A stretch of 64,000 nt of DNA from Methyloversatilis sp. XJ19-49 (GTDB taxonomy: Bacteria; Pseudomonadota; Gammaproteobacteria; Burkholderiales; Rhodocyclaceae). Below are positions 1-64,000 of the stretch, piece after piece (within the stretch, counting starts at the first letter, position 1; each line of letters opens with the position of its first letter). The stretch spans positions 253,550 to 317,549 of the forward strand of contig NZ_JANINI010000001.1 of NCBI RefSeq assembly GCF_024580145.1, read 5' to 3'. The notes below the pieces were generated by a model, which was not told the DNA's origin, did not search any database, and worked only from the letters and a program-made list of their open reading frames with translations. Position numbers and translations under genes: made by a program.

Positions 1-1003
1 TCGCCGACTCTTCGCCGCAGATGTAGGCGCCCGCGCCGCGGCGCAGGTGGATCGGCGGCAAAGCACAGGGCGGATCGGCCAGCAGCTTCTTCAGTTCCTT
101 CTGCAGGATGTCGCGCACGTGCGCGTATTCGTCGCGCAGATAGACGTACACCTCACCGATGCCGACGCAGTACGCGGCGATCAGCATGCCTTCCAGAAAG
201 CGGTGCGGATCGCGTTCGAGGTACCAGCGATCCTTGAAGGTACCCGGTTCGCCCTCGTCGATATTGATTGCCATCAGCCGCGGCGCGGCCTCCGCACGCA
301 CGATGCGCCACTTGCGGCCGGCCGGGAATCCGGCGCCACCCAGGCCGCGCAGGCCGGAGTGCTCCATCGTCTGAATGACCGACTCGACATCGCGACGGCC
401 TTCGACCAGATCGCGGAACAGCTGGTAACCACCGGCCTTCAGATAAGCCTTGTAGCCGACGTAACGGGGCAGCGGATGGGTCGATTCACTCGCCTTCACG
501 GCGGCCTTCACGTCCGCTTCGGTGGCGCCGCCGAGCGCGTTCTGGCCGACCACGACGACCGGTGCCTGTTCGCAGCGGCCGACACAGGGTGCCGGAATGA
601 CGCGTACTTTGGTGCCCAGGATGCCCGGCAGCTTCTTCAGCAGGTCGTCCGCTCCGGCCATCTTGCAGGACAGCGTGTCGCACACCCGGACGGTCAGTTC
701 GGCCGGCGCGCCCTCGCCCTCGCGCAGCACGTCGAAGTGGTGATAGAACGTCGCGACCTCGTACACCTCGGCCTGCGACATCTTCAGTTCGGCCGCCAGC
801 GCGGCGAGATGGCGCGCATGCACCGCGCGGTAGGTGTCCTGCAGCAGGTGCAGGCATTCGATCAGCAGATCGGGACGGCGCGGCATGCGGCCGAGCAGCG
901 CCTGCACCTCTTCGACGGCAACCGGGTCGAGCGCGCGCCCCTTGGGCGTGGGCTTGACCATGCGGCGCATCTGCTCAAGCGGTATGGAAAACGGTTCCGA
1001 CAT
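1..1003 (-). CDS. fdh1B: NAD-linked formate dehydrogenase beta subunit (NuoE-NuoF fusion), 3' end outside window
   Basis: Electron-transfer subunit that passes electrons from the formate-oxidising alpha subunit to NAD+. About 334 residues are visible. Residues 1-155 are a NuoE-like [2Fe-2S] thioredoxin-fold domain, with Cys ligands in CDTLSC and PCVGRC. From about residue 190 a NuoF-like FMN/NADH domain starts, with GLRGLGGAGFPAGRKW, DEGEPGTFKD and GAGAYICGEES; the [4Fe-4S] end is cut off by the window edge. The N-terminal stretch (DLLIECLHLLQDTY) and the E-F fusion match Methylobacterium Fdh1B better than HoxF or separate NuoE/NuoF. The ATG at 1003 has GAGG upstream. The gene lies downstream of a quinoprotein-associated hydrolase gene, which fits methylotrophy. 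The catalytic subunit should lie to the left of the window. Confidence 0.85.
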   Translation of the reverse strand, partial: MSEPFSIPLEQMRRMVKPTPKGRALDPVAVEEVQALLGRMPRRPDLLIECLHLLQDTYRAVHARHLAALAAELKMSQAEVYEVATFYHHFDVLREGEGAPAELTVRVCDTLSCKMAGADDLLKKLPGILGTKVRVIPAPCVGRCEQAPVVVVGQNALGGATEADVKAAVKASESTHPLPRYVGYKAYLKAGGYQLFRDLVEGRRDVESVIQTMEHSGLRGLGGAGFPAGRKWRIVRAEAAPRLMAINIDEGEPGTFKDRWYLERDPHRFLEGMLIAAYCVGIGEVYVYLRDEYAHVRDILQKELKKLLADPPCALPPIHLRRGAGAYICGEESA

Positions 1004-1077
1004 GTAGGCTCATCCTCATCGATCAATCTTGTTGTGTGGGGCACGGCTGCGAGCCGTATCCTGATTCACGTCTGACT

Positions 1078-2040
1078 TCACTGCGGGCCGAAGGCACGCG
1101 ATTCCCGGTGCAGATAGGCGAAATGCACGTTGCGGCGGTGCCACAGGGCATAGCCGTGCCAGTCGCGGAATTCCGCCAGTTCGACCTGATCCAGTGCCTC
1201 CTCGAGCGTCGCGCCGCCAACGAACAGCGCATCCACGCGCTCGACCAGTTGCTGCAGATAACGGCGCGGCGCGTCGAGAACTTCACGTCCACCCGGCGCG
1301 CCATGCGCCGGCACCACCTGCCGCGCGCCCAGCTCGATCAGCGCATCGAGCGCGGCGACCCAGCCGGTTTCATTCGCGTTGTACAGATCGGGCAGGTAAT
1401 GCGTCGCCGCCAGCTCGCCCGCGAACAGCGTGCCGCTGGCCTCGTCCAGCAGCGCGGTGGCGCCGGGCTGGAAGGTGTGTCCGTAGTGCAGCAACTTCAG
1501 CCGCCGGGTTACGCCGGTCAGCCAGCCTGAATGTTCGAAGGTCACGCTTGCGGGGGTGGGTTCAGTACCTGACATCATATTTTCGCCCAGCGCCGCCGTC
1601 AGGCGCTCGACACAGGTGTGGCAACTGGCCCGGATGAAGCGGTCTGTTTCAATATGCGCTGTAACCGGCACACCCCGTGACACAAACACGCGGTTGCCCA
1701 GCACATGGTCGCCACCGCCATAAAGATTGACCGCCGCGATGACCGGTTTGCCCAGCTCGCGTTCGACGAAGGCGAGCAGATGCTGCGCAAAACGCTGACT
1801 GGTGCCGGTGCCGACCAGGATGAGGCCGCGCGGGTCGACCAGCACCCCGATGTGTGTCACGAAACCGGCGTTGTCGGGACTGACTTCGGACGAAGCCGGA
1901 CGCAGTACGAAGACGCCATCGGCCAGCCGCGTCAGGCGCAGTTCAGGCAGTCGCTGCGCGAGCGCGGGCGCTGCGCTGGCCAGACATCCCGCGAAAATCA
2001 CGATGACGGCGCACAGCCATCGGGAAAGAATCCTGTGCAA
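1078..2040 (-). CDS. Quinoprotein relay system metallo-hydrolase (MBL fold, SoxH-like), degenerate metal site
   Basis: Exported metallo-beta-lactamase-fold protein of the SoxH-related family found beside PQQ-dependent dehydrogenases. The start is uncertain. A TTG at 2040 gives a clean signal peptide (HRILSRWLCAVIVIFAGC, cleavage after PALA). An ATG at 2118 gives 26 extra residues and lies only 10 bp from the first in-frame ATG of the divergent gene. The family's HxHxDH zinc motif is replaced by NLYGGGDHVLGN, so two of the three histidines are missing. The bridging Asp is Glu in LFAGEL, while the last His (VPAHG) is kept. The second copy at 3448-4419 has the intact motif. Neighbours are the formate dehydrogenase gene and, past a small convergent gene, the SoxYZ-like carrier. 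It may act without zinc, or with altered metal binding. Confidence 0.75.
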   Translation of the reverse strand: MHRILSRWLCAVIVIFAGCLASAAPALAQRLPELRLTRLADGVFVLRPASSEVSPDNAGFVTHIGVLVDPRGLILVGTGTSQRFAQHLLAFVERELGKPVIAAVNLYGGGDHVLGNRVFVSRGVPVTAHIETDRFIRASCHTCVERLTAALGENMMSGTEPTPASVTFEHSGWLTGVTRRLKLLHYGHTFQPGATALLDEASGTLFAGELAATHYLPDLYNANETGWVAALDALIELGARQVVPAHGAPGGREVLDAPRRYLQQLVERVDALFVGGATLEEALDQVELAEFRDWHGYALWHRRNVHFAYLHRESRAFGPQ

Positions 2041-2142
2041 CTCGGGCGGCAAATCGGTGGTCTGCGTTGATGTGCTAGCCTTTTTTTCAATGCCAGCCAG
2101 CGAGCCCCTGCGGTTCATCAAAAACAAATGAGGAGATCCGGT

Positions 2143-2496
2143 TTGAAATTTCATCGCTTCCACGTGACAGTCGCTGCGATCGGCGCGCTGATGATGGGTG
2201 GCCCCGCTGCAGCCGCCAACGACTACCCGACCAGCTCGCGTGTCGAATTTGCGCTCGAATGCCTGCAGGCTTACGGCAGCAACCATGAGTACATCTACAA
2301 GTGTTCGTGCCTGATCGACGAAATCGCGACCAAGCTGACACACGACGAGTACGTCGAACTGTCGAGCTTCAGCCGCACCCAGTCGATGAGCGGAGAGCGT
2401 GGCGGCATGTTCCGCGGCACCGACGAGACCAAAGGTGCGGTCAAGAAATACCTGGCTGTCGTTGCAGAATCCAAGAAGCGCTGCTTCATCAAGTAA
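2143..2496 (+). CDS. Small exported protein with four cysteines, quinoprotein locus
   Basis: 117 residues; I do not recognise a named family. The TTG at 2143 is preceded by AGGAG at 2131-2135 (7-nt spacing) and gives a compact signal peptide MKFHRFHVTVAAIGALMM ending GPAAAA. An in-frame ATG at 2128 lies before that ribosome site and has none of its own, so TTG is preferred. The mature part has Cys in ALECLQ, in YKCSCLID and in KKRCF. It is transcribed opposite to the metallo-hydrolase genes and converges on the SoxYZ-like gene, with a hairpin between them. Location and cysteines suggest a periplasmic partner of the quinoprotein relay; this is inference only. Confidence 0.65.
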   Translation: MKFHRFHVTVAAIGALMMGGPAAAANDYPTSSRVEFALECLQAYGSNHEYIYKCSCLIDEIATKLTHDEYVELSSFSRTQSMSGERGGMFRGTDETKGAVKKYLAVVAESKKRCFIK

Positions 2497-2513
2497 TCGA
2501 TTCGCGCAGCGCG

Positions 2514-2537
2514 GCGGTGCGGCTTGCGCCGCACCGC
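2514..2537. terminator. Hairpin between convergent genes
   Basis: A perfect 10-bp stem (GCGGTGCGGC / GCCGCACCGC) with a TTGC loop fills the gap between the small exported protein gene and the SoxYZ-like gene, which converge here. It probably ends transcription from both sides. No long T-run follows on either strand. Confidence 0.6.
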
Positions 2538-3380
2538 TCAGGAGCCGCGCAGGCCCGGCTTGATCGCCACCGAACTTTCGAAACGCAGGTCCTTGGAATC
2601 GACGACGACCGCCTTCAGTTCGCCCTCCTTCGCCGGCAGCACGTAAAACCGGAAGTTCGGATTTTCGCTGATCGAGAAGTCGACGTCCGCGGTCATCACG
2701 GGCTCGCCGCCGAATGTGACCTCGACGCGGCGCACGAAATGCGGCGGCACGAAGAGGCGCGTCATCTGATCCATGGCCAGCCCGGAACTGTTCGGGTGGC
2801 TGATCATCAGCTGCGCAACGCTGGGCTGGCCGGCAGTGGCCTCCTCGACCTTGAACTTCATCTTGCCCAGCCGTGCCAGTGCCTCTTCCATGTCCTTGCC
2901 GGCAGGCGCCGAACAGCCGCCCGACGCCTTGACGAAGCGGCGCGCGACATAGACTTTGCCGTCGCTCGTTTCGGCGATGGCACGTACCCAGCTGTAGGCT
3001 TCGATGCGCACCCGGGTTTCGATATCGGCGCGACCGGCCAGCGGCGTGAAGGTGAAGGTGCCACCGATCGGTGACGGGTTTTCGTCGATCACCAGATGCA
3101 CCTTGCTGACGTAGACACCACCCGGCAACTGCTTGGTGCGGACGGAGATCGGCACTACCGCCGCGTCTTCGGCTCGCACCGGCGCGTCGATTTCCAGGAC
3201 CGAGCCGATCGTGTCCTCGATCACCGGGCGGTCGCCGACCAGCAAGGTACGCACCTTGCCCCAGATCGGCGTATCCGAACCGTCGTCGGCAGCGTGCGCA
3301 ACCGGCAGATTCAGAAAGAGGCAGGCCAGCAGTGCCGCCGACCATCCGTTAGTGTGTTTCATCTCGTTCTTGGATTTCAT
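2538..3380 (-). CDS. Quinoprotein dehydrogenase-associated SoxYZ-like carrier
   Basis: 280 residues with a signal peptide (cleavage about AHA-ADDG). The N-terminal part resembles SoxY and the C-terminal part (about 170-280) resembles SoxZ, joined in one chain. Cys156 in the linker (KASGGCSAPAG) occupies the place of the carrier cysteine of SoxY's C-terminal GGCGG arm. Fusions of this kind are known to occur with PQQ-dependent dehydrogenases and SoxH-like hydrolases rather than with thiosulfate oxidation. The start at 3380 has GAGGAG 7 nt upstream; an alternative ATG at 3362 lacks it. It lies 67 bp downstream of the intact metallo-hydrolase gene, probably in the same transcript. No other Sox gene is in the window. 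Confidence 0.85.
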   Translation of the reverse strand: MKSKNEMKHTNGWSAALLACLFLNLPVAHAADDGSDTPIWGKVRTLLVGDRPVIEDTIGSVLEIDAPVRAEDAAVVPISVRTKQLPGGVYVSKVHLVIDENPSPIGGTFTFTPLAGRADIETRVRIEAYSWVRAIAETSDGKVYVARRFVKASGGCSAPAGKDMEEALARLGKMKFKVEEATAGQPSVAQLMISHPNSSGLAMDQMTRLFVPPHFVRRVEVTFGGEPVMTADVDFSISENPNFRFYVLPAKEGELKAVVVDSKDLRFESSVAIKPGLRGS

Positions 3381-3447
3381 CGTCTTCTCCTCGTGGCCAT
3401 TCTGCAGCAGACCGCCCGCTGACGGGAATGCTGACATGCGTCATCCA

Positions 3448-4419
3448 TCATTCTTCCCACTCGAGCTCGGCAAACGCCGAAGTCACATTGCGCCGGTGGA
3501 ACAGATCGACAAGCCCCCAGTCTTTCGCGTCCCCCGGCTCGACTTCGCCAACTGCCTGCGACAGCGTCTTTCCGGCTTTCAAGGCTCTGCGGGTTTGATC
3601 GACCAGCCCCTGCAGGTAGTTCCCCTGCTTTGCAAAAGCTTCGCGCCACGCGTCGCCGGCGTCACCATGACCGGGTACGACGCGCTGCACGTCCATCGCC
3701 GCCAGTGCTGCGCCGACCTTTATCCAGCCAAGTATCTTTCCGTCCACCACCGGCAGGTGGCCGACGAAAAGCAGATCGCCGGCAAACAGCGTGCCGGTCG
3801 CCTCGTCGAGCACCGTGAGGTCGTTGTCCGTATGCGCCGTCGGCCAGGCGCGCAGCTTCAGCGTCCGCCCGCCCAGATCGAGTTCGTCCTCGACCGCCAC
3901 GGTGCGCGACGGTGGCACCGGCTGAAGACCCTTGCCGGCTTCCCCCATCAGTCGCTCGGCTGCCGCCAGATAGTGGCCGCTGCGCGCCGCCAGCGCGGCC
4001 GGCAGCCGGGCATGGCCGACGAACACAGGCTTGTCATCGACAAAGGCCTGATTGCCCAGAATGTGGTCCGGATGCACATGGGTGTTGATCACGTAACAGA
4101 CCGGCAGATCGGTCTTGCTGCGGATGCTGGCGCGCAACGCCGCGCCCACGGCAGGCGAGCCACCGGTATCGATGACCGCCACACAGCGGCTGCCGACGAT
4201 GAAGCCGAGGTTGGATATCGCTCCCAGATTCCGCGTGTCCTGCTCGGCGATTTCGCCCTGGAACAGGAAAACGCCGGGCGCCACCTGCCGCACCTCAAGC
4301 GCCTCAAGCGCCTGTGCGGCAAGCGCTGTCATCACAAGTATCGTACCGATCAACTTGTGGATGCAGGAGACCCGCGAGCCGGGGCTGAGTTTGCGCACAA
4401 CAGCGTGCATGGTTAGCAT
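3448..4419 (-). CDS. Quinoprotein relay system zinc metallo-hydrolase (SoxH-like, intact zinc site)
   Basis: 323 residues, MBL fold, with an N-terminal export signal (HKLIGTILVMTALAAQA). The metal motif THVHPDH is complete (His114, His116, Asp118, His119), as are the downstream ligands in AHTDND, FAGDLL and VPGHGD. It belongs to the SoxH-related hydrolases that accompany PQQ-dehydrogenase SoxYZ-like carriers; the natural substrate is unknown, a carrier-bound thioester or persulfide being an inference. ATGs at 4419 and 4410 are both possible and no clear ribosome site is visible. It is transcribed away from the efflux operon across a 36-bp gap and leads into the SoxYZ-like gene. Confidence 0.85.
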   Translation of the reverse strand: MLTMHAVVRKLSPGSRVSCIHKLIGTILVMTALAAQALEALEVRQVAPGVFLFQGEIAEQDTRNLGAISNLGFIVGSRCVAVIDTGGSPAVGAALRASIRSKTDLPVCYVINTHVHPDHILGNQAFVDDKPVFVGHARLPAALAARSGHYLAAAERLMGEAGKGLQPVPPSRTVAVEDELDLGGRTLKLRAWPTAHTDNDLTVLDEATGTLFAGDLLFVGHLPVVDGKILGWIKVGAALAAMDVQRVVPGHGDAGDAWREAFAKQGNYLQGLVDQTRRALKAGKTLSQAVGEVEPGDAKDWGLVDLFHRRNVTSAFAELEWEE

Positions 4420-4455
4420 TCGGTGTTGATCAGCTGCCCAGAATAACAAATCAGG

Positions 4456-5847
4456 ATGCAGTGCCTCACCCCTCCGTTCACCTTGCTGCTGCCCTGTATC
4501 GTCCTCAGCGCATGTGCGATGCAACAGGTGCCGCCCGCACCGCTGAATGCACAGGCACACCAGACCGCCTTCCTTGGCCGCTCGCTGACCGACGACTCGA
4601 CGCGCGAGTTTCTTGCGCAGCGCAGTATCAATGCATCGACCTGGCCGCCTGAACGCTGGACGCCAGAGCAACTGGTGCTGGCCGCGCTGCTGCAGCACCC
4701 GGCCGCTGCGCAGGCGCGCGCGCGCGCGGCACTCGCCCGCGCCCAGCTGACGACTGCCGGGCTCACACCGCGCACGCTGCTGGCGCCGGAGTCCGAACGC
4801 ACCAACGAACGCGATGCCGGGCAGTCGGCGTGGAGTGTCGGCCTCGCACTGGACCTCGCGCTGACCGGCGAATCGGTGCGTGAAGCGCGCGTCGAGCGCG
4901 CCCGCCTGCTGGCCGATGCGGCGCTGCTCGACGAAGCCGATGCTGCGTGGGCGGTCCGCAGTGGCGCCCAGCGCGCACTCATCGAGTTGTGGTCGGCCAA
5001 TGCCGAGCTGGCACTGCTCGACCGACTCGTCGTCACCACGCTCGAAGCCCAGGCGGTGATGCAGAAGCGCTATGACCTCGGCGCCGCCGACGCGCTCGAA
5101 CTGACGCAGACCCGCACCGCCGCCGCACAGGCCGAGTCACGCTATGTACTGGCCGAACAGCGGCAGATCCGTGCGCGTGGGGATCTGGCCCAGGCGCTCG
5201 CCCTGCCGCTGTCGACCCTCGACGCACTGCGCATCGATTACACCGCATTCGACGAGCCGGTCGCGGTGCCGGCGATGGAGGCGCTGCGGGCGAACGCCAC
5301 GCTCGATCGCATCGACCTGCGCCGTGCGCTGGCGCAGCATGCTGCGGCCGAAGCGGCGCTGACGATCGAACTGCGCGCGCAATATCCGGAAATCCGCATC
5401 AAGCCCGGCCTGTTGTGGGATCAGGGCGCCACGGTGTGGAGCCTGGGCGCAGCATTGCCGCTGTTCGCGGCGCAGCGTCAGGCCGGACCGATCGCCGAAG
5501 CGGTCGCACGGCGCGACATGGCCACGCAGGATTTCCTGGCGCTGCAGTCGCAGGCGCTGGTCGCACTCGAGCATTCGCGGACCCGCGTCAAGGCGGCCGA
5601 ACTGGACATCGACGGCGCCGAAGCCGAGCACGACGAAGCCCGCCTGCAGTTGACGCGCACCGAGCAACGCTACGCGCGCGGCGACGCTGACCGGCTCGAT
5701 CGCCTGCTGGCCCGCGTGCGCGTGCTCGAAGCCGACATCCGCCTGCTGTACGCACGTCAGCGAACCCTCGCGTCGCGTCTGGCACTCGAAGACGCGGTGC
5801 AACGCCCGCTGACTGCACTGACCGGCCCCACGGAGACCGCACCATGA
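4456..5847 (+). CDS. TolC-family outer membrane efflux lipoprotein
   Basis: 463 residues. The N-terminus is a lipoprotein signal with lipobox LSAC, so the mature protein starts at a lipidated Cys about residue 19. The rest is long alanine-rich alpha helix with many Glu/Arg, typical of the two outer membrane efflux protein repeats that form the trans-periplasmic tunnel. It is the first gene of a three-gene RND efflux operon; its stop overlaps the adaptor start by 4 nt (ATGA). The order outer membrane factor - adaptor - pump is common in heavy-metal RND operons. Substrate is not evident from this subunit. Confidence 0.85.
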   Translation: MQCLTPPFTLLLPCIVLSACAMQQVPPAPLNAQAHQTAFLGRSLTDDSTREFLAQRSINASTWPPERWTPEQLVLAALLQHPAAAQARARAALARAQLTTAGLTPRTLLAPESERTNERDAGQSAWSVGLALDLALTGESVREARVERARLLADAALLDEADAAWAVRSGAQRALIELWSANAELALLDRLVVTTLEAQAVMQKRYDLGAADALELTQTRTAAAQAESRYVLAEQRQIRARGDLAQALALPLSTLDALRIDYTAFDEPVAVPAMEALRANATLDRIDLRRALAQHAAAEAALTIELRAQYPEIRIKPGLLWDQGATVWSLGAALPLFAAQRQAGPIAEAVARRDMATQDFLALQSQALVALEHSRTRVKAAELDIDGAEAEHDEARLQLTRTEQRYARGDADRLDRLLARVRVLEADIRLLYARQRTLASRLALEDAVQRPLTALTGPTETAP

Positions 5848-6890
5848 ACCGCATCACTCCCCAGCAACTGCTGTTCGCGATGGGCCTGCTGCTGATCGCA
5901 CTGGTCTGGGCCGTGGTGTACTACGCCCGCGACGAGTGGAAGTTGTACGCCGACCAGCCCGACGACGATATCGAGGTGCCGTCACTGGTCGAGCGCAATT
6001 CAGACGGTCTGACCAGCGTGCGCCTGACCGCCGCCGCGCAGACGGCGAGCGGCATCGAACTCGGGCAGCCGCTGGCCGTGCGGGCCGGCACCGAACACGA
6101 GGCGCAGGCAGCGGTTCTCGACCTCGAGCCGCTGTTCGCGCTGCGTGGGCTGTTGCATGAAGCGCGCGCCGACATCGCGCGGCTGGCCGCCCAGCTGGCC
6201 CGCGCCGAAACCGAGCGCGATCGCGTCCAGGCGCTGTTCAACGATGACCGCAATGTATCGGAGCGGACGCTGCAGACTGCCCGCAGCCAGGTCGAGCAGG
6301 ACCGCGCAGCGCTGGCTGCTGCGCGCGCCCGTGCCGACGGCCTGCATGCACGGCTCGTCCAGGGCTGGGGCCCGCTGGCCGGATCGGCATCGGGCGAAGC
6401 GCCGGACGAGCTGGAGCGGTTGGCCGACCGGCGAAACTCGCTGGTCGCCGTCGCGCTGCGCGGCTCGGGCGAGGCGCCGCCGCTGATGCTGCTGCGCCTG
6501 CCGGACGGCAACGATGCCATAGAGGCACGCCGCATCGGGCCTGCGCCACGCAGCCTCGCCCAGGCAGCCGGCGAGACCTGGCTGTACAAGTCCGAGCGCG
6601 TGCTGCCGACCGGCACCCGCCTGGCTGCACGCGGCGTCACCGGCGAGACCATGCTGTCGCTGGTGCCCAACAGCGCCGTCGTCTGGTATGCCGGCCTGCC
6701 CTGGGTGTATGTGCGCGACGATGACGAACCGGAGGAATTCACCCGTCAGGCGCTGCCCGCCGAATCGCAGCGTCCGGATGGCTGGCTTGCACCGAAGCTG
6801 GAAGATGACGCCCGCGTGGTGACGCGCGGTGCGCAGCTGCTGCTGTCCGAAGAGCTCAAGCACACGCTGGCGGACGAGAACGATGACTGA
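5844..6890 (+). CDS. RND efflux periplasmic adaptor (HlyD/CusB-like)
   Basis: 348 residues. One N-terminal membrane anchor (about 8-28: LLFAMGLLLIALVWAVVYYA) is followed by a short lipoyl-like region, a coiled-coil hairpin about 95-165 rich in Ala/Arg/Glu, and a beta-barrel region. It links the inner membrane pump to the outer membrane channel. It starts inside the stop of the preceding gene, so the two are translationally coupled. The pump gene follows only after 222 bp that hold a degenerate inverted repeat. No His- or Met-rich metal-binding N-terminus is visible. Confidence 0.8.
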   Translation: MNRITPQQLLFAMGLLLIALVWAVVYYARDEWKLYADQPDDDIEVPSLVERNSDGLTSVRLTAAAQTASGIELGQPLAVRAGTEHEAQAAVLDLEPLFALRGLLHEARADIARLAAQLARAETERDRVQALFNDDRNVSERTLQTARSQVEQDRAALAAARARADGLHARLVQGWGPLAGSASGEAPDELERLADRRNSLVAVALRGSGEAPPLMLLRLPDGNDAIEARRIGPAPRSLAQAAGETWLYKSERVLPTGTRLAARGVTGETMLSLVPNSAVVWYAGLPWVYVRDDDEPEEFTRQALPAESQRPDGWLAPKLEDDARVVTRGAQLLLSEELKHTLADENDD

Positions 6891-6920
6891 TCGGGCGCTT
6901 TCGCTACCGGGCCGAGGCCG

Positions 6921-7053
6921 GATGTTGGGGTTCGCTGGCTCACCCCACCGTACGAGAGCACCTCGACACCGCACGTCCACAGCCCGTCTGCTTCCCGCAT
7001 CTTCGTGTCACCGCCTTCCGGCAGGTTGGGGTGAACGCAGCGATGCCCAACAC
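6921..7053. repeat. Degenerate inverted repeat inside the efflux operon
   Basis: Two arms, about 6924-6949 and 7023-7051, are inverted copies of a unit of the form GTTGGGCATCGC..CACCCCAACC; the left arm is the more diverged. The same unit forms the stronger inverted repeat at 24315-24418. It separates adaptor and pump genes and could fold in the mRNA, changing pump expression relative to the adaptor. That effect is inference. Confidence 0.6.
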
Positions 7054-7112
7054 CGCCCCCCCGCCACCCTGCCCCCCCCAACCCGGGCAACCTGTCGCAT
7101 GGGCCGCACCCG

Positions 7113-10100
7113 ATGATCGAAGCCATCGTCCGCTTTTCGGTGCGCCGGCCCGGCATTGTTTTGGCGCTGTCGCTGGTGCTCGTGCTGTACGCCATCAGCC
7201 GCATGTTCGACGCCCGGCTCGACGTGTTTCCCGAATTCGCACCGGCGCAGGTGGTGATCCAGACCGAAGCCCCCGGCCTGCCGGCCGACCTTGTCGAAAC
7301 ACGGGTCACGACGCCGATCGAATCGGCCGTTTCAGGTACGCGCGGGATCAAGGAATTGCGCTCGCAGTCGATTCCAGGCCTGTCCGTCGTCACGGTCATC
7401 TTCGACGAAAAATCCGACCTGTTCCGCAACCGGCAGCTGGTATCGGAGCGACTCGGCACGCTGGGCGCGCTGCTGCCGGCCGGCGTGACGCCGGTCATCA
7501 CACCGCTGACCTCTTCGGCCAGTACCCTGATCGGCATCGGCATCACGTCGGCACAGCGCTCGCAGATGGACATGCGCTATCTGGTCGACTCGGTCGTGCG
7601 GCCGCACCTGCTGGCAGTGCCGGGCGTGGCGGACGTGAATGTGTTCGGTGGCGAAGTGAAGCAGTGGCAGATCCAGCTCGACCCGGCGCGGCTGCGCACT
7701 CTGGGCGTGACGTTCGCCGATGTCGAACTGGCGGCACGCGGCGCCGCTTCGGTCGCCGGCGCAGGATTCGTCGAAAACGACAACCAGCGCCTGCTGATCG
7801 CTATCGACGCCACGCCTTTGTCGCCGCGCAGTCTGGAACAGCTCACCGTCACACTGCCGGACGGACGTTCGCTCGCGCTGGGCGACGTCGGCCGCGTGCG
7901 CGAAGCACCGGGCCCGGCGATCAGCGCGGCGCAGATCAACGGCACACCCGGTGTGTTCATGATGGTGCAGGGCCAGCTCGGCGCCGACACACTCGGCGTC
8001 ACGCTCGAACTGGAGAAATCGCTGGCCGAGCTGACACCGCTGTTCGAACGCGAACAGGTGACGCTGCACCCGGCGCTGTTCCGGCCGGCCAACTTCATCC
8101 AGACGGCGCTCGGCAATGTGCGTGCCGACGTGGTGATAGGCGCCACCTTGGTGGTGATCGTGCTGTTCGTGTTCCTTTACAACCTGCGCACCGCCTTCAT
8201 TTCGGCCGTCGCCATTCCGCTGTCGCTGCTGGCGGCGGTACTGGTCATGCTGGAAGCCGGCGCCAGCCTGAACATCATGGTGCTGGGCGGGCTTGCGATC
8301 GCGCTGGGCGAGGTGGTGGACGACGCCATCATCGACTGCGAAAACATCTATCGCCGGCTGCGCGAAAACCGCCACCTGGGCTCGCCGGTGGCCGCCTGGA
8401 AGGTGGTGCTCGACGCATCGATGGAGGTGCGCAGCTCGGTCGTGTACGCCACCTTCATCGTTGCGCTGGTGTTCGTGCCGCTGCTCACGCTGTCCGGCGT
8501 CGCCGGCAAGCTGTTCGCGCCGCTCGGTCTGGCCTACATCCTGGCCATCCTCGCGTCGCTGGTCGTGGCGCTGACGGTCACACCGGCGATGAGCTTCCTG
8601 ATGCTGGGCAATCGCGAGCTGCCCGACGAAGACCCGCCACTGGTGCGCTGGTTGCGACCGCGTTACGAGCGGACGCTGCGCGCCATCGAACGCCGGCCGC
8701 ACGGGTTGATCGCTGGCGTCATGCTGGCACTGGCCGGCGGGCTCGGCGTGCTGCCGCTGTTCGGCGGCGAATTCATTCCGCCGCTGCGCGAAGGCCACTA
8801 CATCGTTCATCTGTCGACCATTCCGGGCACCGCACCCGGCGAGGTGCTGCGGGTCGGCCAGCGAGTGACCGAAAAGGTGCTGCAGATCGACGGCGTGAAG
8901 TCGGTGGCGCAGTGGGTCGGGCGGGCGCAGAACGGATTCGACCCCTTTGGTCCGCACTACAGCGAGGTCGAGATCGAAATCGGTCCGCTGGACGGCGCAA
9001 CCCAGGAACGCATCCTCGCCGACATCCGGCGCACGGTGACCGGCGACGACGGCGACGAAGATCGCACGGACGAAGAAGCCGCGGAATCGGTCGGTTTCCC
9101 CGGCCTTGCCTTCTCCGTGAACACCTTCCTGACGGAGCGCATCGGCGAGACCGAATCGGGTTTTCCGGCGACGCTGGTGGTGCAGGTGTTCGGCACCAAT
9201 CTGGACCGGCTGGACGCCGACGCCACCGCCGTTGCGCAGGCGCTCGCAAAGGTCAGGGGCGCGACCGACGTGCAGGTGCTGGCGCCGCCCGGCACGCCGG
9301 AAATCATCGTGCGGCCGCGCCTCGACAAGCTTGCGGTCTGGCGCCTGTCGCCGGAGGATGTGCTGTCGGCGACCAGCACCGCCTTCGCCGGTCGCAAGGT
9401 GAGCGAGGTGTATCGCGGCACGCTGGCGACACCGCTGGTCGTGACGCTGGATCCGGACCACCGCCGCTCGCCGAACGAGATCGGCCGCCTGCCGCTTCGC
9501 ACACCGGATGGCCGGCTGGTCGAATTGCGTGACGTGGCCGACATCAGTGTCGAGAACGGTCGCTACAAGATCCTGCACTCGGGTGGCAAGCGGGTGCAGA
9601 CCATTACGGCAAACCTGGCCAGCGGCCACGATCTGGGCGCGTTCAGCGAGGCCGTCCGGCGCACCTTGCGCGACGACGTGAAACTGAACGCCGGCAGTTA
9701 CTACACCGTGACCGGTGCTGCCGAAGCACAGGCACAGGCGCGACGCGAACTGGTCACGCATTCGGCGCTGGCCGCGGCGGCCATTGCCATTCTTCTGATG
9801 CTGGCGTTTTCGAGCTCGCGCAACCTGGTGATCACCTTCGTGAATCTGCCTTTCGCGCTCATCGGTGGAGTGCTGGCGGCGCTTGCTGGTGGCGGCTGGC
9901 TGTCACTCGGGTCGGTGGTCGGCTTCGTCACGCTGTTCGGCATCACGCTGCGCAACTCGATCATGCTGGTGTCGCACTTCCAGCACCTCGTGGAGCGGGA
10001 AGGTCATCCGTGGAACCTGGACACCGCCATACTCGGCGCGTCGCAACGCCTCCCTTCGATCCTGATGACTGCGCTGGTGACCGGTCTGGGTCTGATGCCC

Positions 10101-10259
10101 CTGGTCCTGGGCTCAGGCGAACCCGGTCGGGAGATCGAAGGGCCGATGGCCGCCATCATCGTCGGTGGCCTGACGACCTCGACGATATTGAATCTGCTGG
10201 TACTGCCTACGCTGTTGCTGCACTACGGCCGCTTCGCCAAAGTGCCGCAGGCGAGCTGA
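7113..10259 (+). CDS. RND-family efflux pump, inner membrane permease (HME-like)
   Basis: 1048 residues, the usual RND length. Residues 1-30 form the first helix, followed by a large periplasmic porter domain, a helix block about 335-510, a second porter domain, and helices about 870-1040. The TM4 segment reads GEVVDDAIIDCENIYRRL: Asp and Glu seven residues apart match the proton-relay pattern of heavy-metal RND pumps (CzcA/CusA), while the additional upstream Asp of CzcA is an Ala. An acidic insert (GDDGDEDRTDEEAAES) lies in the second periplasmic half. ATG at 7113 is preceded by a C-rich leader without a strong ribosome site. It completes the operon 4456-10259. Cation efflux is likely; the metal is unknown. 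Confidence 0.85.
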   Translation: MIEAIVRFSVRRPGIVLALSLVLVLYAISRMFDARLDVFPEFAPAQVVIQTEAPGLPADLVETRVTTPIESAVSGTRGIKELRSQSIPGLSVVTVIFDEKSDLFRNRQLVSERLGTLGALLPAGVTPVITPLTSSASTLIGIGITSAQRSQMDMRYLVDSVVRPHLLAVPGVADVNVFGGEVKQWQIQLDPARLRTLGVTFADVELAARGAASVAGAGFVENDNQRLLIAIDATPLSPRSLEQLTVTLPDGRSLALGDVGRVREAPGPAISAAQINGTPGVFMMVQGQLGADTLGVTLELEKSLAELTPLFEREQVTLHPALFRPANFIQTALGNVRADVVIGATLVVIVLFVFLYNLRTAFISAVAIPLSLLAAVLVMLEAGASLNIMVLGGLAIALGEVVDDAIIDCENIYRRLRENRHLGSPVAAWKVVLDASMEVRSSVVYATFIVALVFVPLLTLSGVAGKLFAPLGLAYILAILASLVVALTVTPAMSFLMLGNRELPDEDPPLVRWLRPRYERTLRAIERRPHGLIAGVMLALAGGLGVLPLFGGEFIPPLREGHYIVHLSTIPGTAPGEVLRVGQRVTEKVLQIDGVKSVAQWVGRAQNGFDPFGPHYSEVEIEIGPLDGATQERILADIRRTVTGDDGDEDRTDEEAAESVGFPGLAFSVNTFLTERIGETESGFPATLVVQVFGTNLDRLDADATAVAQALAKVRGATDVQVLAPPGTPEIIVRPRLDKLAVWRLSPEDVLSATSTAFAGRKVSEVYRGTLATPLVVTLDPDHRRSPNEIGRLPLRTPDGRLVELRDVADISVENGRYKILHSGGKRVQTITANLASGHDLGAFSEAVRRTLRDDVKLNAGSYYTVTGAAEAQAQARRELVTHSALAAAAIAILLMLAFSSSRNLVITFVNLPFALIGGVLAALAGGGWLSLGSVVGFVTLFGITLRNSIMLVSHFQHLVEREGHPWNLDTAILGASQRLPSILMTALVTGLGLMPLVLGSGEPGREIEGPMAAIIVGGLTTSTILNLLVLPTLLLHYGRFAKVPQAS

Positions 10260-10261
10260 AT

Positions 10262-10792
10262 TCAGGTGCGCGGAGAGCGACGCGCTGCGGCCATCCCGAT
10301 CAGGCCGAGGCCGACGAGCATCAGCGAAAGGGCGTCCGGCTCGGGCACTCCGGTCACGAATGCCGCACTCAGAAAGGTGCCTTGACTGACCGGCTGATCG
10401 ATCCAGGCGAACTCCGCGAACGTCGGGCCGACCGTCACAGTGACATTGCTCAATGTCGTGGTGAGCACAACATCGGTCAGCACGACGGACGGACCGAAAT
10501 CGAGTCCGGACAATTTCAGGGTCAGCTGTTCCCGCACGGCGCCGCAACTGTGGACGCCACAGAAGTTGCCCGGCGAACTCAGCGAAAAACCTGCATCGGT
10601 GTAGTCGAACGGCAACACGCCCCTGACCAGACTGCCTTCCACGCCCGCGCCGACGACGGCGGAAAACCGACCGTAATCAGCCGTTTCGGCGTGCAGCGCA
10701 GTGGTGACGATATCGCCGTTCAGGCCGGCTACTGCAGGAAAGGACAGCGCGACGCCGAGCGACGTCAGGCCAAACAGGGTGGAAAGTTTCAT
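10262..10792 (-). CDS. PEP-CTERM sorting-domain protein
   Basis: 176 residues: Sec signal peptide (MKLSTLFGLTSLGVALSFP), a beta-rich middle of unknown function with two Cys (NFCGVHSC), and a C-terminal PEP-CTERM anchor: VPEPDA, a hydrophobic helix LSLMLVGLGLIGMAAA and a basic RRSPRT tail. Such tails are recognised by exosortase and processed for surface display, usually in bacteria making exopolysaccharide. No exosortase gene lies in the window. GAGGT stands 5 nt before the ATG. The stop codon is only 2 bp from the stop of the RND pump gene, which converges on it. Confidence 0.85.
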   Translation of the reverse strand: MKLSTLFGLTSLGVALSFPAVAGLNGDIVTTALHAETADYGRFSAVVGAGVEGSLVRGVLPFDYTDAGFSLSSPGNFCGVHSCGAVREQLTLKLSGLDFGPSVVLTDVVLTTTLSNVTVTVGPTFAEFAWIDQPVSQGTFLSAAFVTGVPEPDALSLMLVGLGLIGMAAARRSPRT

Positions 10793-11020
10793 CGAATACC
10801 TCACATCGCGATCCGCAGAACAGCCGCGGCAATTCAGAAGGCGGAAACATCTGTCTGAACGGATGCAAGCAGAGATCGAGCCAGCAGCGGAAAAAAATAA
10901 CAAAGTCGCGTTAAATCAGCGATCTCCCGGACACTGCCCTTCAGCCTTTCGGGCCAACGTCACCCGGTCCGGTGCAAATGTAAAAAGCGTCGACACAATC
11001 CAGGTGCAACCCGCCGCCTT

Positions 11021-11233
11021 TCAACGGACGGCAATGCATACACCGTCACACACGACCTTCTGGCCGCTGCGGATCTTGGCGGTCTTGCGGACTTCGGTCT
11101 TTCCGTCCACCTGCACATCGCCCCGGGCCACCCGCACCTTGCCTTCGCCACCACTGCTGGCCAGGCCGGCAAGCTTGAGCAGGTCGCACAGCGCGACATA
11201 GTCGCCGGTCAGCGTGAAATCAACGGTTTGCAT
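11021..11233 (-). CDS. RNA-binding S4-domain protein (YbcJ-like)
   Basis: 70 residues consisting of little more than one S4 RNA-binding domain: the helix ALCDLLKLAGLASSGGEGK leads into the strand VRVARGDVQVDGKTEVRKTA. Small S4 proteins of the YbcJ type bind structured RNA; the exact target is not known. It lies 9 bp downstream of the aminotransferase gene in the same direction, so it is probably cotranscribed. The 228 bp between it and the PEP-CTERM gene hold nothing recognisable. Confidence 0.8.
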   Translation of the reverse strand: MQTVDFTLTGDYVALCDLLKLAGLASSGGEGKVRVARGDVQVDGKTEVRKTAKIRSGQKVVCDGVCIAVR

Positions 11234-11242
11234 GTAAATCCT

Positions 11243-12400
11243 TCAGTAGGTACGCAGACGCTTGATCGCCTGCGAAATGACGGCTTCAGTCTTGGCGAAG
11301 CAGAAGCGGATCAGCCGCGCGTCGTGGCCGTCGTGATGGAAGGCCGATACCGGAATCGCTGCCACACCGGCCTCGCGCATGAGGCGACGCACGAAGGACT
11401 GATCCGGCTCGTCGCTGATGGCGCGATACGACGCCAGCTGGAAATAGGTGCCCGCGCAGCCGGGCAGTTCGAAGCGCGAGCCGGCCAGACCGGCCCGGAA
11501 GGCGTCGCGCTTGGCCTGATAGAAACGGCCCAGTTCAAGATAGCGCGCGGGCTCGGCCATGTAGTCGGCCAGCCCGAGCTGGCAGGGTGTATTCACTGCG
11601 AACACGTTGAACTGGTGCACGCGGCGGAATTCTGCGCTCAGCAGGGGCGGCGCGCAGACGAAACCGACCTTCCAGCCGGTTACGTGAAAGGTCTTGCCGA
11701 AACTCGACACCAGCACGGTACGCGCCGCCAGTTCCGGCAAGCGCGCGGCGCTGGCGTGCTCGCGGTCATCGAACACGATGTGCTCATACACCTCGTCGGA
11801 AATCACCACGATGTCACGGCCGTCGCACAGTCGGGCAAGCGCGCGCTGATCGTCCATCGTCCACGCGGCCCCCGTAGGATTGTGCGGCGTATTGGTGATG
11901 ATGAGCCGGGTGCGCGGCGTGATGCAGTGCGCCACCGCATCCCAGTCGGGCAGGAAATGCGGCGCTTCGAGGCGTACGAAAACCGGCGTGGCGCCGGCCA
12001 GCCGGATGCCCGGCAGATAGCTGTCGAAGGCCGGCTCGAACACGATGACTTCGTCGCCCGACCCGGCGAAAGCCGTGATCGCCGTATAGACCGCCTGGGT
12101 TGCACCGGCAGTGATCGTGATTTCTTCTTCGGCGTCATAGTCGGCGCCATACACCGCGCGCATCTTCTGCGCCACTGCCTCGCGCAGCGCCCGCTGGCCG
12201 GTCATCGGCGAATACTGGTTGCCGCCGGCCCGCATGTGCGACGCCACGGCGTCGAACAGCGGCGGATCGGCACTGAAGTCCGGAAAGCCCTGGGCGAGGT
12301 TGATCGCGCCGCAGGCCTGCGCCTCGCGCGAAATGACGGTGAAGATCGTCGTGCCGACGTCGGGCAGTTTCGACGTCAGATGGCCGGGAAAGTCCTGCAT
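11243..12400 (-). CDS. PLP-dependent methionine aminotransferase (YbdL/MtnE-type)
   Basis: 385 residues, class I/II aminotransferase. Features: substrate-pocket GFPDF near residue 40, TNTPHNPTG (PLP-contact Asn), SDEVYEH, and the PLP lysine in SSFGKTFHVTGWK. The best-known relatives are E. coli YbdL and bacterial enzymes that transaminate 2-keto-4-methylthiobutyrate to methionine. The divergent neighbour across 63 bp is mtnA, another methionine-salvage gene, which supports that role; kynurenine aminotransferases are close relatives, so specificity is not certain. Confidence 0.8.
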   Translation of the reverse strand: MQDFPGHLTSKLPDVGTTIFTVISREAQACGAINLAQGFPDFSADPPLFDAVASHMRAGGNQYSPMTGQRALREAVAQKMRAVYGADYDAEEEITITAGATQAVYTAITAFAGSGDEVIVFEPAFDSYLPGIRLAGATPVFVRLEAPHFLPDWDAVAHCITPRTRLIITNTPHNPTGAAWTMDDQRALARLCDGRDIVVISDEVYEHIVFDDREHASAARLPELAARTVLVSSFGKTFHVTGWKVGFVCAPPLLSAEFRRVHQFNVFAVNTPCQLGLADYMAEPARYLELGRFYQAKRDAFRAGLAGSRFELPGCAGTYFQLASYRAISDEPDQSFVRRLMREAGVAAIPVSAFHHDGHDARLIRFCFAKTEAVISQAIKRLRTY

Positions 12401-12463
12401 GGCGGATGGCTGTATCGCGAATCGACGGATTATGCTTCAAGCCCCTGCCCATCCCGATTCGAC

Positions 12464-13507
12464 ATGAACGACACACCCAGCCCGCTGCGCCTCGACGGCG
12501 ACCGCCTCTACATCCTCGACCAGACGCTGCTGCCCTTTGCCCGGCAGGAAGTGGGCCTTGAAACCGCCGCGCAGGCGGCCCATGCCATCGCGACGATGCA
12601 GGTCCGCGGCGCACCGTTGATCGGTGCCATCGGTGCCTTCGGACTGGCACTGGCGCTGCGCGAAGCGGCCGGCGATGCCGCGCTAGACGAGGCGGTATGC
12701 GCCCTCGGCGCAACGCGCCCGACCGCGGTCAATCTCGCGTGGGCGCTGCATCGCGTCGGCTCGCATGTGCGACCGCTGCCACCGGCCGCACGCGCCGCTG
12801 CGGCGTGGAGCGAGGCGCTCGCGATCTGCGACGAAGACCGCGCCGCCAACCGGCGCATCGGCGAACTGACGCTCGAACTGATGCAGACCATCACACCGCG
12901 GGCCGGCCGGCTGAACCTGATGACCCACTGCAACGCGGGCTGGCTCGCCACGACAGGCTGGGGCACGGCGCTGGCCGGCGTCTATCTCGCACACGCCGCC
13001 GGCGTCGACCTGCACGTATGGGTCTCGGAAACCCGGCCGCGCAACCAGGGCCTGTTGACCGCCTGGGAGTTGGCAGGCGCCGGTGTGCCACATACCGTCA
13101 TCGCCGACAACGCCGCAGGCCAGCTGATGCGCGCGGGTCAGGTCGACGCGGTCATCATCGGTGCCGACCGCATCGCCGCCAACGGCGACGTTGCCAACAA
13201 GGTCGGCAGCTATCTGAAAGCGCTGGCGGCACGCGACAACGGTCTGCCGTTCTGGGTTGCGGCGCCGTGGTCAACGGTCGATGAAGGTTGCGCCCGTGGC
13301 GCGGCGATACCGATAGAAGCGCGCCATGGCGACGAACTGCGCGTGCTGCGCGGAGACGCCGGCAGCGTCCGCCAGCTCGATCCGCACAGCCCGGTCGGGA
13401 ATCCGGCATTCGACATCACGCCGGCGCCGCTCGTGACGGCACTCATCACCGAGCGTGGCATCGTCGACTTGCAGTCCGGACGCATTTCGCTCGCCATGCC
13501 CTGCTGA
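12464..13507 (+). CDS. mtnA: S-methyl-5-thioribose-1-phosphate isomerase
   Basis: Converts 5-methylthioribose-1-phosphate to 5-methylthioribulose-1-phosphate. 347 residues. Characteristic segments are VRGAPLIGAIGAFG, the catalytic-cysteine region LMTHCNAGWLATTGWGTA, ETRPRNQGLLTAWEL and IIGADRIAANGDVANKVG with the catalytic Asp; this also separates it from eIF2B subunits. ATG at 12464. It diverges from the methionine aminotransferase gene and is followed 179 bp later by a class II aldolase gene. No mtnK, mtnP, mtnC or mtnD gene is present here, so the kinase or phosphorylase step must be encoded elsewhere. Confidence 0.92.
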   Translation: MNDTPSPLRLDGDRLYILDQTLLPFARQEVGLETAAQAAHAIATMQVRGAPLIGAIGAFGLALALREAAGDAALDEAVCALGATRPTAVNLAWALHRVGSHVRPLPPAARAAAAWSEALAICDEDRAANRRIGELTLELMQTITPRAGRLNLMTHCNAGWLATTGWGTALAGVYLAHAAGVDLHVWVSETRPRNQGLLTAWELAGAGVPHTVIADNAAGQLMRAGQVDAVIIGADRIAANGDVANKVGSYLKALAARDNGLPFWVAAPWSTVDEGCARGAAIPIEARHGDELRVLRGDAGSVRQLDPHSPVGNPAFDITPAPLVTALITERGIVDLQSGRISLAMPC

Positions 13508-13686
13508 ATGATCCACAGAACCTAAAGTGAATTCTAGGAGCGTGAAACCCACGGCGAGAAAGCGTCTCAGCGATGTTGCATCGCGAAACACCTGATCTAT
13601 CGTCAATTTTTAATGTAAACCCGCTTGTATTCTGGGCTCCGGTCAGGATAATCCACCGTTAATCCACAATACAGGGGCACACCCTG

Positions 13687-14316
13687 ATGAACGAGGTCAG
13701 CGGCAGCGATGTGCTTGAAGCAGCGCGCCGGTTGGAAGTTTGCGGACTTAACCGCGGTGCGGCTGGCAACGTCAGCGCGCGCCGCGGTCCCGCATTCCTG
13801 ATCACTCCAAGCGGGCTCGAACCTGCGGAATGCACCGCTGACGACATGGTGGAAGTGTTCAGTGATGGCCGCAGCAGCGGCTGCCGCAAACCTTCTTCGG
13901 AATGGCGCATTCACCGGGATATCTACGCCGCCCGCGCCGACGCCGACGCCATCGTGCATGCGCACTCGCCGTTCGCCACGGCGCTCGCCTGCATCGGCGA
14001 ACACATCCCGCCCTTTCACTACATGATCGCCCGCTTCGGTGGTAGCACCGTGCGCTGCGCACGCTATGCGACCTTCGGCGAGCAGGCGCTGTCCGACGCG
14101 GTGCTGGACGCCCTGCCCGGCCGCTGCGCCTGCCTGATGGCGAACCATGGCATGCTGGTTTTCGGACGCAGCCTTCGCCACGCGGTCGCGCTCGCGGTGG
14201 AACTAGAAACGCTGTGCGAACAGTATTGGCGCGCATTGCAGGTCGGCACGCCGAAGCTGCTCGACGACGACGAGATGGAGCGGGTGCTCGGCAAGTTTGC
14301 GGGTTACGGCCAATGA
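13687..14316 (+). CDS. Class II aldolase, candidate 5-methylthioribulose-1-phosphate aldolase (Ald2-like)
   Basis: 209 residues of the class II aldolase/adducin family. The motif KPSSEWRIH carries the catalytic Glu72 found in L-fuculose-1-phosphate aldolase (FucA). Zinc histidines are in IVHAHS and MANHGM. The position after mtnA points to methylthioribulose-1-phosphate as substrate. Two family outcomes are possible: MtnB-type dehydration (classical salvage) or Ald2-type cleavage to dihydroxyacetone phosphate and methylthioacetaldehyde (the DHAP shunt). The FucA-like active-site sequence and the lack of other mtn genes favour the aldolase. An ATG at 13687 gives the full N-terminal helix. Confidence 0.72.
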
Positions 14317-14416
14317 GCATGAAGCGCGAGCGGCCCGCACATGCTCAAGAATGGGGCTCGGCAGCCGTGAACCCTGTCAGCCTCCGGCGTTGCAATCCGG
14401 CGGCGATTCGCCCCTG

Positions 14417-17047
<2,631 letters not shown>

Positions 17048-17095
17048 CCGACGCGTCGCGGCTGATGCGCGACGCCGACATTCCGGGAGCGCGCG

Positions 17096-17680
17096 ATGAA
17101 CAAGTCACTGATCACCCTTCTGTTTTGCCTGTGCGGCAGCGCGTCGGCAATCGATGTATCCGATGTTCCGGCCGACAAGCGCACCACACTCGATCGCTAT
17201 CTGACGGCCGTGGAAGCACACCGGATGGTCAGCGAGAGTGCGGCGAACGTCCTGTTTCTCGATGTGCGCACACAGGCCGAGGTGAGCTATGTCGGCGCGC
17301 CGGCAGGCATGGATGCCAACATTCCCTTCATGCTGGTCGATTTCGACCACTTCGACAGCAGATCGCGCCGCTTCACGCTGCACAAGAATCCCGCCTTCGT
17401 CGGCGCGGTCGAGGAGCGCCTCAAGGCCAAGGGCCTCGACAAGACGGCCGACGTCGTATTGATCTGCCGGTCCGGCGATCGCACCACACGCGCCGTCAAT
17501 GCGCTGGCAGCCGCCGGATTCACCCGCGTCTGGACAGTGATTGACGGATTCGAGGGCGATACGGCGTCGGCGGGTGCCGACCGCGGCAAACGAACCGTGA
17601 ATGGCTGGAAGAATTCCGGCCTGCCGTGGTCCTATGCGCTGGATAGCTCGCAGGTATGGCTGCCTGCAGGCGCGCGCTGA
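17096..17680 (+). CDS. Exported rhodanese-domain protein
   Basis: 194 residues with a signal peptide (SLITLLFCLCGSASA) and one rhodanese domain. The active-site loop is ICRSGDRTT with Cys124, so the catalytic cysteine is present, and LFLDVRTQAE is the usual N-terminal strand. It would act in the periplasm on persulfide sulfur or simply bind a thiol ligand. It lacks the CxxCW motif of the PQQ-associated rhodanese family, so a quinoprotein link is not supported. It follows the hybrid kinase by 48 bp; its stop codon directly abuts the stop of the convergent cytochrome b561 gene. Confidence 0.8.
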   Translation: MNKSLITLLFCLCGSASAIDVSDVPADKRTTLDRYLTAVEAHRMVSESAANVLFLDVRTQAEVSYVGAPAGMDANIPFMLVDFDHFDSRSRRFTLHKNPAFVGAVEERLKAKGLDKTADVVLICRSGDRTTRAVNALAAAGFTRVWTVIDGFEGDTASAGADRGKRTVNGWKNSGLPWSYALDSSQVWLPAGAR

Positions 17681-18205
17681 TCAGCGGCCGGGCAGCATGC
17701 GCGACAGCAAGCCGTCGCGATCGATGAAATGGTGCTTGACCGCAGCCAGAACGTGCCCGATCACGACCGCCATGAAGAAGTAGTTGAGGAAGCGGTGCAC
17801 CAGAAGCAGCGCGTCACCCATCGCCTCGTTCTTGTCCAGCAGATCAGGCAGCGGCAGCACGCCGAACCACACCGTCTGGAACCCCTTGGCCGAACTCATC
17901 AGCCAGCCTGACAGCGGCGCTGCAATCATCAGCACATACAGCAGATGATGTCCTGCGGCGGCGGCCCTGGCCTGCCACGCAGGTGTGCTGAGCGGCAGCG
18001 CAGGCGGCCTGTGCGTGGCACGCCAGCCCAGACGCAGCAGTACAAGCAGGAACACCGTGACGCCGGCCCACTTGTGGTACGAGTACAGCTTGAGCTTGGT
18101 CGGCGACAGCGGCAATTCGGTCATGTACAGGCCGAGCCCGAACATGCCGAACAACATCAGTGCAATCAGCCAGTGCAGGGACATCGCAGTGCGGGTGTAG
18201 CGCAT
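17681..18205 (-). CDS. Cytochrome b561 family protein
   Basis: 174 residues with four membrane helices. Haem-ligand histidines are likely those in SLHWLIALM (helix 1), YHKWAGV (helix 2), GHHLLYVLM (helix 3) and VIGHVLAAVKHHF (helix 4), the YodB/CybB pattern of two b haems. It passes electrons within the inner membrane, typically quinol oxidation or superoxide scavenging. The ATG at 18205 has AAGGA 6 nt upstream; upstream in-frame starts add only a proline-rich, unlikely leader. The gene abuts the rhodanese stop with no gap. Confidence 0.85.
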   Translation of the reverse strand: MRYTRTAMSLHWLIALMLFGMFGLGLYMTELPLSPTKLKLYSYHKWAGVTVFLLVLLRLGWRATHRPPALPLSTPAWQARAAAAGHHLLYVLMIAAPLSGWLMSSAKGFQTVWFGVLPLPDLLDKNEAMGDALLLVHRFLNYFFMAVVIGHVLAAVKHHFIDRDGLLSRMLPGR

Positions 18206-18345
18206 GGTTTTCCTTTTTGGGGGTGCCGTCGCAGGCTTTGCCGACCCGGGGTTCGATGGCCGGGGCCGGCCCTGGTCTGTCATTGTCGCAGCCCGGCAGT
18301 TCCCTTACGGCACAGGCACGCGCACAACCAGACGCCATGCATGCT

Positions 18346-20223
18346 TCAGAGACTGATCTGCGTACCCAGTTCGACCACCCGGTTCGGCGGCAGATGGAAG
18401 TAATTGGCCGGCCCCTCCGACTGCCTCAGCATCCAGCCGAACAGCGCACGGCACCATGCCGACAGATCACCCACGCCTTCGACGACAGTCGAACGCGCGA
18501 CGAAATAGGTCGTATCCATCGCTTCGAGTTCCAGAACTTCAGCCGGCAGCGCCTGCAGCGCTTCGGGAATATCCGGCTCCTCGCGGAAGCCGTAACGCAC
18601 TTCGATCGCCCAGGTGTTGTCGGCCAGCCGCTGCACGTTCATCCGTTCTTCCGCCGCCACCCGGGGTACTTCCTCGATCCGTACATGAAGGAACAGCACG
18701 GACTCATGCAAGACCTTGAAATGCTTGAGATTATGGAACAGCGCACTCGGAACGGTTTCCGGATCGGACGTCAGATAGATCGCCGTACCCGGCACGCGCG
18801 GCACCTCGGGAATCGGGCTGGACAGAAAGTCCTCCATCGGAATGTTGATGCGCCTGCGCTCGCGCGCCAGCAGTTCGCTGCCACGCTTCCAGGTGGTCAA
18901 CATCGTGAACAGCGCCGCACCGAGCAACATCGGCAGCCATCCGCCATCGAGGAATTTGGTCAGGTTGGACGCGAAGAACAGCAGTTCGATGACGAAGAAC
19001 ACCCCCAGCACGGCAAGCAGTGCAATCTTCAGGCGCCGCTGCGACATGCTGGTGATGAAGATCATCAGCAGCGTCGTGATGATCATGTCACCCGATACGG
19101 CAATGCCGTAGGCCGCCGCCAGATCGCTGGAGGTGTCGAATTCGAGCACCAGCACGACCACGCCGATCAGCATCAGCCAGTTAACGGCCGGAATGTAGAT
19201 CTGCCCGCGCTCGGTGTCCGAGGTGTGCAGCTGGCGCAAGCGCGGCAGATAACCCAGCCGCGAGGCCTGTGCGGTGATCGAGAAGGCGCCGGAAATGACC
19301 GCCTGCGACGCGATCACGGTCGCCATCGTGGCCAGCAGCAGGAGCGGCAGGCGCAGCGCCTCGGGTGCCAGATTGAAAAAGGGATTGCTGACCGTTTCGG
19401 ACGCCCGCAACACCAATGCGCCCTGACCGAAGTAATTGATCAGCAGCGCCGGCGACACGATGAAATACCAGGCCAGGCGCACCGGTCGCTTGCCGAAATG
19501 CCCCATGTCGGCATACAGCGCCTCGCCGCCGGTCAGCGCGAGAAACACGGCGCCGAGCAGCAGGAAAGCCTGCGCCGGTTTGTCGATCGCGAACACGATG
19601 GCGTACGTCGGATCGAGTGCGCGCAACACGTCGGGCGTCTGCACGATGCTGTTGATTCCGAGCAGCGCAAGCACTGCGAACCACACGATGGTGATCGGGC
19701 CGAAAAAACGTCCGACCAGCGCAGTGCCCTGACGCTGCACCGAAAAGAGCACGATGATGATGAGGATGGTGATCGGTTCGATCCAGTGCTCCAGCGTCGG
19801 CGCCACGACAGCCAGCCCCTCGACCGCCGACAGCACGGAAATGGCCGGCGTGATCACCGCATCGCCGTAGAACATCGCCGCCGCGAACACGCCGGCAGCG
19901 GTGACCGCCGCCACCCGCCGGCGCACCCCTGCACGGGCCGCCCGCTGCGCCAGCGACGCCAGTGCCAGCGCACCGCCTTCGCCGTCGTTGTCGAAACGAA
20001 GCACAATGAACACGTACTTGAAGGAAATGATCAGCGTGACGGACCAGAACAGCGCCGACAGCGCGGCCAGCACGTTCGCTTCCGACAGCGGAAGGCCGTG
20101 ATTGCCAGTAAAGGCTTCCTTGAAGGCATACAGCGGACTGGTGCCGATGTCGCCGAAAACCACGCCCAGTGCCGCCAGCATCAGCGGGCCGAGCGCCTTC
20201 GCATCGGCTGTATGTCGAGTCAT
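18346..20223 (-). CDS. kup: Low-affinity potassium uptake protein Kup
   Basis: 625 residues, the usual Kup length. The signature GVVFGDIGTSPLYA is near the N-terminus, followed by about twelve helices and a cytosolic C-terminal domain (about 480-625). It is a K+/H+ symporter of the inner membrane. GDAVITPAISVLSAVEG and NYFGQGAL are further family motifs. The ATG at 20223 places 17 residues before the signature, as in relatives; an ATG at 20268 is also in frame and neither has a clear ribosome site. It diverges from the MazG-like gene across 136 bp. Confidence 0.92.
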   Translation of the reverse strand: MTRHTADAKALGPLMLAALGVVFGDIGTSPLYAFKEAFTGNHGLPLSEANVLAALSALFWSVTLIISFKYVFIVLRFDNDGEGGALALASLAQRAARAGVRRRVAAVTAAGVFAAAMFYGDAVITPAISVLSAVEGLAVVAPTLEHWIEPITILIIIVLFSVQRQGTALVGRFFGPITIVWFAVLALLGINSIVQTPDVLRALDPTYAIVFAIDKPAQAFLLLGAVFLALTGGEALYADMGHFGKRPVRLAWYFIVSPALLINYFGQGALVLRASETVSNPFFNLAPEALRLPLLLLATMATVIASQAVISGAFSITAQASRLGYLPRLRQLHTSDTERGQIYIPAVNWLMLIGVVVLVLEFDTSSDLAAAYGIAVSGDMIITTLLMIFITSMSQRRLKIALLAVLGVFFVIELLFFASNLTKFLDGGWLPMLLGAALFTMLTTWKRGSELLARERRRINIPMEDFLSSPIPEVPRVPGTAIYLTSDPETVPSALFHNLKHFKVLHESVLFLHVRIEEVPRVAAEERMNVQRLADNTWAIEVRYGFREEPDIPEALQALPAEVLELEAMDTTYFVARSTVVEGVGDLSAWCRALFGWMLRQSEGPANYFHLPPNRVVELGTQISL

Positions 20224-20359
20224 TTCTGCATCGTGGAATGACAGGCCGCCGATATTGCGCCGCAACATATGCAAGATCAAGCGGTCCTGTCCGTCCTGCG
20301 TCACATTTGCAACAATCCCCCCGACTTCCCATGTCGAACCCACCATCGCCCCGCACACC

Positions 20360-20713
20360 ATGGATGACACCGCCGACCTGCGTTCACTGCGCAACCTGAT
20401 CCGCCAGTTCGTCGCCGAGCGCGACTGGGCGCAGTTCCATACTCCGAAGAATCTCGCGATGGCGATGAGCATCGAAGCCGCCGAAGTGATGGAACACTTC
20501 CAGTGGCTGGTCACCGGCCATGAGCTGCCTGACGCCAAAAAGCGGGCGGTCGGCCACGAACTGGCCGACACATTGGTCTATCTGGTCCGGCTGGCGGACA
20601 CGCTGGACATCGACCTGCCTGCCGCCATCGCCGAAAAGATGCAGATCAACCGGGACAAATACCCCGCCGAGCGGGTGCGCGGCGACGCGCGCAAATACGA
20701 CGAGTACGAGTGA
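20360..20713 (+). CDS. MazG-like nucleotide pyrophosphohydrolase
   Basis: 117 residues of the all-alpha NTP pyrophosphatase fold. The metal motif appears as SIEAAEVMEHFQW (ExxE) and ELADTLVYLVRLAD (ExxD), the arrangement of single-domain RS21-C6/dCTPase-like proteins. It probably hydrolyses non-standard or excess (d)NTPs to monophosphate, a house-cleaning role. It lies 119 bp upstream of mfd in the same direction, a sensible genome-maintenance pairing. The ATG at 20360 is the first reasonable start. Confidence 0.85.
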   Translation: MDDTADLRSLRNLIRQFVAERDWAQFHTPKNLAMAMSIEAAEVMEHFQWLVTGHELPDAKKRAVGHELADTLVYLVRLADTLDIDLPAAIAEKMQINRDKYPAERVRGDARKYDEYE

Positions 20714-20832
20714 GGCGGCCGGCGGCCGTTTCCGCGATAATCACGCCCTTCGTCACGCCCTTCGCCGCCTGGCGTCCTCAAGCTTTTTCTCGGTGCGCGA
20801 ACCTTGGCGTACCGCAGTGTTCCCAGCTGCCC

Positions 20833-24270
<3,438 letters not shown>

Positions 24271-24682
24271 GGCGATCATTCAGGCGTTTCGACTGATCGA
24301 GGGCTGCGGACAGCGTTGGGCATCGCCTGCGGCTCACCCCAACCTACGGCGCGATGATTCACCCAATCGCCGCGGACCGCACCGGTAGGTTGGGGGTGAG
24401 CCGCAGGCGATGCCCAACAACGACACGTCGATCACACGCCACGTCCGAATGGAAAGCGCACATTGCATGCAACGATGTCTGTTGAGTGCTGTATCGGTTC
24501 GATGTTTGCACGCCGTCCCGAAACGAGGTCCTGCCGACGCCCTGGCTCGATTTCGCGCCATTCGCGCTGCGGGTCCGGGAAGCCGTACGGCGGCGACTGT
24601 CGGCATCGTCCGGCTGATGAAGCCCTCTTGCTTCCCTATCATGTGAGGTTCCCGGGTTTCGACCCGCACCCCGGCACCTTCG
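24271..24682. other. Intergenic region with a long inverted repeat
   Basis: 412 bp without a gene. The first half contains the inverted repeat at 24315-24418, which could stop mfd transcription. In the second half (24420-24680) I see no promoter, RNA gene or credible short gene; open frames there lack coding character. Confidence 0.6.
24315..24418. repeat. Inverted repeat, GTTGGGCATCGC family
   Basis: Left arm 24315-24347 (GTTGGGCATCGCCTGCGGCT, then CACCCCAACCTAC) and right arm 24385-24418 are near-perfect inverted copies; the right arm has one extra G in its G-run. The centre is 37 bp. A more decayed copy is at 6921-7053. This looks like a mobilised extragenic palindrome or an mRNA-stabilising/terminating structure. 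Confidence 0.75.
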
Positions 24683-25621
24683 ATGTCCACCCCGCTTTCC
24701 TTGCAGGCCCCGCCGTTGTTCATCGTGCTCAACGCCGCCTCCGGCAGCAGCGACGCCGCACAGACCTGCGACACCATCGCCACGGTGCTGGCGGCCGCCG
24801 GTCGAACGCACCACATCCTGATGGTCGGATCGACGCAGACACTGCCCGAGCTGGCGCGCGACGCCGTGGCACGGGCGCACGCCGAACAGGGCATCGTCGT
24901 TGCGGCCGGCGGCGACGGGACGATCAACACTGTCGCGCAGGCAATGCTGGGCAGCGGTCTCACCTTTGGCGTGCTGCCACAGGGCACGTTCAACTACTTC
25001 AGCCGCGAACACGGCATTCCGGCCGACACCGAAGCTGCCTTGCTGTTGCTGCTTGACGGCGAAGTGCGGCCGGTGCAGGTCGGCCGCGTGAATGAACGCG
25101 TGTTCCTGGTGAATGCCAGTCTGGGTCTGTATCCGGCGCTGCTGGAAAACCGCGAGGAGTGGAAGCGCCAGCTCGGACGCAGCCGCATCGTCGCCTTCTG
25201 GGCCGGCCTGCTGACGCTGCTGCGCGAACACCGGCGACTGACGCTGGACATCGAACACGGCGGCGAGCGGCGCACCATCCGGACGGTGACGCTGTTCGTC
25301 GGCAACAACCGTCTGCAGCTGGAGCAACTGGGTCTGCCCGAGGCGTCGGACCTCGCCCGCGGCAGGCTGGCCGCCATCACGCTGCGCCCGACCGGCAAGC
25401 TGGCCATGCTGTTGCTGCTGGTGCGCGGGGCGCTGGGGCGACTGGGTGACGCCGACCGCGTGATGAATTTCAGTTTCCGCACGCTGAACCTGAGTTCGCG
25501 GCGACGCCGGCACATCAAGGTGGCCACCGACGGTGAAGTCGCGTGGATGAATGCACCGCTGCATTTCGAGGCGCTGCCGGACGCGCTGAATCTCATCGTG
25601 CCGCGCGGCCCGGCGGCATGA
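24683..25621 (+). CDS. Diacylglycerol kinase-family lipid kinase (YegS-like)
   Basis: 312 residues. The nucleotide-binding loop VVAAGGDGTINTVAQ (about 73-87) and LGVLPQGTFNYF-like segment identify the DAGK catalytic domain; the C-terminal beta-sandwich ends in a family-typical VATDGE motif near residue 280. Such proteins phosphorylate diacylglycerol or related lipids in the cytoplasm at the membrane. It overlaps the next gene (metallophosphoesterase) by 4 nt, so the two are coupled. The neighbouring PAP2 phosphatase suggests a lipid-phosphate module. Confidence 0.85.
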   Translation: MSTPLSLQAPPLFIVLNAASGSSDAAQTCDTIATVLAAAGRTHHILMVGSTQTLPELARDAVARAHAEQGIVVAAGGDGTINTVAQAMLGSGLTFGVLPQGTFNYFSREHGIPADTEAALLLLLDGEVRPVQVGRVNERVFLVNASLGLYPALLENREEWKRQLGRSRIVAFWAGLLTLLREHRRLTLDIEHGGERRTIRTVTLFVGNNRLQLEQLGLPEASDLARGRLAAITLRPTGKLAMLLLLVRGALGRLGDADRVMNFSFRTLNLSSRRRRHIKVATDGEVAWMNAPLHFEALPDALNLIVPRGPAA

Positions 25622-26427
25622 GCACACTGCTGATGCAGATCTCCGACACCCATTTCGGCGTCGAACGCCCGCCGGTATGCGACGCCCTGCGCCGGCTGGC
25701 GCGGGCACAGCAGCCCGGCGTGCTGCTGCTGTCGGGCGACATCACGCAGCGCGCGCGCGCCAGTCAGTTTGCCGCCGCGCGCAGCTTTGTCGACAGCCTG
25801 GGCATCCCGGCGCAGGTCACCCTGCCCGGCAACCACGACATTGCCCTGTTCAACATTTTCGAGCGGCTGCTCGCGCCCTACCGCAGTTACCGGCGCGCCT
25901 TCGGCGTCGCGCACGACGCGGTGTTCGATGCCGGGGGCGTGCGTATCGTCAGCGTCGACTCGACACGTGCATACCGCCATGTCGATGGCGAACTGTCGGC
26001 CGGACAGATCGAATCGGTCGCGCGTGCGCTCGACGGTGCACCGGACGGCGCACTGCGCATCGTCATGCTGCATCACCCGGTGGAGGTGAGCCGGCCCGAC
26101 GAAACGCACAACCGCGTACATGGCCATCGCGCGGCGGTCATCCGATGGCGGGCCGCCGGCGTCGACCTCATTCTGGGCGGCCACATCCACTTGCCGTTCG
26201 TGCGCCGGCTCGACGGCGACGGCCTGCGCACGGCGTGGGCCGTGCAGGCAGGAACCGCCGTGTCGGAGCGCACGCGACCGGAGGCCGGCAACTCGGTCAA
26301 TCTGATCCGTGCAATCACGCTGCGTGGCGCGCGTACCGCCGTTGTCGAGCGTTGGGACTACTGCGCGGAAAGCGATCGCTTCGAGCCTGGCGCACTGAGC
26401 GCGCTGGCGCTTGATGCGCATCACTGA
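25618..26427 (+). CDS. Calcineurin-like metallophosphoesterase
   Basis: 269 residues. All metal motifs are present: QISDTHFG near the N-terminus, LLSGDITQ, LPGNHD, MLHHPV and GGHIHLPF. The family resembles cyclic-nucleotide and phospholipid-type phosphodiesterases (CpdA/UDP-diacylglucosamine relatives), but nothing here fixes the substrate. ATG at 25618 overlaps the lipid kinase stop. Being tied to a lipid kinase and followed by a PAP2 phosphatase, it likely acts on phospholipid or a nucleotide-lipid; this is inference. Confidence 0.8.
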   Translation: MSTLLMQISDTHFGVERPPVCDALRRLARAQQPGVLLLSGDITQRARASQFAAARSFVDSLGIPAQVTLPGNHDIALFNIFERLLAPYRSYRRAFGVAHDAVFDAGGVRIVSVDSTRAYRHVDGELSAGQIESVARALDGAPDGALRIVMLHHPVEVSRPDETHNRVHGHRAAVIRWRAAGVDLILGGHIHLPFVRRLDGDGLRTAWAVQAGTAVSERTRPEAGNSVNLIRAITLRGARTAVVERWDYCAESDRFEPGALSALALDAHH

Positions 26428-26433
26428 GCACTG

Positions 26434-27252
26434 ATGAGCGCCCTTCCTGCCGACCCGCAGCAGCTGGCCGACTTCATCGCGCGGCACGCGGTGCCGCTCT
26501 GCCTGGGCGCTCTCGGTATCACCTTCGCACTGGCCATCGCCGGTCACACCACCACCCGTCGCCTGTGGCCGGCGGGCACCCGCACCCGCGTGCAGATCGC
26601 AACCACCGGCGCCATATTCCTTTTGTGTGCGCTGCTGCTGTTCGCTGCCGTCGCATCGGCAGTGTCTGGCGACGGCCGACTGGTGCAGTTCGACCACGCG
26701 CTGGCCGACGCCATGGCCGCGCATCAGCCCGCCGGTACGCTGCGTGTGTTCGCCCGTCTCACGCACTTCGGCGACACGATCGTGCTGACGACGCTGTGCA
26801 TCGTTGGCGCAGCCGCACTGCTGGCCGGCGGCGAACGCCTGCTGGCCGCTTCGTGGGTGGCGGCCATCGGTGGAAATTCGCTGCTCAATCATTCACTGAA
26901 GGCGATGTTCGAACGCGTTCGCCCGCTGCACGAACACGGCCAGACCTGGGAAACCAGCTGGAGTTTTCCGAGCGGCCACAGCTCGGGTACGCTGGTGGCC
27001 TATGGCATGGCCGCCTGGATATTGATGCAACTGTTGCCGGCGCGCTGGCATCTGCCGGTGCTGCTGGGCGCCGTCGCGATCGCGCTGGTGACCGCGCTGA
27101 GCCGCATCGTGCTGCACGTGCATTTCGCCAGCGATGTGATGGCCGGCTTTGCCTCCGGGTCGGCGTGGCTCACGTCGTGCATCACCGTCGCGGCGCTGTT
27201 TCGTCGACGCACTGGCCGCGTCATGCAACCATCCGGACAGCGAAATGCCTGA
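26434..27252 (+). CDS. PAP2-family membrane phosphatase
   Basis: 272 residues with about six membrane helices. The three PAP2 motifs are KAMFERVRP, PSGHSSG and SRIVLHVHFASDV, containing the catalytic His residues. It removes phosphate from phosphatidic acid, undecaprenyl pyrophosphate or similar lipids on the outer face of the inner membrane. It starts 6 bp after the metallophosphoesterase stop, in the same operon as the lipid kinase. Confidence 0.88.
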   Translation: MSALPADPQQLADFIARHAVPLCLGALGITFALAIAGHTTTRRLWPAGTRTRVQIATTGAIFLLCALLLFAAVASAVSGDGRLVQFDHALADAMAAHQPAGTLRVFARLTHFGDTIVLTTLCIVGAAALLAGGERLLAASWVAAIGGNSLLNHSLKAMFERVRPLHEHGQTWETSWSFPSGHSSGTLVAYGMAAWILMQLLPARWHLPVLLGAVAIALVTALSRIVLHVHFASDVMAGFASGSAWLTSCITVAALFRRRTGRVMQPSGQRNA

Positions 27253-27282
27253 CCGCACAACGGTACACAAGGAGCAGCAACC

Positions 27283-28320
27283 ATGATCGATCACTCGCGC
27301 CTCGAAGCGGCCTGGTGGGCCAGCTTCATCGGCGACGCACTGGCCATGCCGGTGCATTGGTACTACACGCGTAGCCGCATCGCGGTCGATTACGGCGAGA
27401 TCGACCACTACATGGCGCCGCACAATCCACATCCGGACAGCATCCTGTGGCGCAGCACGTACCAGCACACCGACGCGACCGACGACATCCTGCATGATCA
27501 GGCCCGCTTCTGGGGCGGGCCGCGCGGCATCCACTACCACCAGTTCCTGCACGCCGGCGAAAACACGCTGAACATCCGGCTCGCCGCACTGCTGGCCGAG
27601 TCGCTGGTCGAGTGCGGCCACTACGACCGCGACGACTTCGCGCGCCGCTACCTCGACTTCATGCTGACGCCCGGCATGCACGGCGATACCTATGTCGAGG
27701 AGTACCACCGCGCCTTCTTCAGGCACTACGCCGAAGGCCGTGAACTGGGCGACTGCGGCATCGAGGATATCCACATCGGCGGTCTGGCGACGCTGACACC
27801 GCTCATCCTTTTCCACGCGGCCAACCGCCATGCGATGCTGGAGGCCGTGGCGTCGCACATCGATCTGACGCACAAGGGGCCGGTCGCAGCCGAGGCGGCG
27901 AAAGTGTTCGCCGACCTGATGTACTTCCTGCTGCAGGGCGTGCCGATCGACGACGCCATCGAGCGCGCGGGCGGCGCCGCGCACACCGCACTGACCTGGC
28001 CCTACCGTTCGTGGGTGCGCACGCGACCGGACGAAGAAGTCGTCGGTACCCAGTTCAGCCCGGCCTGCTACCTGGAAGATTCACTGCCGGCGACGCTCTT
28101 CCTCGCCGTGAAATACGGATCCGACCTGCGCGCCGGACTGAAGTCCAACGCGCGACTGGGCGGCGACAACTGCCACCGTGGCGTCGTGCTCGGCGCGCTG
28201 CTCGGCGCGCAGGGCGGCATGCATGCCGTGCCGCAGGCGTGGATCGACGGGCTGCATGAGCACGACCGCTTGAAGGGTCTTCTGGAAAAACTGTCGGCGC
28301 TGGCGCTGAAGGGCGGCTGA
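27283..28320 (+). CDS. ADP-ribosylglycohydrolase-family protein with altered metal motif
   Basis: 345 residues of the DraG/ADP-ribosylhydrolase fold. The N-terminal motif is FIGDALAMPVHWYY, the middle acidic motif is DATDDILHD, and the C-terminal metal motif is LGGDNCHRGVVLGALLGA instead of the usual GGDTDT..AxxxGA. The second Asp of that motif is missing, so metal binding or specificity probably differs from DraG. It starts 30 bp after the PAP2 gene with AAGGAG-like sequence upstream and may belong to the same transcript. Substrate unknown; no ADP-ribosyltransferase gene is near. Confidence 0.75.
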   Translation: MIDHSRLEAAWWASFIGDALAMPVHWYYTRSRIAVDYGEIDHYMAPHNPHPDSILWRSTYQHTDATDDILHDQARFWGGPRGIHYHQFLHAGENTLNIRLAALLAESLVECGHYDRDDFARRYLDFMLTPGMHGDTYVEEYHRAFFRHYAEGRELGDCGIEDIHIGGLATLTPLILFHAANRHAMLEAVASHIDLTHKGPVAAEAAKVFADLMYFLLQGVPIDDAIERAGGAAHTALTWPYRSWVRTRPDEEVVGTQFSPACYLEDSLPATLFLAVKYGSDLRAGLKSNARLGGDNCHRGVVLGALLGAQGGMHAVPQAWIDGLHEHDRLKGLLEKLSALALKGG

Positions 28321-28401
28321 CGAAAAACCCGGCCGCGTCGCACGCGTCGATGCCTGGCATGCCGGCCCTGCGGGAACGGTGGCCTTGTGGGAGCGGCACC
28401 T

Positions 28402-28482
28402 GTGGGAGCGGCGGCCTCGCCGCGATAGTGCTGTGACAAGCGTTGTGCAGCGCGCGGATCGCGGCGAGGCCGCCGCTCCCAC
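28402..28482. repeat. REPIN-type palindromic doublet, copy 1
   Basis: Perfect 25-bp inverted arms (28402-28426 and 28458-28482; arm begins GTGGGAGCGGCGGCCTCGCC) separated by 31 bp. Partial arms lie on both sides (28387 onward and 28491 onward). It fills most of the 300-bp gap 28321-28620; the rest shows nothing recognisable. Confidence 0.85.
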
Positions 28483-28620
28483 AAAACCGTCGCAGCTCCC
28501 ACAGGTGCTGCGCTCACCGGTGCCGCGCCCGCGGGCGGTGCGCGACGGGCAAGTTCATGTCGGCGGCCTGTCTGATGGCGACGCTGTGATCAGTCGCCCG
28601 CTTCGCTACGACCTGCACTT

Positions 28621-28935
28621 TCACGATCCGACCGCCCCGGCTTCGCACTGCGCACCCAGTTCGCGCAGATAGGCCCACGGATAGATGCCGCGCCGGTGGC
28701 CGTCGGAGAACACGAGGTTCACGCCGGTGCCTGCCATTTCATGAACCTCCGTCAGCGCGACTTCGCTGCAGTCCTCCGGCGCCGCACCGGCGCGCGCCGC
28801 CTTCGTGCAGAAAGCGCAGCGGCAGCGCTGGCGCAGCAATGCATGGGACAGCGCGCTCTCGGTGTCGTCGTCCCACTCGATGTGCAACAGACGCGACGCG
28901 CTGTGCACCGTGATGCGCCTCGGCAGCGCACTCAC
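28621..28935 (-). CDS. DUF971 domain protein
   Basis: 104 residues, one DUF971 domain (the fold also found N-terminal in gamma-butyrobetaine hydroxylases and at the end of some Mrp/ApbC Fe-S carriers). Key features are HSASRLLHIEWDD, a Cys cluster in RCRCAFC, and GIYPWAYLREL. The cluster could bind zinc or iron. It is the last gene of the leftward accessory operon and overlaps the ABC ATPase gene by 4 nt, so it is translated with it. A role in Fe-S or metal handling for the flavoprotein/ferredoxin genes upstream is plausible but unproven. Confidence 0.8.
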   Translation of the reverse strand: MSALPRRITVHSASRLLHIEWDDDTESALSHALLRQRCRCAFCTKAARAGAAPEDCSEVALTEVHEMAGTGVNLVFSDGHRRGIYPWAYLRELGAQCEAGAVGS

Positions 28936-29801
28936 AGCATCGCGCCCACGCCTTCCGCGCCGACATGCCAGTCGTGCCCGGCCAGACCGCCTTCCTTCAG
29001 CTCGCCGCCCATGGCCGCGAGGCTTTCTTCGCGGATCAACGCCTTCAACTGACGGTGCAATGCGAGAAAGGTCGGCGACGAGGTCATTTCAGGCGTGCGC
29101 GGGCGCGGCAGCGGCACCGGAATTTCCGCCTTGATGCGGCCGGGGCGCGCGGTCATCACGTAGATCTTGTCCGACAGGAAGATCGCCTCTTCGATGTCGT
29201 GGGTGATGAACAGCACCGACAGCTGCAGCTGCTGCCACATATTGGTCAGGATTTCCTGCATCACCACGCGCGTCTGCGAGTCGAGCGCTCCGAAGGGCTC
29301 GTCCATCAGCATGACCTGGGGGCTGGTGGCCAGCGCGCGCACGATGCCGACGCGCTGCTTCATGCCGCCGGACAATTGCTCCGGATAGTGATTCTCGAAC
29401 GACAGCAGGCCGGCCAGCCCGAGCAGGGTGCGCGCTTTTGTTTCGCGCGCGCTGCGGCTGACGCCTTTCATCTTCAGGCCGAATTCGACGTTTTCGCGTA
29501 CGCGCAGCCAAGGAAACAGCGAGTACTGCTGGAACACCACGCCGCGGTCGGCACCCGGACCGCCGACCGGCGAGCCATCGACCGAAACGATGCCCTGATG
29601 CGGCTTCAGGAAGCCCGCGACAATGTTGAGCAAGGTCGATTTGCCGCATCCGGACGGCCCGACGATGGATACGAATTCACCGGGCTTCACGTCGAGCGAC
29701 ACCTCGCTCACCGCATCGAGCGGCACGCCGTTCTGGGTGAAGCGGACGCAGACATCGCGGATTTCGATGTGCCCCTTGCCGGGTACGGACGTGGCGTTCA
29801 T
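28932..29801 (-). CDS. ABC transporter ATP-binding protein (nitrate/sulfonate/taurine type)
   Basis: 289 residues. Walker A GPSGCGKST, Q-loop VFQQYSLFPW, signature LSGGMKQR, Walker B VMLMDEPFGALD and switch His in FITHDIEEA are all intact. The spacing and the LFPWL segment are typical of SsuB/TauB/NrtD-type importers. ATG at 29801 overlaps the permease stop by 4 nt. It powers the importer made with the permease and the binding protein encoded upstream. Confidence 0.9.
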   Translation of the reverse strand: MNATSVPGKGHIEIRDVCVRFTQNGVPLDAVSEVSLDVKPGEFVSIVGPSGCGKSTLLNIVAGFLKPHQGIVSVDGSPVGGPGADRGVVFQQYSLFPWLRVRENVEFGLKMKGVSRSARETKARTLLGLAGLLSFENHYPEQLSGGMKQRVGIVRALATSPQVMLMDEPFGALDSQTRVVMQEILTNMWQQLQLSVLFITHDIEEAIFLSDKIYVMTARPGRIKAEIPVPLPRPRTPEMTSSPTFLALHRQLKALIREESLAAMGGELKEGGLAGHDWHVGAEGVGAML

Positions 29802-30763
29802 CGCGTGTTCTCCTTGCCGACCGATACCTGCCATGGCATGGCGAGCCGGGCCAGCAGGCGGATGGCACCGCTGCACAGCAGACCCAGTACGCCGATGACG
29901 AGCATGCCGATCACGATGTGTGAATACTCGATCAGCGAATACGCTTCCCACGTGAAGTAGCCGACGCCGTACTGACCTGAAATCATCTCCGCAGCAATCA
30001 GCGATACCCATGCCACGCCCATGCCCACGGACAGTCCGGTGAAGATGTGGGGCATCGCGCCGCGCAGCACCACCTGGGTCATGAGTGCGTATTCGTTGGC
30101 CCCCAGGCAGCGCGCCGCCCGCACCAGCACGCTATCCATCGTCGCCACACCGTGCATGGTGTTCAGCAGGATGGGAAAAAAGGCGCCGAGAAAGGTGATG
30201 AACACGATGCTGGTTTCGGTGGTCGGCCACAGCATGATGGACATCGGCACCCAGGCGATCGCCGGTATCGGACGCAGGATTTCCATGGCGGGAAAGAGCA
30301 GCCCGCGTACTGTGCGGTAGCGTCCGATCAGCAGGCCGAAGCCCACGCCAAGCACCGTGGCCACGATGAAGCCGAGCATGATGCGACGCAGGCTGATCGT
30401 GATGTTGGTCATGAACTTCGGGTCGCCGAACAGGGCCAGTGCATCGCGATAGACCTCGACCGGCCCCGGGATGTGCGTGAAGCGGATGTAGAAATCCCAG
30501 CGATAGGCGGTCGCCAGATACCAGAAACCGATCAGCAGACCGATGGAAACGAGGGCCAGCAGCATTGCCGGCCCTTCGCTGCGCAACAATCGCCGGAATG
30601 CCGATGACCTGAGTGTGCCCACGGGAGCCGCTGTATCGGACCGTTCCACGTGCCTGACGGCGGGCGTAGCCGGCACCTCACGAAGCGATGTCGCGCCGTC
30701 GTCCGGCTCCGGCGCGAACGATCGCACGTCATCCGCGGGCTGAATCCTGATAGCGGTTCCCAT
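29798..30763 (-). CDS. ABC transporter permease (SsuC/TauC type)
   Basis: 321 residues. A hydrophilic N-terminal tail of about 60 residues is longer than usual. Six or so helices follow, with the EAA-type loop around GANEYALMTQVVLRGAMPHIF (Gly in the usual place). It is the only permease in the operon, so it presumably works as a homodimer. It follows the binding protein gene by 3 bp and overlaps the ATPase gene by 4 nt. Confidence 0.88.
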   Translation of the reverse strand: MGTAIRIQPADDVRSFAPEPDDGATSLREVPATPAVRHVERSDTAAPVGTLRSSAFRRLLRSEGPAMLLALVSIGLLIGFWYLATAYRWDFYIRFTHIPGPVEVYRDALALFGDPKFMTNITISLRRIMLGFIVATVLGVGFGLLIGRYRTVRGLLFPAMEILRPIPAIAWVPMSIMLWPTTETSIVFITFLGAFFPILLNTMHGVATMDSVLVRAARCLGANEYALMTQVVLRGAMPHIFTGLSVGMGVAWVSLIAAEMISGQYGVGYFTWEAYSLIEYSHIVIGMLVIGVLGLLCSGAIRLLARLAMPWQVSVGKENTR

Positions 30764-30766
30764 GGC

Positions 30767-32212
30767 TCACTTCCTTACCGTTGCGACGGCCAGTGCATCG
30801 GCATAGAGCCCCGCCTTGCCACCGTTGGCGGCGGCGTGCGCCTCTGCATCCTTCTTCAGCAGGAAAGGCACGATCTGCGTGGCGCCATCCTTGCTGACCA
30901 GCGAGTAGAAGGCCTTGTCGGCGAACAGCTTGATCTTGAAGGTCTGATCGAACACGAATGCCACCCCGACCTTCTTGCCGGATTCCGTTGCCTTGCGGAC
31001 CGCCGCCAGCGTGCAGTTGGCCGATTTGTAGGCGGTCAGCGCCCCGCCTTCTATCCAGACCTCGCCCGCCTCGCGCGGCGCCGTGATGCTGCCGCCGCAC
31101 AAGGGGTCGGTGCCCGAAATTTCATAACTCGAATAGCCGGCCTTCTGCGCCGCGTAGTCGAGCCCGAGTTCCTTGTAGGCCTGCATCACATAGGTTTCAT
31201 CGACCCACGCATCGGCGTCGAACTCCTTCACCCGGCCCATGCGGCTCAGCACGCCGTGGTCGTACTTCACCGTTTCGATCCACTTCGGCTTGATGGTGGG
31301 ATCCAGCGTATGGACACCGCTCGGGCCAAGGAACATGTAGGCGACCTCCTTCTCGACGCGGGTCCATTCCTCGATCTTCGTTGCCGCTTCAACCGGGTTC
31401 TTGCGTACCCAGTCGTTGGCTTCCATCAGCGCCTTGATGTAGGCGACGACGAATTCCGGATACTTTTTGGCGAAATCTTCGCGTACGACCACACCATGAA
31501 AGGTCGGCACCTTGGTTTCGACGCCGTCGAAAATCTTTCGCGCAAAGCCCCGATAGGGCAGCAACTCGGCGAACGGCACGAAGTCGGCATGGCCGTCGAT
31601 GCGCTTTTCCTGCAGATTCGACGTGCCGACCTCTGGGCTCTGGCTGGCCAGTTCCCAGTAATCGGACTTCCAGCCACGGTCTTCCATGGCCTTGAGCAGC
31701 ATGCCGTGCGCGGCGGAACCGAACGGCACCGACACCTTCTTGCCCTTCAGGTCGGACAGCTGGAAGTACGGCGAATCCTTGCGCACCACCATGCCGTTAC
31801 CGGCGCCATCGATGTTGTAGGCGATCAGCGCGATCAAACGACTTTTCGTTTCCGGCCCCGCCTGGAAGGTCGCGCCGTTCACCAGCAGCGGATAGTCACC
31901 CATCATGCCGATCTGCAGGGTGTTGGCCACCATGCCGTTGGTCACCGGCGGGCCCGAGGTGAAGTTCTGCCATTCGATCTTGAACTGCAGGTCCTTGTAC
32001 TTGCCGGTCTTCGGCAGGTGCTTTTCGAGCAGACCCAGTTCCTTGATGACGATGCCGCCGGTCACGGTGTTGGTCGTCGTGTTCTGCGTACCGATTCCCA
32101 CCGTGATCACCTCGGCCAGCGCGGCCGGCGCACAGAGGGCGATGGACATGCCCAGTGCGAACACGCGCGATACGGCAGCCAATCGATCGAAACCTGCATT
32201 CAGTGCATTCAT
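30767..32212 (-). CDS. ABC substrate-binding protein with NosL-like C-terminal domain
   Basis: 481 residues; ordinary NrtA/SsuA/TauA binding proteins have about 320-350. After a signal peptide (cleavage about AALA-EVIT), residues 35-330 form the NMT1/TauA-like binding fold. The extra C-terminal 110 residues begin at DPLCGGS (Cys372), with a second Cys in KSANCTLAAV. They end AFYSLVSKDGATQIVPF followed by DAEAHAAANGGK, which matches the end of the copper-binding protein NosL as I know it. This suggests a binding protein that also handles a metal or thiol ligand. The ATG at 32212 has GAGAGG 8 nt upstream; a GTG at 32221 is also in frame. Confidence 0.8.
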   Translation of the reverse strand: MNALNAGFDRLAAVSRVFALGMSIALCAPAALAEVITVGIGTQNTTTNTVTGGIVIKELGLLEKHLPKTGKYKDLQFKIEWQNFTSGPPVTNGMVANTLQIGMMGDYPLLVNGATFQAGPETKSRLIALIAYNIDGAGNGMVVRKDSPYFQLSDLKGKKVSVPFGSAAHGMLLKAMEDRGWKSDYWELASQSPEVGTSNLQEKRIDGHADFVPFAELLPYRGFARKIFDGVETKVPTFHGVVVREDFAKKYPEFVVAYIKALMEANDWVRKNPVEAATKIEEWTRVEKEVAYMFLGPSGVHTLDPTIKPKWIETVKYDHGVLSRMGRVKEFDADAWVDETYVMQAYKELGLDYAAQKAGYSSYEISGTDPLCGGSITAPREAGEVWIEGGALTAYKSANCTLAAVRKATESGKKVGVAFVFDQTFKIKLFADKAFYSLVSKDGATQIVPFLLKKDAEAHAAANGGKAGLYADALAVATVRK

Positions 32213-32312
32213 GGCGTTCACCTCTCCCTGTCAATTCAATAAAAGACGACGAAGTGCTGCTGCGGTTGTTGTTGCGGAAGCCTGTCTCCTGCCCAGCCCA
32301 TCCACCGCTTTT

Positions 32313-32648
32313 TCATGCGCCCTGAAGGGCGTCGAGGTACTGCCGTTTTTCGCTCACCTGGGCCCAGGTCTCGGCATCGGCGAGTGGTTCGTGTGCCTCG
32401 GCGATCACCGGCCACTGCGCTGCGAGACGCGCATTGAGCTCGATGAACACCTCCTGTCCTGCGGGCAGATCGTCCTGCGCATAAATCGCACTGACCGGGC
32501 ATTCGCTGACGCACACGCCGCAATCGATGCAGATGTCCGGGTTGATGACCAGGAACTCGGGGCCCTCGTGAAAGCACTCCACCGGGCAGATATCCACGCA
32601 GTCCGTGTACTTGCAGCGCACGCATGCTTCGGTCACGACATAGGTCAT
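32313..32648 (-). CDS. 7Fe/8Fe-type ferredoxin
   Basis: 111 residues, FdxA-like. Cys motifs: [18 protein letters not shown] near the N-terminus (the pattern of a 3Fe-4S plus 4Fe-4S ferredoxin) and [12 protein letters not shown], followed by a C-terminal extension of about 45 residues rich in Glu/Ala. AAGGAG stands 7 nt before the ATG. It lies between the HEAT-repeat and binding-protein genes and likely feeds or drains electrons for the AprA-like flavoprotein. The gap 32213-32312 before the binding protein gene shows nothing further. Confidence 0.88.
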
Positions 32649-32658
32649 GGCTTTCTCC

Positions 32659-33606
32659 TTATTTCTGCGCCAGGGTGATGGCGGTGAGCGCAAGCCGCGA
32701 CAGCTTGCGCACATCGGGATCGGCATCGCCGAGCGCCGCCTCGAGCGCCGGAATCGCGCGCGGATCGGCGATCTCGCCGAGGGCGATGGCGGCTTCCTTG
32801 CGCACGTTTCCTATCGTGTGGGTCAGCGCTTCGATCAGCGCCGGCAGTGCGGCGACGGCCTTGAGCAGACCCAGCGAGCGGGCGGCCTTCACGCGCACCT
32901 GCCAGTACTCGTCATGCATGGCGCGGATCAGGTCGGGAATGGCCAGACCGAGGCGCAGCTTGCCCAGGGTCTGGGCTGCCTCATCGCGCACCATCCAGGC
33001 GGTGTCGGCAAGACCACGCGTCAGCGCCGGCAGCACGCTCACCTCGCTGGAATAGCCGATGGCGCCGATGGCGATGCGCCGCACGTCGGCGTCCGCATCG
33101 AGTGCCGCCACCTGGGCCAGCGCACCGATCGCCTCCGGCATCCGCAGGTAGCCGAGTACCCCCACCGCCTCGCGCCGCACGCCGGCATCGGCGTCCTTCA
33201 GCGCCTCCATCGCCGGTGCGAAGGCTTCCGGCACGCGCAGCGCACGGATGGCACGAAGCGCCAGCATGCGCACCTCGGCAGAGTGGCCGTGCAAAAAAGG
33301 CAGCAATGGCACGGCGGACGCGCTTTCCTTCAGCTCGGACAGCACGACACCCGCCGCAGCGCGGACATCGGCATCGGCATCGAGCAGCATCGGGGCCAGC
33401 GCCGAAACCACCTCGGGCTCTTCGTAGCCCTCGAGCGCACGCACCGCTTCGGTCCGCACCGATGCATCCGGGTCGGCAAGGCGCGGCAGCAGCAGCGGCA
33501 CGATGTCGTCCTCGTCGCCATAAGGCAGGTCGATCACGGCGAGCCGCCGCACTTCCGCGTCCGCGCTGCCGAGGCGCTCGGCGACTGAACAGTTCTGGAT
33601 ATCCAT
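32659..33606 (-). CDS. HEAT-repeat (PBS-lyase-type) protein
   Basis: 315 residues composed almost wholly of about nine HEAT-like repeats of 31 residues, each with DADPDVR or DADADVR followed by a helix (for example [22 protein letters not shown]). There is no signal peptide and no visible Cys cluster. Such scaffolds bind partner proteins; in PBS lyases they aid chromophore attachment. Placed between two ferredoxin genes, it may help assemble or hold the flavoprotein-ferredoxin complex. GAGGAG lies 8 nt before the ATG, and the gene is 11 bp from each ferredoxin gene. Confidence 0.85.
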
Positions 33607-33617
33607 CGTCCGGCTCC

Positions 33618-33851
33618 TCAGCGCAGCAGGTAGGGAATCGACACGCTGACTGCGCCGGTCGGGCAATCGGTTTCGCACGGCAGGCAGTACCAGCATTCGT
33701 CGAACTTCATGAAGGCCTTCTTCGTCAGCATGTCGATGGCGAGCACGTCGAGCGGACAGACATCGACACAGACGGTGCAGCCCTTCTCGGCGATGCATTT
33801 GTCGTTATCGACATTCACCGGAACCTGGGTCTGCGTGGTGGCTATGGTCAT
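33618..33851 (-). CDS. Two-cluster 4Fe-4S protein, AprB-like but truncated
   Basis: 77 residues with two four-Cys sets: CIAEKGCTVCVDVCP and CWYCLPCETDCP. The spacing with an inserted EKG and the DECWYC segment resemble the ferredoxin core of adenylylsulfate reductase beta subunit (AprB). The long AprB C-terminal tail that wraps the alpha subunit is absent. It starts 39 bp after the AprA-like gene with GAGGAG upstream. It is the likely immediate electron partner of that flavoprotein. Confidence 0.85.
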   Translation of the reverse strand: MTIATTQTQVPVNVDNDKCIAEKGCTVCVDVCPLDVLAIDMLTKKAFMKFDECWYCLPCETDCPTGAVSVSIPYLLR

Positions 33852-33890
33852 GGCGTAACTCCTCTGGATTCGGGCGATGTGATCGGGGTG

Positions 33891-35621
33891 TCAGGCGGCT
33901 TCGGCGTTGTGCGCGACGCGCAGGCGCTGATAGGCGCTGCGCTCTTCCTCGTCGATCGGCACGATGTAGGGCTCGATGGCCTTCTTGCGCATCTGCATGC
34001 GGCCTTCCGCGCTCTTGCTCAGCAGCGAATGACAGAACCAGTTCTCGTCGTCGCGCTCCGGGTGATCGAGGAAATAGTGGTAGAGGCCCCAGCGGCTTTC
34101 GGTGCGGAACATCGATGCACGCGCCGCCATTTCCGCGCAGTCGAGAATGGAATGCGCTTCCATCGCACGCATCAGTTCGTGCGGGTTGGCTGCGAACATC
34201 GACTCGGCGTCTTCGCGGATCTCGTCGAAGCGACGCAGCGCGATCTCGTACTTGCGCGTGATCTTCGGCGGCTGCAGGTAGTCATTCACCAGGCGGCGCG
34301 TCTTGTACTCGATCTGGTAGGGCGTCAGCCCGTCGGTCCGGCCCAGCGGCGCGAGAATGCGGCGCTCCTCGGCGGCGACGTCCCCTGCATCGATCACGCC
34401 CTGGCCGTGGCCGGCGCAGTAGGCGGCGGCGTTCTCGCCGCACAGCCGGCCGTAGACGAAGGCCCCCAGCATGTAGTTGTGCGGCACGCTGGCGCAGTCG
34501 CCGGCGGCATACAGACCGGGCACCGACGTCTCGCCCATTGCGTTCGTGTGGATGCCGGACGCGCTGTGGCCGCTGCAGAAGCCGATTTCCGAGATGTGCA
34601 TCTCGACCATCTGCTTGCGGTAGTCGTTGCCGCGCTTCTCGTGGAAGCGGCCGCGGCTGGGCCGCTCGTTGGTATGCAGGATGGTTTCGATCTCCTGGAT
34701 CGTTTCTTCCGCCAGGTGGTCGAGCTTCAGGAAAACCGGGCCGTTGCCGCCTTCGAGTTCGTTGTAGAACTCCATCATCATCTGGCCGCTCCAGTAGTCG
34801 CATTCGATGAAGCGCTCGCCCTTGGAGTTGGCGGTGAAGCCGCCGAAGGGGCCGGTCACGTAGGCGCAGGCCGGTCCGTTGTAGTCCTTGATCAGCGGAT
34901 TGATCTGGAAGCACTCGAGATTGGCCAGATCGGCCCCGGCGTGATAGGCCATCGCGTGGCCGTCACCGCAGTTGGTCGGGTTTTCGTAGGTGCCCATCAG
35001 ATAGCCCGAAGCCGGCAGGCCGATGCGCCCGGCAGCACCGGTACAGAGCACCGCCGCCTTCGTGCGGATGACATAGGTGTCGGCGGTACGGCAGTCGAAG
35101 CCCATGACCGCCACGACTTCTCCATCCGCGCCGGTGAGCACGCGTGTCACGACCACCCGGTTGGTCACCTCGACACGCGCCTTCTTCAACTGGCGGTAGA
35201 GGATCTTCTTCATGTGATGCCCTTCGGGCATCGGCAGCACGTAACTGCCGAGGTGATGCACCTTGCGCACCGCGTAGTCGCCGGTTTCGTCCTTCTCGAA
35301 CTTGACGCCCCACTGATCGAGCTGGTTGATCATGTCGAAGCTGTTGGCGGCGTAGGCCATCACCGCTTCCTGATCGACGATGCCGTCATTGGCGATGGTG
35401 ATTTCCTTGACGTACTGCTCGGGCGTCGCATGGCCCGGAATGACCGCGTTGTTCAGGCCGTCCATGCCCATCGAGATCGCGCCGCTGCGCTTCACGTTGG
35501 CCTTGTCGACCAGCAGCACGCGCAGCTTCGGGTTCTTCTCCTTCGCCTTCACCGCGGCCATCGGGCCGCCTGTCCCGCCGCCGATGACGACGAGATCGAA
35601 TTCCAGGTCAATGCGCTTCAT
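33891..35621 (-). CDS. AprA-like FAD oxidoreductase (fumarate reductase/APS reductase alpha family)
   Basis: 576 residues. FAD motif DLVVIGGGTGGPMAA (about 9-23), then RSGAISMGMDGLNNA near residue 45, and a C-terminal GLYAAGDCASVPHNYMLGA. The layout follows adenylylsulfate reductase alpha and fumarate reductase flavoproteins. Where AprA proteins, as I recall them, have RFKDGYGP with a catalytic Arg, this protein has LIKDYNGP, so it is unlikely to reduce APS. It is cytoplasmic, with no Tat or Sec signal. AAGGAG precedes the ATG. It is the first enzyme gene after the GntR regulator and is followed by an AprB-like ferredoxin, a HEAT protein and importer genes. Substrate unknown. Confidence 0.75.
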   Translation of the reverse strand: MKRIDLEFDLVVIGGGTGGPMAAVKAKEKNPKLRVLLVDKANVKRSGAISMGMDGLNNAVIPGHATPEQYVKEITIANDGIVDQEAVMAYAANSFDMINQLDQWGVKFEKDETGDYAVRKVHHLGSYVLPMPEGHHMKKILYRQLKKARVEVTNRVVVTRVLTGADGEVVAVMGFDCRTADTYVIRTKAAVLCTGAAGRIGLPASGYLMGTYENPTNCGDGHAMAYHAGADLANLECFQINPLIKDYNGPACAYVTGPFGGFTANSKGERFIECDYWSGQMMMEFYNELEGGNGPVFLKLDHLAEETIQEIETILHTNERPSRGRFHEKRGNDYRKQMVEMHISEIGFCSGHSASGIHTNAMGETSVPGLYAAGDCASVPHNYMLGAFVYGRLCGENAAAYCAGHGQGVIDAGDVAAEERRILAPLGRTDGLTPYQIEYKTRRLVNDYLQPPKITRKYEIALRRFDEIREDAESMFAANPHELMRAMEAHSILDCAEMAARASMFRTESRWGLYHYFLDHPERDDENWFCHSLLSKSAEGRMQMRKKAIEPYIVPIDEEERSAYQRLRVAHNAEAA

Positions 35622-35706
35622 GTTCTCTCCTTGATTGGGACTGCACCGTCGCGCGTCGGCGCGCCGCTGCGATCGAAGAATTCCTGCGTTGCTTTCCAGT
35701 GGTGGA

Positions 35707-36486
35707 TCAACTTCGGTCGATGCGCAGGCGGTACTGGAAGGCGTCGCCGCGGTAGTAGAGAAATTCGAAATCGATGGGCCGGTCGTCGGCCCAGGTCAGT
35801 CGCTCTATGCGCAGCAACGGCGAGGCCTCGGCGATGTCGAGATGACGGGCCAGCGACTCGTCCGACGAGATCGCCTCGATCTGCACGTCGGCGTGCGTGA
35901 GGTTGCGTCCGAGGTCGTTTTCGAGAATGACGAAGATGTCTCGTGTGGCCAGGTCTTCCTGGGCGAGCCGTTCGCCGATGTCCGGCGGGAAGTAGCTCAC
36001 GTCGACCGAAATCGGTTCGCGGTTCAGGTAGCGCAGGCGCTGGATTTCGAACACCGGCGCTTCCGGCCTGAGCTGCAGCCGCTGTGCCACGACTGCGCTC
36101 GCGGGCACCGGTCTGGCACTGAGCAGCAGGGAGTAGGTTTCGTAGCCGGAGGTGGACATCGCCTCGCCGAATCCCTGCAGCCGCGACAGACTCTGGAAGG
36201 CCTTGGGCTTGGCGACGAAGCTGCCCTTGCCCATCACCTTGAAGATGAGCCCTTCCTTCTGCAGGTCGCCCAATGCCTGCCGGATCGTGATGCGGCTGAC
36301 GGCGAATGCCGAAATCATCTGGCTTTCCGATGGCATCTGCGAATGCGGCGGATAGCTGCCGTCGAGAATGCGCCGGCGCAGGATTTCGCGGATCTGCGTA
36401 TACAGCGGCATCTGCGATACCGGCGACAACGCATCCGCGACCTTGGCAGCGCCCGGGGGCGCGATCTGCTTGCGGTGGGGTGCCAT
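35707..36486 (-). CDS. GntR/HutC-family regulator with UTRA domain
   Basis: 259 residues. Winged helix at about 35-100 (LYTQIREILRRRILDG, SRITIRQALGDLQKEGL), UTRA effector domain about 115-250. UTRA domains bind small-molecule effectors and release the operator. AGGAG lies 8 nt before the ATG at 36486. The operator-like site 36508-36532 is 22 bp upstream, so self-regulation is likely. The gene leads into the flavoprotein gene across 85 bp on the same strand, so the whole operon to 28621 is probably under this protein. Confidence 0.88.
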   Translation of the reverse strand: MAPHRKQIAPPGAAKVADALSPVSQMPLYTQIREILRRRILDGSYPPHSQMPSESQMISAFAVSRITIRQALGDLQKEGLIFKVMGKGSFVAKPKAFQSLSRLQGFGEAMSTSGYETYSLLLSARPVPASAVVAQRLQLRPEAPVFEIQRLRYLNREPISVDVSYFPPDIGERLAQEDLATRDIFVILENDLGRNLTHADVQIEAISSDESLARHLDIAEASPLLRIERLTWADDRPIDFEFLYYRGDAFQYRLRIDRS

Positions 36487-36507
36487 GATCGATCTCCTGT
36501 TCGGGAA

Positions 36508-36532
36508 CCTGTTATGACGGGTCATGTCATGC
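36508..36532. promoter_or_regulatory. Operator-like site upstream of the GntR gene
   Basis: Contains the inverted repeat ATGAC-GG-GTCAT (36514-36525). 21 of 25 positions match the site at 37500-37524, and both lie 22-23 bp before a start codon on the minus strand. Likely the binding site of the GntR regulator. Confidence 0.65.
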
Positions 36533-36589
36533 AAGGTCAGTGCCAATTCTTCCGCCTCGCACCACATATCTATAAACCATTGCTTTTAA

Positions 36590-37477
36590 TCAACTTTTCA
36601 GACTTGACAGCACATCTTCCGCACCGATGCACGCACCGGTTTGCTGCACCGCGACAGGCGCTTGCACCAAAGCGGTCGCGTGCGCCGGCCAGGCCGCGAA
36701 CGCACCGGTGGCCATCAGCAGGCACAGCACGACACGACGGAAATGTCGCGGGTCCAGACTGCGATACAGACGCTCGCCCAACAGGCCGCCGCCATGAAAA
36801 AGGGGCGCCAGCAGAAGCCCCTGCAGCAGCAGCGACAAGCCGAACAAGCCGGACAGCACGATGGCAATCAGTGCCAGCGGATACAGGCATCCGAAGTACA
36901 CGAGGAAGCTGGCCCGCGCGCGATGACTGTCGGCTCCCACGCCCAGCAGGTAGAGGATGGCCGGCGGTCCGCCGACACCACCGAAGCCGGTCAGTACCCC
37001 GCTGAACAGTCCCGCTCCGATGGAACCGGCATGACTGGAGCCGCGCACCAGGCGTACGCCGGTCAGCAAGACCGCTGCGCTCGCGATGACCGCAAGGCCG
37101 ATCACCTGTCCGAACAGTCGCGCCGGCAACACGCTCACCAGCCACAGACCGAGCGGAATCCCGAAACACGCTGCGCCGAGCATGGGCAAAAGCACCCGGT
37201 GATCGACCATCCGCCGTACCGACGGCCCCAGCGCGTGGGTCAGCGGCAGCGCGTTCAGCAAGGTGACGATGCACAGCGTGTCGCGCGCCGACGCCACCGT
37301 GGACAGCAGGGGCGCCATCAGCAGCGCCGCGCCGAAGCCGGTCATGCCACGCAGCACGCCGCCTGCGACCACTGCACCGGCAATCACCGCCCAGCTCGCG
37401 ATGTCGCGGTCCGGCCACAGCGTGTTCAGCAGCGAAGCATCCAATCGGTTCTCCCGGGCGGGACAAGCGGCGCGCAT
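36590..37477 (-). CDS. TauE/SafE-family membrane exporter
   Basis: 295 residues with about eight membrane helices and the family repeats GVLRGMTGFGAALLMAP near the start and SGVLTGFGGVGGPPAIL in the second half. The family exports sulfite, sulfoacetate and related anions. I chose the ATG at 37477 because the longer ATG at 37507 would fall inside the operator-like site. No strong ribosome site is visible. The operator shared with the GntR gene makes this exporter part of the same regulon, though the two genes are separated by 103 bp and a second promoter is implied. Confidence 0.8.
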   Translation of the reverse strand: MRAACPARENRLDASLLNTLWPDRDIASWAVIAGAVVAGGVLRGMTGFGAALLMAPLLSTVASARDTLCIVTLLNALPLTHALGPSVRRMVDHRVLLPMLGAACFGIPLGLWLVSVLPARLFGQVIGLAVIASAAVLLTGVRLVRGSSHAGSIGAGLFSGVLTGFGGVGGPPAILYLLGVGADSHRARASFLVYFGCLYPLALIAIVLSGLFGLSLLLQGLLLAPLFHGGGLLGERLYRSLDPRHFRRVVLCLLMATGAFAAWPAHATALVQAPVAVQQTGACIGAEDVLSSLKS

Positions 37478-37499
37478 TCCGCGTCGGTGCGACGCCAAA

Positions 37500-37524
37500 C
37501 CTGTCATGACAGGTCATTTCAAGC
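37500..37524. promoter_or_regulatory. Operator-like site upstream of the TauE/SafE gene
   Basis: Contains ATGAC-AG-GTCAT (37506-37517) and an overlapping perfect palindrome TGTCATGACA. It matches the site before the GntR gene in 21 of 25 positions and lies 23 bp before the chosen start at 37477. Confidence 0.65.
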
Positions 37525-37672
37525 AAAAGCCGGGCCGGTGATCCGGCAAACGACTCATCCACCGCAAGGCCTTGCCAGCCGTGCCTTCGCTTTACCTGCC
37601 CGGACTTGCCCTGCGACGCCGGCATGGACCGCCGCGGTGCGTCGGCACGATCTGCGCTCTGCTTTCGTGCAT

Positions 37673-38683
37673 TCATGACAGCGCCCCGAGGCTGACCAGG
37701 CCGAAGCCGGCAAGCAACAGCCATATCCAGAGCAGCGCAGCGAGCGCCCACACCCGCCAGCCGGCCAGCGCCATGTCGGCCAGCCGGGTGTTCGCACCGA
37801 GCGCCGCCAGACCGACTGCCAGCAGCGCCTGCGCCGCTTCGGCACCCAGGGCGTGCAGCCACACTGGCAGCAGACCGGACGCATTGAGCGCCATCGTCGC
37901 GATGAAGCCGTAGAGGAAAAGCGGCACGCCCGGGCTGCACGAACCGGTCGTGCCGCCATCGCGCCAGCGGGCAGCGATCAGCATGACGACCGGCGCCAGC
38001 AACATCACGCGCATCATTTTCTCGACCAGCGCACTGGCGGCCGCGCCCGGTCCGGCCGCCTCAGCCCCGGCCACTACATGACCGAGTTCGTGCACCGTCA
38101 GCCCCACCCATAGACCGAAGGACTGATCACTCAAGCCCGTCAGGGGATGGAGAAGGGGCAGCAGATACATGCCCAGCGTGCCGAACACCACCACCGCCAG
38201 CACCGCCGCGGACACATGCCGTGCCCGGGCACCGATCACGCTGTCGGCGGCCGCAACCGCTGCGGCACCGCAGATCGCGCTGCCGCAGCCGACCAGCACG
38301 GCCAACTGGGGGTCGAGTCCGAGACGACGCCCCAGTGCCAGCGCCAGCCCGAGGGTGCTGAGCACCACGACCACCGCCATCAGCAGACCGCTCCAGCCCA
38401 CCCGGCCCAGTTCGTCGATGCCGATGCGCAGTCCGTACAAGGCGATGCCGGCGCGCATCAGGGTGCCGCGAGCCAGACGGAATCCTTCGGCGCCGCGCGA
38501 CGGCAGCGAAGGCCACAGATTGCCGATCACGATGCCCAGGGAGACCGCCAGGGGCAGCCAGCCAAAGCCGTATGCCGACACACCGGTCAGGCCGGAAAGG
38601 GCAGCCGCTGCACCGGCAACCGCGACCGACGCGGCAAGACCGGTCGGCAGGCTGGGCGGTGCGAGGGCAGTCGTCGTATTCAT
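37673..38683 (-). CDS. YeiH-family putative sulfate/sulfite exporter
   Basis: 336 residues, about ten helices. Family segments: GIVIGNLWP, AGIALYGLRI, GCGSAICGAAAVAA and LTVHELGHVVAG with conserved His and Glu. YeiH proteins are annotated as sulfate exporters; in enterobacteria the gene is controlled by YeiE, a LysR protein that senses sulfite. Here a LysR gene diverges from it across 99 bp, the same arrangement. An in-frame ATG at 38737 would add 18 residues. Confidence 0.85.
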   Translation of the reverse strand: MNTTTALAPPSLPTGLAASVAVAGAAAALSGLTGVSAYGFGWLPLAVSLGIVIGNLWPSLPSRGAEGFRLARGTLMRAGIALYGLRIGIDELGRVGWSGLLMAVVVVLSTLGLALALGRRLGLDPQLAVLVGCGSAICGAAAVAAADSVIGARARHVSAAVLAVVVFGTLGMYLLPLLHPLTGLSDQSFGLWVGLTVHELGHVVAGAEAAGPGAAASALVEKMMRVMLLAPVVMLIAARWRDGGTTGSCSPGVPLFLYGFIATMALNASGLLPVWLHALGAEAAQALLAVGLAALGANTRLADMALAGWRVWALAALLWIWLLLAGFGLVSLGALS

Positions 38684-38782
38684 GGGCGGGTCGCGGGCTG
38701 CAGAAAGTGAATGCAGCGTACGCGGCGAGCCATTCATTCTTCTATATCATGCAAATCACCATTCGATTACTTTGAGTAATAC

Positions 38783-39688
38783 ATGAACCTGCATCTTCTG
38801 CGCATCTACGTGAAGGTCGTCGAAGTTCAGAGCTTCTCGCGTGCGGCCGAAGCACTGAACATCACGCAGCCTGCTGTCTCGAAGGCGGTGCGTGAGCTCG
38901 AATCGCAGCTCGAAACCGTGCTGCTCGACCGCCGAGGCAAAACCTTCAAGCCCAGTGAGTCGGGCCGTGCGCTGTACGAATACGGGCGCAGCATCCTGGC
39001 GCTCGAACGGGAAGCGACCGAAACCATCCGCGCCTACAGTTCGCTCGAACGCGGGCGGCTGACCATAGGTGCCAGCACCACCATCGCCACTTACTGGCTA
39101 CCGCCCTTCCTGGTCGATTTCCACGCCCGCCATCCGCAGGTCGAACTGCAGGTGATCAGCGGCAACACGCGGCAGATCGCCGATCTGTTGCTGGACTGCC
39201 GAATCGATGTGGCACTGGTCGAAGGCGACGTGGATGATGCGCGCTTGAACCGCCGCGTCTGGCGCCGCGACGAAATGGTGATCATCGCGCCGCGCGATGC
39301 CGAATTGCCGACCGGCGGCGCGCTGCGGCCGGCCGATCTGGCTGATCACAGCTGGATCGTGCGCGAACGCGGCTCCGGCAGTCGCGCCGCCACTGACCGT
39401 GTGCTCGATGAAATGGGGCTGACGCCGGCACGCACGATAGAAGTGGGCAGCAATGAAGCCATCGTGCAGACCGTGGCGGCGGGACGCGGCCTGGGCATGG
39501 TGCCGCGCATCTGCGCGCGCGACCAGCTGGCACTGGGGCGCATACGCCGTCTGCACCCGGGCGGTGCGGCGATACAGCGCACGCTCTATCGCATCCGCCT
39601 GCCCGAACGCCCGATCAGCCCGGCCGCCCTCGCCTTCGAAGCCCTGTTTGCGAATGCGCAACCCTTGCCTGCCGAGGAATCGGCGTAG
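38783..39688 (+). CDS. LysR-family regulator, YeiE-like
   Basis: 301 residues. N-terminal winged helix (LRIYVKVVEVQSFSRAAEAL, TQPAVSKAVRELE) and a two-lobe effector domain from about residue 90 (GRLTIGASTTIATYWLPPFL). The opening of the effector domain is like that of YeiE/CysL-type regulators. It is divergent from the YeiH-like exporter gene, and the 99-bp gap should hold both promoters. It probably activates the exporter in response to sulfite or a related anion; this rests on family and position. Confidence 0.82.
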   Translation: MNLHLLRIYVKVVEVQSFSRAAEALNITQPAVSKAVRELESQLETVLLDRRGKTFKPSESGRALYEYGRSILALEREATETIRAYSSLERGRLTIGASTTIATYWLPPFLVDFHARHPQVELQVISGNTRQIADLLLDCRIDVALVEGDVDDARLNRRVWRRDEMVIIAPRDAELPTGGALRPADLADHSWIVRERGSGSRAATDRVLDEMGLTPARTIEVGSNEAIVQTVAAGRGLGMVPRICARDQLALGRIRRLHPGGAAIQRTLYRIRLPERPISPAALAFEALFANAQPLPAEESA

Positions 39689-39752
39689 CGCCTTCTGCTC
39701 AATGGGCCGAGGGCGCAGCTGTGGGAGCCAGCTGCTGTGGAAACGGCGGCCT

Positions 39753-39834
39753 GTGGGAGCGGCGGCCCCGCCGCGATCAGTGCTGCGATGGTCGCTGTGC
39801 GAAGTGAGTATCGCGGCGAGGCCGCCGCTCCCAC
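39753..39834. repeat. REPIN-type palindromic doublet, copy 2
   Basis: Arms 39753-39777 and 39810-39834 (25 bp each, one mismatch) with a 32-bp centre. Extra partial GTGGGAG/CTCCCAC arms lie on both sides (from 39721 and up to about 39895). It occupies the space between the convergent LysR and purL genes. Confidence 0.85.
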
Positions 39835-39946
39835 AGGCGCCACTCCCACTGAGGTCGTTCCGACAGGCCGCCGTTTCCACAAGGGCCGCTCCCTCTGGAG
39901 ATTGAGGTCAGTCGCGCACGCCCCCCCGGAACAAGCCGAGCTCGGA

Positions 39947-42900
39947 TCAGCCCACCCAGGCCCGTGCATTCCTGAACATGCGCATCCACGGGCTGTCCTC
40001 GCCCCAGTGTTCCGGATGCCAGCTCATCTGCACGCTGCGGAAAACGCGCTCGGGGTGCGGCATCAGGATGGTGGCCCGGCCGTCATCGGTGGTGACCGAC
40101 GTGATGCCGTCGGGCGAGCCGTTCGGATTGCGCGGATAGCGCGTCGCGACCTTGCCGTCGTGGTCGATGTAGCGCATCGCGACGCGGGCAAGCGACTGCG
40201 CCTGCAGGTCGTCGAACACCGCGCGCCCTTCGCCGTGCGACACCGCGATGGGCAGCTTCGACCCGGACATGCCGCGGAAGAAGATGGACGGCGACTCGAC
40301 CAGTTCGACCATCGTGAAGCGCGCCTCGAACTGCTCCGAGCGGTTGCGCTCGAAGCGCGGCCAGTGTGCCGCGCCCGGAATGATGTCGCGCAACTGGCTC
40401 ATCATCTGGCAGCCGTTGCACACGCCGAGCGCGAACGTGTCTTCGCGGTTGAAATATTCGGCGAAGGCGTCGCGAAGCTGCGCGTTGAACAGGATGGATT
40501 TGGCCCAGCCGGCACCCGCGCCAAGCACGTCGCCGTACGAAAAACCGCCGCAGGCGGCCAGACCCTTGAAGTCGGCCAGTTTGACCCGCCCGGCCATCAG
40601 GTCTGACATGTGAACGTCATGCGCTTCGAAGCCGGCGCGGTCGAAGGCGGCCGCCATCTCGACCTGGCCGTTCACGCCCTGCTCGCGCAGGATGGCGATC
40701 CTTGGCCGCTTTCCGCTGCTCACGAAGGGCGCTGCAACATCTTCCTGCGGATCGAAGGTCAGCGCAGCGAACAGACCGATGTCATCCTTGTCGTCGAGCA
40801 GTGCAAACGCCTCTTCGGCGCAGCTCGCGTCGTCGCGCAGTGCGGCGATGCGGTGGCTGACTTCGCTCCACGCCTTCAGCAGATCGCTGCGCGCTTCGCT
40901 GAAGATGACCTTGGCGTTGTGCCACAGACGGATTTCGTCGCGATCGTTCGGGCTGCCGATGCCGTGCGTCACGCCGGAAAGTCCGGCTTCGCGCAGCACA
41001 TCCATCACTTTCGAACGCTCCGCGACGCGGATCTGGATCACCGCGCCCAGTTCCTCCGCGAACAGCGCCGAGAAGGTGCGGTCATTGAAGCGGCCGCGCA
41101 CCGCGTCCGGCTTCTTGGCCAGCGAATCGACGTCGACCAGCAGCGGGTCGTAGGCCAGCGTGTCGAGGTTGATCGACAGACCGACCCGAGATGCGAAGGC
41201 CATTTCGCACAGCGTGGAGAACAGGCCGCCGTCCGAGCGGTCGTGATACGCCAGCAGGTAGCCTGCGTCGCGCAGGCGGTTGATCGCCGGCAGGAAGCGG
41301 CCCAGCAGCACCGCGTCGGCGTCCGGGGCATGTTCGCCCACCACGCCATAGGCCTGGGCAAACGCCGAGCCGCCGAGGCGGTTCTTCATCTGGCCGAGAT
41401 CGAGCAACAGCAGTTCGGTGTCGACCTCGGGGTCGATCAGCAGCTGCGGCGTCAACGTCTTGCGCACATCGCCGACCGGCGCAAACGCGGTGATGACCAG
41501 CGACAGCGGTGACACCACCTCCTTCTGCTTCGCCTCATCCCCCTCGCCCTCGGTCCAGCGCGTCTTCATCGACAGGCTGTCCTTGCCGACCGGAATCGAC
41601 AGGCCGAGCCCGGGGCAGAAATCCATGGCCACCGCCTTCACCGTATCGAACAGCGCGGCGTCTTCGCCCTTGTGCCCGGCAGCGGCCATCCAGTTGGCCG
41701 ACAGCTTGATGCGGTCGAAGCTGCGCACGTCGGCGGCGACAAGATTGGTGATCGCCTCGCCGATCGCCATGCGACCGGATGCCGGGCCGCTCAGCAGCGC
41801 CACAGGCGTGCGTTCGCCGATCGCGAACGCTTCGCCCTGGTAGCCGCTGAAACCTGCGCTGGTCACGGCCACATCCGCCACCGGCATCTGCCAGGGGCCG
41901 ACGAACTGGTCGCGCGCAGTCAGGCCGCCGACCGATCGGTCACCGATGGTGATCAGGAAGGACTTGCTGGCGACCGACGGCATGCTAAGCACGCGGTAGG
42001 CGGTGTCCTTCAGGTCATAGCCGGCGACGTCCATCGGCGGCGCAAAGGCCGGGCGGCGCTGCACGGTACGGTGCATCTTCGGCGGCTTGCCGAGCAGCAC
42101 GTCCATCGACATGTCGACCGGCCTGGTGCCGAAGTGCGGGTCTTCGACCGTCAGCTGGCCGTCCGGCGTCGCCTCGCCGAGCACCGCATACGGGCAGCGC
42201 TCGCGCTCGCACAGGGCGCGGAAGTCGTCGACGCGTTCGGGCGCGATCGCCAACACGTAACGTTCCTGCGATTCGTTGCACCACAGCTCGGCCGGACTCA
42301 TGCCCGACTCTTCGCTCAGGATGGCGCGCAGATCGAACCAGGCACCGTGGCCGGCGCCATGCGCCAGCTCGGGAAGCGCGTTCGACAGACCGCCGGCGCC
42401 GACATCGTGCACCGCAAGAATGGGGTTGTCGTCCTGCATCTGCCAGCAGCGGTCGATCACTTCCTGCGCGCGGCGCTCGATTTCCGGGTTGCCGCGCTGC
42501 ACCGACGCGAAGTCGAGATCGGCGGTGTTGGTACCGGTGGTCATGCTCGATGCCGCGCCGCCACCCAGACCGATCAGCATGGCCGGGCCGCCCAGCACGA
42601 TCAGCTTAGTGCCGGCCGGAAACACGATCTTCAGTGCGTCGCGCGCGCTGATGTTGCCGATGCCGCCGGCGATCATGATGGGCTTGTGATAGCCGCGCAT
42701 TTCGCCCATGAAAGGCAGCTCGAAGGTGCGGAAATAGCCGGCGAGATTGGGCCGGCCGAATTCGTTGTTGAACGCCGCCGCACCGAGCGGGCCGTCGATC
42801 ATGATCTGCAGCGCGGAGGCGATGCGCTCCGGCTTGCCGTAAAGCACGCCATCCACCCGCTCCCACGGCTGTTCGAAGCCCGGGATGTTCAGGTTGGACA

Positions 42901-43945
42901 CGGAAAATCCGGCCAGACCCGCCTTGGGCTTTGCACCGCGGCCGGTCGCGCCCTCGTCGCGGATCTCGCCGCCGGCACCGGTCGCGGCGCCGGCAAAGGG
43001 CGAAATCGCGGTCGGATGGTTGTGCGTCTCGACCTTGGCCAGGAAGTGCATCGACTCGGCATGCCAGCCCCAGCGGCCGTCGCGCCCCGGGTAGAAGCGG
43101 TCGACCGGCGCAGTCGTTGCGCCTTCGATCACCGCCGCATTGTCCGAATACGCCACCACGGTGTGCTGCGGCGTTGCGCGGTGGGTTTCGCGGATCATGC
43201 CGAACAGGCTCAGGTCCTGCGTCGCGTAATCGATGTTCCAGCTCGCGTTGAAAATCTTGTGCCGGCAGTGCTCCGAGTTGGCCTGCGCGAACATTATCAG
43301 CTCGACGTCGGTCGGATCGCGGCCGAGCTTCGAATACGCCGAGAACAGATAGTCGATCTCGTCGTCGGACAGCGCCAGACCGAGCGCACTGTTGGCCTGC
43401 ACCAGCGCGGCGCGGCCCTGCTCCCTGCCACCGTCTCCGAGCGACACGCTGACCAGCGGGCGCGGCGGCACATGGCTGAACAGCGCATCGGCTTCGTCCA
43501 GGCTGCCCAGCACCGATTCGGTCATGCGGTCGTGCAGCTTCGACGACAGCGCCGCACGCTCGGCCGCGTCGAGCGACGCCGTGCCCAGCAGGCCTCGCGA
43601 CAGCTCGATCTCGTACAGTACGCCGCGCTCGATGCGCAGTACGCTCGTCAGCCCGCAATTGTGCGCAATGTCGGTCGCCTTCGACGACCAGGGCGATATC
43701 GTGCCCAGCCTTGGCGTCACCAGCAGCGCACCCGCAGCCGGCATGGCTGCCGGTTCGGCCGCCAGCAGCGCGTGCAGCTGCGCCAGTTCGCCGGCACCCG
43801 GTGCCGCACTGCATTCGACGAAGAAGTGCTGCGTCGCGCGCACTTCACGCACCTTGCCGACCGTCGAGCGACAGTCATCAGCCAGGCGCGCCAGACGCGC
43901 CTCGGAAAATGCAGGGGTACCGCGGAGCTTCAGAATGAGGGTCAT
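39947..43945 (-). CDS. purL: Phosphoribosylformylglycinamidine synthase
   Basis: 1332 residues, the large single-chain form. It converts FGAR, glutamine and ATP to FGAM in purine synthesis. Domains in order: N-terminal PurS-like part, linker, two AIRS-type halves with ATP and FGAR sites ([32 protein letters not shown]) and a C-terminal glutamine amidotransferase with the nucleophile Cys in [10 protein letters not shown] and catalytic His/Glu near the end (MPHPERVFR). ATG at 43945. The gene stands alone between two REPIN repeats. Confidence 0.96.
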
Positions 43946-44000
43946 GAGGGGAAACTGGAGGAATGGACGCCGGACACCGCCACGCGGATCCGAATTCGCG

Positions 44001-44006
44001 ATTATA
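44001..44006 (-). promoter_or_regulatory. Putative -10 element of purL
   Basis: TATAAT on the minus strand within an AT-rich island (TATATATAAT) in otherwise GC-rich DNA, about 55 bp before the purL start. A matching -35 box at 17 bp is weak, so this is tentative. Confidence 0.4.
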
Positions 44007-44219
44007 TATAGGGGGCACCGGTCACCGCAGTCGGATCGTTGCGCGGGCGTTTTGTTCGCAATTCGCCGGTCGCTCATCCAGCGCATGCCCTGACGGACAG
44101 ACCGCTGGCACCCGCAGCCCTCGTGGCGCGGGATTGCGGCGGAAAATAAGGCGGCGTTGGCCGTGCAAGCGGCGTGAGGCGACGGCATGTGGGAGCTTGG
44201 GCTTGTGGGAGCTTGGGCT

Positions 44220-44300
44220 GTGGGAGCGGCGGCCTCGCCGCGATCCGCACGCTGCAATGTGACCATCGCGGCACGATCGCGGCGAGGCCGCCGCTCCCAC
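44220..44300. repeat. REPIN-type palindromic doublet, copy 3
   Basis: Perfect 25-bp inverted arms 44220-44244 and 44276-44300 with a 31-bp centre, identical in arm sequence to copy 1. Further partial GTGGGAGCTTGGGC arms stand just left of it (44190-44219). Confidence 0.85.
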
Positions 44301-44484
44301 AAGGTCCGCTCCCACATAGCCTCTCCCTCAAGGCCTTTCCCGAAGCGTCCGCCCCTCAGCTTACGCATATCCCCGGCGCAACATCGCCCCCCCCGCCCGG
44401 GCTTGATGTTTGTATGCTCCATCGCATCTGAAGGTATGGGCTGCAGACTGCAGTCCGGATCGACGATTTTCACGAGGAATGAAC

Positions 44485-45366
44485 ATGCATCCCGACGCCC
44501 CCGACGCGGCAGGTGGCGACGTAATCGAAGTCACCCTGACCAATTTCCAGCGCGATGTGATCGACACGTCACAGCGCATGCCGGTGCTGGTTGATTTCTG
44601 GGCGCCCTGGTGTCAGCCCTGTCAGGCGCTGACGCCGCGGCTCGAAGCGCTGGTCGCCAGTTACGCCGGCCGGGTGCGGCTGGCCAAGATCAACTCGGAC
44701 GACAACCCGGAGCTGGCGCGCCGCTTCGGCGTGCGCGGTATTCCGAATGTAAAGGCCTTCGTCGGCGGCGTGATGGTCGATGAATTCACTGGCGTGCTGC
44801 CGGATCGCGAACTGCGCGAATTCATCGACGCCCTGCTGCCGTCGCCGGCCGAACCGACCTGCGACGAGGCGCGCGCCGCGCTGCTGCGTGGTGATGCAGA
44901 CACGGCGCTGGCGCTGAACGAGGCCGCGCTCGACCTCGATCCGCTGTTCGAACCGGCCATGCTGGGCCGGGTAGAGGCGCTGATCGCACAGGCAAAGCTG
45001 GACGAAGCTCAGGCCGCACTCGATGCGCTTCCGGGCGACATGACAGACCGCGCGCGCGTCGGCACGCTGTACGCGCGCATCGCCGTCGCGCGGCGCCAGC
45101 CGGGCGACGCCGACCACGACTACGCGGCGCGCATTGCACGCAACCCGGATGACCTTGCGGCACGCCTCGAATGGTCGGCGCTGCACGCGGCGGAAGAGGA
45201 CTGGGAGGGCGCGATGAAGCAGGCGCTCGAAGTGGTCAGACGCGACCGGGATTTCGGCGACGATGCCGGCCGGCGCACGCTGATCGATCTGTTCGACCTG
45301 CTCGGCAGCGACCACCCGCTGGTGCGCCACTACCGCCGCGAACTGGCGGCCGTGCTGAACAAGTGA
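44485..45366 (+). CDS. Thioredoxin-TPR co-chaperone (CnoX/YbbN-like)
   Basis: 293 residues. N-terminal thioredoxin domain with active site WCQPC (Cys43, Cys46), then tetratricopeptide-like helices (about 125-290). E. coli CnoX has lost the first Cys, whereas both cysteines remain here, so redox activity is possible. The family protects proteins from over-oxidation and passes them to GroEL/DnaK. The ATG at 44485 has GAGGA 6 nt upstream; an ATG at 44479 is too close to that site. It overlaps the DNA glycosylase gene by one base (TGATG). Confidence 0.88.
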
Positions 45367-45890
45367 TGGCGGAGGGCACGCGCATCCGCTGCTTCGCCCC
45401 GGTGGCCGATCCGGCGACCGCGCGCGTCCTCATCCTGGGCTCGATGCCCGGTGCGGCATCGCTTGACGCCAACCAGTACTACGCCCATCCGCGCAACCAG
45501 TTCTGGTCCATCATGGGTGCCCTGTTTGGCGCCCACCCCGCACTGCCCTACACCGAACGGCTGGCGATGCTGACCGGCGCCGGCCTCGCGCTGTGGGACG
45601 TGCTTTCGAGCTGCGAGCGACGCGGCAGCCTGGATTCGGCGATCGATCTGCGCTCGGCCCAGGCAAACGATTTCGCCGCGTTTCTTGGGCGCCACACCGG
45701 CATCCGGCGCGTACTGTTCAATGGCGCGCTGGCCGAAGCCTGCTTCCGGCGCGACGTGATGCCGCACGTCCGCCCGCTCGACATGCTGAGACTGCCGTCG
45801 ACCAGCCCGGCCCACGCCGGCCTGTCGGCAGCCGACAAGCTGCTGGCCTGGCGGACCGCCCTGCAACCCTCAGCCATGGACGTGGTCTGA
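45366..45890 (+). CDS. DNA-deoxyinosine glycosylase (hypoxanthine-DNA glycosylase, UDG superfamily)
   Basis: 174 residues. The segment LGSMPGAASLDANQYYAHP with RNQFW is the signature of the hypoxanthine-DNA glycosylase branch of the uracil-DNA glycosylase superfamily; LPSTSPAHA is the second motif. It removes deaminated adenine from DNA. ATG overlaps the stop of the thioredoxin gene, so the two are cotranscribed. A 29-bp gap separates it from the antiporter gene. Confidence 0.85.
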   Translation: MAEGTRIRCFAPVADPATARVLILGSMPGAASLDANQYYAHPRNQFWSIMGALFGAHPALPYTERLAMLTGAGLALWDVLSSCERRGSLDSAIDLRSAQANDFAAFLGRHTGIRRVLFNGALAEACFRRDVMPHVRPLDMLRLPSTSPAHAGLSAADKLLAWRTALQPSAMDVV

Positions 45891-45919
45891 GCCGCCTTGA
45901 ATTCTATGGATACGACTAC

Positions 45920-47002
45920 ATGACTTTCCTGCTGTTCGGCCTCGGCCTTGTCGCGTTGATCGCAGGCGCCGAGCTGCTGGTGCGCGGCGCCTCGAAACTG
46001 GCGCTGTCCTTCGGCCTTTCGCCGCTGGTGGTCGGACTCACCATCGTCGCCTTCGGCACCAGTTCGCCGGAACTGGCGGTGTCGGTGCAGTCGGCCTGGA
46101 ACGGCAAGACCGACATGGCGGTCGCCAATGTTGTCGGCAGCAACATCTTCAACGTGCTGTTCATCCTCGGTCTGTCGGCGATGATCACGCCGCTGCTGGT
46201 CGACAAGCAGCTCATCCGCCAGGAAGTGCCGATCATGATCGGCGTATCACTGTTGTTCGCCGCACTGACGCTGGATGGCGGCGTATCCTTTTCTGACGGC
46301 GCGATTTTCGTCGCGCTGATGATCGGCTACACCACATTCCTGATCATCCAGAGCCGCCGGCAGACCAAGGCGCTCAACGACGAGTATGCGGACAGCGTCG
46401 GAGAGAAAAGTACCGGCTGGGATGCAACGCTGCCGGTGCAGCTCGTGCTTATCGTGGCAGGACTGGGCCTGCTGGTCCTTGGATCGAACCTGCTGGTCGA
46501 AGCAGCCATCGTGTTTGCGCGGCAGCTCGGCCTTAGCGAAGCGGTGATCGGGCTGACCATCATCGCAGCCGGCACTTCGCTACCGGAGGTGGCGGCGTCG
46601 GTCACCGCGGCACTGCGTGGTCAGCGCGACATCGCGGTCGGCAATGTCGTCGGCAGCTGCACCTTCAACATCCTGTGCGCGCTGGGCGTGTCGTCACTGG
46701 TGGCACCGAGCGCGCTCACATTGCCAGCCTCCATGCTGGCTTTCGACATCCCGGTGATGACCGCTGTCGCCATCGCCTGCCTGCCCATCTTCATGACCGG
46801 CAACCTGATCGCCCGCTGGGAAGGCGCGCTGTTCTTCGCCTACTACGTCGCCTACACGCTCTATCTCATCATGGCCGCCAAGGACCACGACGCACTCGGC
46901 GACTACGCCTTCGTGATGCAGACCATCGCGCTGCCGCTGACCGCAATCACGCTGGTCATCATCGTGGTGCGGCATCTGCGCGGGCGCAGGACGGGCGTGT
47001 AG
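45920..47002 (+). CDS. Calcium/sodium antiporter (CaCA family)
   Basis: 360 residues with two homologous halves of about five helices. The alpha repeats are GTSSPELAVSVQSA with NVVGSNIFNVLFILG in the first half and AGTSLPEVAASVTAA with NVVGSCTFNILCALG in the second. This is the YrbG-type Na+/Ca2+ exchanger. The ATG at 45920 gives a helix starting at residue 2. A strong bidirectional hairpin follows at 47025-47065. Confidence 0.9.
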   Translation: MTFLLFGLGLVALIAGAELLVRGASKLALSFGLSPLVVGLTIVAFGTSSPELAVSVQSAWNGKTDMAVANVVGSNIFNVLFILGLSAMITPLLVDKQLIRQEVPIMIGVSLLFAALTLDGGVSFSDGAIFVALMIGYTTFLIIQSRRQTKALNDEYADSVGEKSTGWDATLPVQLVLIVAGLGLLVLGSNLLVEAAIVFARQLGLSEAVIGLTIIAAGTSLPEVAASVTAALRGQRDIAVGNVVGSCTFNILCALGVSSLVAPSALTLPASMLAFDIPVMTAVAIACLPIFMTGNLIARWEGALFFAYYVAYTLYLIMAAKDHDALGDYAFVMQTIALPLTAITLVIIVVRHLRGRRTGV

Positions 47003-47024
47003 CAAAGGGGTCGGAACGGAACCA

Positions 47025-47065
47025 ACAAACAAAAACAGGAAGCTCAGCTTCCTGTTTTTGTTTGT
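47025..47065. terminator. Bidirectional intrinsic terminator
   Basis: Two 20-bp arms are perfect inverted copies around one central base, with an AGGAAGCT/AGCTTCCT core flanked by A-rich and T-rich runs. It ends the antiporter gene on the plus strand and the tRNA series on the minus strand. Confidence 0.9.
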
Positions 47066-47066
47066 C

Positions 47067-47142
<76 letters not shown>

Positions 47143-47180
47143 GGTGCGGATGACCCGGGCGGGTTATCCGACAGATGTAC

Positions 47181-47254
47181 TGGAGGCGAGGGTCGGAATC
47201 GAACCGGCGTCCACGGCTTTGCAGGCCGCTGCATGACCACTCTGCCACCTCGCC
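47181..47254 (-). tRNA. tRNA-Cys (GCA)
   Basis: 74 nt including encoded CCA. Acceptor GGCGAGG pairs with CCTCGCC, the anticodon loop CTGCAAA holds GCA, and the T-loop is GGTTCGATTCC. It sits between two identical tRNA-Gly genes. A hairpin (GGGGGAAG/CTTCCCCC) lies between it and the upstream tRNA-Gly, about 47290-47310. Confidence 0.96.
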
Positions 47255-47322
47255 GGTGGTGCCGCCATCTGACTGGCTGCAAACAACAAGGGGGAAGCAG
47301 GACTTCCCCCATTTGAATATCT

Positions 47323-47398
<76 letters not shown>

Positions 47399-47480
47399 AA
47401 GACAGGCGCGCATTATAGGTCTGGCAGAAAACCTGTCAAGACATGCGGCGAACAATTTCGCCGGCTCGGCAAGACTCGAT

Positions 47481-48053
47481 CTAGAGCGCCTTGCGCGCGC
47501 GCAGTTCGGGCCAGGCTCGGCGCATGTAATACACCATCGAATACACCGTAAGCACCGCAGCGATCCAGATCAGCCAGCGGCCGATGGGGGCAATGTCGAT
47601 GCCGAGCAGTGGTTCGTAATAGAGCAGCATCGGGATGGCCGTCATCTGCGCGGTCGTCTTCACCTTGCCTATCATCGACACTGCGACGCTGCGCGAAGCA
47701 CCGACCTTGGCCATCCATTCACGCAGCGCCGAGATGGTGATTTCTCGCCCGATGATGACGAACGCAACGATCGTGTCGACACGCTGCAACTGCACCAGCA
47801 TGATCAATGCCGCGGCCACCATGAGCTTGTCGGCCACCGGATCGAGGAAGGCACCGAAGGCGGAGGTCTGGTTCAGCGTGCGTGCGAGGTAGCCGTCGAG
47901 CCAGTCGGTCACCGCGGCGATGATGAACACCAGCGTTGCGGTGAGGTTCTTGTCGGCCATCACCAGCGTGCGCTCGGGCAGGAAGAACACACCGACGAAC
48001 AGGGGAATCAGCAGGATGCGCGCCCAGGTGAGCGCGGTCGGTACGGTGAACAT
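47481..48053 (-). CDS. pgsA: CDP-diacylglycerol-glycerol-3-phosphate 3-phosphatidyltransferase
   Basis: 190 residues, four or more membrane helices. The CDP-alcohol phosphotransferase motif is seen as DWLDGYLAR followed by GAFLDPVADK. It makes phosphatidylglycerophosphate, the first committed step to phosphatidylglycerol and cardiolipin. The ATG at 48053 is 4 bp after the uvrC stop. The uvrC-pgsA-tRNA order is common in proteobacteria. Confidence 0.95.
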   Translation of the reverse strand: MFTVPTALTWARILLIPLFVGVFFLPERTLVMADKNLTATLVFIIAAVTDWLDGYLARTLNQTSAFGAFLDPVADKLMVAAALIMLVQLQRVDTIVAFVIIGREITISALREWMAKVGASRSVAVSMIGKVKTTAQMTAIPMLLYYEPLLGIDIAPIGRWLIWIAAVLTVYSMVYYMRRAWPELRARKAL

Positions 48054-48057
48054 GGAG

Positions 48058-49839
48058 TCAGTTTAACTGCCGCTGTATCTGTTCGGCCAGTTTGCGACTG
48101 ATGCCTTCCACGCGACACAGGTCTTCGACCGTGGCATTGCGCACGCCGCTCAGTCCGCCAAAGGTTGTCAGCAGCCGTTTGCGGCGCGCCGGACCGATGC
48201 CCGGAATGTCTTCCAGCGTCGAGGTGAGGCGCTTCTTTTCGCGCCGCGCACGGTGGCCGGCGATGGCAAAACGGTGTGCTTCGTCGCGAATTTCGGCAAT
48301 CAGGTGCAGCGCCGGATGCTCCGGCCCGAGCACCAGCCCCGCCTCGACGCCAGGACGGATGAGCTCTTCTGCACCCATCTTGCGCTCCACGCCCTTGGCC
48401 ACGCCGACCAGCGGCAGATCGAGCCCGAGTTCGGCCATCACCTCGACTGCGATGCCCAACTGCCCCTTGCCGCCATCGATCAGCACCAGATCAGGCCGCA
48501 CACCTTCGCCGGTGACCACCTTCTCGTAGCGGCGCGTCAGCACCTGTCGCATCGCGGCGTAGTCGTCGCCGGGCGTGACGCCTTCGATGTTGTAGCGACG
48601 GTATTCGCTGTTGCGCATCGCCCCGTTTGCCCACACAACGCAGGACGCCACCGTGGCTTCGCCCATCGTGTGGCTGATATCGAAGCATTCGATGCGCTCG
48701 GGGGCCACGTCCAGCTCCAGCGCCTCGACCAGCGCGCGCACGCGGTGCGTCGCGCGCGCGCCGGCGTCGAGCTTCACGCGCAGCGCGATCTCGGCGTTCT
48801 TCAGGGCCATGTCAGCCCAGGCGCGCTCGCGCTCGTTGCGCGCCAGTGCCAGCGCCGTGTCGGGAATGGGCGCTTCGGCATCGTCTTCCGGCAGCACACT
48901 CACGATGACGCGACCCGGCGGCGGCTGGGCGGCGAAGTGCTGGGCGAGGAAGGCACAGAGCATGTCGGCTTCGCTGCCCTGCCCGGCGGCCGGGAAATGC
49001 GCGTGGTCGCCCAGGTGGCGACCGCCGCGCACCATCGCGTGATTGACGCAGGCGGTGCCGTCACGTTCGACCGCGACCACGATGTCGATATCCTCGTCGC
49101 GCGCGCTGTCGGCGTACTGCTTGTGCAGCACACGGCTCAGCGCCTTGATCTGGTCGCGCACCTGGGCCGCCTTTTCGAACGCAAGCGCCTCGGCGGCCGC
49201 ATTCATCTGGTCGGACAACCGGTCGATCACCTCGCTGTGCCGCCCGCTCAGAAACAGGCTGGTCAGCCGCACATCCTCGTCGTAATCGGCCTTCGACACC
49301 TTGCCGACACAGGGTGCGGAGCAACGGTGGATCTGGTGCAGCAGGCAGGGCCGCGAGCGGTTGGCGAACACGCTGTTCTCGCAGGTGCGCAGCAGGAAGG
49401 CGCGCTGCACCAGCTGTATCGTTTCGCGCACCGCCCACACGCTGGGCAGCGGCCCGAAGTAGCGCGCATCGCGTCCCACCGTGCCGCGGAAGAAGGCGAT
49501 GCGCGGGAAGGCATCCTGCGTGAGCTTGATGTAGGGGTAGGACTTGTCGTCCCGGAACAGGATGTTGTACTTCGGCCGCAGGCTCTTGATGAGGTTGTTC
49601 TCGAGGATGAGCGCTTCGGCCTCGGAGCGTACGACCGTGGTGTCCACCCGCTGCACCTGCGACACCATCATGCCGATGCGCGGGCTCGACGCGGTGCGCT
49701 GGAAATACGACGACACGCGCCGCTTCAGGTTTTTCGCCTTGCCGACGTAGAGCACTTCTTCGTCGGCACCGATCATGCGATACACGCCGGGCGCCTCGCT
49801 CAGCGTCTGCAGATAGGTCTTGGCGTCGAACACGCTCAT
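48058..49839 (-). CDS. uvrC: Excinuclease ABC subunit C
   Basis: 593 residues. It makes both incisions in nucleotide excision repair. The N-terminal GIY-YIG nuclease (PGVYRMI, EVLYVGKAKNLKRR) cuts 3', a UVR helix hairpin about 200-235 binds UvrB, the RNase H-like 5' nuclease has ECFDISHTMGE and LVLIDGGKGQL, and the C-terminal helix-hairpin-helix pair (IPGIGPARRKRLL) binds DNA. It follows nagZ by 33 bp. Confidence 0.96.
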   Translation of the reverse strand: MSVFDAKTYLQTLSEAPGVYRMIGADEEVLYVGKAKNLKRRVSSYFQRTASSPRIGMMVSQVQRVDTTVVRSEAEALILENNLIKSLRPKYNILFRDDKSYPYIKLTQDAFPRIAFFRGTVGRDARYFGPLPSVWAVRETIQLVQRAFLLRTCENSVFANRSRPCLLHQIHRCSAPCVGKVSKADYDEDVRLTSLFLSGRHSEVIDRLSDQMNAAAEALAFEKAAQVRDQIKALSRVLHKQYADSARDEDIDIVVAVERDGTACVNHAMVRGGRHLGDHAHFPAAGQGSEADMLCAFLAQHFAAQPPPGRVIVSVLPEDDAEAPIPDTALALARNERERAWADMALKNAEIALRVKLDAGARATHRVRALVEALELDVAPERIECFDISHTMGEATVASCVVWANGAMRNSEYRRYNIEGVTPGDDYAAMRQVLTRRYEKVVTGEGVRPDLVLIDGGKGQLGIAVEVMAELGLDLPLVGVAKGVERKMGAEELIRPGVEAGLVLGPEHPALHLIAEIRDEAHRFAIAGHRARREKKRLTSTLEDIPGIGPARRKRLLTTFGGLSGVRNATVEDLCRVEGISRKLAEQIQRQLN

Positions 49840-49872
49840 CGGGCCGGCATGCTGGACTGTACGGCCGGCCGG

Positions 49873-50907
49873 TCAGGCGGTGAGCCGCTGCACCTGATCG
49901 AGCGCATCGCGATAGCGTGTGTCCTGCGCGAGCTGCGTACGGTCGCCGAACGGCTGCTTCGGCAGCAGCGACGCCACGCGTGCGCTGCGCTCGGCGTCGG
50001 GCGCCGGATGCCAGCCGTCAATGAGCCGGATCGCCTGATCACGCGCATTGCACACCAGCACCATGTCGCAGCCGGCGTCCCACGCCGCTTCCGCGCGCGC
50101 GACAACGTCACCGACGACCGATGCACCTTCCATCGACAGGTCATCACTGAACACCACGCCGTCGAATTCGAGCCGGCCGCGCAGGATGTCCTGCACCCAC
50201 TTGCGCGAGAAGCCCGCCGGCAGCGCATCGACCGCCGGGTAGATGACGTGCGCCGGCATCACGGCATCGATCTGCCGGCCCAGTTGCAGATAGGGCTGGA
50301 TGTCGGTGCGCCAGATCGTGTCGAATTCGCGTTCGTCGACCGGGATGGCGACATGCGAATCCGCGGCGACGAAGCCGTGACCGGGAAAGTGCTTGCCGAC
50401 CGACTTCATGCCGGCCGCGCGCAGGCCCTCGGCGAGCGCGCCGGCCAGTGCGGCGACGATGGCCGGATCGCCGTGAAACGCACGGTCGCCGATGACGGCG
50501 CTGGCACCGAAATCGAGATCGAGCACCGGCGTGAACGACAGATCGACGCCGAGCGCACGCAGTTCGGCGGCCAGCACGAATCCGGCGGCGCGCGCTTCGC
50601 CCAACGCTGCGGTGGCATCGACTTCGTACCGTGTGCCCAGCGTGCGCATCGCCGGCAGATGGGTGAAGCCATCGCTGCGGAAACGCTGTACGCGACCGCC
50701 CTCGTGGTCGACCGCGATCAGCAGCGGCGGTGTGCGCACGGCGTGGATGGCTTCGGTCAGCGCCGCGAGCTGGCGCGCATCGGCGAAGTTGCGGGCAAAC
50801 AGGATCAGCCCGCCGACCGAAGGATGCGCGAGCAGTTCGCGGTCTTCGGCGTCGAGTTCGAAGCCGGCCACGTCGAGCATGACCGGACCGGGTGGCGTAT
50901 GCCTCAT
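49873..50907 (-). CDS. nagZ: Beta-N-acetylhexosaminidase
   Basis: 344 residues, glycoside hydrolase family 3. It removes GlcNAc from anhydromuropeptides in cell-wall recycling. The motif KHFPGHG carries the flexible-loop His and FSDDLSMEG holds the nucleophile Asp. AVDHEGGRVQRF is a further family segment. No signal peptide is seen, matching its cytoplasmic role. The ATG at 50907 overlaps the acpS stop by 4 nt. Confidence 0.93.
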   Translation of the reverse strand: MRHTPPGPVMLDVAGFELDAEDRELLAHPSVGGLILFARNFADARQLAALTEAIHAVRTPPLLIAVDHEGGRVQRFRSDGFTHLPAMRTLGTRYEVDATAALGEARAAGFVLAAELRALGVDLSFTPVLDLDFGASAVIGDRAFHGDPAIVAALAGALAEGLRAAGMKSVGKHFPGHGFVAADSHVAIPVDEREFDTIWRTDIQPYLQLGRQIDAVMPAHVIYPAVDALPAGFSRKWVQDILRGRLEFDGVVFSDDLSMEGASVVGDVVARAEAAWDAGCDMVLVCNARDQAIRLIDGWHPAPDAERSARVASLLPKQPFGDRTQLAQDTRYRDALDQVQRLTA

Positions 50908-51293
50908 GCCGGGGTCTCCGTGCGCTCGACCACGACGAAGGCCAGCGCGTACGCGACCTCGTCCGACAGCGACAGATGCGGATGCAGGCTGCGCTGGTCC
51001 AGCCACTGCGTCAGCAACTCGTCAAACAGGAACACCGGCTTGCCGAGGTCATCATGCGTCACGGCGATGGAGCGCAGCAGCACCGGCGCACGCACCCCGG
51101 TCCCGAGCGCCTTGCCGAGAGCTTCCTTGGCCGCGAAACGCTTGGCGAGAAAACGTGCCGGTTCGCGTGCGCGCTCGAACTCGACCATTTCGGACACAGC
51201 CAGAATGCGCCGTGCCAGCGCCTCGCCATTGCGCGTGACCAGCCGTTCCAGCCGCGCGATGCTGCACAGATCAGTGCCTACACCGAAAATCAT
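50904..51293 (-). CDS. acpS: Holo-[acyl-carrier-protein] synthase
   Basis: 129 residues. It transfers 4'-phosphopantetheine from CoA to acyl carrier protein. N-terminal [13 protein letters not shown] and [17 protein letters not shown] carry the Mg2+ ligands Asp and Glu, and [17 protein letters not shown] is the C-terminal motif. It overlaps pdxJ and nagZ by 4 nt each. Confidence 0.94.
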
Positions 51294-52045
51294 GCCGCCC
51301 TCCCCGCCGCCTCTCGCATAAGTTGCTTCATTTCGCGCACCGCCTCGCGCAGGCCGACGAACACCGAACGGCTGACGATGGCATGGCCGATATGCAGTTC
51401 GCGCACGCCCGGCAGTTCGGCCACCGGCTGCACATTGGCGTAGTTCAATGCGTGACCGGCGTTGAAACGCATGCCCAGATCGCGGATCGCCTTGCCGGCG
51501 GCGCGCACCTTGTCCAGTTCAACCGCCACCGGCTGCGATTCGCGATCGCGGCCGAAACCGTGGAAGGCGTGTGCGTAGGGGCCGGTATGTACCTCGCACA
51601 CCTGGGCACCGATGCGCGCTGCCGCTTCGATCTGCGGCAGTTCGGCGTCGATGAATACGCTGGTGACGATGCCGGCGTCGCGCAGGCGGCCGACCACGCC
51701 ATGCAGCCGCTCTTCCTGCGACACGATATCCAGTCCGCCTTCGGTGGTCACCTCGTGCCGCCCTTCCGGCACCAGCATGGCCATTTCCGGCTTCAGCCCG
51801 CATGCGATGCCGACCATTTCATCGATGGCCGCCATTTCGAGATTGAGCTTGATGTGCACCAGATCGCGCAGCCGGCGCACGTCGTCGTCCTGGATGTGAC
51901 GACGGTCTTCGCGCAGATGCACGGTGATGCCGTCGGCACCGCCCAGATGCGCCTCCACTGCAGCCCACACCGGATCCGGCTCGTAGGTGCGGCGCGCCTG
52001 GCGCAATGTGGCAACGTGGTCGATATTGACGCCGAGTTCGATCAT
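51290..52045 (-). CDS. pdxJ: Pyridoxine 5'-phosphate synthase
   Basis: 251 residues, TIM barrel. It condenses 1-deoxyxylulose 5-phosphate with 3-amino-2-oxopropyl phosphate to form pyridoxine phosphate. The N-terminal [15 protein letters not shown] contains the catalytic His region; HLREDRRHI and NAGHALNY are further active-site loops. It overlaps acpS by 4 nt and follows recO by 3 bp, the usual recO-pdxJ-acpS order. Confidence 0.95.
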
Positions 52046-52048
52046 GAG

Positions 52049-52816
52049 TCAGAGATCCTGTAATTCGATGAATACACGCCGGGTACGCAGTTCCTGCCCC
52101 TGCAGATAGTGGGCGATCAGCGTGCGCATCAATGTTCTGGCCAGACGCGCGACCTGCGGATCGCCGTAATCGTCACCGCTGATCGCCAGCGCCTGCGCGC
52201 CCGTGAGGCCGACGACATGCGGCGCTTGCGCGTCGCCTGCCACAAGGCCCTGATCGGGCACGTAATGGTAGGAGGCATCTCCAGCCAGCGCGGTGCCGTG
52301 CGCGTCGACGTCAAGCGTCAGACCGTAACCCAGTTCCTGCAGCAGCGACTTCTCGAAGCTGCGCAACAACACCTGATGACCGGCCGTTTCGCCCGGTGCC
52401 AGCGCCAGCTTCTGCAACGTGTCGGCATAGCGGTCGAACAGCGCCGGGTGCGCGTCCTCGCGTGCCAGCAGGCGCTGCAGCAATTCGTTCAGATAGTAGC
52501 CCAGCAGCAGCCGCGGTCCGGACAGCATCGGCCATGCGCGCTGCCATTCGGCGCGCGCCAGCGTGCGCAACTCGCCCTGACCGAACCAGCCCAGTTCGAG
52601 CGGCTGGAATTCCACCAGCACTCCGCGCAGCGCGGCACGCGGTCGCTTGGCGCCACGTGCCACCAGACCGATGCGGCCGAAATCGCGGCTGAACACGTCG
52701 ACCACCAGGCTGGTTTCGCGGTAGGGATGGGCCTGCAGCAGGAAGGCGGGCTGGCCGTCCACCCGCTGCTTGCCCGAACTCACCTGAACGCCTTCCGGCA
52801 GCGCGCGCTGCACCAC
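52049..52816 (-). CDS. recO: DNA repair protein RecO
   Basis: 255 residues. RecO helps RecR and RecF load RecA on SSB-coated DNA. The N-terminal OB-fold (HPYRETSLVVDVFSRDFGRI) is followed by a helical domain. The Cys zinc motif of some RecO proteins is absent. The start codon is GTG at 52816, with a second GTG just inside; no ATG is available between the era stop and the conserved domain. Confidence 0.9.
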   Translation of the reverse strand: MVQRALPEGVQVSSGKQRVDGQPAFLLQAHPYRETSLVVDVFSRDFGRIGLVARGAKRPRAALRGVLVEFQPLELGWFGQGELRTLARAEWQRAWPMLSGPRLLLGYYLNELLQRLLAREDAHPALFDRYADTLQKLALAPGETAGHQVLLRSFEKSLLQELGYGLTLDVDAHGTALAGDASYHYVPDQGLVAGDAQAPHVVGLTGAQALAISGDDYGDPQVARLARTLMRTLIAHYLQGQELRTRRVFIELQDL

Positions 52817-52841
52817 CGCGCGGAAGGCACCGGCGCTACGC

Positions 52842-53804
52842 TCACGGCTCGAAACCCAGACTTTTCAGGGCGCGCTCGTCGTCGGCCCAGCCGCTGCGTA
52901 CCTTCACGTGCAGTTCGAGGAACACCTTGGAGTCGAACACCTTTTCCATGTCATGCCGCGCCGCGCTGCCGACGGTCTTGAGGACCTCGCCACTGCGGCC
53001 GATCACGATGCCCTTGTGCGCCTCGCGGCCGACGATGACGGCCGCGGCGATGCGGCGCAGATTGCCTTCCGCCTCGAAGCGTTCGATCTCGACCGCCAGA
53101 CCGTAAGGCAGTTCGTCGCCCAGTTGCCGGAACAGCTTCTCGCGGATGTACTCGGCGGCGAGAAAGCGTTCGCTGCGATCAGTGAAGTCGTCGGCGTCGA
53201 ACATGGCCTGGCCTTCAGGCAGCAGTTCGCCGGCCACCTTCATCAGCGCATCGAGCCCGTCGCCACGCTGGGCGCTGACCGGCAGGATGGCGTGGAAGTC
53301 GTGCAGCTTCGCAATGCGTTCGACGAAGGGCAGCAGCTTTGCGCGATCACCCGCCTTGTCGGTCTTGTTCAGCAGCAGCAGCACCGGCCGGTCTTTCGGC
53401 AGCAGCGCAATCACTTCCTGATCGGCTTCGGTCAGCTTGCCTGCTTCGATGACGAACACGATCACGTCGACGTCGGCCAGCGCCTGTGTCACCGAGCGGT
53501 TCATCACGCGGTTGAGCGCATTGCGGTGTTTCGTCTGGAAACCGGGCGTATCGACGAACACGAACTGACGGGCGTCACGGGTCAGCACGCCGTGTATGCG
53601 GTGCCGCGTGGTCTGTGCCTTGGCCGAGGTGATACTCACTTTCTGGCCGATCAGACGGTTCATCAGCGTCGATTTGCCGACATTGGGTCGGCCGACAATG
53701 GCAATGAAGCCACAGTGGGTGATCGGCGGAGTGGCCGGTTGCGCGGTCGGCAATGCATCGGGCGGCGTGTCCGGCAATTCGCTGTCCGCAATGGAATCGT
53801 TCAT
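52842..53804 (-). CDS. era: GTPase Era
   Basis: 320 residues. It binds the 3' end of 16S rRNA and aids 30S assembly. G1 GRPNVGKST, G3 DTPG, G4 NKTD and G5 VSAQ are present, followed by a KH RNA-binding domain from about 225 (GIVIGRSGEVLKTVG). A Pro/Thr-rich 28-residue N-terminal extension precedes the G domain. It overlaps rnc by 4 nt. Confidence 0.96.
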   Translation of the reverse strand: MNDSIADSELPDTPPDALPTAQPATPPITHCGFIAIVGRPNVGKSTLMNRLIGQKVSITSAKAQTTRHRIHGVLTRDARQFVFVDTPGFQTKHRNALNRVMNRSVTQALADVDVIVFVIEAGKLTEADQEVIALLPKDRPVLLLLNKTDKAGDRAKLLPFVERIAKLHDFHAILPVSAQRGDGLDALMKVAGELLPEGQAMFDADDFTDRSERFLAAEYIREKLFRQLGDELPYGLAVEIERFEAEGNLRRIAAAVIVGREAHKGIVIGRSGEVLKTVGSAARHDMEKVFDSKVFLELHVKVRSGWADDERALKSLGFEP

Positions 53805-54478
53805 GTCTGTCCCTGCAGTTGTTCGAGCGCGCGCGATGCGGCGGCCTGTTCGGCGGTGCGCCGGTTGCTGCCTTCGCCTTCGGTCGCGAGGCCCAGCGCC
53901 TCGACGCGGCAGCGCGCGCGGAAGGCCTGGGCATGTGCCGCACCCGTCACGGCGCTGATTTCATAGACCGGAAGCGGCTTGTGTCGTGCCTGCAGCCATT
54001 CCTGCAGTGCGGTTTTCGGGTCGCGCGAATCGAGGTCAGGGTTCAGACCGGTCAGACGCGCGCCGAACAGCCGCTCGACCGTCTGCCGCGCCGCGCCATA
54101 CCCGGCTTCGATGAACACTGCGCCGATCAGCGCTTCGAGTGCGTCGGCGAGGATGGATGGCCGGGAGCGGCCACCGGTCTTCACCTCGCCCTCTCCAAGC
54201 CTCAGTGCGCTGCCGAGATCGAGTTCGCACGCCATGTCGGCCAGCGTGTCCTGCTTGACCAGATTGGCACGCAGACGGGACAGCACGCCTTCCGGAAGCT
54301 CCGGGAAGCGCTCGCACAGCAGATCGGACGCGATGCAGTCGAGCACCGCGTCGCCGAGGAACTCGAACCGTTCGTTGTGCGTAGCGGAAAAACTGCGATG
54401 GGTCAGCGCCTGGGTCAGCAAGTGCTTCGATTCGAAGACGTGGCCGAGCCCCTGCTCGATCTGCCCGGCGGAGGTCAC
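53801..54478 (-). CDS. rnc: Ribonuclease III
   Basis: 225 residues. Cleaves double-stranded RNA in rRNA and mRNA processing. The RNase III signature ERFEFLGDAVLDCIAS carries the acidic catalytic residues, a second acidic site lies in DALEALIGAVFIEAG, and a double-stranded RNA-binding domain occupies about 155-222. It lies 4 bp from the DUF4845 gene and overlaps era, the standard lepB-rnc-era arrangement. Confidence 0.96.
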   Translation of the reverse strand: MTSAGQIEQGLGHVFESKHLLTQALTHRSFSATHNERFEFLGDAVLDCIASDLLCERFPELPEGVLSRLRANLVKQDTLADMACELDLGSALRLGEGEVKTGGRSRPSILADALEALIGAVFIEAGYGAARQTVERLFGARLTGLNPDLDSRDPKTALQEWLQARHKPLPVYEISAVTGAAHAQAFRARCRVEALGLATEGEGSNRRTAEQAAASRALEQLQGQT

Positions 54479-54482
54479 GACG

Positions 54483-54848
54483 TCAGTTCGGCCCGGTGGC
54501 CGACCCTTCGAATTCGAACAGGATGCTTACAGGGCCGAACATGTGCACCTTGCGGTCATAGGCAAACGAGACCTCGACGCCGTTCGAGTCCTTGATGATG
54601 TCGAGATCCGCCGGCGTGACGCTGGACATCTCGTCCATGATGGATCGCTTGGCGAAGGCGTTGCGGTAGTCAGCCACCGTGCCGTTCTTGATCTCGCCGT
54701 TTTTCACGATGGCATTCACGTTCTTCAGGATGGTGTAGTACTCGATGACCGCCGGAATCGTCTTCATGCCGAGCACCAGAACGATGCCGATGACGCCGGC
54801 AACGAACAGGAATCCCACCAGACTCAGACCGGATTGCTTGCGCAGCAT
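54483..54848 (-). CDS. DUF4845 single-pass membrane protein
   Basis: 121 residues. A short basic N-terminus (RKQSG) and one membrane helix (LVGFLFVAGVIGIVLVLG) are followed by a periplasmic domain of about 90 residues. The start resembles type IV pilin signals (GLSLVGFL) but the body is that of DUF4845, found between lepB and rnc in many betaproteobacteria. Function is not known. Its position between signal peptidase and RNase III genes is conserved. Confidence 0.88.
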   Translation of the reverse strand: MLRKQSGLSLVGFLFVAGVIGIVLVLGMKTIPAVIEYYTILKNVNAIVKNGEIKNGTVADYRNAFAKRSIMDEMSSVTPADLDIIKDSNGVEVSFAYDRKVHMFGPVSILFEFEGSATGPN

Positions 54849-54874
54849 CTGTTGCTCCTCATGATGCGATCAAA

Positions 54875-55687
54875 CTACCTGAAGCTGCCGATACGGCCGA
54901 AATCGATGCCTTTCGGCGGCAGGATGGTGTCCGCGTGGAACCAGATGAAAAAAGCCTTGCCCACGATGTTCTTGTCCGGCACGAAACCCCAGATGCGGCT
55001 GTCGGCACTCTGGTCACGATTGTCTCCCAGCACCAGATAGTGGCCAGCCGGCACTTCGCAGCGCACACCCTCGCGATTGTAGACGCAGTTTTCGCGCCCC
55101 GGAAAATCGAGTGCGGTCGGAATGTCGGCCCGCGCATCGCGGTCGTTCAGGATGTGGTGCTGCACGTCACCCAGGGTTTCGCTGAAGCGACTGGAGTAGT
55201 AGGCGCGCTCGCTGTGGAAATAGTCTTCCGCAGGTTGCAGCGGGACTTCGACACCGTTGATGGTCAGCCGCTTGTTCTGATAGGCCACAGTATCGCCGGG
55301 CAGGCCGACCACGCGCTTTATGTAATCGACAGACGGATCAGCCGGGTAGCGGAACACCATCACATCCCCGCGCTGCGGATCATTCATCGGAATGATCTTG
55401 TCGTGCAGCACCGGCAGACGCACGCCGTAGGTGAATTTGTTCACCAGGATGAAATCTCCTATCAGCAGCGTCGGAATCATCGATCCGGACGGTATGCGGA
55501 ACGGCTCGACGACAAAACTTCGCAGCCCGAACACGACGATGATGACGGGGAAGAAGCTTGCGCCGTATTCAACCCACCAGGGGTCCGGCGCACCGGCCGG
55601 CCGCTTGCGCGCGAACACCATGCGGTCCAGGCCCCACAGGATGCCGGTCACCACGCAAAGCACGAAAAGGATGAGTGCGAAATTCAA
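54875..55687 (-). CDS. lepB: Signal peptidase I
   Basis: 270 residues. Two N-terminal helices (LILFVLCVVTGILWGLD and FFPVIIVVFGLRSF) anchor the protein. The catalytic Ser is in IPSGSMIPTL and the catalytic Lys in KRVVGLPGD; GDNRDQSADSR is the box E segment. It removes signal peptides from exported proteins. It follows lepA by 18 bp, the usual lepA-lepB pairing. Confidence 0.96.
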   Translation of the reverse strand: MNFALILFVLCVVTGILWGLDRMVFARKRPAGAPDPWWVEYGASFFPVIIVVFGLRSFVVEPFRIPSGSMIPTLLIGDFILVNKFTYGVRLPVLHDKIIPMNDPQRGDVMVFRYPADPSVDYIKRVVGLPGDTVAYQNKRLTINGVEVPLQPAEDYFHSERAYYSSRFSETLGDVQHHILNDRDARADIPTALDFPGRENCVYNREGVRCEVPAGHYLVLGDNRDQSADSRIWGFVPDKNIVGKAFFIWFHADTILPPKGIDFGRIGSFR

Positions 55688-55705
55688 GATTCGGATCCAG
55701 TCTTT

Positions 55706-57499
55706 TTATTTGTCGTCGACGCGCAGTACGGCGAGGAACGCCTCCTGCGGTATTTCGACGTTGCCTACCTGTTTCATGCGTTTCTTGCCGGCCTTCTGCT
55801 TTTCGAGCAGCTTCTTCTTGCGTGAAATATCGCCGCCGTAGCACTTGGCCAGCACGTTCTTGCGCAACGCCTTGATCGTTTCGCGCGCAATGATGTGCAC
55901 CCCGATCGCCGCCTGCACGGGCACGTCGAACATCTGGCGCGGAATCAGCTCGCGCATCTTGGCCGCCACTTCGCGGCCGCGGTATTGCGCGTTGGCCCGG
56001 TGCACGATGACTGACAGGGCATCGACCTTTTCGCCGGCGACCATGATGTCGAGCTTCACCACGTCCGCTGCGCGGTATTCCTTGAATTCGTAGTCTAGCG
56101 AAGCGTAACCGCGCGACACCGATTTGAGCTTGTCGAAGAAATCGAACACCACCTCGGCCATCGGCAGGTCGTAGGTGAGCTGCACCTGACGGCCGTGATA
56201 CAGCATGTTCACCTGCTGCCCGCGCTTCTGCTCGCACAGCGTGATCACCGCACCCAGATATTCCTGCGGCAGGAAGATGACCGCCTTGATGATGGGCTCG
56301 CGGATCTCCGACATCTTCGATACTTCGGGCAGCTTGGCCGGATTCTCGACCATGACGATGCTGCCGTCGTTCATCAGCACCTCGTACACCACGGTCGGCG
56401 CCGTGGTGATGAGATCCATGTCGAATTCGCGTTCCAGCCGCTCCTGCACGATTTCCATGTGCAGCATGCCGAGAAAGCCGCAGCGGAAACCGAAACCCAG
56501 TGCCTGCGACACTTCCGGCTCGTACTGCAGAGATGCATCATTCAGCTTGAGCTTCTCGAGCGACTCGCGCAGTTGGTCGTACTCGCTGGCTTCCACCGGG
56601 TACAGTCCGGCAAACACCTGCGGCTTGATTTCCTTGAAGCCGGGGAGCGGCTCGGGCGCACGGTGATCCGCCAGCGTGATGGTGTCGCCGACCTTGGCTG
56701 CCTTCAGTTCCTTCAGGCCGCAGATGACGAAACCGACCTCACCCGCCGACAGGCTTTCGCGCGACAGGGACTTGGGCGTGAACACGCCGACCTGATCGAC
56801 CTGGTACTGCGCCCCGGTCGACATGAACAACATCCGGTCCTTGGGTTTCAATGCACCATCGACCACGCGCACCAGCATGACGACGCCGACGTAGTTGTCG
56901 AACCAGGAATCGATGATCAGAGCCTTCAGCGGCCCCGCCGGATCACCCTTGGGCGGCGGGATGCGCACGACGATCATTTCGAGGATGTCGTCGATGCCCA
57001 GGCCGGTCTTGGCGGAACACTGGATCGCATCGGTTGCATCGATGCCGATGACGTCCTCGATCTCCTGGCGCGCATTCTCAGGATCCGCCTGCGGCAGATC
57101 GATCTTGTTCAGCACCGGCACCACTTCCACGCCCAGGTCAAGCGCGGTGTAGCAGTTGGCGACCGTCTGCGCCTCGACGCCCTGCGACGCATCGACCACC
57201 AGCAGCGCGCCTTCGCAGGCGGACAGCGAACGGCTCACTTCATAGGAGAAGTCGACATGGCCCGGGGTGTCGATCAGGTTGAACTGATAGATCTGACCGT
57301 CGTTGGCCTTGTAACGCAGGGCCGCGGTCTGCGCCTTGATCGTGATGCCGCGTTCGCGCTCCAGATCCATCGAATCAAGGACCTGCGCCTCCATTTCGCG
57401 GTCGGACAGGCCGCCGCAGCGCTGGATCAGACGGTCGGCCAGCGTGGACTTGCCGTGGTCGATGTGGGCAATGATGGAAAAGTTTCGGATGTGCTGCAT
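55706..57499 (-). CDS. lepA: Elongation factor 4
   Basis: 597 residues, the standard LepA length. The GTPase domain shows [18 protein letters not shown] and [13 protein letters not shown]-like domains II, III and V follow, with the LepA-specific C-terminal domain ending in [20 protein letters not shown]-type basic sequence. It back-translocates or rescues ribosomes under stress. The ATG at 57499 is chosen because relatives begin [17 protein letters not shown]. Confidence 0.97.
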
Positions 57500-57572
57500 C
57501 GTCAGATTGGAAACAGGAATGAAAAAGGGTGCCCTTGGCGGCACCCTTGTCTGGTCAGCCGGACCGACGAGA

Positions 57573-57836
57573 TCAAGCCCGCGATTCTAGCAGATAGGCC
57601 TGCACCGCCTGCGGATCAAGCCGGTGACGGCACAGTTCGCGCTCGCCGGCGCACAGCACCGGGATGTGTTCGCCATAGGAGGCTTCGAATTCCGGGTGCT
57701 CGTCGATGTCGACTTCGCGCACTTCGACGCCAAGCGGCGCGATCATCGGTGTCAGCTGCTCGAGCAGATCGTCGCACAGATGACACCAGCGACGCAGATA
57801 GAGCGTCAGCGCCGGCGCATGTGGCGGCAGATTCAC
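57573..57836 (-). CDS. Glutaredoxin-family protein
   Basis: 87 residues with a thioredoxin-fold and a CxxC active site in RRWCHLC near residue 20, then [21 protein letters not shown] (cis-Pro loop IPVL). It starts with GTG at 57836, overlapping the degP stop by 4 nt (GTGA), so translation is coupled to the protease gene. Such short glutaredoxins occur in this place in many betaproteobacteria. The thiol target is not known. Confidence 0.85.
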
Positions 57837-59287
57837 TTCTCCGCGTCCTGACCGTTCGGCACGCGCAGTGTCAGGAAGGTCTGGTTGGTGCCCCGCCGGA
57901 CCAGAACGGTCAGGCCGATCTTCGGTTCCATGCCGGACAGGATGCTGTTGAACTGGTCCAGCGTGGACACGGGCGTCTGCTTGCCACGCGCAATGACGGC
58001 AAGGATGACGTCGCCGATGCGCAGGTCCGACCGGACGCCGCCAGTGATGTTTTCCACCCGCAGGCCACCTTCGATCTGCATGCCGCGCCGCTGCTGCGGC
58101 GTCACTTCGGACAGCACCAGACCCAGGCGGTTGGACTGCGGTGCCGCTTCCGGAGCACCGCCGCCACGGCGGCTGCGTCGCGGATCGGCCTGATCGTCGT
58201 TCAGTTCGGCTACCGTGACCGCGATGTCGCTCGTGGCGCCATTGCGCCACACCTGGGCGATCGACGATGCGCCCGGCTTGGTACCGCCGACCAGTCGCGG
58301 CAGATCTCCCGATCCTTCCACCGGTTTGCCGTCGAAACGCAGGATGACATCCCCCGGCACGATACCGGCGACTTCGGCCGGGCCACGCGGTTCGACAGAA
58401 CTGACCAGCGCGCCTTCCGGCCGCTTCATGCCGAAGGAATCCGCGAGTTCCTTTGTCACCTCCTGGATCACGACGCCGATGCGCCCGCGCTGCACGCGCC
58501 CGTTGGTACGCAGTTGCGACTGGATGTCCATCGCGACGTCGATCGGGATCGCAAACGACAGCCCCATGAAACCACCGTTGCGGCTGTATATCTGGGAGTT
58601 GATGCCGACCACTTCGCCGCGCAGGTTGAAAAGCGGACCGCCGGAATTGCCCGGGTTGATCGCCACATCGGTCTGGATGAACGGCACGAAATTTTCCTGC
58701 GGCAGCGAGCGCCCCTTGGCCGACACGATGCCGGCCGTGACCGAACTTTCGAAGCCGAACGGCGAACCGATGGCCACCACCCACTCGCCGACGCGCAGCT
58801 TGGCTGCGTCGCCGAATTTCACCATTGGCAGACCCGTAGCGTCGATCTTCAGCACCGCAATGTCGGTGCGCTTGTCGGCGCCAACCACACGCGCCTTGAA
58901 TTCGCGCTTGTCGCTGAGCTTGACGGTGATTTCCTCCGCTTCATCAACGACATGCGCATTGGTCAGCAGGTAGCCGTCGGCCGACACGATGAAGCCCGAT
59001 CCCAGCGAGCGCGCATCCGGTGATCCCGGGCCGCCAGGTTGCTGCGGCACAAAGCGACGGAAGAAATCGTACATCGGGTCATTTTCGTCCATGCCGGGCG
59101 GCATCTGCGGCATGGCGCGCGTGCTGACCTTCTGCGTCGTGCTGATGTTCACGACCGCCTGCCCCTGCCGCTCGACCAGCTCGGAAAAATCCGGCAACTG
59201 GCGCGGTGCGGGTGGCTGCGTCGGCGCCGCAGCCGTGACAAACGTCGTGACGAAACTCAGGAACAACGCGGCAATGAATGCTTTCAT
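57833..59287 (-). CDS. mucD: Periplasmic serine protease DegP/MucD
   Basis: 484 residues. A signal peptide (FIAALFLSFVTTFVTAAA) is followed by a trypsin-like domain with His112 (TNAHVV), Asp at about 142 (RTDIAVL) and Ser215 (PGNSGGP), then two PDZ domains (about 270-365 and 385-480). It degrades misfolded envelope proteins. It lies in the rpoE-rseA-rseB-rseC operon, the MucD place. It overlaps rseC by 4 nt. Sigma-E control of the operon is expected. Confidence 0.94.
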   Translation of the reverse strand: MKAFIAALFLSFVTTFVTAAAPTQPPAPRQLPDFSELVERQGQAVVNISTTQKVSTRAMPQMPPGMDENDPMYDFFRRFVPQQPGGPGSPDARSLGSGFIVSADGYLLTNAHVVDEAEEITVKLSDKREFKARVVGADKRTDIAVLKIDATGLPMVKFGDAAKLRVGEWVVAIGSPFGFESSVTAGIVSAKGRSLPQENFVPFIQTDVAINPGNSGGPLFNLRGEVVGINSQIYSRNGGFMGLSFAIPIDVAMDIQSQLRTNGRVQRGRIGVVIQEVTKELADSFGMKRPEGALVSSVEPRGPAEVAGIVPGDVILRFDGKPVEGSGDLPRLVGGTKPGASSIAQVWRNGATSDIAVTVAELNDDQADPRRSRRGGGAPEAAPQSNRLGLVLSEVTPQQRRGMQIEGGLRVENITGGVRSDLRIGDVILAVIARGKQTPVSTLDQFNSILSGMEPKIGLTVLVRRGTNQTFLTLRVPNGQDAEK

Positions 59288-59712
59288 GATTCCGGACGGG
59301 TTCGGGTTTGCGGAACGGCACGGATCGCCGGCAGCAGCTCGGCACGCGGTTGCACACGTCGAAGCCACAACACGGATGCTGCAAGGCCGGTAACGGCACC
59401 GGCTGCAACCGCCAGATCCGAACTACCGACGACGACGCGCGCAAGCAGCGCACCGGCGAACATAGCGGCGAGACCGACGCCATAGGTCATCAGCGCGGCG
59501 ACCAGCGGGGCATTTTGCGGAACCGAAACCTCGACACGGTCGCCTTCTGCAACCGCGTGCGATATCGGAATCACGTAGGTGGTCGGACGGGCTGAACAGG
59601 CCTGAGCGCAGCCACCGACATCGTTGCAGCGGCCGCAGCCGCTGCTGCGCACGACGTCCACCCAGGCAAGGCGACCGGCGACGCGTCGCACCCGACCCTG
59701 CCGGATGTCCAT
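59284..59712 (-). CDS. rseC: SoxR-reducing system/sigma-E regulator RseC
   Basis: 142 residues. The N-terminal region carries a Cys-rich cluster motif (GCGRCNDVGGCAQACSA), then two membrane helices about 70-115. RseC/MucC modulates sigma-E activity and, in E. coli, the Rsx complex. It abuts the rseB gene (shared nucleotide 59712) and overlaps degP by 4 nt. Confidence 0.9.
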   Translation of the reverse strand: MDIRQGRVRRVAGRLAWVDVVRSSGCGRCNDVGGCAQACSARPTTYVIPISHAVAEGDRVEVSVPQNAPLVAALMTYGVGLAAMFAGALLARVVVGSSDLAVAAGAVTGLAASVLWLRRVQPRAELLPAIRAVPQTRTRPES

Positions 59713-60680
59713 CAGCGCTTCTGCTCCACGCCCTCGACCATGCGCAGCAAGCTGTGCGGTGGCACTTCGCCGAGTGCGGTGACGATGAAGTTGCCCACCC
59801 GGCGCTTGAACACGTTCACCGCGCCGTGCTTCATCGGTCCGATGAAGTTGCCGTCTTCCTTGCGGAACGGTTCGATGAACACCGATATCGCAGCGAGGCC
59901 GTCAGAAAACACCATGTGCACCATGTCCGGACGGTCCGGGCCGAGCGAGCGGCGCATGCCGGCAATCTGCCGGAACCCCGGCACCGGTGCGCTGGCCACC
60001 CAGCCGACATCCACATTCTGACCTGTGGTCGTGCTGGCGGAATGTACCGCCCAGCCCTCCGACATCGCCGCCATGCGCGATCGGACATCCTCGCGGCTGA
60101 GCGGAAGCCCTATTTCAAGTTGTGCGAAAGCAAACTGCTCGATCGCCTCGCCGCGTTCATTGACCATGCGCGCCTTGAGCAGCAGGCCAGTCTGCGCCTC
60201 GATCCAGAACACGTATCCAAAACGGAAACCATCCTTGGGTTCAAGCAACACTGAATGCGTCTCGAACCCTGCTACCCGGCCGGGCGCTCCGCGCTTGATT
60301 GCGTAAAACTCGCTCAGCGCGTTGATCGATTCCGGAAGCAGCGACGGGAAAGTCTTGCGCGAACCCCGCCGGTCTTCGATGACGATCTTTTCTTTCGGCA
60401 GGTAGCAGCGCACCTCGTCGTTGATGCGCACGACCTCCCGCGGACTGCCGTCGAGTACCTCGAGACGTTCGATGGAACTGCCGTCCGCGTCGACATAATG
60501 CGCAATGCGGGACGTTTCGACGTTGGCACCGCTTTGGTATACGAAGGTGCCTGCGTAGGACATGTTCTGCGAGGCGGTGACCGCCCGGCTCAACATGGAA
60601 AGCGCTTCAGCCTGGCTCTGCGCCCAAGCGACCGGCCCGCCGATCAGGGCAGCCAGCAAGCAGACTGCGCGGAAGATCAT
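59712..60680 (-). CDS. rseB: Sigma-E regulatory protein RseB (MucB)
   Basis: 322 residues, periplasmic. Signal peptide (VCLLAALIGGPVAWA), N-terminal lipid-binding lobe about 25-200 and C-terminal lobe that contacts RseA. MucB/RseB protects the anti-sigma factor from proteolysis until lipopolysaccharide intermediates displace it. It overlaps rseA by 4 nt. The mature start AQSQAEALSMLSRAV is typical of the family. Confidence 0.93.
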   Translation of the reverse strand: MIFRAVCLLAALIGGPVAWAQSQAEALSMLSRAVTASQNMSYAGTFVYQSGANVETSRIAHYVDADGSSIERLEVLDGSPREVVRINDEVRCYLPKEKIVIEDRRGSRKTFPSLLPESINALSEFYAIKRGAPGRVAGFETHSVLLEPKDGFRFGYVFWIEAQTGLLLKARMVNERGEAIEQFAFAQLEIGLPLSREDVRSRMAAMSEGWAVHSASTTTGQNVDVGWVASAPVPGFRQIAGMRRSLGPDRPDMVHMVFSDGLAAISVFIEPFRKEDGNFIGPMKHGAVNVFKRRVGNFIVTALGEVPPHSLLRMVEGVEQKR

Positions 60681-61201
60681 CGACGGTCGTCGGCCGAAAC
60701 ATCCGAAACACCGCGTGCGTAGAGCGCAACGCCCTGCATGCTCCCGGTAGGCGAGTAGCCGTGGTGTGCGACAACATAGGCACGCAAAGGTGCGTCATTG
60801 CTGACAACGGCAGCCCGTACCTGCGGCGTGTAACCCACCGCCGGGGTGGTGGCCGCCATCTGCACCGGAGCACCGGCCGGCATCAGGTCGAGCCCCAGCC
60901 AGGACACGAGTGCGACGCCGGAAACGGCGGCGGCTGCGGACATCCACATGCGCCTGGGGCTGGCCGCCGCCGATCGACGCATGACTGGAGCCAGCACCGT
61001 CGGCTCGTCGTCAAGTCTACTCATGACCGACGCCGTGAACGTCGCGCCAAGTCCGATGTCTCCACGCAGGGCGTCTCCGACTGCAACCTGCAACGCAAAT
61101 TCGTCGCGCAGGTCACCGTCTGCATGCAGGCGATCGAGCACCTGCTGGGCCTGTCGTTCTTCGAGTTCGTTGTCGATCAACGCGCTCAGATTTTCTTTCA
61201 T
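60677..61201 (-). CDS. rseA: Anti-sigma-E factor RseA (MucA)
   Basis: 174 residues. The N-terminal cytoplasmic sigma-binding domain (ENLSALIDNELEERQAQQVL) is followed by one membrane helix about 95-115 (AAAVSGVALVSWLG) and a periplasmic tail of about 60 residues for RseB binding and DegS/AlgW cleavage. The ATG at 61201 lies 5 bp after the rpoE stop. The usual VAxA-type protease site is not obvious near the C-terminus. Confidence 0.92.
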   Translation of the reverse strand: MKENLSALIDNELEERQAQQVLDRLHADGDLRDEFALQVAVGDALRGDIGLGATFTASVMSRLDDEPTVLAPVMRRSAAASPRRMWMSAAAAVSGVALVSWLGLDLMPAGAPVQMAATTPAVGYTPQVRAAVVSNDAPLRAYVVAHHGYSPTGSMQGVALYARGVSDVSADDRR

Positions 61202-61206
61202 GGGTC

Positions 61207-61806
61207 TTACCACCTCTTGTCAGGTGCCGTGTCGAGCAACGGCCGCAGTTTTTCCGATATCGCCTCGCGAGCGCGGAAAATACGCGAACGCACGGTCCCG
61301 ATAGGGCAGTCCATCACGGTCGCAATTTCTTCGTATGCCATGCCTTCGAGTTCGCGCAGCATGATCGCGGTGCGCAATTCCTCCGGCAAAGCGTCCATCG
61401 CAGCATTCACTGTTTCGCCGATCTGCTTGGTCAGCAGCAGACGTTCCGGTGTGTTGATGTCGCGCAGATTATCGCTGTCGTCAAAGTTTTCAGCTTCTTC
61501 CGAATCGAATTCAGTGCTTGTCGGCGCACGTCGCCCCTGCGATACGAGATAGTTCTTCGCAGTATTCACGCCGATCCGGTACAGCCACGTGTAGAACGCG
61601 CTTTCGCCGCGAAACGACGGCAGTGCGCGGTAAGCCTTGATGAAGGCTTCCTGCGCGACGTCCTCCACCTCGGCCGGGTCACGTATGAGTCTGGAAAGCA
61701 GTCGGCCGAGCTTCCGCTGGTACTTGGTGACAAGCAGGCCGAAGGCCTGCTTGTCACCACGCTGCGCCCGCTCGACCAGCAACTGGTCAACTTCTCGCTC
61801 GCTCAT
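61207..61806 (-). CDS. rpoE: RNA polymerase sigma-E factor
   Basis: 199 residues, the usual length. ECF sigma factor with region 2 (VEDVAQEAFIKAYRALPSF, FYTWLYRIGVNTAKNYLV) and region 4 (LPEELRTAIMLRELEGMAYEEIA). It drives the envelope-stress regulon. An in-frame ATG at 61920 would add 38 residues, but the sigma-E promoter at 61927-61953 would start the mRNA at or past that codon, so the ATG at 61806 is preferred. It begins the leftward operon with rseA, rseB, rseC and degP. Confidence 0.93.
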   Translation of the reverse strand: MSEREVDQLLVERAQRGDKQAFGLLVTKYQRKLGRLLSRLIRDPAEVEDVAQEAFIKAYRALPSFRGESAFYTWLYRIGVNTAKNYLVSQGRRAPTSTEFDSEEAENFDDSDNLRDINTPERLLLTKQIGETVNAAMDALPEELRTAIMLRELEGMAYEEIATVMDCPIGTVRSRIFRAREAISEKLRPLLDTAPDKRW

Positions 61807-61926
61807 CTGTGCGGTTGCTTTGCCCGGATCTTTCACCGGTACGGCATTTGAACTGGCGCGCAGTATATCCGAGCGCTCAGGCCTGAGTACTGCTTGAAGG
61901 GGAGTAAGGGTCGCGTCCATGCTGCA

Positions 61927-61953
61927 ACAGACCGGGGCGTCCCCACAAAGTTC
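61927..61953 (-). promoter_or_regulatory. Sigma-E-type promoter of rpoE
   Basis: GAACTT (61953-61948) and TCTGT (61931-61927) are separated by 16 bp, the consensus for sigma-E-dependent promoters. This predicts self-activation of the rpoE operon, with transcription starting near 61920. Confidence 0.8.
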
Positions 61954-62058
61954 ATCCGGTCAATGACGGGCAATGCAAAAGTTTGCGGTCGAGCGCAGAA
62001 AAGCTTGCCGGGCGGCGCGCTGCGATATAGTGCGCGCTTTATCGAACGGCTCTTTCCC

Positions 62059-63675
62059 GTGTTGAATTTCGACGCGCTGGTACTTGGAAGCGGACTCGCC
62101 GGGCAGGCGCTTGCACTCCGCCTTGCCGAGGCAGGGCAGCGCGTTGCGCTGATCACGAAGAAACAGGTCGAGGACTCGGCTTCGAGCTGGGCCCAGGGCG
62201 GCATCGCGGCCGTGTTGGACAGCGCCGATTCGGTCGATCACCACCTGCGCGATACGCTGGTCGCCGGCGCCGGCCTGTGTGACGAGGAGGCCACCCGCTT
62301 CGTCGTCGAGCACGGCCGTGAAGCGATCGAATGGCTGATCGCGCGCGGCGTGCCATTCACGCGTGATGCGCAGGGCGAACTGGGTTATCACCTCACACGC
62401 GAGGGCGGTCACAGTCACCGCCGCATCGTGCACGTCGATGACGCAACGGGGTCGGCGATCCAGACCACGCTGACCGGCCAGGTGCGCAGTCACCCCAACA
62501 TCCACATCTTCGAACGCCATCTTGCCGTCGATCTGATCGTCGGATGGAAGATCGGTCGCCCTGAAATCGGCTGCGCCGGCGCCTACATCCTCGACATCGA
62601 AACCGGTGACGTCATCACCTTCGCGGCGCCGGTCGTCGTGCTCGCCACGGGCGGCGCAGGCAAGGTCTATCTCTACACGACCAATCCGGACACTGCGACC
62701 GGCGACGGCATTGCGATGGCGTGGCGCGCGGGTTGCCGCGTCGGCAACATGGAATTCATCCAGTTCCACCCGACCTGCCTCTATCACCCGCATGCAAAAT
62801 CCTTCCTGATCACCGAAGCGATGCGTGGCGAAGGCGGCCTGCTGCGCCTGCCGGATGGCGAGCGCTTCATGCCGGCGCACGACGAGCGTGCCGAACTGGC
62901 ACCGCGCGACGTCGTGGCACGGGCCATAGACTACGAAATGAAGAAGCGCGGCCTGGACTGCGTGTATCTCGACGTGTCGCACAAGCCGGCCGATTTCCTG
63001 GTCAGTCACTTTCCGAACATTCACGCCCGCTGTCTCGAACTGGGCATCGACATTACACGGCAGCCGATTCCGGTCGTGCCGGCAGCTCACTACACCTGCG
63101 GCGGGGTGAAGGTCGACCAGCGCGCCCGCACCGACGTCGATGGCCTGTACGCAATCGGTGAAACCACATACACCGGACTGCATGGTGCCAACCGGCTGGC
63201 CAGCAATTCGCTGCTCGAATGCCTGGTGTACGCCACCGCAGCGACGCGGGACATCCTTTCGCGCAAACGGGTCGCGCCGGCGATACTGCCGCCATGGGAC
63301 GAAAGCCGCGTGACTGACGCCGACGAGCAGGTGGTGATCGCTCACAACTGGGACGAGCTGCGTCGCTTCATGTGGGACTACGTGGGCATCGTGCGCACCA
63401 ACAAGCGGCTCGAACGCGCGCTGCACCGAATCCGCCTGCTTGAGCGTGAAATCGACGAGTACTACGCCCATTTCCGGATCAGCAACGACCTGATCGAGCT
63501 GCGCAACCTCGTGCTCACCGCGCATCTGATCGTGCGCAGTGCCATCCAGCGGCACGAAAGCCGCGGACTGCATTTCAGTCTCGATTACCCGGAAACCAGC
63601 GCGATCGCCAGCCCGACCATCCTGCGTCCGCGTCGTGTGCGTCATCAGGAAGTGTTGCACGCAGCCAGCGCCTGA
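62059..63675 (+). CDS. nadB: L-aspartate oxidase
   Basis: 538 residues. Oxidises L-aspartate to iminoaspartate with FAD in the first step of NAD synthesis. FAD motif [18 protein letters not shown] at the N-terminus, [10 protein letters not shown], the active-site HFPNIHARC and [15 protein letters not shown], and a C-terminal succinate dehydrogenase-like helical domain. The start is a GTG at 62059 (a TTG follows at once); upstream in-frame ATGs would give an atypical leader overlapping the rpoE promoter. It diverges from rpoE. Confidence 0.92.
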
Positions 63676-64000
63676 GGCACCGGAAGTCGTCCGAAGCGGC
63701 GAACTGGTCGCCGAACAGCATCAGCGTGCAGCCTGCGCCCTCATCCGCGCGCAGGCGCAGCGATACCCACCGGCAGCCCATTCGCCCTGTCACGGGGCGA
63801 CCTGTTGCGATCAATCCGTCGGCTCGGCAGACCGACATCTGTCCCGCTTCGCTCAACCGGATGACTGTCCAGGCGGCGCGCCGACGCGCGAACAAGGTCA
63901 GCGCGAGTGCAGCTGCGGCGACCGGTGCATGCGCTGGCTGCAGCAAAACCGACACGATCAGCGCAACGGCGCAAACGAAAAGGGCCGCGTTGCAGCAACG
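63575..64000 (-). CDS. YgfX-like (CptA family) membrane protein, 5' end outside window
   Basis: About 141 residues visible; the start lies beyond 64000. Two hydrophobic stretches ([16 protein letters not shown] and [14 protein letters not shown]) are followed by a soluble domain ending [17 protein letters not shown], the YgfX/CptA pattern (membrane hairpin plus small cytosolic beta domain). The frame runs on to 63575, so its end overlaps the convergent nadB by 101 bp. Relatives work with succinate dehydrogenase assembly factor SdhE or act as toxins; with no partner in view, neither is assigned. Confidence 0.65.

Follow-up and report, generated by a model that had tools for sequence, protein, structure and literature searches.

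An operon joining an AprA-related flavoprotein, ferredoxins, a HEAT-repeat protein and an ABC importer belongs to a widespread bacterial gene set that points to sulfur

Organization of the operon and its neighbours

A nine-gene operon running leftward (- strand) was found at positions 28621-36486 of the 64,000-nt stretch of Methyloversatilis sp. XJ19-49 DNA analysed here (the window). The sequence-only reading of this DNA had described nine leftward genes with short gaps or 4-nt overlaps, and all nine were present where it had placed them. Both 4-nt overlaps (permease/ATPase and ATPase/DUF971) were confirmed, and the remaining intergenic gaps measured 3 to 39 nt, except for 85 nt between GntR and the flavoprotein and 91 nt between FdxA and the substrate-binding protein (SBP). 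The operon and its neighbours, from left to right, are:

28621..28935, - strand: DUF971 (GBBH-like_N) protein, 104 aa (PF06155, 75.4 bits)
28932..29801, - strand: ABC ATPase, TauB/SsuB/NtrD-like (ABC_tran, 113.9 bits; sub-threshold matches to taurine and nitrate ATPase models)
29798..30763, - strand: ABC permease, SsuC/TauC/NtrB-like (BPD_transp_1, 79.7 bits)
30767..32221, - strand: SBP, GTG start (SsuA/TauA-like fold at about residues 36-350, NosL-like C-terminal domain at about 370-480)
32313..32648, - strand: FdxA-type ferredoxin, 111 aa (NF045490, 154.2 bits, above the cut-off of 135)
32659..33606, - strand: HEAT-repeat protein, 315 aa (HEAT_2, 166.5 bits)
33618..33851, - strand: dicluster ferredoxin fd1, 77 aa (Fer4_7, 34.5 bits, above the cut-off of 27)
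33891..35621, - strand: flavoprotein of family PRK08275, AprA/PAPSR kin, 576 aa (NF006131, 1063 bits; cut-off 587)
35707..36486, - strand: GntR/UTRA (HutC-like) regulator, 259 aa, ATG at 36486 (UTRA 131.9 bits, GntR 62.8 bits; scanned as 35707-36567)
36507..36524, - strand: operator-like site TGACCCGTCATAACAGGT before GntR, a motif that also precedes the GntR, flavoprotein or TauE genes of related loci
36590..37477, - strand: TauE/SafE sulfite-exporter-family protein (PF01925, 83.8 bits; scanned as 36590-37507)
37499..37516, - strand: operator-like site TGACCTGTCATGACAGGT before TauE, with a perfect palindrome as its last 16 bases
37673..38737, - strand: YeiH-family putative sulfate/sulfite exporter (PF03601, 236 bits; TIGR00698, 209.6 bits, below the cut-off of 232.6)
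38783..39688, + strand: LysR regulator, divergent from YeiH (NF040786, 222 bits, cut-off 250; then NF040889 YeiE, 189 bits, cut-off 480)

The GntR start at 36486 was preferred for its position, with the operator-like site immediately upstream and within the longer open reading frame. The TauE start would lie at 37477, since the second site overlaps the start of its longer frame. By score the LysR regulator appears YeiE-like, below every cut-off shown.

Distribution of the core

The flavoprotein, the dicluster ferredoxin and the HEAT-repeat protein occurred together in 116 of 116 loci (those from L031 on), which were selected by the flavoprotein and are related, many of them from Burkholderiaceae, and whose counts are not independent. 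In the gene-neighbourhood comparison that the sequence-only reading had proposed, these core genes therefore travelled together rather than being separately distributed, the contrary outcome that it had named; in the actinobacterium Tsukamurella the flavoprotein and the HEAT protein were even fused. The core was found in beta-, alpha- and gammaproteobacteria, Acidithiobacillus, cyanobacteria and one actinobacterium. When each species was scanned through one genome, at least 588 stretches encoded a relative of the flavoprotein; the best 80 of 588 were examined. Genes were called over 130 loci, with L011 and L051 among those that dropped out for a length of at most 4 kb or for want of a training hit. 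The operon is a widespread bacterial gene set, a breadth that the sequence-only reading had missed.

In some single loci the core lay close to sulfonate genes. An FMN monooxygenase and an SsuA-like importer were encoded near it in a single locus, as were ssuD and TauD in a single locus, and in Paraburkholderia largidicola the module was followed by genes for an LLM monooxygenase, a thiol dioxygenase, a rhodanese and an acyl-CoA dehydrogenase. A sister clade (L012-L015) lay beside AraC and tripartite-type transporter genes, as judged by eye from the sequence. This context points to organic acids in these kin; no substrate was identified from the four loci.

The flavoprotein and its relatives

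The flavoprotein scored 1062.8 bits against PRK08275 (NF006131, cut-off 587) and is a member of that family, whose NCBI name is fumarate reductase/succinate dehydrogenase flavoprotein. It is also labelled fumarate reductase in public records; the record listings used covered 40 of 55 and 60 of 71 records. Scores, partners and kin do not support the family name, and the label is probably wrong. A typical FrdA/SdhA was rejected on scores of 172 bits of 826 (PRK06069) and 170 of 567.3 (TIGR01812) and on the partner: the operon has a small dicluster ferredoxin and lacks an SdhB-type gene. The dissimilatory APS reductase AprA was likewise rejected (TIGR02061, 161.7 bits against a cut-off of 641.75; substrate arginines absent). 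The flavoprotein was not found to be the ordinary APS or fumarate reductase that the sequence-only reading had named as the other contrary outcome.

The nearest solved structure was 8a8o, a PAPS reductase alpha subunit (E 2.7e-54), followed by AprA and then by fumarate reductases, and the flavoprotein formed a clade separate from the PAPS/APS reductases. Against A. fulgidus AprA, Arg265 aligned with Leu243 and Trp234 with Tyr212 of the flavoprotein, the segment carrying Arg317 was missing, and His398 was retained as His352. In AprA these residues have active-site roles, with R265 and R317 as the substrate arginines. The earlier description of an AprA-like flavoprotein without the catalytic Arg segment of AprA therefore stands, in its kinship as in its missing arginines. 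Because both substrate arginines are lost, S-O(P) chemistry is not simply transferable to the flavoprotein, and the AprA reference set gave no pointer to its substrate. The motif NPLIKD was present in 115 of 116 family members and LRNHA in none (0/116), and many invariant residues were peculiar to the family (21 sequences, 72-88% identical to that of the window). The predicted model of the flavoprotein was poor (pLDDT 63.8) and was left out of the evidence.

The 8a8o PAPS reductase of Methanothermococcus thermolithotrophicus produces sulfite (PMC10322725). This enzyme and AprBA resemble the operon in pairing a fumarate-reductase-superfamily FAD subunit with a small two-cluster ferredoxin subunit, whereas importer, HEAT and DUF971 partners are found on the side of the operon.

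Ferredoxins and electron supply

The first ferredoxin, fd1, had been called AprB-like; it proved not to be specifically so, scoring 35 bits against the aprB model (cut-off 135.65) and 39 bits against HgcB. A second ferredoxin was present as described, but is an ordinary FdxA (154 bits, above cut-off), found in 37 of the 116 related loci. The HEAT protein contained four HEAT_2 stretches in the domain scan and also matched the PRK13800 model (89.7 bits). A ferredoxin-NADP reductase accompanied the core in 32/116 loci and an Nfn-like reductase in 5/116. Since these reductases lie beside the core, NAD(P)H is probably its electron source. No ferredoxin-NADP reductase was found in the operon of the window itself; Fpr is encoded elsewhere in the host genome (59% identity). 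In three cyanobacterial loci an Mrp/NBP35 family gene followed HEAT (domains checked in one).

The importer and its NosL-like domain

The SBP scored below cut-off against both SsuA_fam (116.4 bits; cut-off 163.5) and taurine_ABC_bnd (74.8 bits; cut-off 304.25). In a structural comparison with its predicted model (pLDDT 86), the five highest rows were all SsuA or TauA entries (Z 29.6-30.5, rmsd 2.3-2.7, 280-288 aligned residues), and the predicted fold is of the SsuA/TauA type, as in sulfonate binders. SsuA-like binders also structurally resemble bicarbonate, nitrate and pyrimidine binders. The importer shares with SsuABC and TauABC the binding-protein fold and the permease and ATPase families; it differs in its sub-threshold sulfonate and taurine model scores and in the extra NosL-like C-terminal domain. 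No NosL structure was found among the structural matches, in a comparison that covered mainly residues 35-364 and is uninformative on that domain.

Taken alone, the C-terminal domain of the window's SBP matched NosL (PF05573) at E 0.0037 and 18.1 bits, below the Pfam cut-off of 24 bits, and one cyanobacterial member reached 24.1 bits. Across related C-terminal domains (the window's included), 36/39 matched NosL at E<=0.1, with a best value of 8.6e-10. A search of the host genome with PF05573 gave no match, a result that shows no more than a large distance between the window's domain and the model. NosL binds metal through cysteine/methionine ligands. The window's domain has two cysteines; two or more were present in 15 of 39 related domains and none in 24. 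The earlier suggestion of a metal or thiol ligand thus keeps the two cysteines in its favour but is opposed by the 24 cysteine-free domains, and the NosL-like domain is a weak sign of a metal ligand.

Operator-like sites and neighbouring exporters

Of 51 loci with GntR just upstream, 15 carried the site TGACNNGTCA close to the GntR start (expected, 0.005 per locus) and 36 lacked it. Its 18-base form occurred 19 times in 2.27 Mb, each time adjoining GntR, flavoprotein or TauE, with arms fully complementary in 9/19 by our own count. The window patterns were built from the two window sites themselves, and their low chance expectation is no independent test; in a shuffle control, 1 of 100 shuffles gave two matches. 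The independent check of the motif is that in the related loci (51 loci; 2.27 Mb).

The YeiH gene was the only PF03601 match in the host genome, and only 32 of 100 genomes drawn from the host's order had a member of its family. YeiH was found in 28/116 and TauE in 7/116 related loci. In the 89 wide-flank loci, each of the 19 YeiH and 6 TauE genes lay on the strand of the flavoprotein, and 69 of these loci had neither gene. The sequence-only reading had taken sulfite or another sulfur anion from the exporters, and the site common to the GntR and TauE promoters and the adjoining position of the host's only YeiH strengthen that view.

Relation to asfABC

No paper on the operon's gene set was found in the open-licence literature, among the matches listed. 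The earlier statement that no characterised pathway has this set held insofar as no function was described in the literature searched, but it had overlooked the similarly laid-out asfABC. According to PMC4267179, asfRABC comprises a reductase, a ferredoxin, a binding protein and an ABC importer, and P. putida S-313 asfA mutants lose aromatic sulfonate use (citing Vermeij 1999); the genome paper places asfRAB on one C. metallidurans CH34 replicon. PMC9694294, PMC2864759, PMC10441942 and PMC8557817 were also drawn on. As far as these accounts go, asfRABC of S-313 and AsfA/B of CH34 share with the operon the set of reductase, ferredoxin, binding protein and importer in a sulfur context. AsfR is described there as LysR-type, whereas GntR/UTRA heads the operon, the LysR gene nearby being divergent from YeiH.

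The idea that the operon is asfABC itself was not upheld. On the CH34 megaplasmid, which we take to be the replicon holding AsfA/B, the best matches to the flavoprotein were 26% (49 bits) and 25% identical, and the host genome had no AsfA-like match above 26% identity. By sequence, asfABC appears to use a different flavoprotein. Two candidate pairs were seen in CH34. One, at 928 kb, consists of a flavoprotein (about 25%) and a 111-aa dicluster ferredoxin, with importer genes alongside; in the other, at 895 kb, the flavoprotein (26%) adjoins a 221-aa frame bearing 2Fe-2S and 4Fe-4S motifs. The former is favoured as AsfA/B: of six Fer4 matches, its frame alone is short. Against it, asfA/B would presumably lie, by gene number, at Rmet_4334/5 near 760-800 kb; that region showed a single 439-aa Fe-S frame and no flavoprotein/ferredoxin pair. 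The search for 2Fe-2S ferredoxins in CH34 covered two stretches. Relatives of the 928-kb flavoprotein were found in 4/119 genomes of one family of the same class, presumably Pseudomonadaceae. L158 and L159 showed the order flavoprotein-ferredoxin-binder, and L158 also had a LysR gene.

Proposed function and alternatives

The operon probably imports a sulfur-containing compound and frees sulfite from it with electrons of the cell. In favour of this reading are the nearest solved kin, a sulfite-yielding PAPS reductase, the SsuA/TauA-type binder, the constant core with its fusion, the reductases that accompany it, the exporters on its strand, the promoter site shared by TauE and the sulfonate genes near some single loci. 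The fuller account, a sulfur-acquisition module for sulfonate-like import, reductive sulfite release and export of the excess, is our leading but tentative proposal, at a little under even odds. As fold and family suggest, the importer would take up a sulfonate-like (R-SO3) compound. Judging from gene content, NAD(P)H electrons may pass by way of a ferredoxin-NADP reductase (or Nfn-like reductase) and FdxA to fd1 and the FAD of the flavoprotein, the HEAT protein being a putative scaffold that holds the last two. The flavin would reductively free sulfite in the manner of AprBA/PAPS reductase, with a rebuilt anion pocket. DUF971 (or Mrp/NBP35) could handle iron-sulfur loading, the regulator would act by putative binding at the palindromic sites of its own operon and TauE, and the TauE and YeiH pair may clear surplus sulfite.

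Counted against the sulfur-acquisition module were the lost arginines, the kinship of the binder to proteins for other ligands, the 69/89 loci without exporters and the 36/51 without the site, as well as the operon's want of a ferredoxin-NADP reductase and the transporter context of the sister clade. In our judgement such iron-sulfur/flavin reduction would be unusual in aerobes, which also counts against it.

A more specific and rather doubtful version is an oxygen-independent flavin/ferredoxin desulfonase, AprA-related, spread among cyanobacteria and aerobic bacteria of soil and water, overlooked as fumarate reductase, and catalysing NADPH-driven reductive C-S (or S-N, S-O) cleavage of an imported sulfonate.

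Records call the flavoprotein fumarate reductase, yet its partners, its relatives in fold and the promoter sites speak for sulfur. If sulfite is freed from sulfonates without oxygen, this would be a new route into a major soil sulfur pool, and AprA chemistry would no longer be confined to nucleotide sulfates. The compact core and the shared site make the function directly testable.

Alternatively, the flavoprotein and ferredoxins might feed electrons to a separate C-S-splitting oxygenase, as proposed for AsfA/AsfB. The layout shared with asfRABC, the S-313 mutant phenotype (PMC4267179) and the LLM monooxygenase and thiol dioxygenase genes of P. largidicola agree with such a supply. It is nevertheless fairly unlikely: the conserved core of 116 loci holds no oxygenase, the many family-specific invariant residues would be odd for a mere carrier, the host genome has no SsuD match (TIGR03565), and no flavoprotein exceeds 26% identity on the CH34 replicon reported to carry AsfA.

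Outside AprA, the chemistry of the superfamily is mostly C=C redox. This, the NCBI family name and the tripartite-type transporter genes beside the sister clade speak for a fumarate-reductase-type enzyme acting by C=C or C-H redox on an unsaturated organic acid, with the sulfur genes coincidental or serving a sulfonated carboxylate. We consider this unlikely, given that PAPS/APS reductases are the nearest solved relatives, that the operon has an SsuA/TauA-type binder and that the TauE promoter carries the site of the GntR promoter.

Sulfite detoxification, in which the flavoprotein would oxidise or otherwise remove sulfite and the co-regulated TauE and YeiH would export it, fits the TauE promoter site shared with GntR and the adjoining LysR/YeiH pair, but is improbable beside a dedicated importer, a UTRA regulator, electron-donating partners and 69 of 89 wide-flank loci that have neither exporter.

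Gene content and linkage of the module

The nine leftward genes formed an operon-like run from 36486 to 28621 in which two neighbouring pairs overlap by 4 nt and the other gaps measure 3-91 nt, as the sequence-only reading had described in outline. By Pfam and NCBIfam assignment, they encode a GntR regulator, a flavoprotein, a small dicluster ferredoxin (fd1), a HEAT protein, the ferredoxin FdxA, a substrate-binding protein (SBP), a permease, an ATPase and a DUF971 protein. The module is real and conserved, and no description of its gene set was found in the literature searched. Its neighbours were as follows.

36590-37477 or longer, same strand as the module, upstream: TauE/SafE
37673-38737, same strand as the module, upstream: YeiH
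Divergent from YeiH: LysR gene

Linkage was scored across 17 plasmid loci, 79 of 80 contig loci and 20 genome stretches, 116 loci in all, selected by the flavoprotein and many of them kin, using HMMs made from the loci and matched anywhere in a locus at E<1e-5 (TauE and YeiH at E<1e-10). Both fd1 and HEAT were found in 116/116 loci, which bears out the expectation that the core genes travel together, and the module genes were adjacent to one another in the gene-order table. GntR was found in 99 and Crp/Fnr in 17 loci, SBP-like proteins in 97 (a count that may take in ordinary SsuA-like proteins), DUF971 in 92 and FdxA in 37. Of the reductases, the ferredoxin-NADP type occurred in 32 loci and an Nfn-like one in five; YeiH occurred in 28 and TauE in seven. 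Gene order and regulator differed among loci: the named loci of beta- and gammaproteobacteria, Acidithiobacillus and Tsukamurella have GntR, several alphaproteobacterial ones have Crp/Fnr, and two cyanobacterial ones have a LysR-like regulator. In Tsukamurella, flavoprotein and HEAT form a single 893-aa protein.

At least 588 genome-contig stretches contained flavoprotein relatives at E<=1e-3, the best 80 of them at 72-100% identity; that of a Methyloversatilis MAG (L038) was 100% identical to the window's. Among the matches listed, plasmid records of Acinetobacter, Acidithiobacillus caldus, rhizobia, Methylobacterium, Methylocystis, cyanobacteria and Tsukamurella also carried relatives. Counting the window's genome, the flavoprotein exceeded the family cut-off in 11/200 genomes of the order, and the PRK13800 model matched at E<=1e-150 in 21/398 genomes of the phylum; given these counts and the varied taxa, the family is sparsely but broadly distributed.

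An AprA-related flavoprotein and a probable sulfonate-type importer

The flavoprotein is a member of PRK08275 (1063 bits, NCBIfam), and its database label is probably wrong. Among solved structures, 8a8o (PAPS reductase, alpha subunit) matched best at E 2.7e-54, ahead of AprA and then fumarate reductases; the quality of its own predicted model was too low for use. The residue alignment included five of the six AprA reference loci, four of them N-terminally shortened with the compared segments intact. AprA Arg265 and Trp234 (counted on 2fja) were replaced by Leu243 and Tyr212, and AprA His398 was matched by His352. The suspected loss of the catalytic arginine segment was borne out, since LRNHA, the segment of Arg317, was lacking here and in all 116 family members. 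NPLIKD and SGHSASG were each present in 115/116 members. In a tree with six AprA rows, which carried long-branch and composition warnings, the family was separate from AprA and from the proteins resembling the flavoprotein-ferredoxin pair of the Cupriavidus metallidurans CH34 megaplasmid. Judged from sequence, the substrate is likely to differ from APS.

In the window's order, three further flavoproteins (L016, L017, L018) kept the AprA arginine motifs and branched with true AprA. Sister flavoproteins L012-L015 (stretches L162-L165) are AprA-like, stand with a two-cluster ferredoxin beside genes judged by eye to be AraC-like or of a tripartite-type transporter, and constitute a further uncharacterised AprA-like pair.

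On the predicted SBP structure (pLDDT 85.9), the N-terminal part best matched the sulfonate binders SsuA and TauA (Z 29.6-30.5); proteins of the bicarbonate, nitrate and pyrimidine type ranked next. The C-terminal domain was NosL-like in 36/39 relatives at E<=0.1, with at least two cysteines in 15/39. On the most likely reading, a sulfonate-type compound would enter through the importer, and the flavoenzyme, related to AprA and receiving electrons from ferredoxin, would yield sulfite.

Promoter sites and a probable sulfite link

One site pattern occurred twice in the window, before GntR and before TauE, and the patterns derived from these two sites were therefore tested in other loci. TGACNNGTCA was present near the GntR start in 15/51 loci (expected 0.005 per locus). 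In the 2.27 Mb covered by related loci there were 19 instances of TGACNNGTCATNACNNGT, always beside GntR, the flavoprotein or TauE; the sites in L044 (before TauE) and L058 (before the flavoprotein) were assigned from coordinates, the script having given another gene or none. ACNNGT-N4-ACNNGT is the form of this inverted repeat, whose arms are fully complementary in 9/19 sites. A regulator may bind there. Besides the window's TauE, those of L038 and L044 bear the site, and the single match to the YeiH family in the window's genome lies here near the module; these neighbours may serve in export.

Comparison with asf

A review (PMC4267179) describes asfRABC as a LysR regulator, a reductase/ferredoxin pair, a binding protein and an ABC importer, required in P. 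putida S-313 for aromatic and not aliphatic sulfonates. The genome paper of C. metallidurans places AsfA/AsfB on the second large replicon. The window module resembles asf in layout but, by sequence comparison, is probably something else, because the CH34 megaplasmid record, taken as the AsfA/B replicon, held no close flavoprotein relative (best 26% identity). In Paraburkholderia largidicola (L127, 18616-25692), genes for an LLM monooxygenase, an aldolase, a 3-mercaptopropionate dioxygenase, a rhodanese, a LysR regulator, a binding protein and an acyl-CoA dehydrogenase come after the module, and genes of these kinds recur near a CH34-type pair in L158.

Probable electron supply and adjoining genes

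Ferredoxin-NADP reductases transfer electrons between NADPH and ferredoxin. In many betaproteobacterial loci such a gene directly follows DUF971; its product scored 159 bits with PRK10926, below the cut-off of 390, and above cut-off with Pfam FAD_binding_6 and NAD_binding_1. The window operon lacks this gene, and the genome encodes one elsewhere (59% identical). In four loci its place is occupied, downstream of the module, by a protein of about 1150 aa, kin of PRK06567 and GltD/PyrK-type reductases, which presumably resembles NfnAB and is also present on A. caldus plasmid pTcM1.

GltD/PyrK-like reductase of about 1150 aa
L033: 10574-14035
L088: 16048-19602
L094: 16277-19708
L095: 16294-19704

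Electrons probably run towards the flavoprotein.

ETF beta and alpha subunit genes lie downstream of the module in betaproteobacterial L044, L054, L056, L058, L060 and L062. On a Nostoc plasmid (L120, 11980-19389), HAD hydrolase, methyltransferase, GNAT and VOC genes stand between the flavoprotein and the ferredoxin/HEAT genes. A sugar-type ABC transporter (by eye: binding protein c14, long ATPase c13, permeases c22/c23) adjoins the module in L129, L143, L145 and L146 and in L072-L075 and L083 (Ralstonia and kin). Its presence in two distant groups makes it look like a second importer of the module; L129 branches with Mesorhizobium L034.
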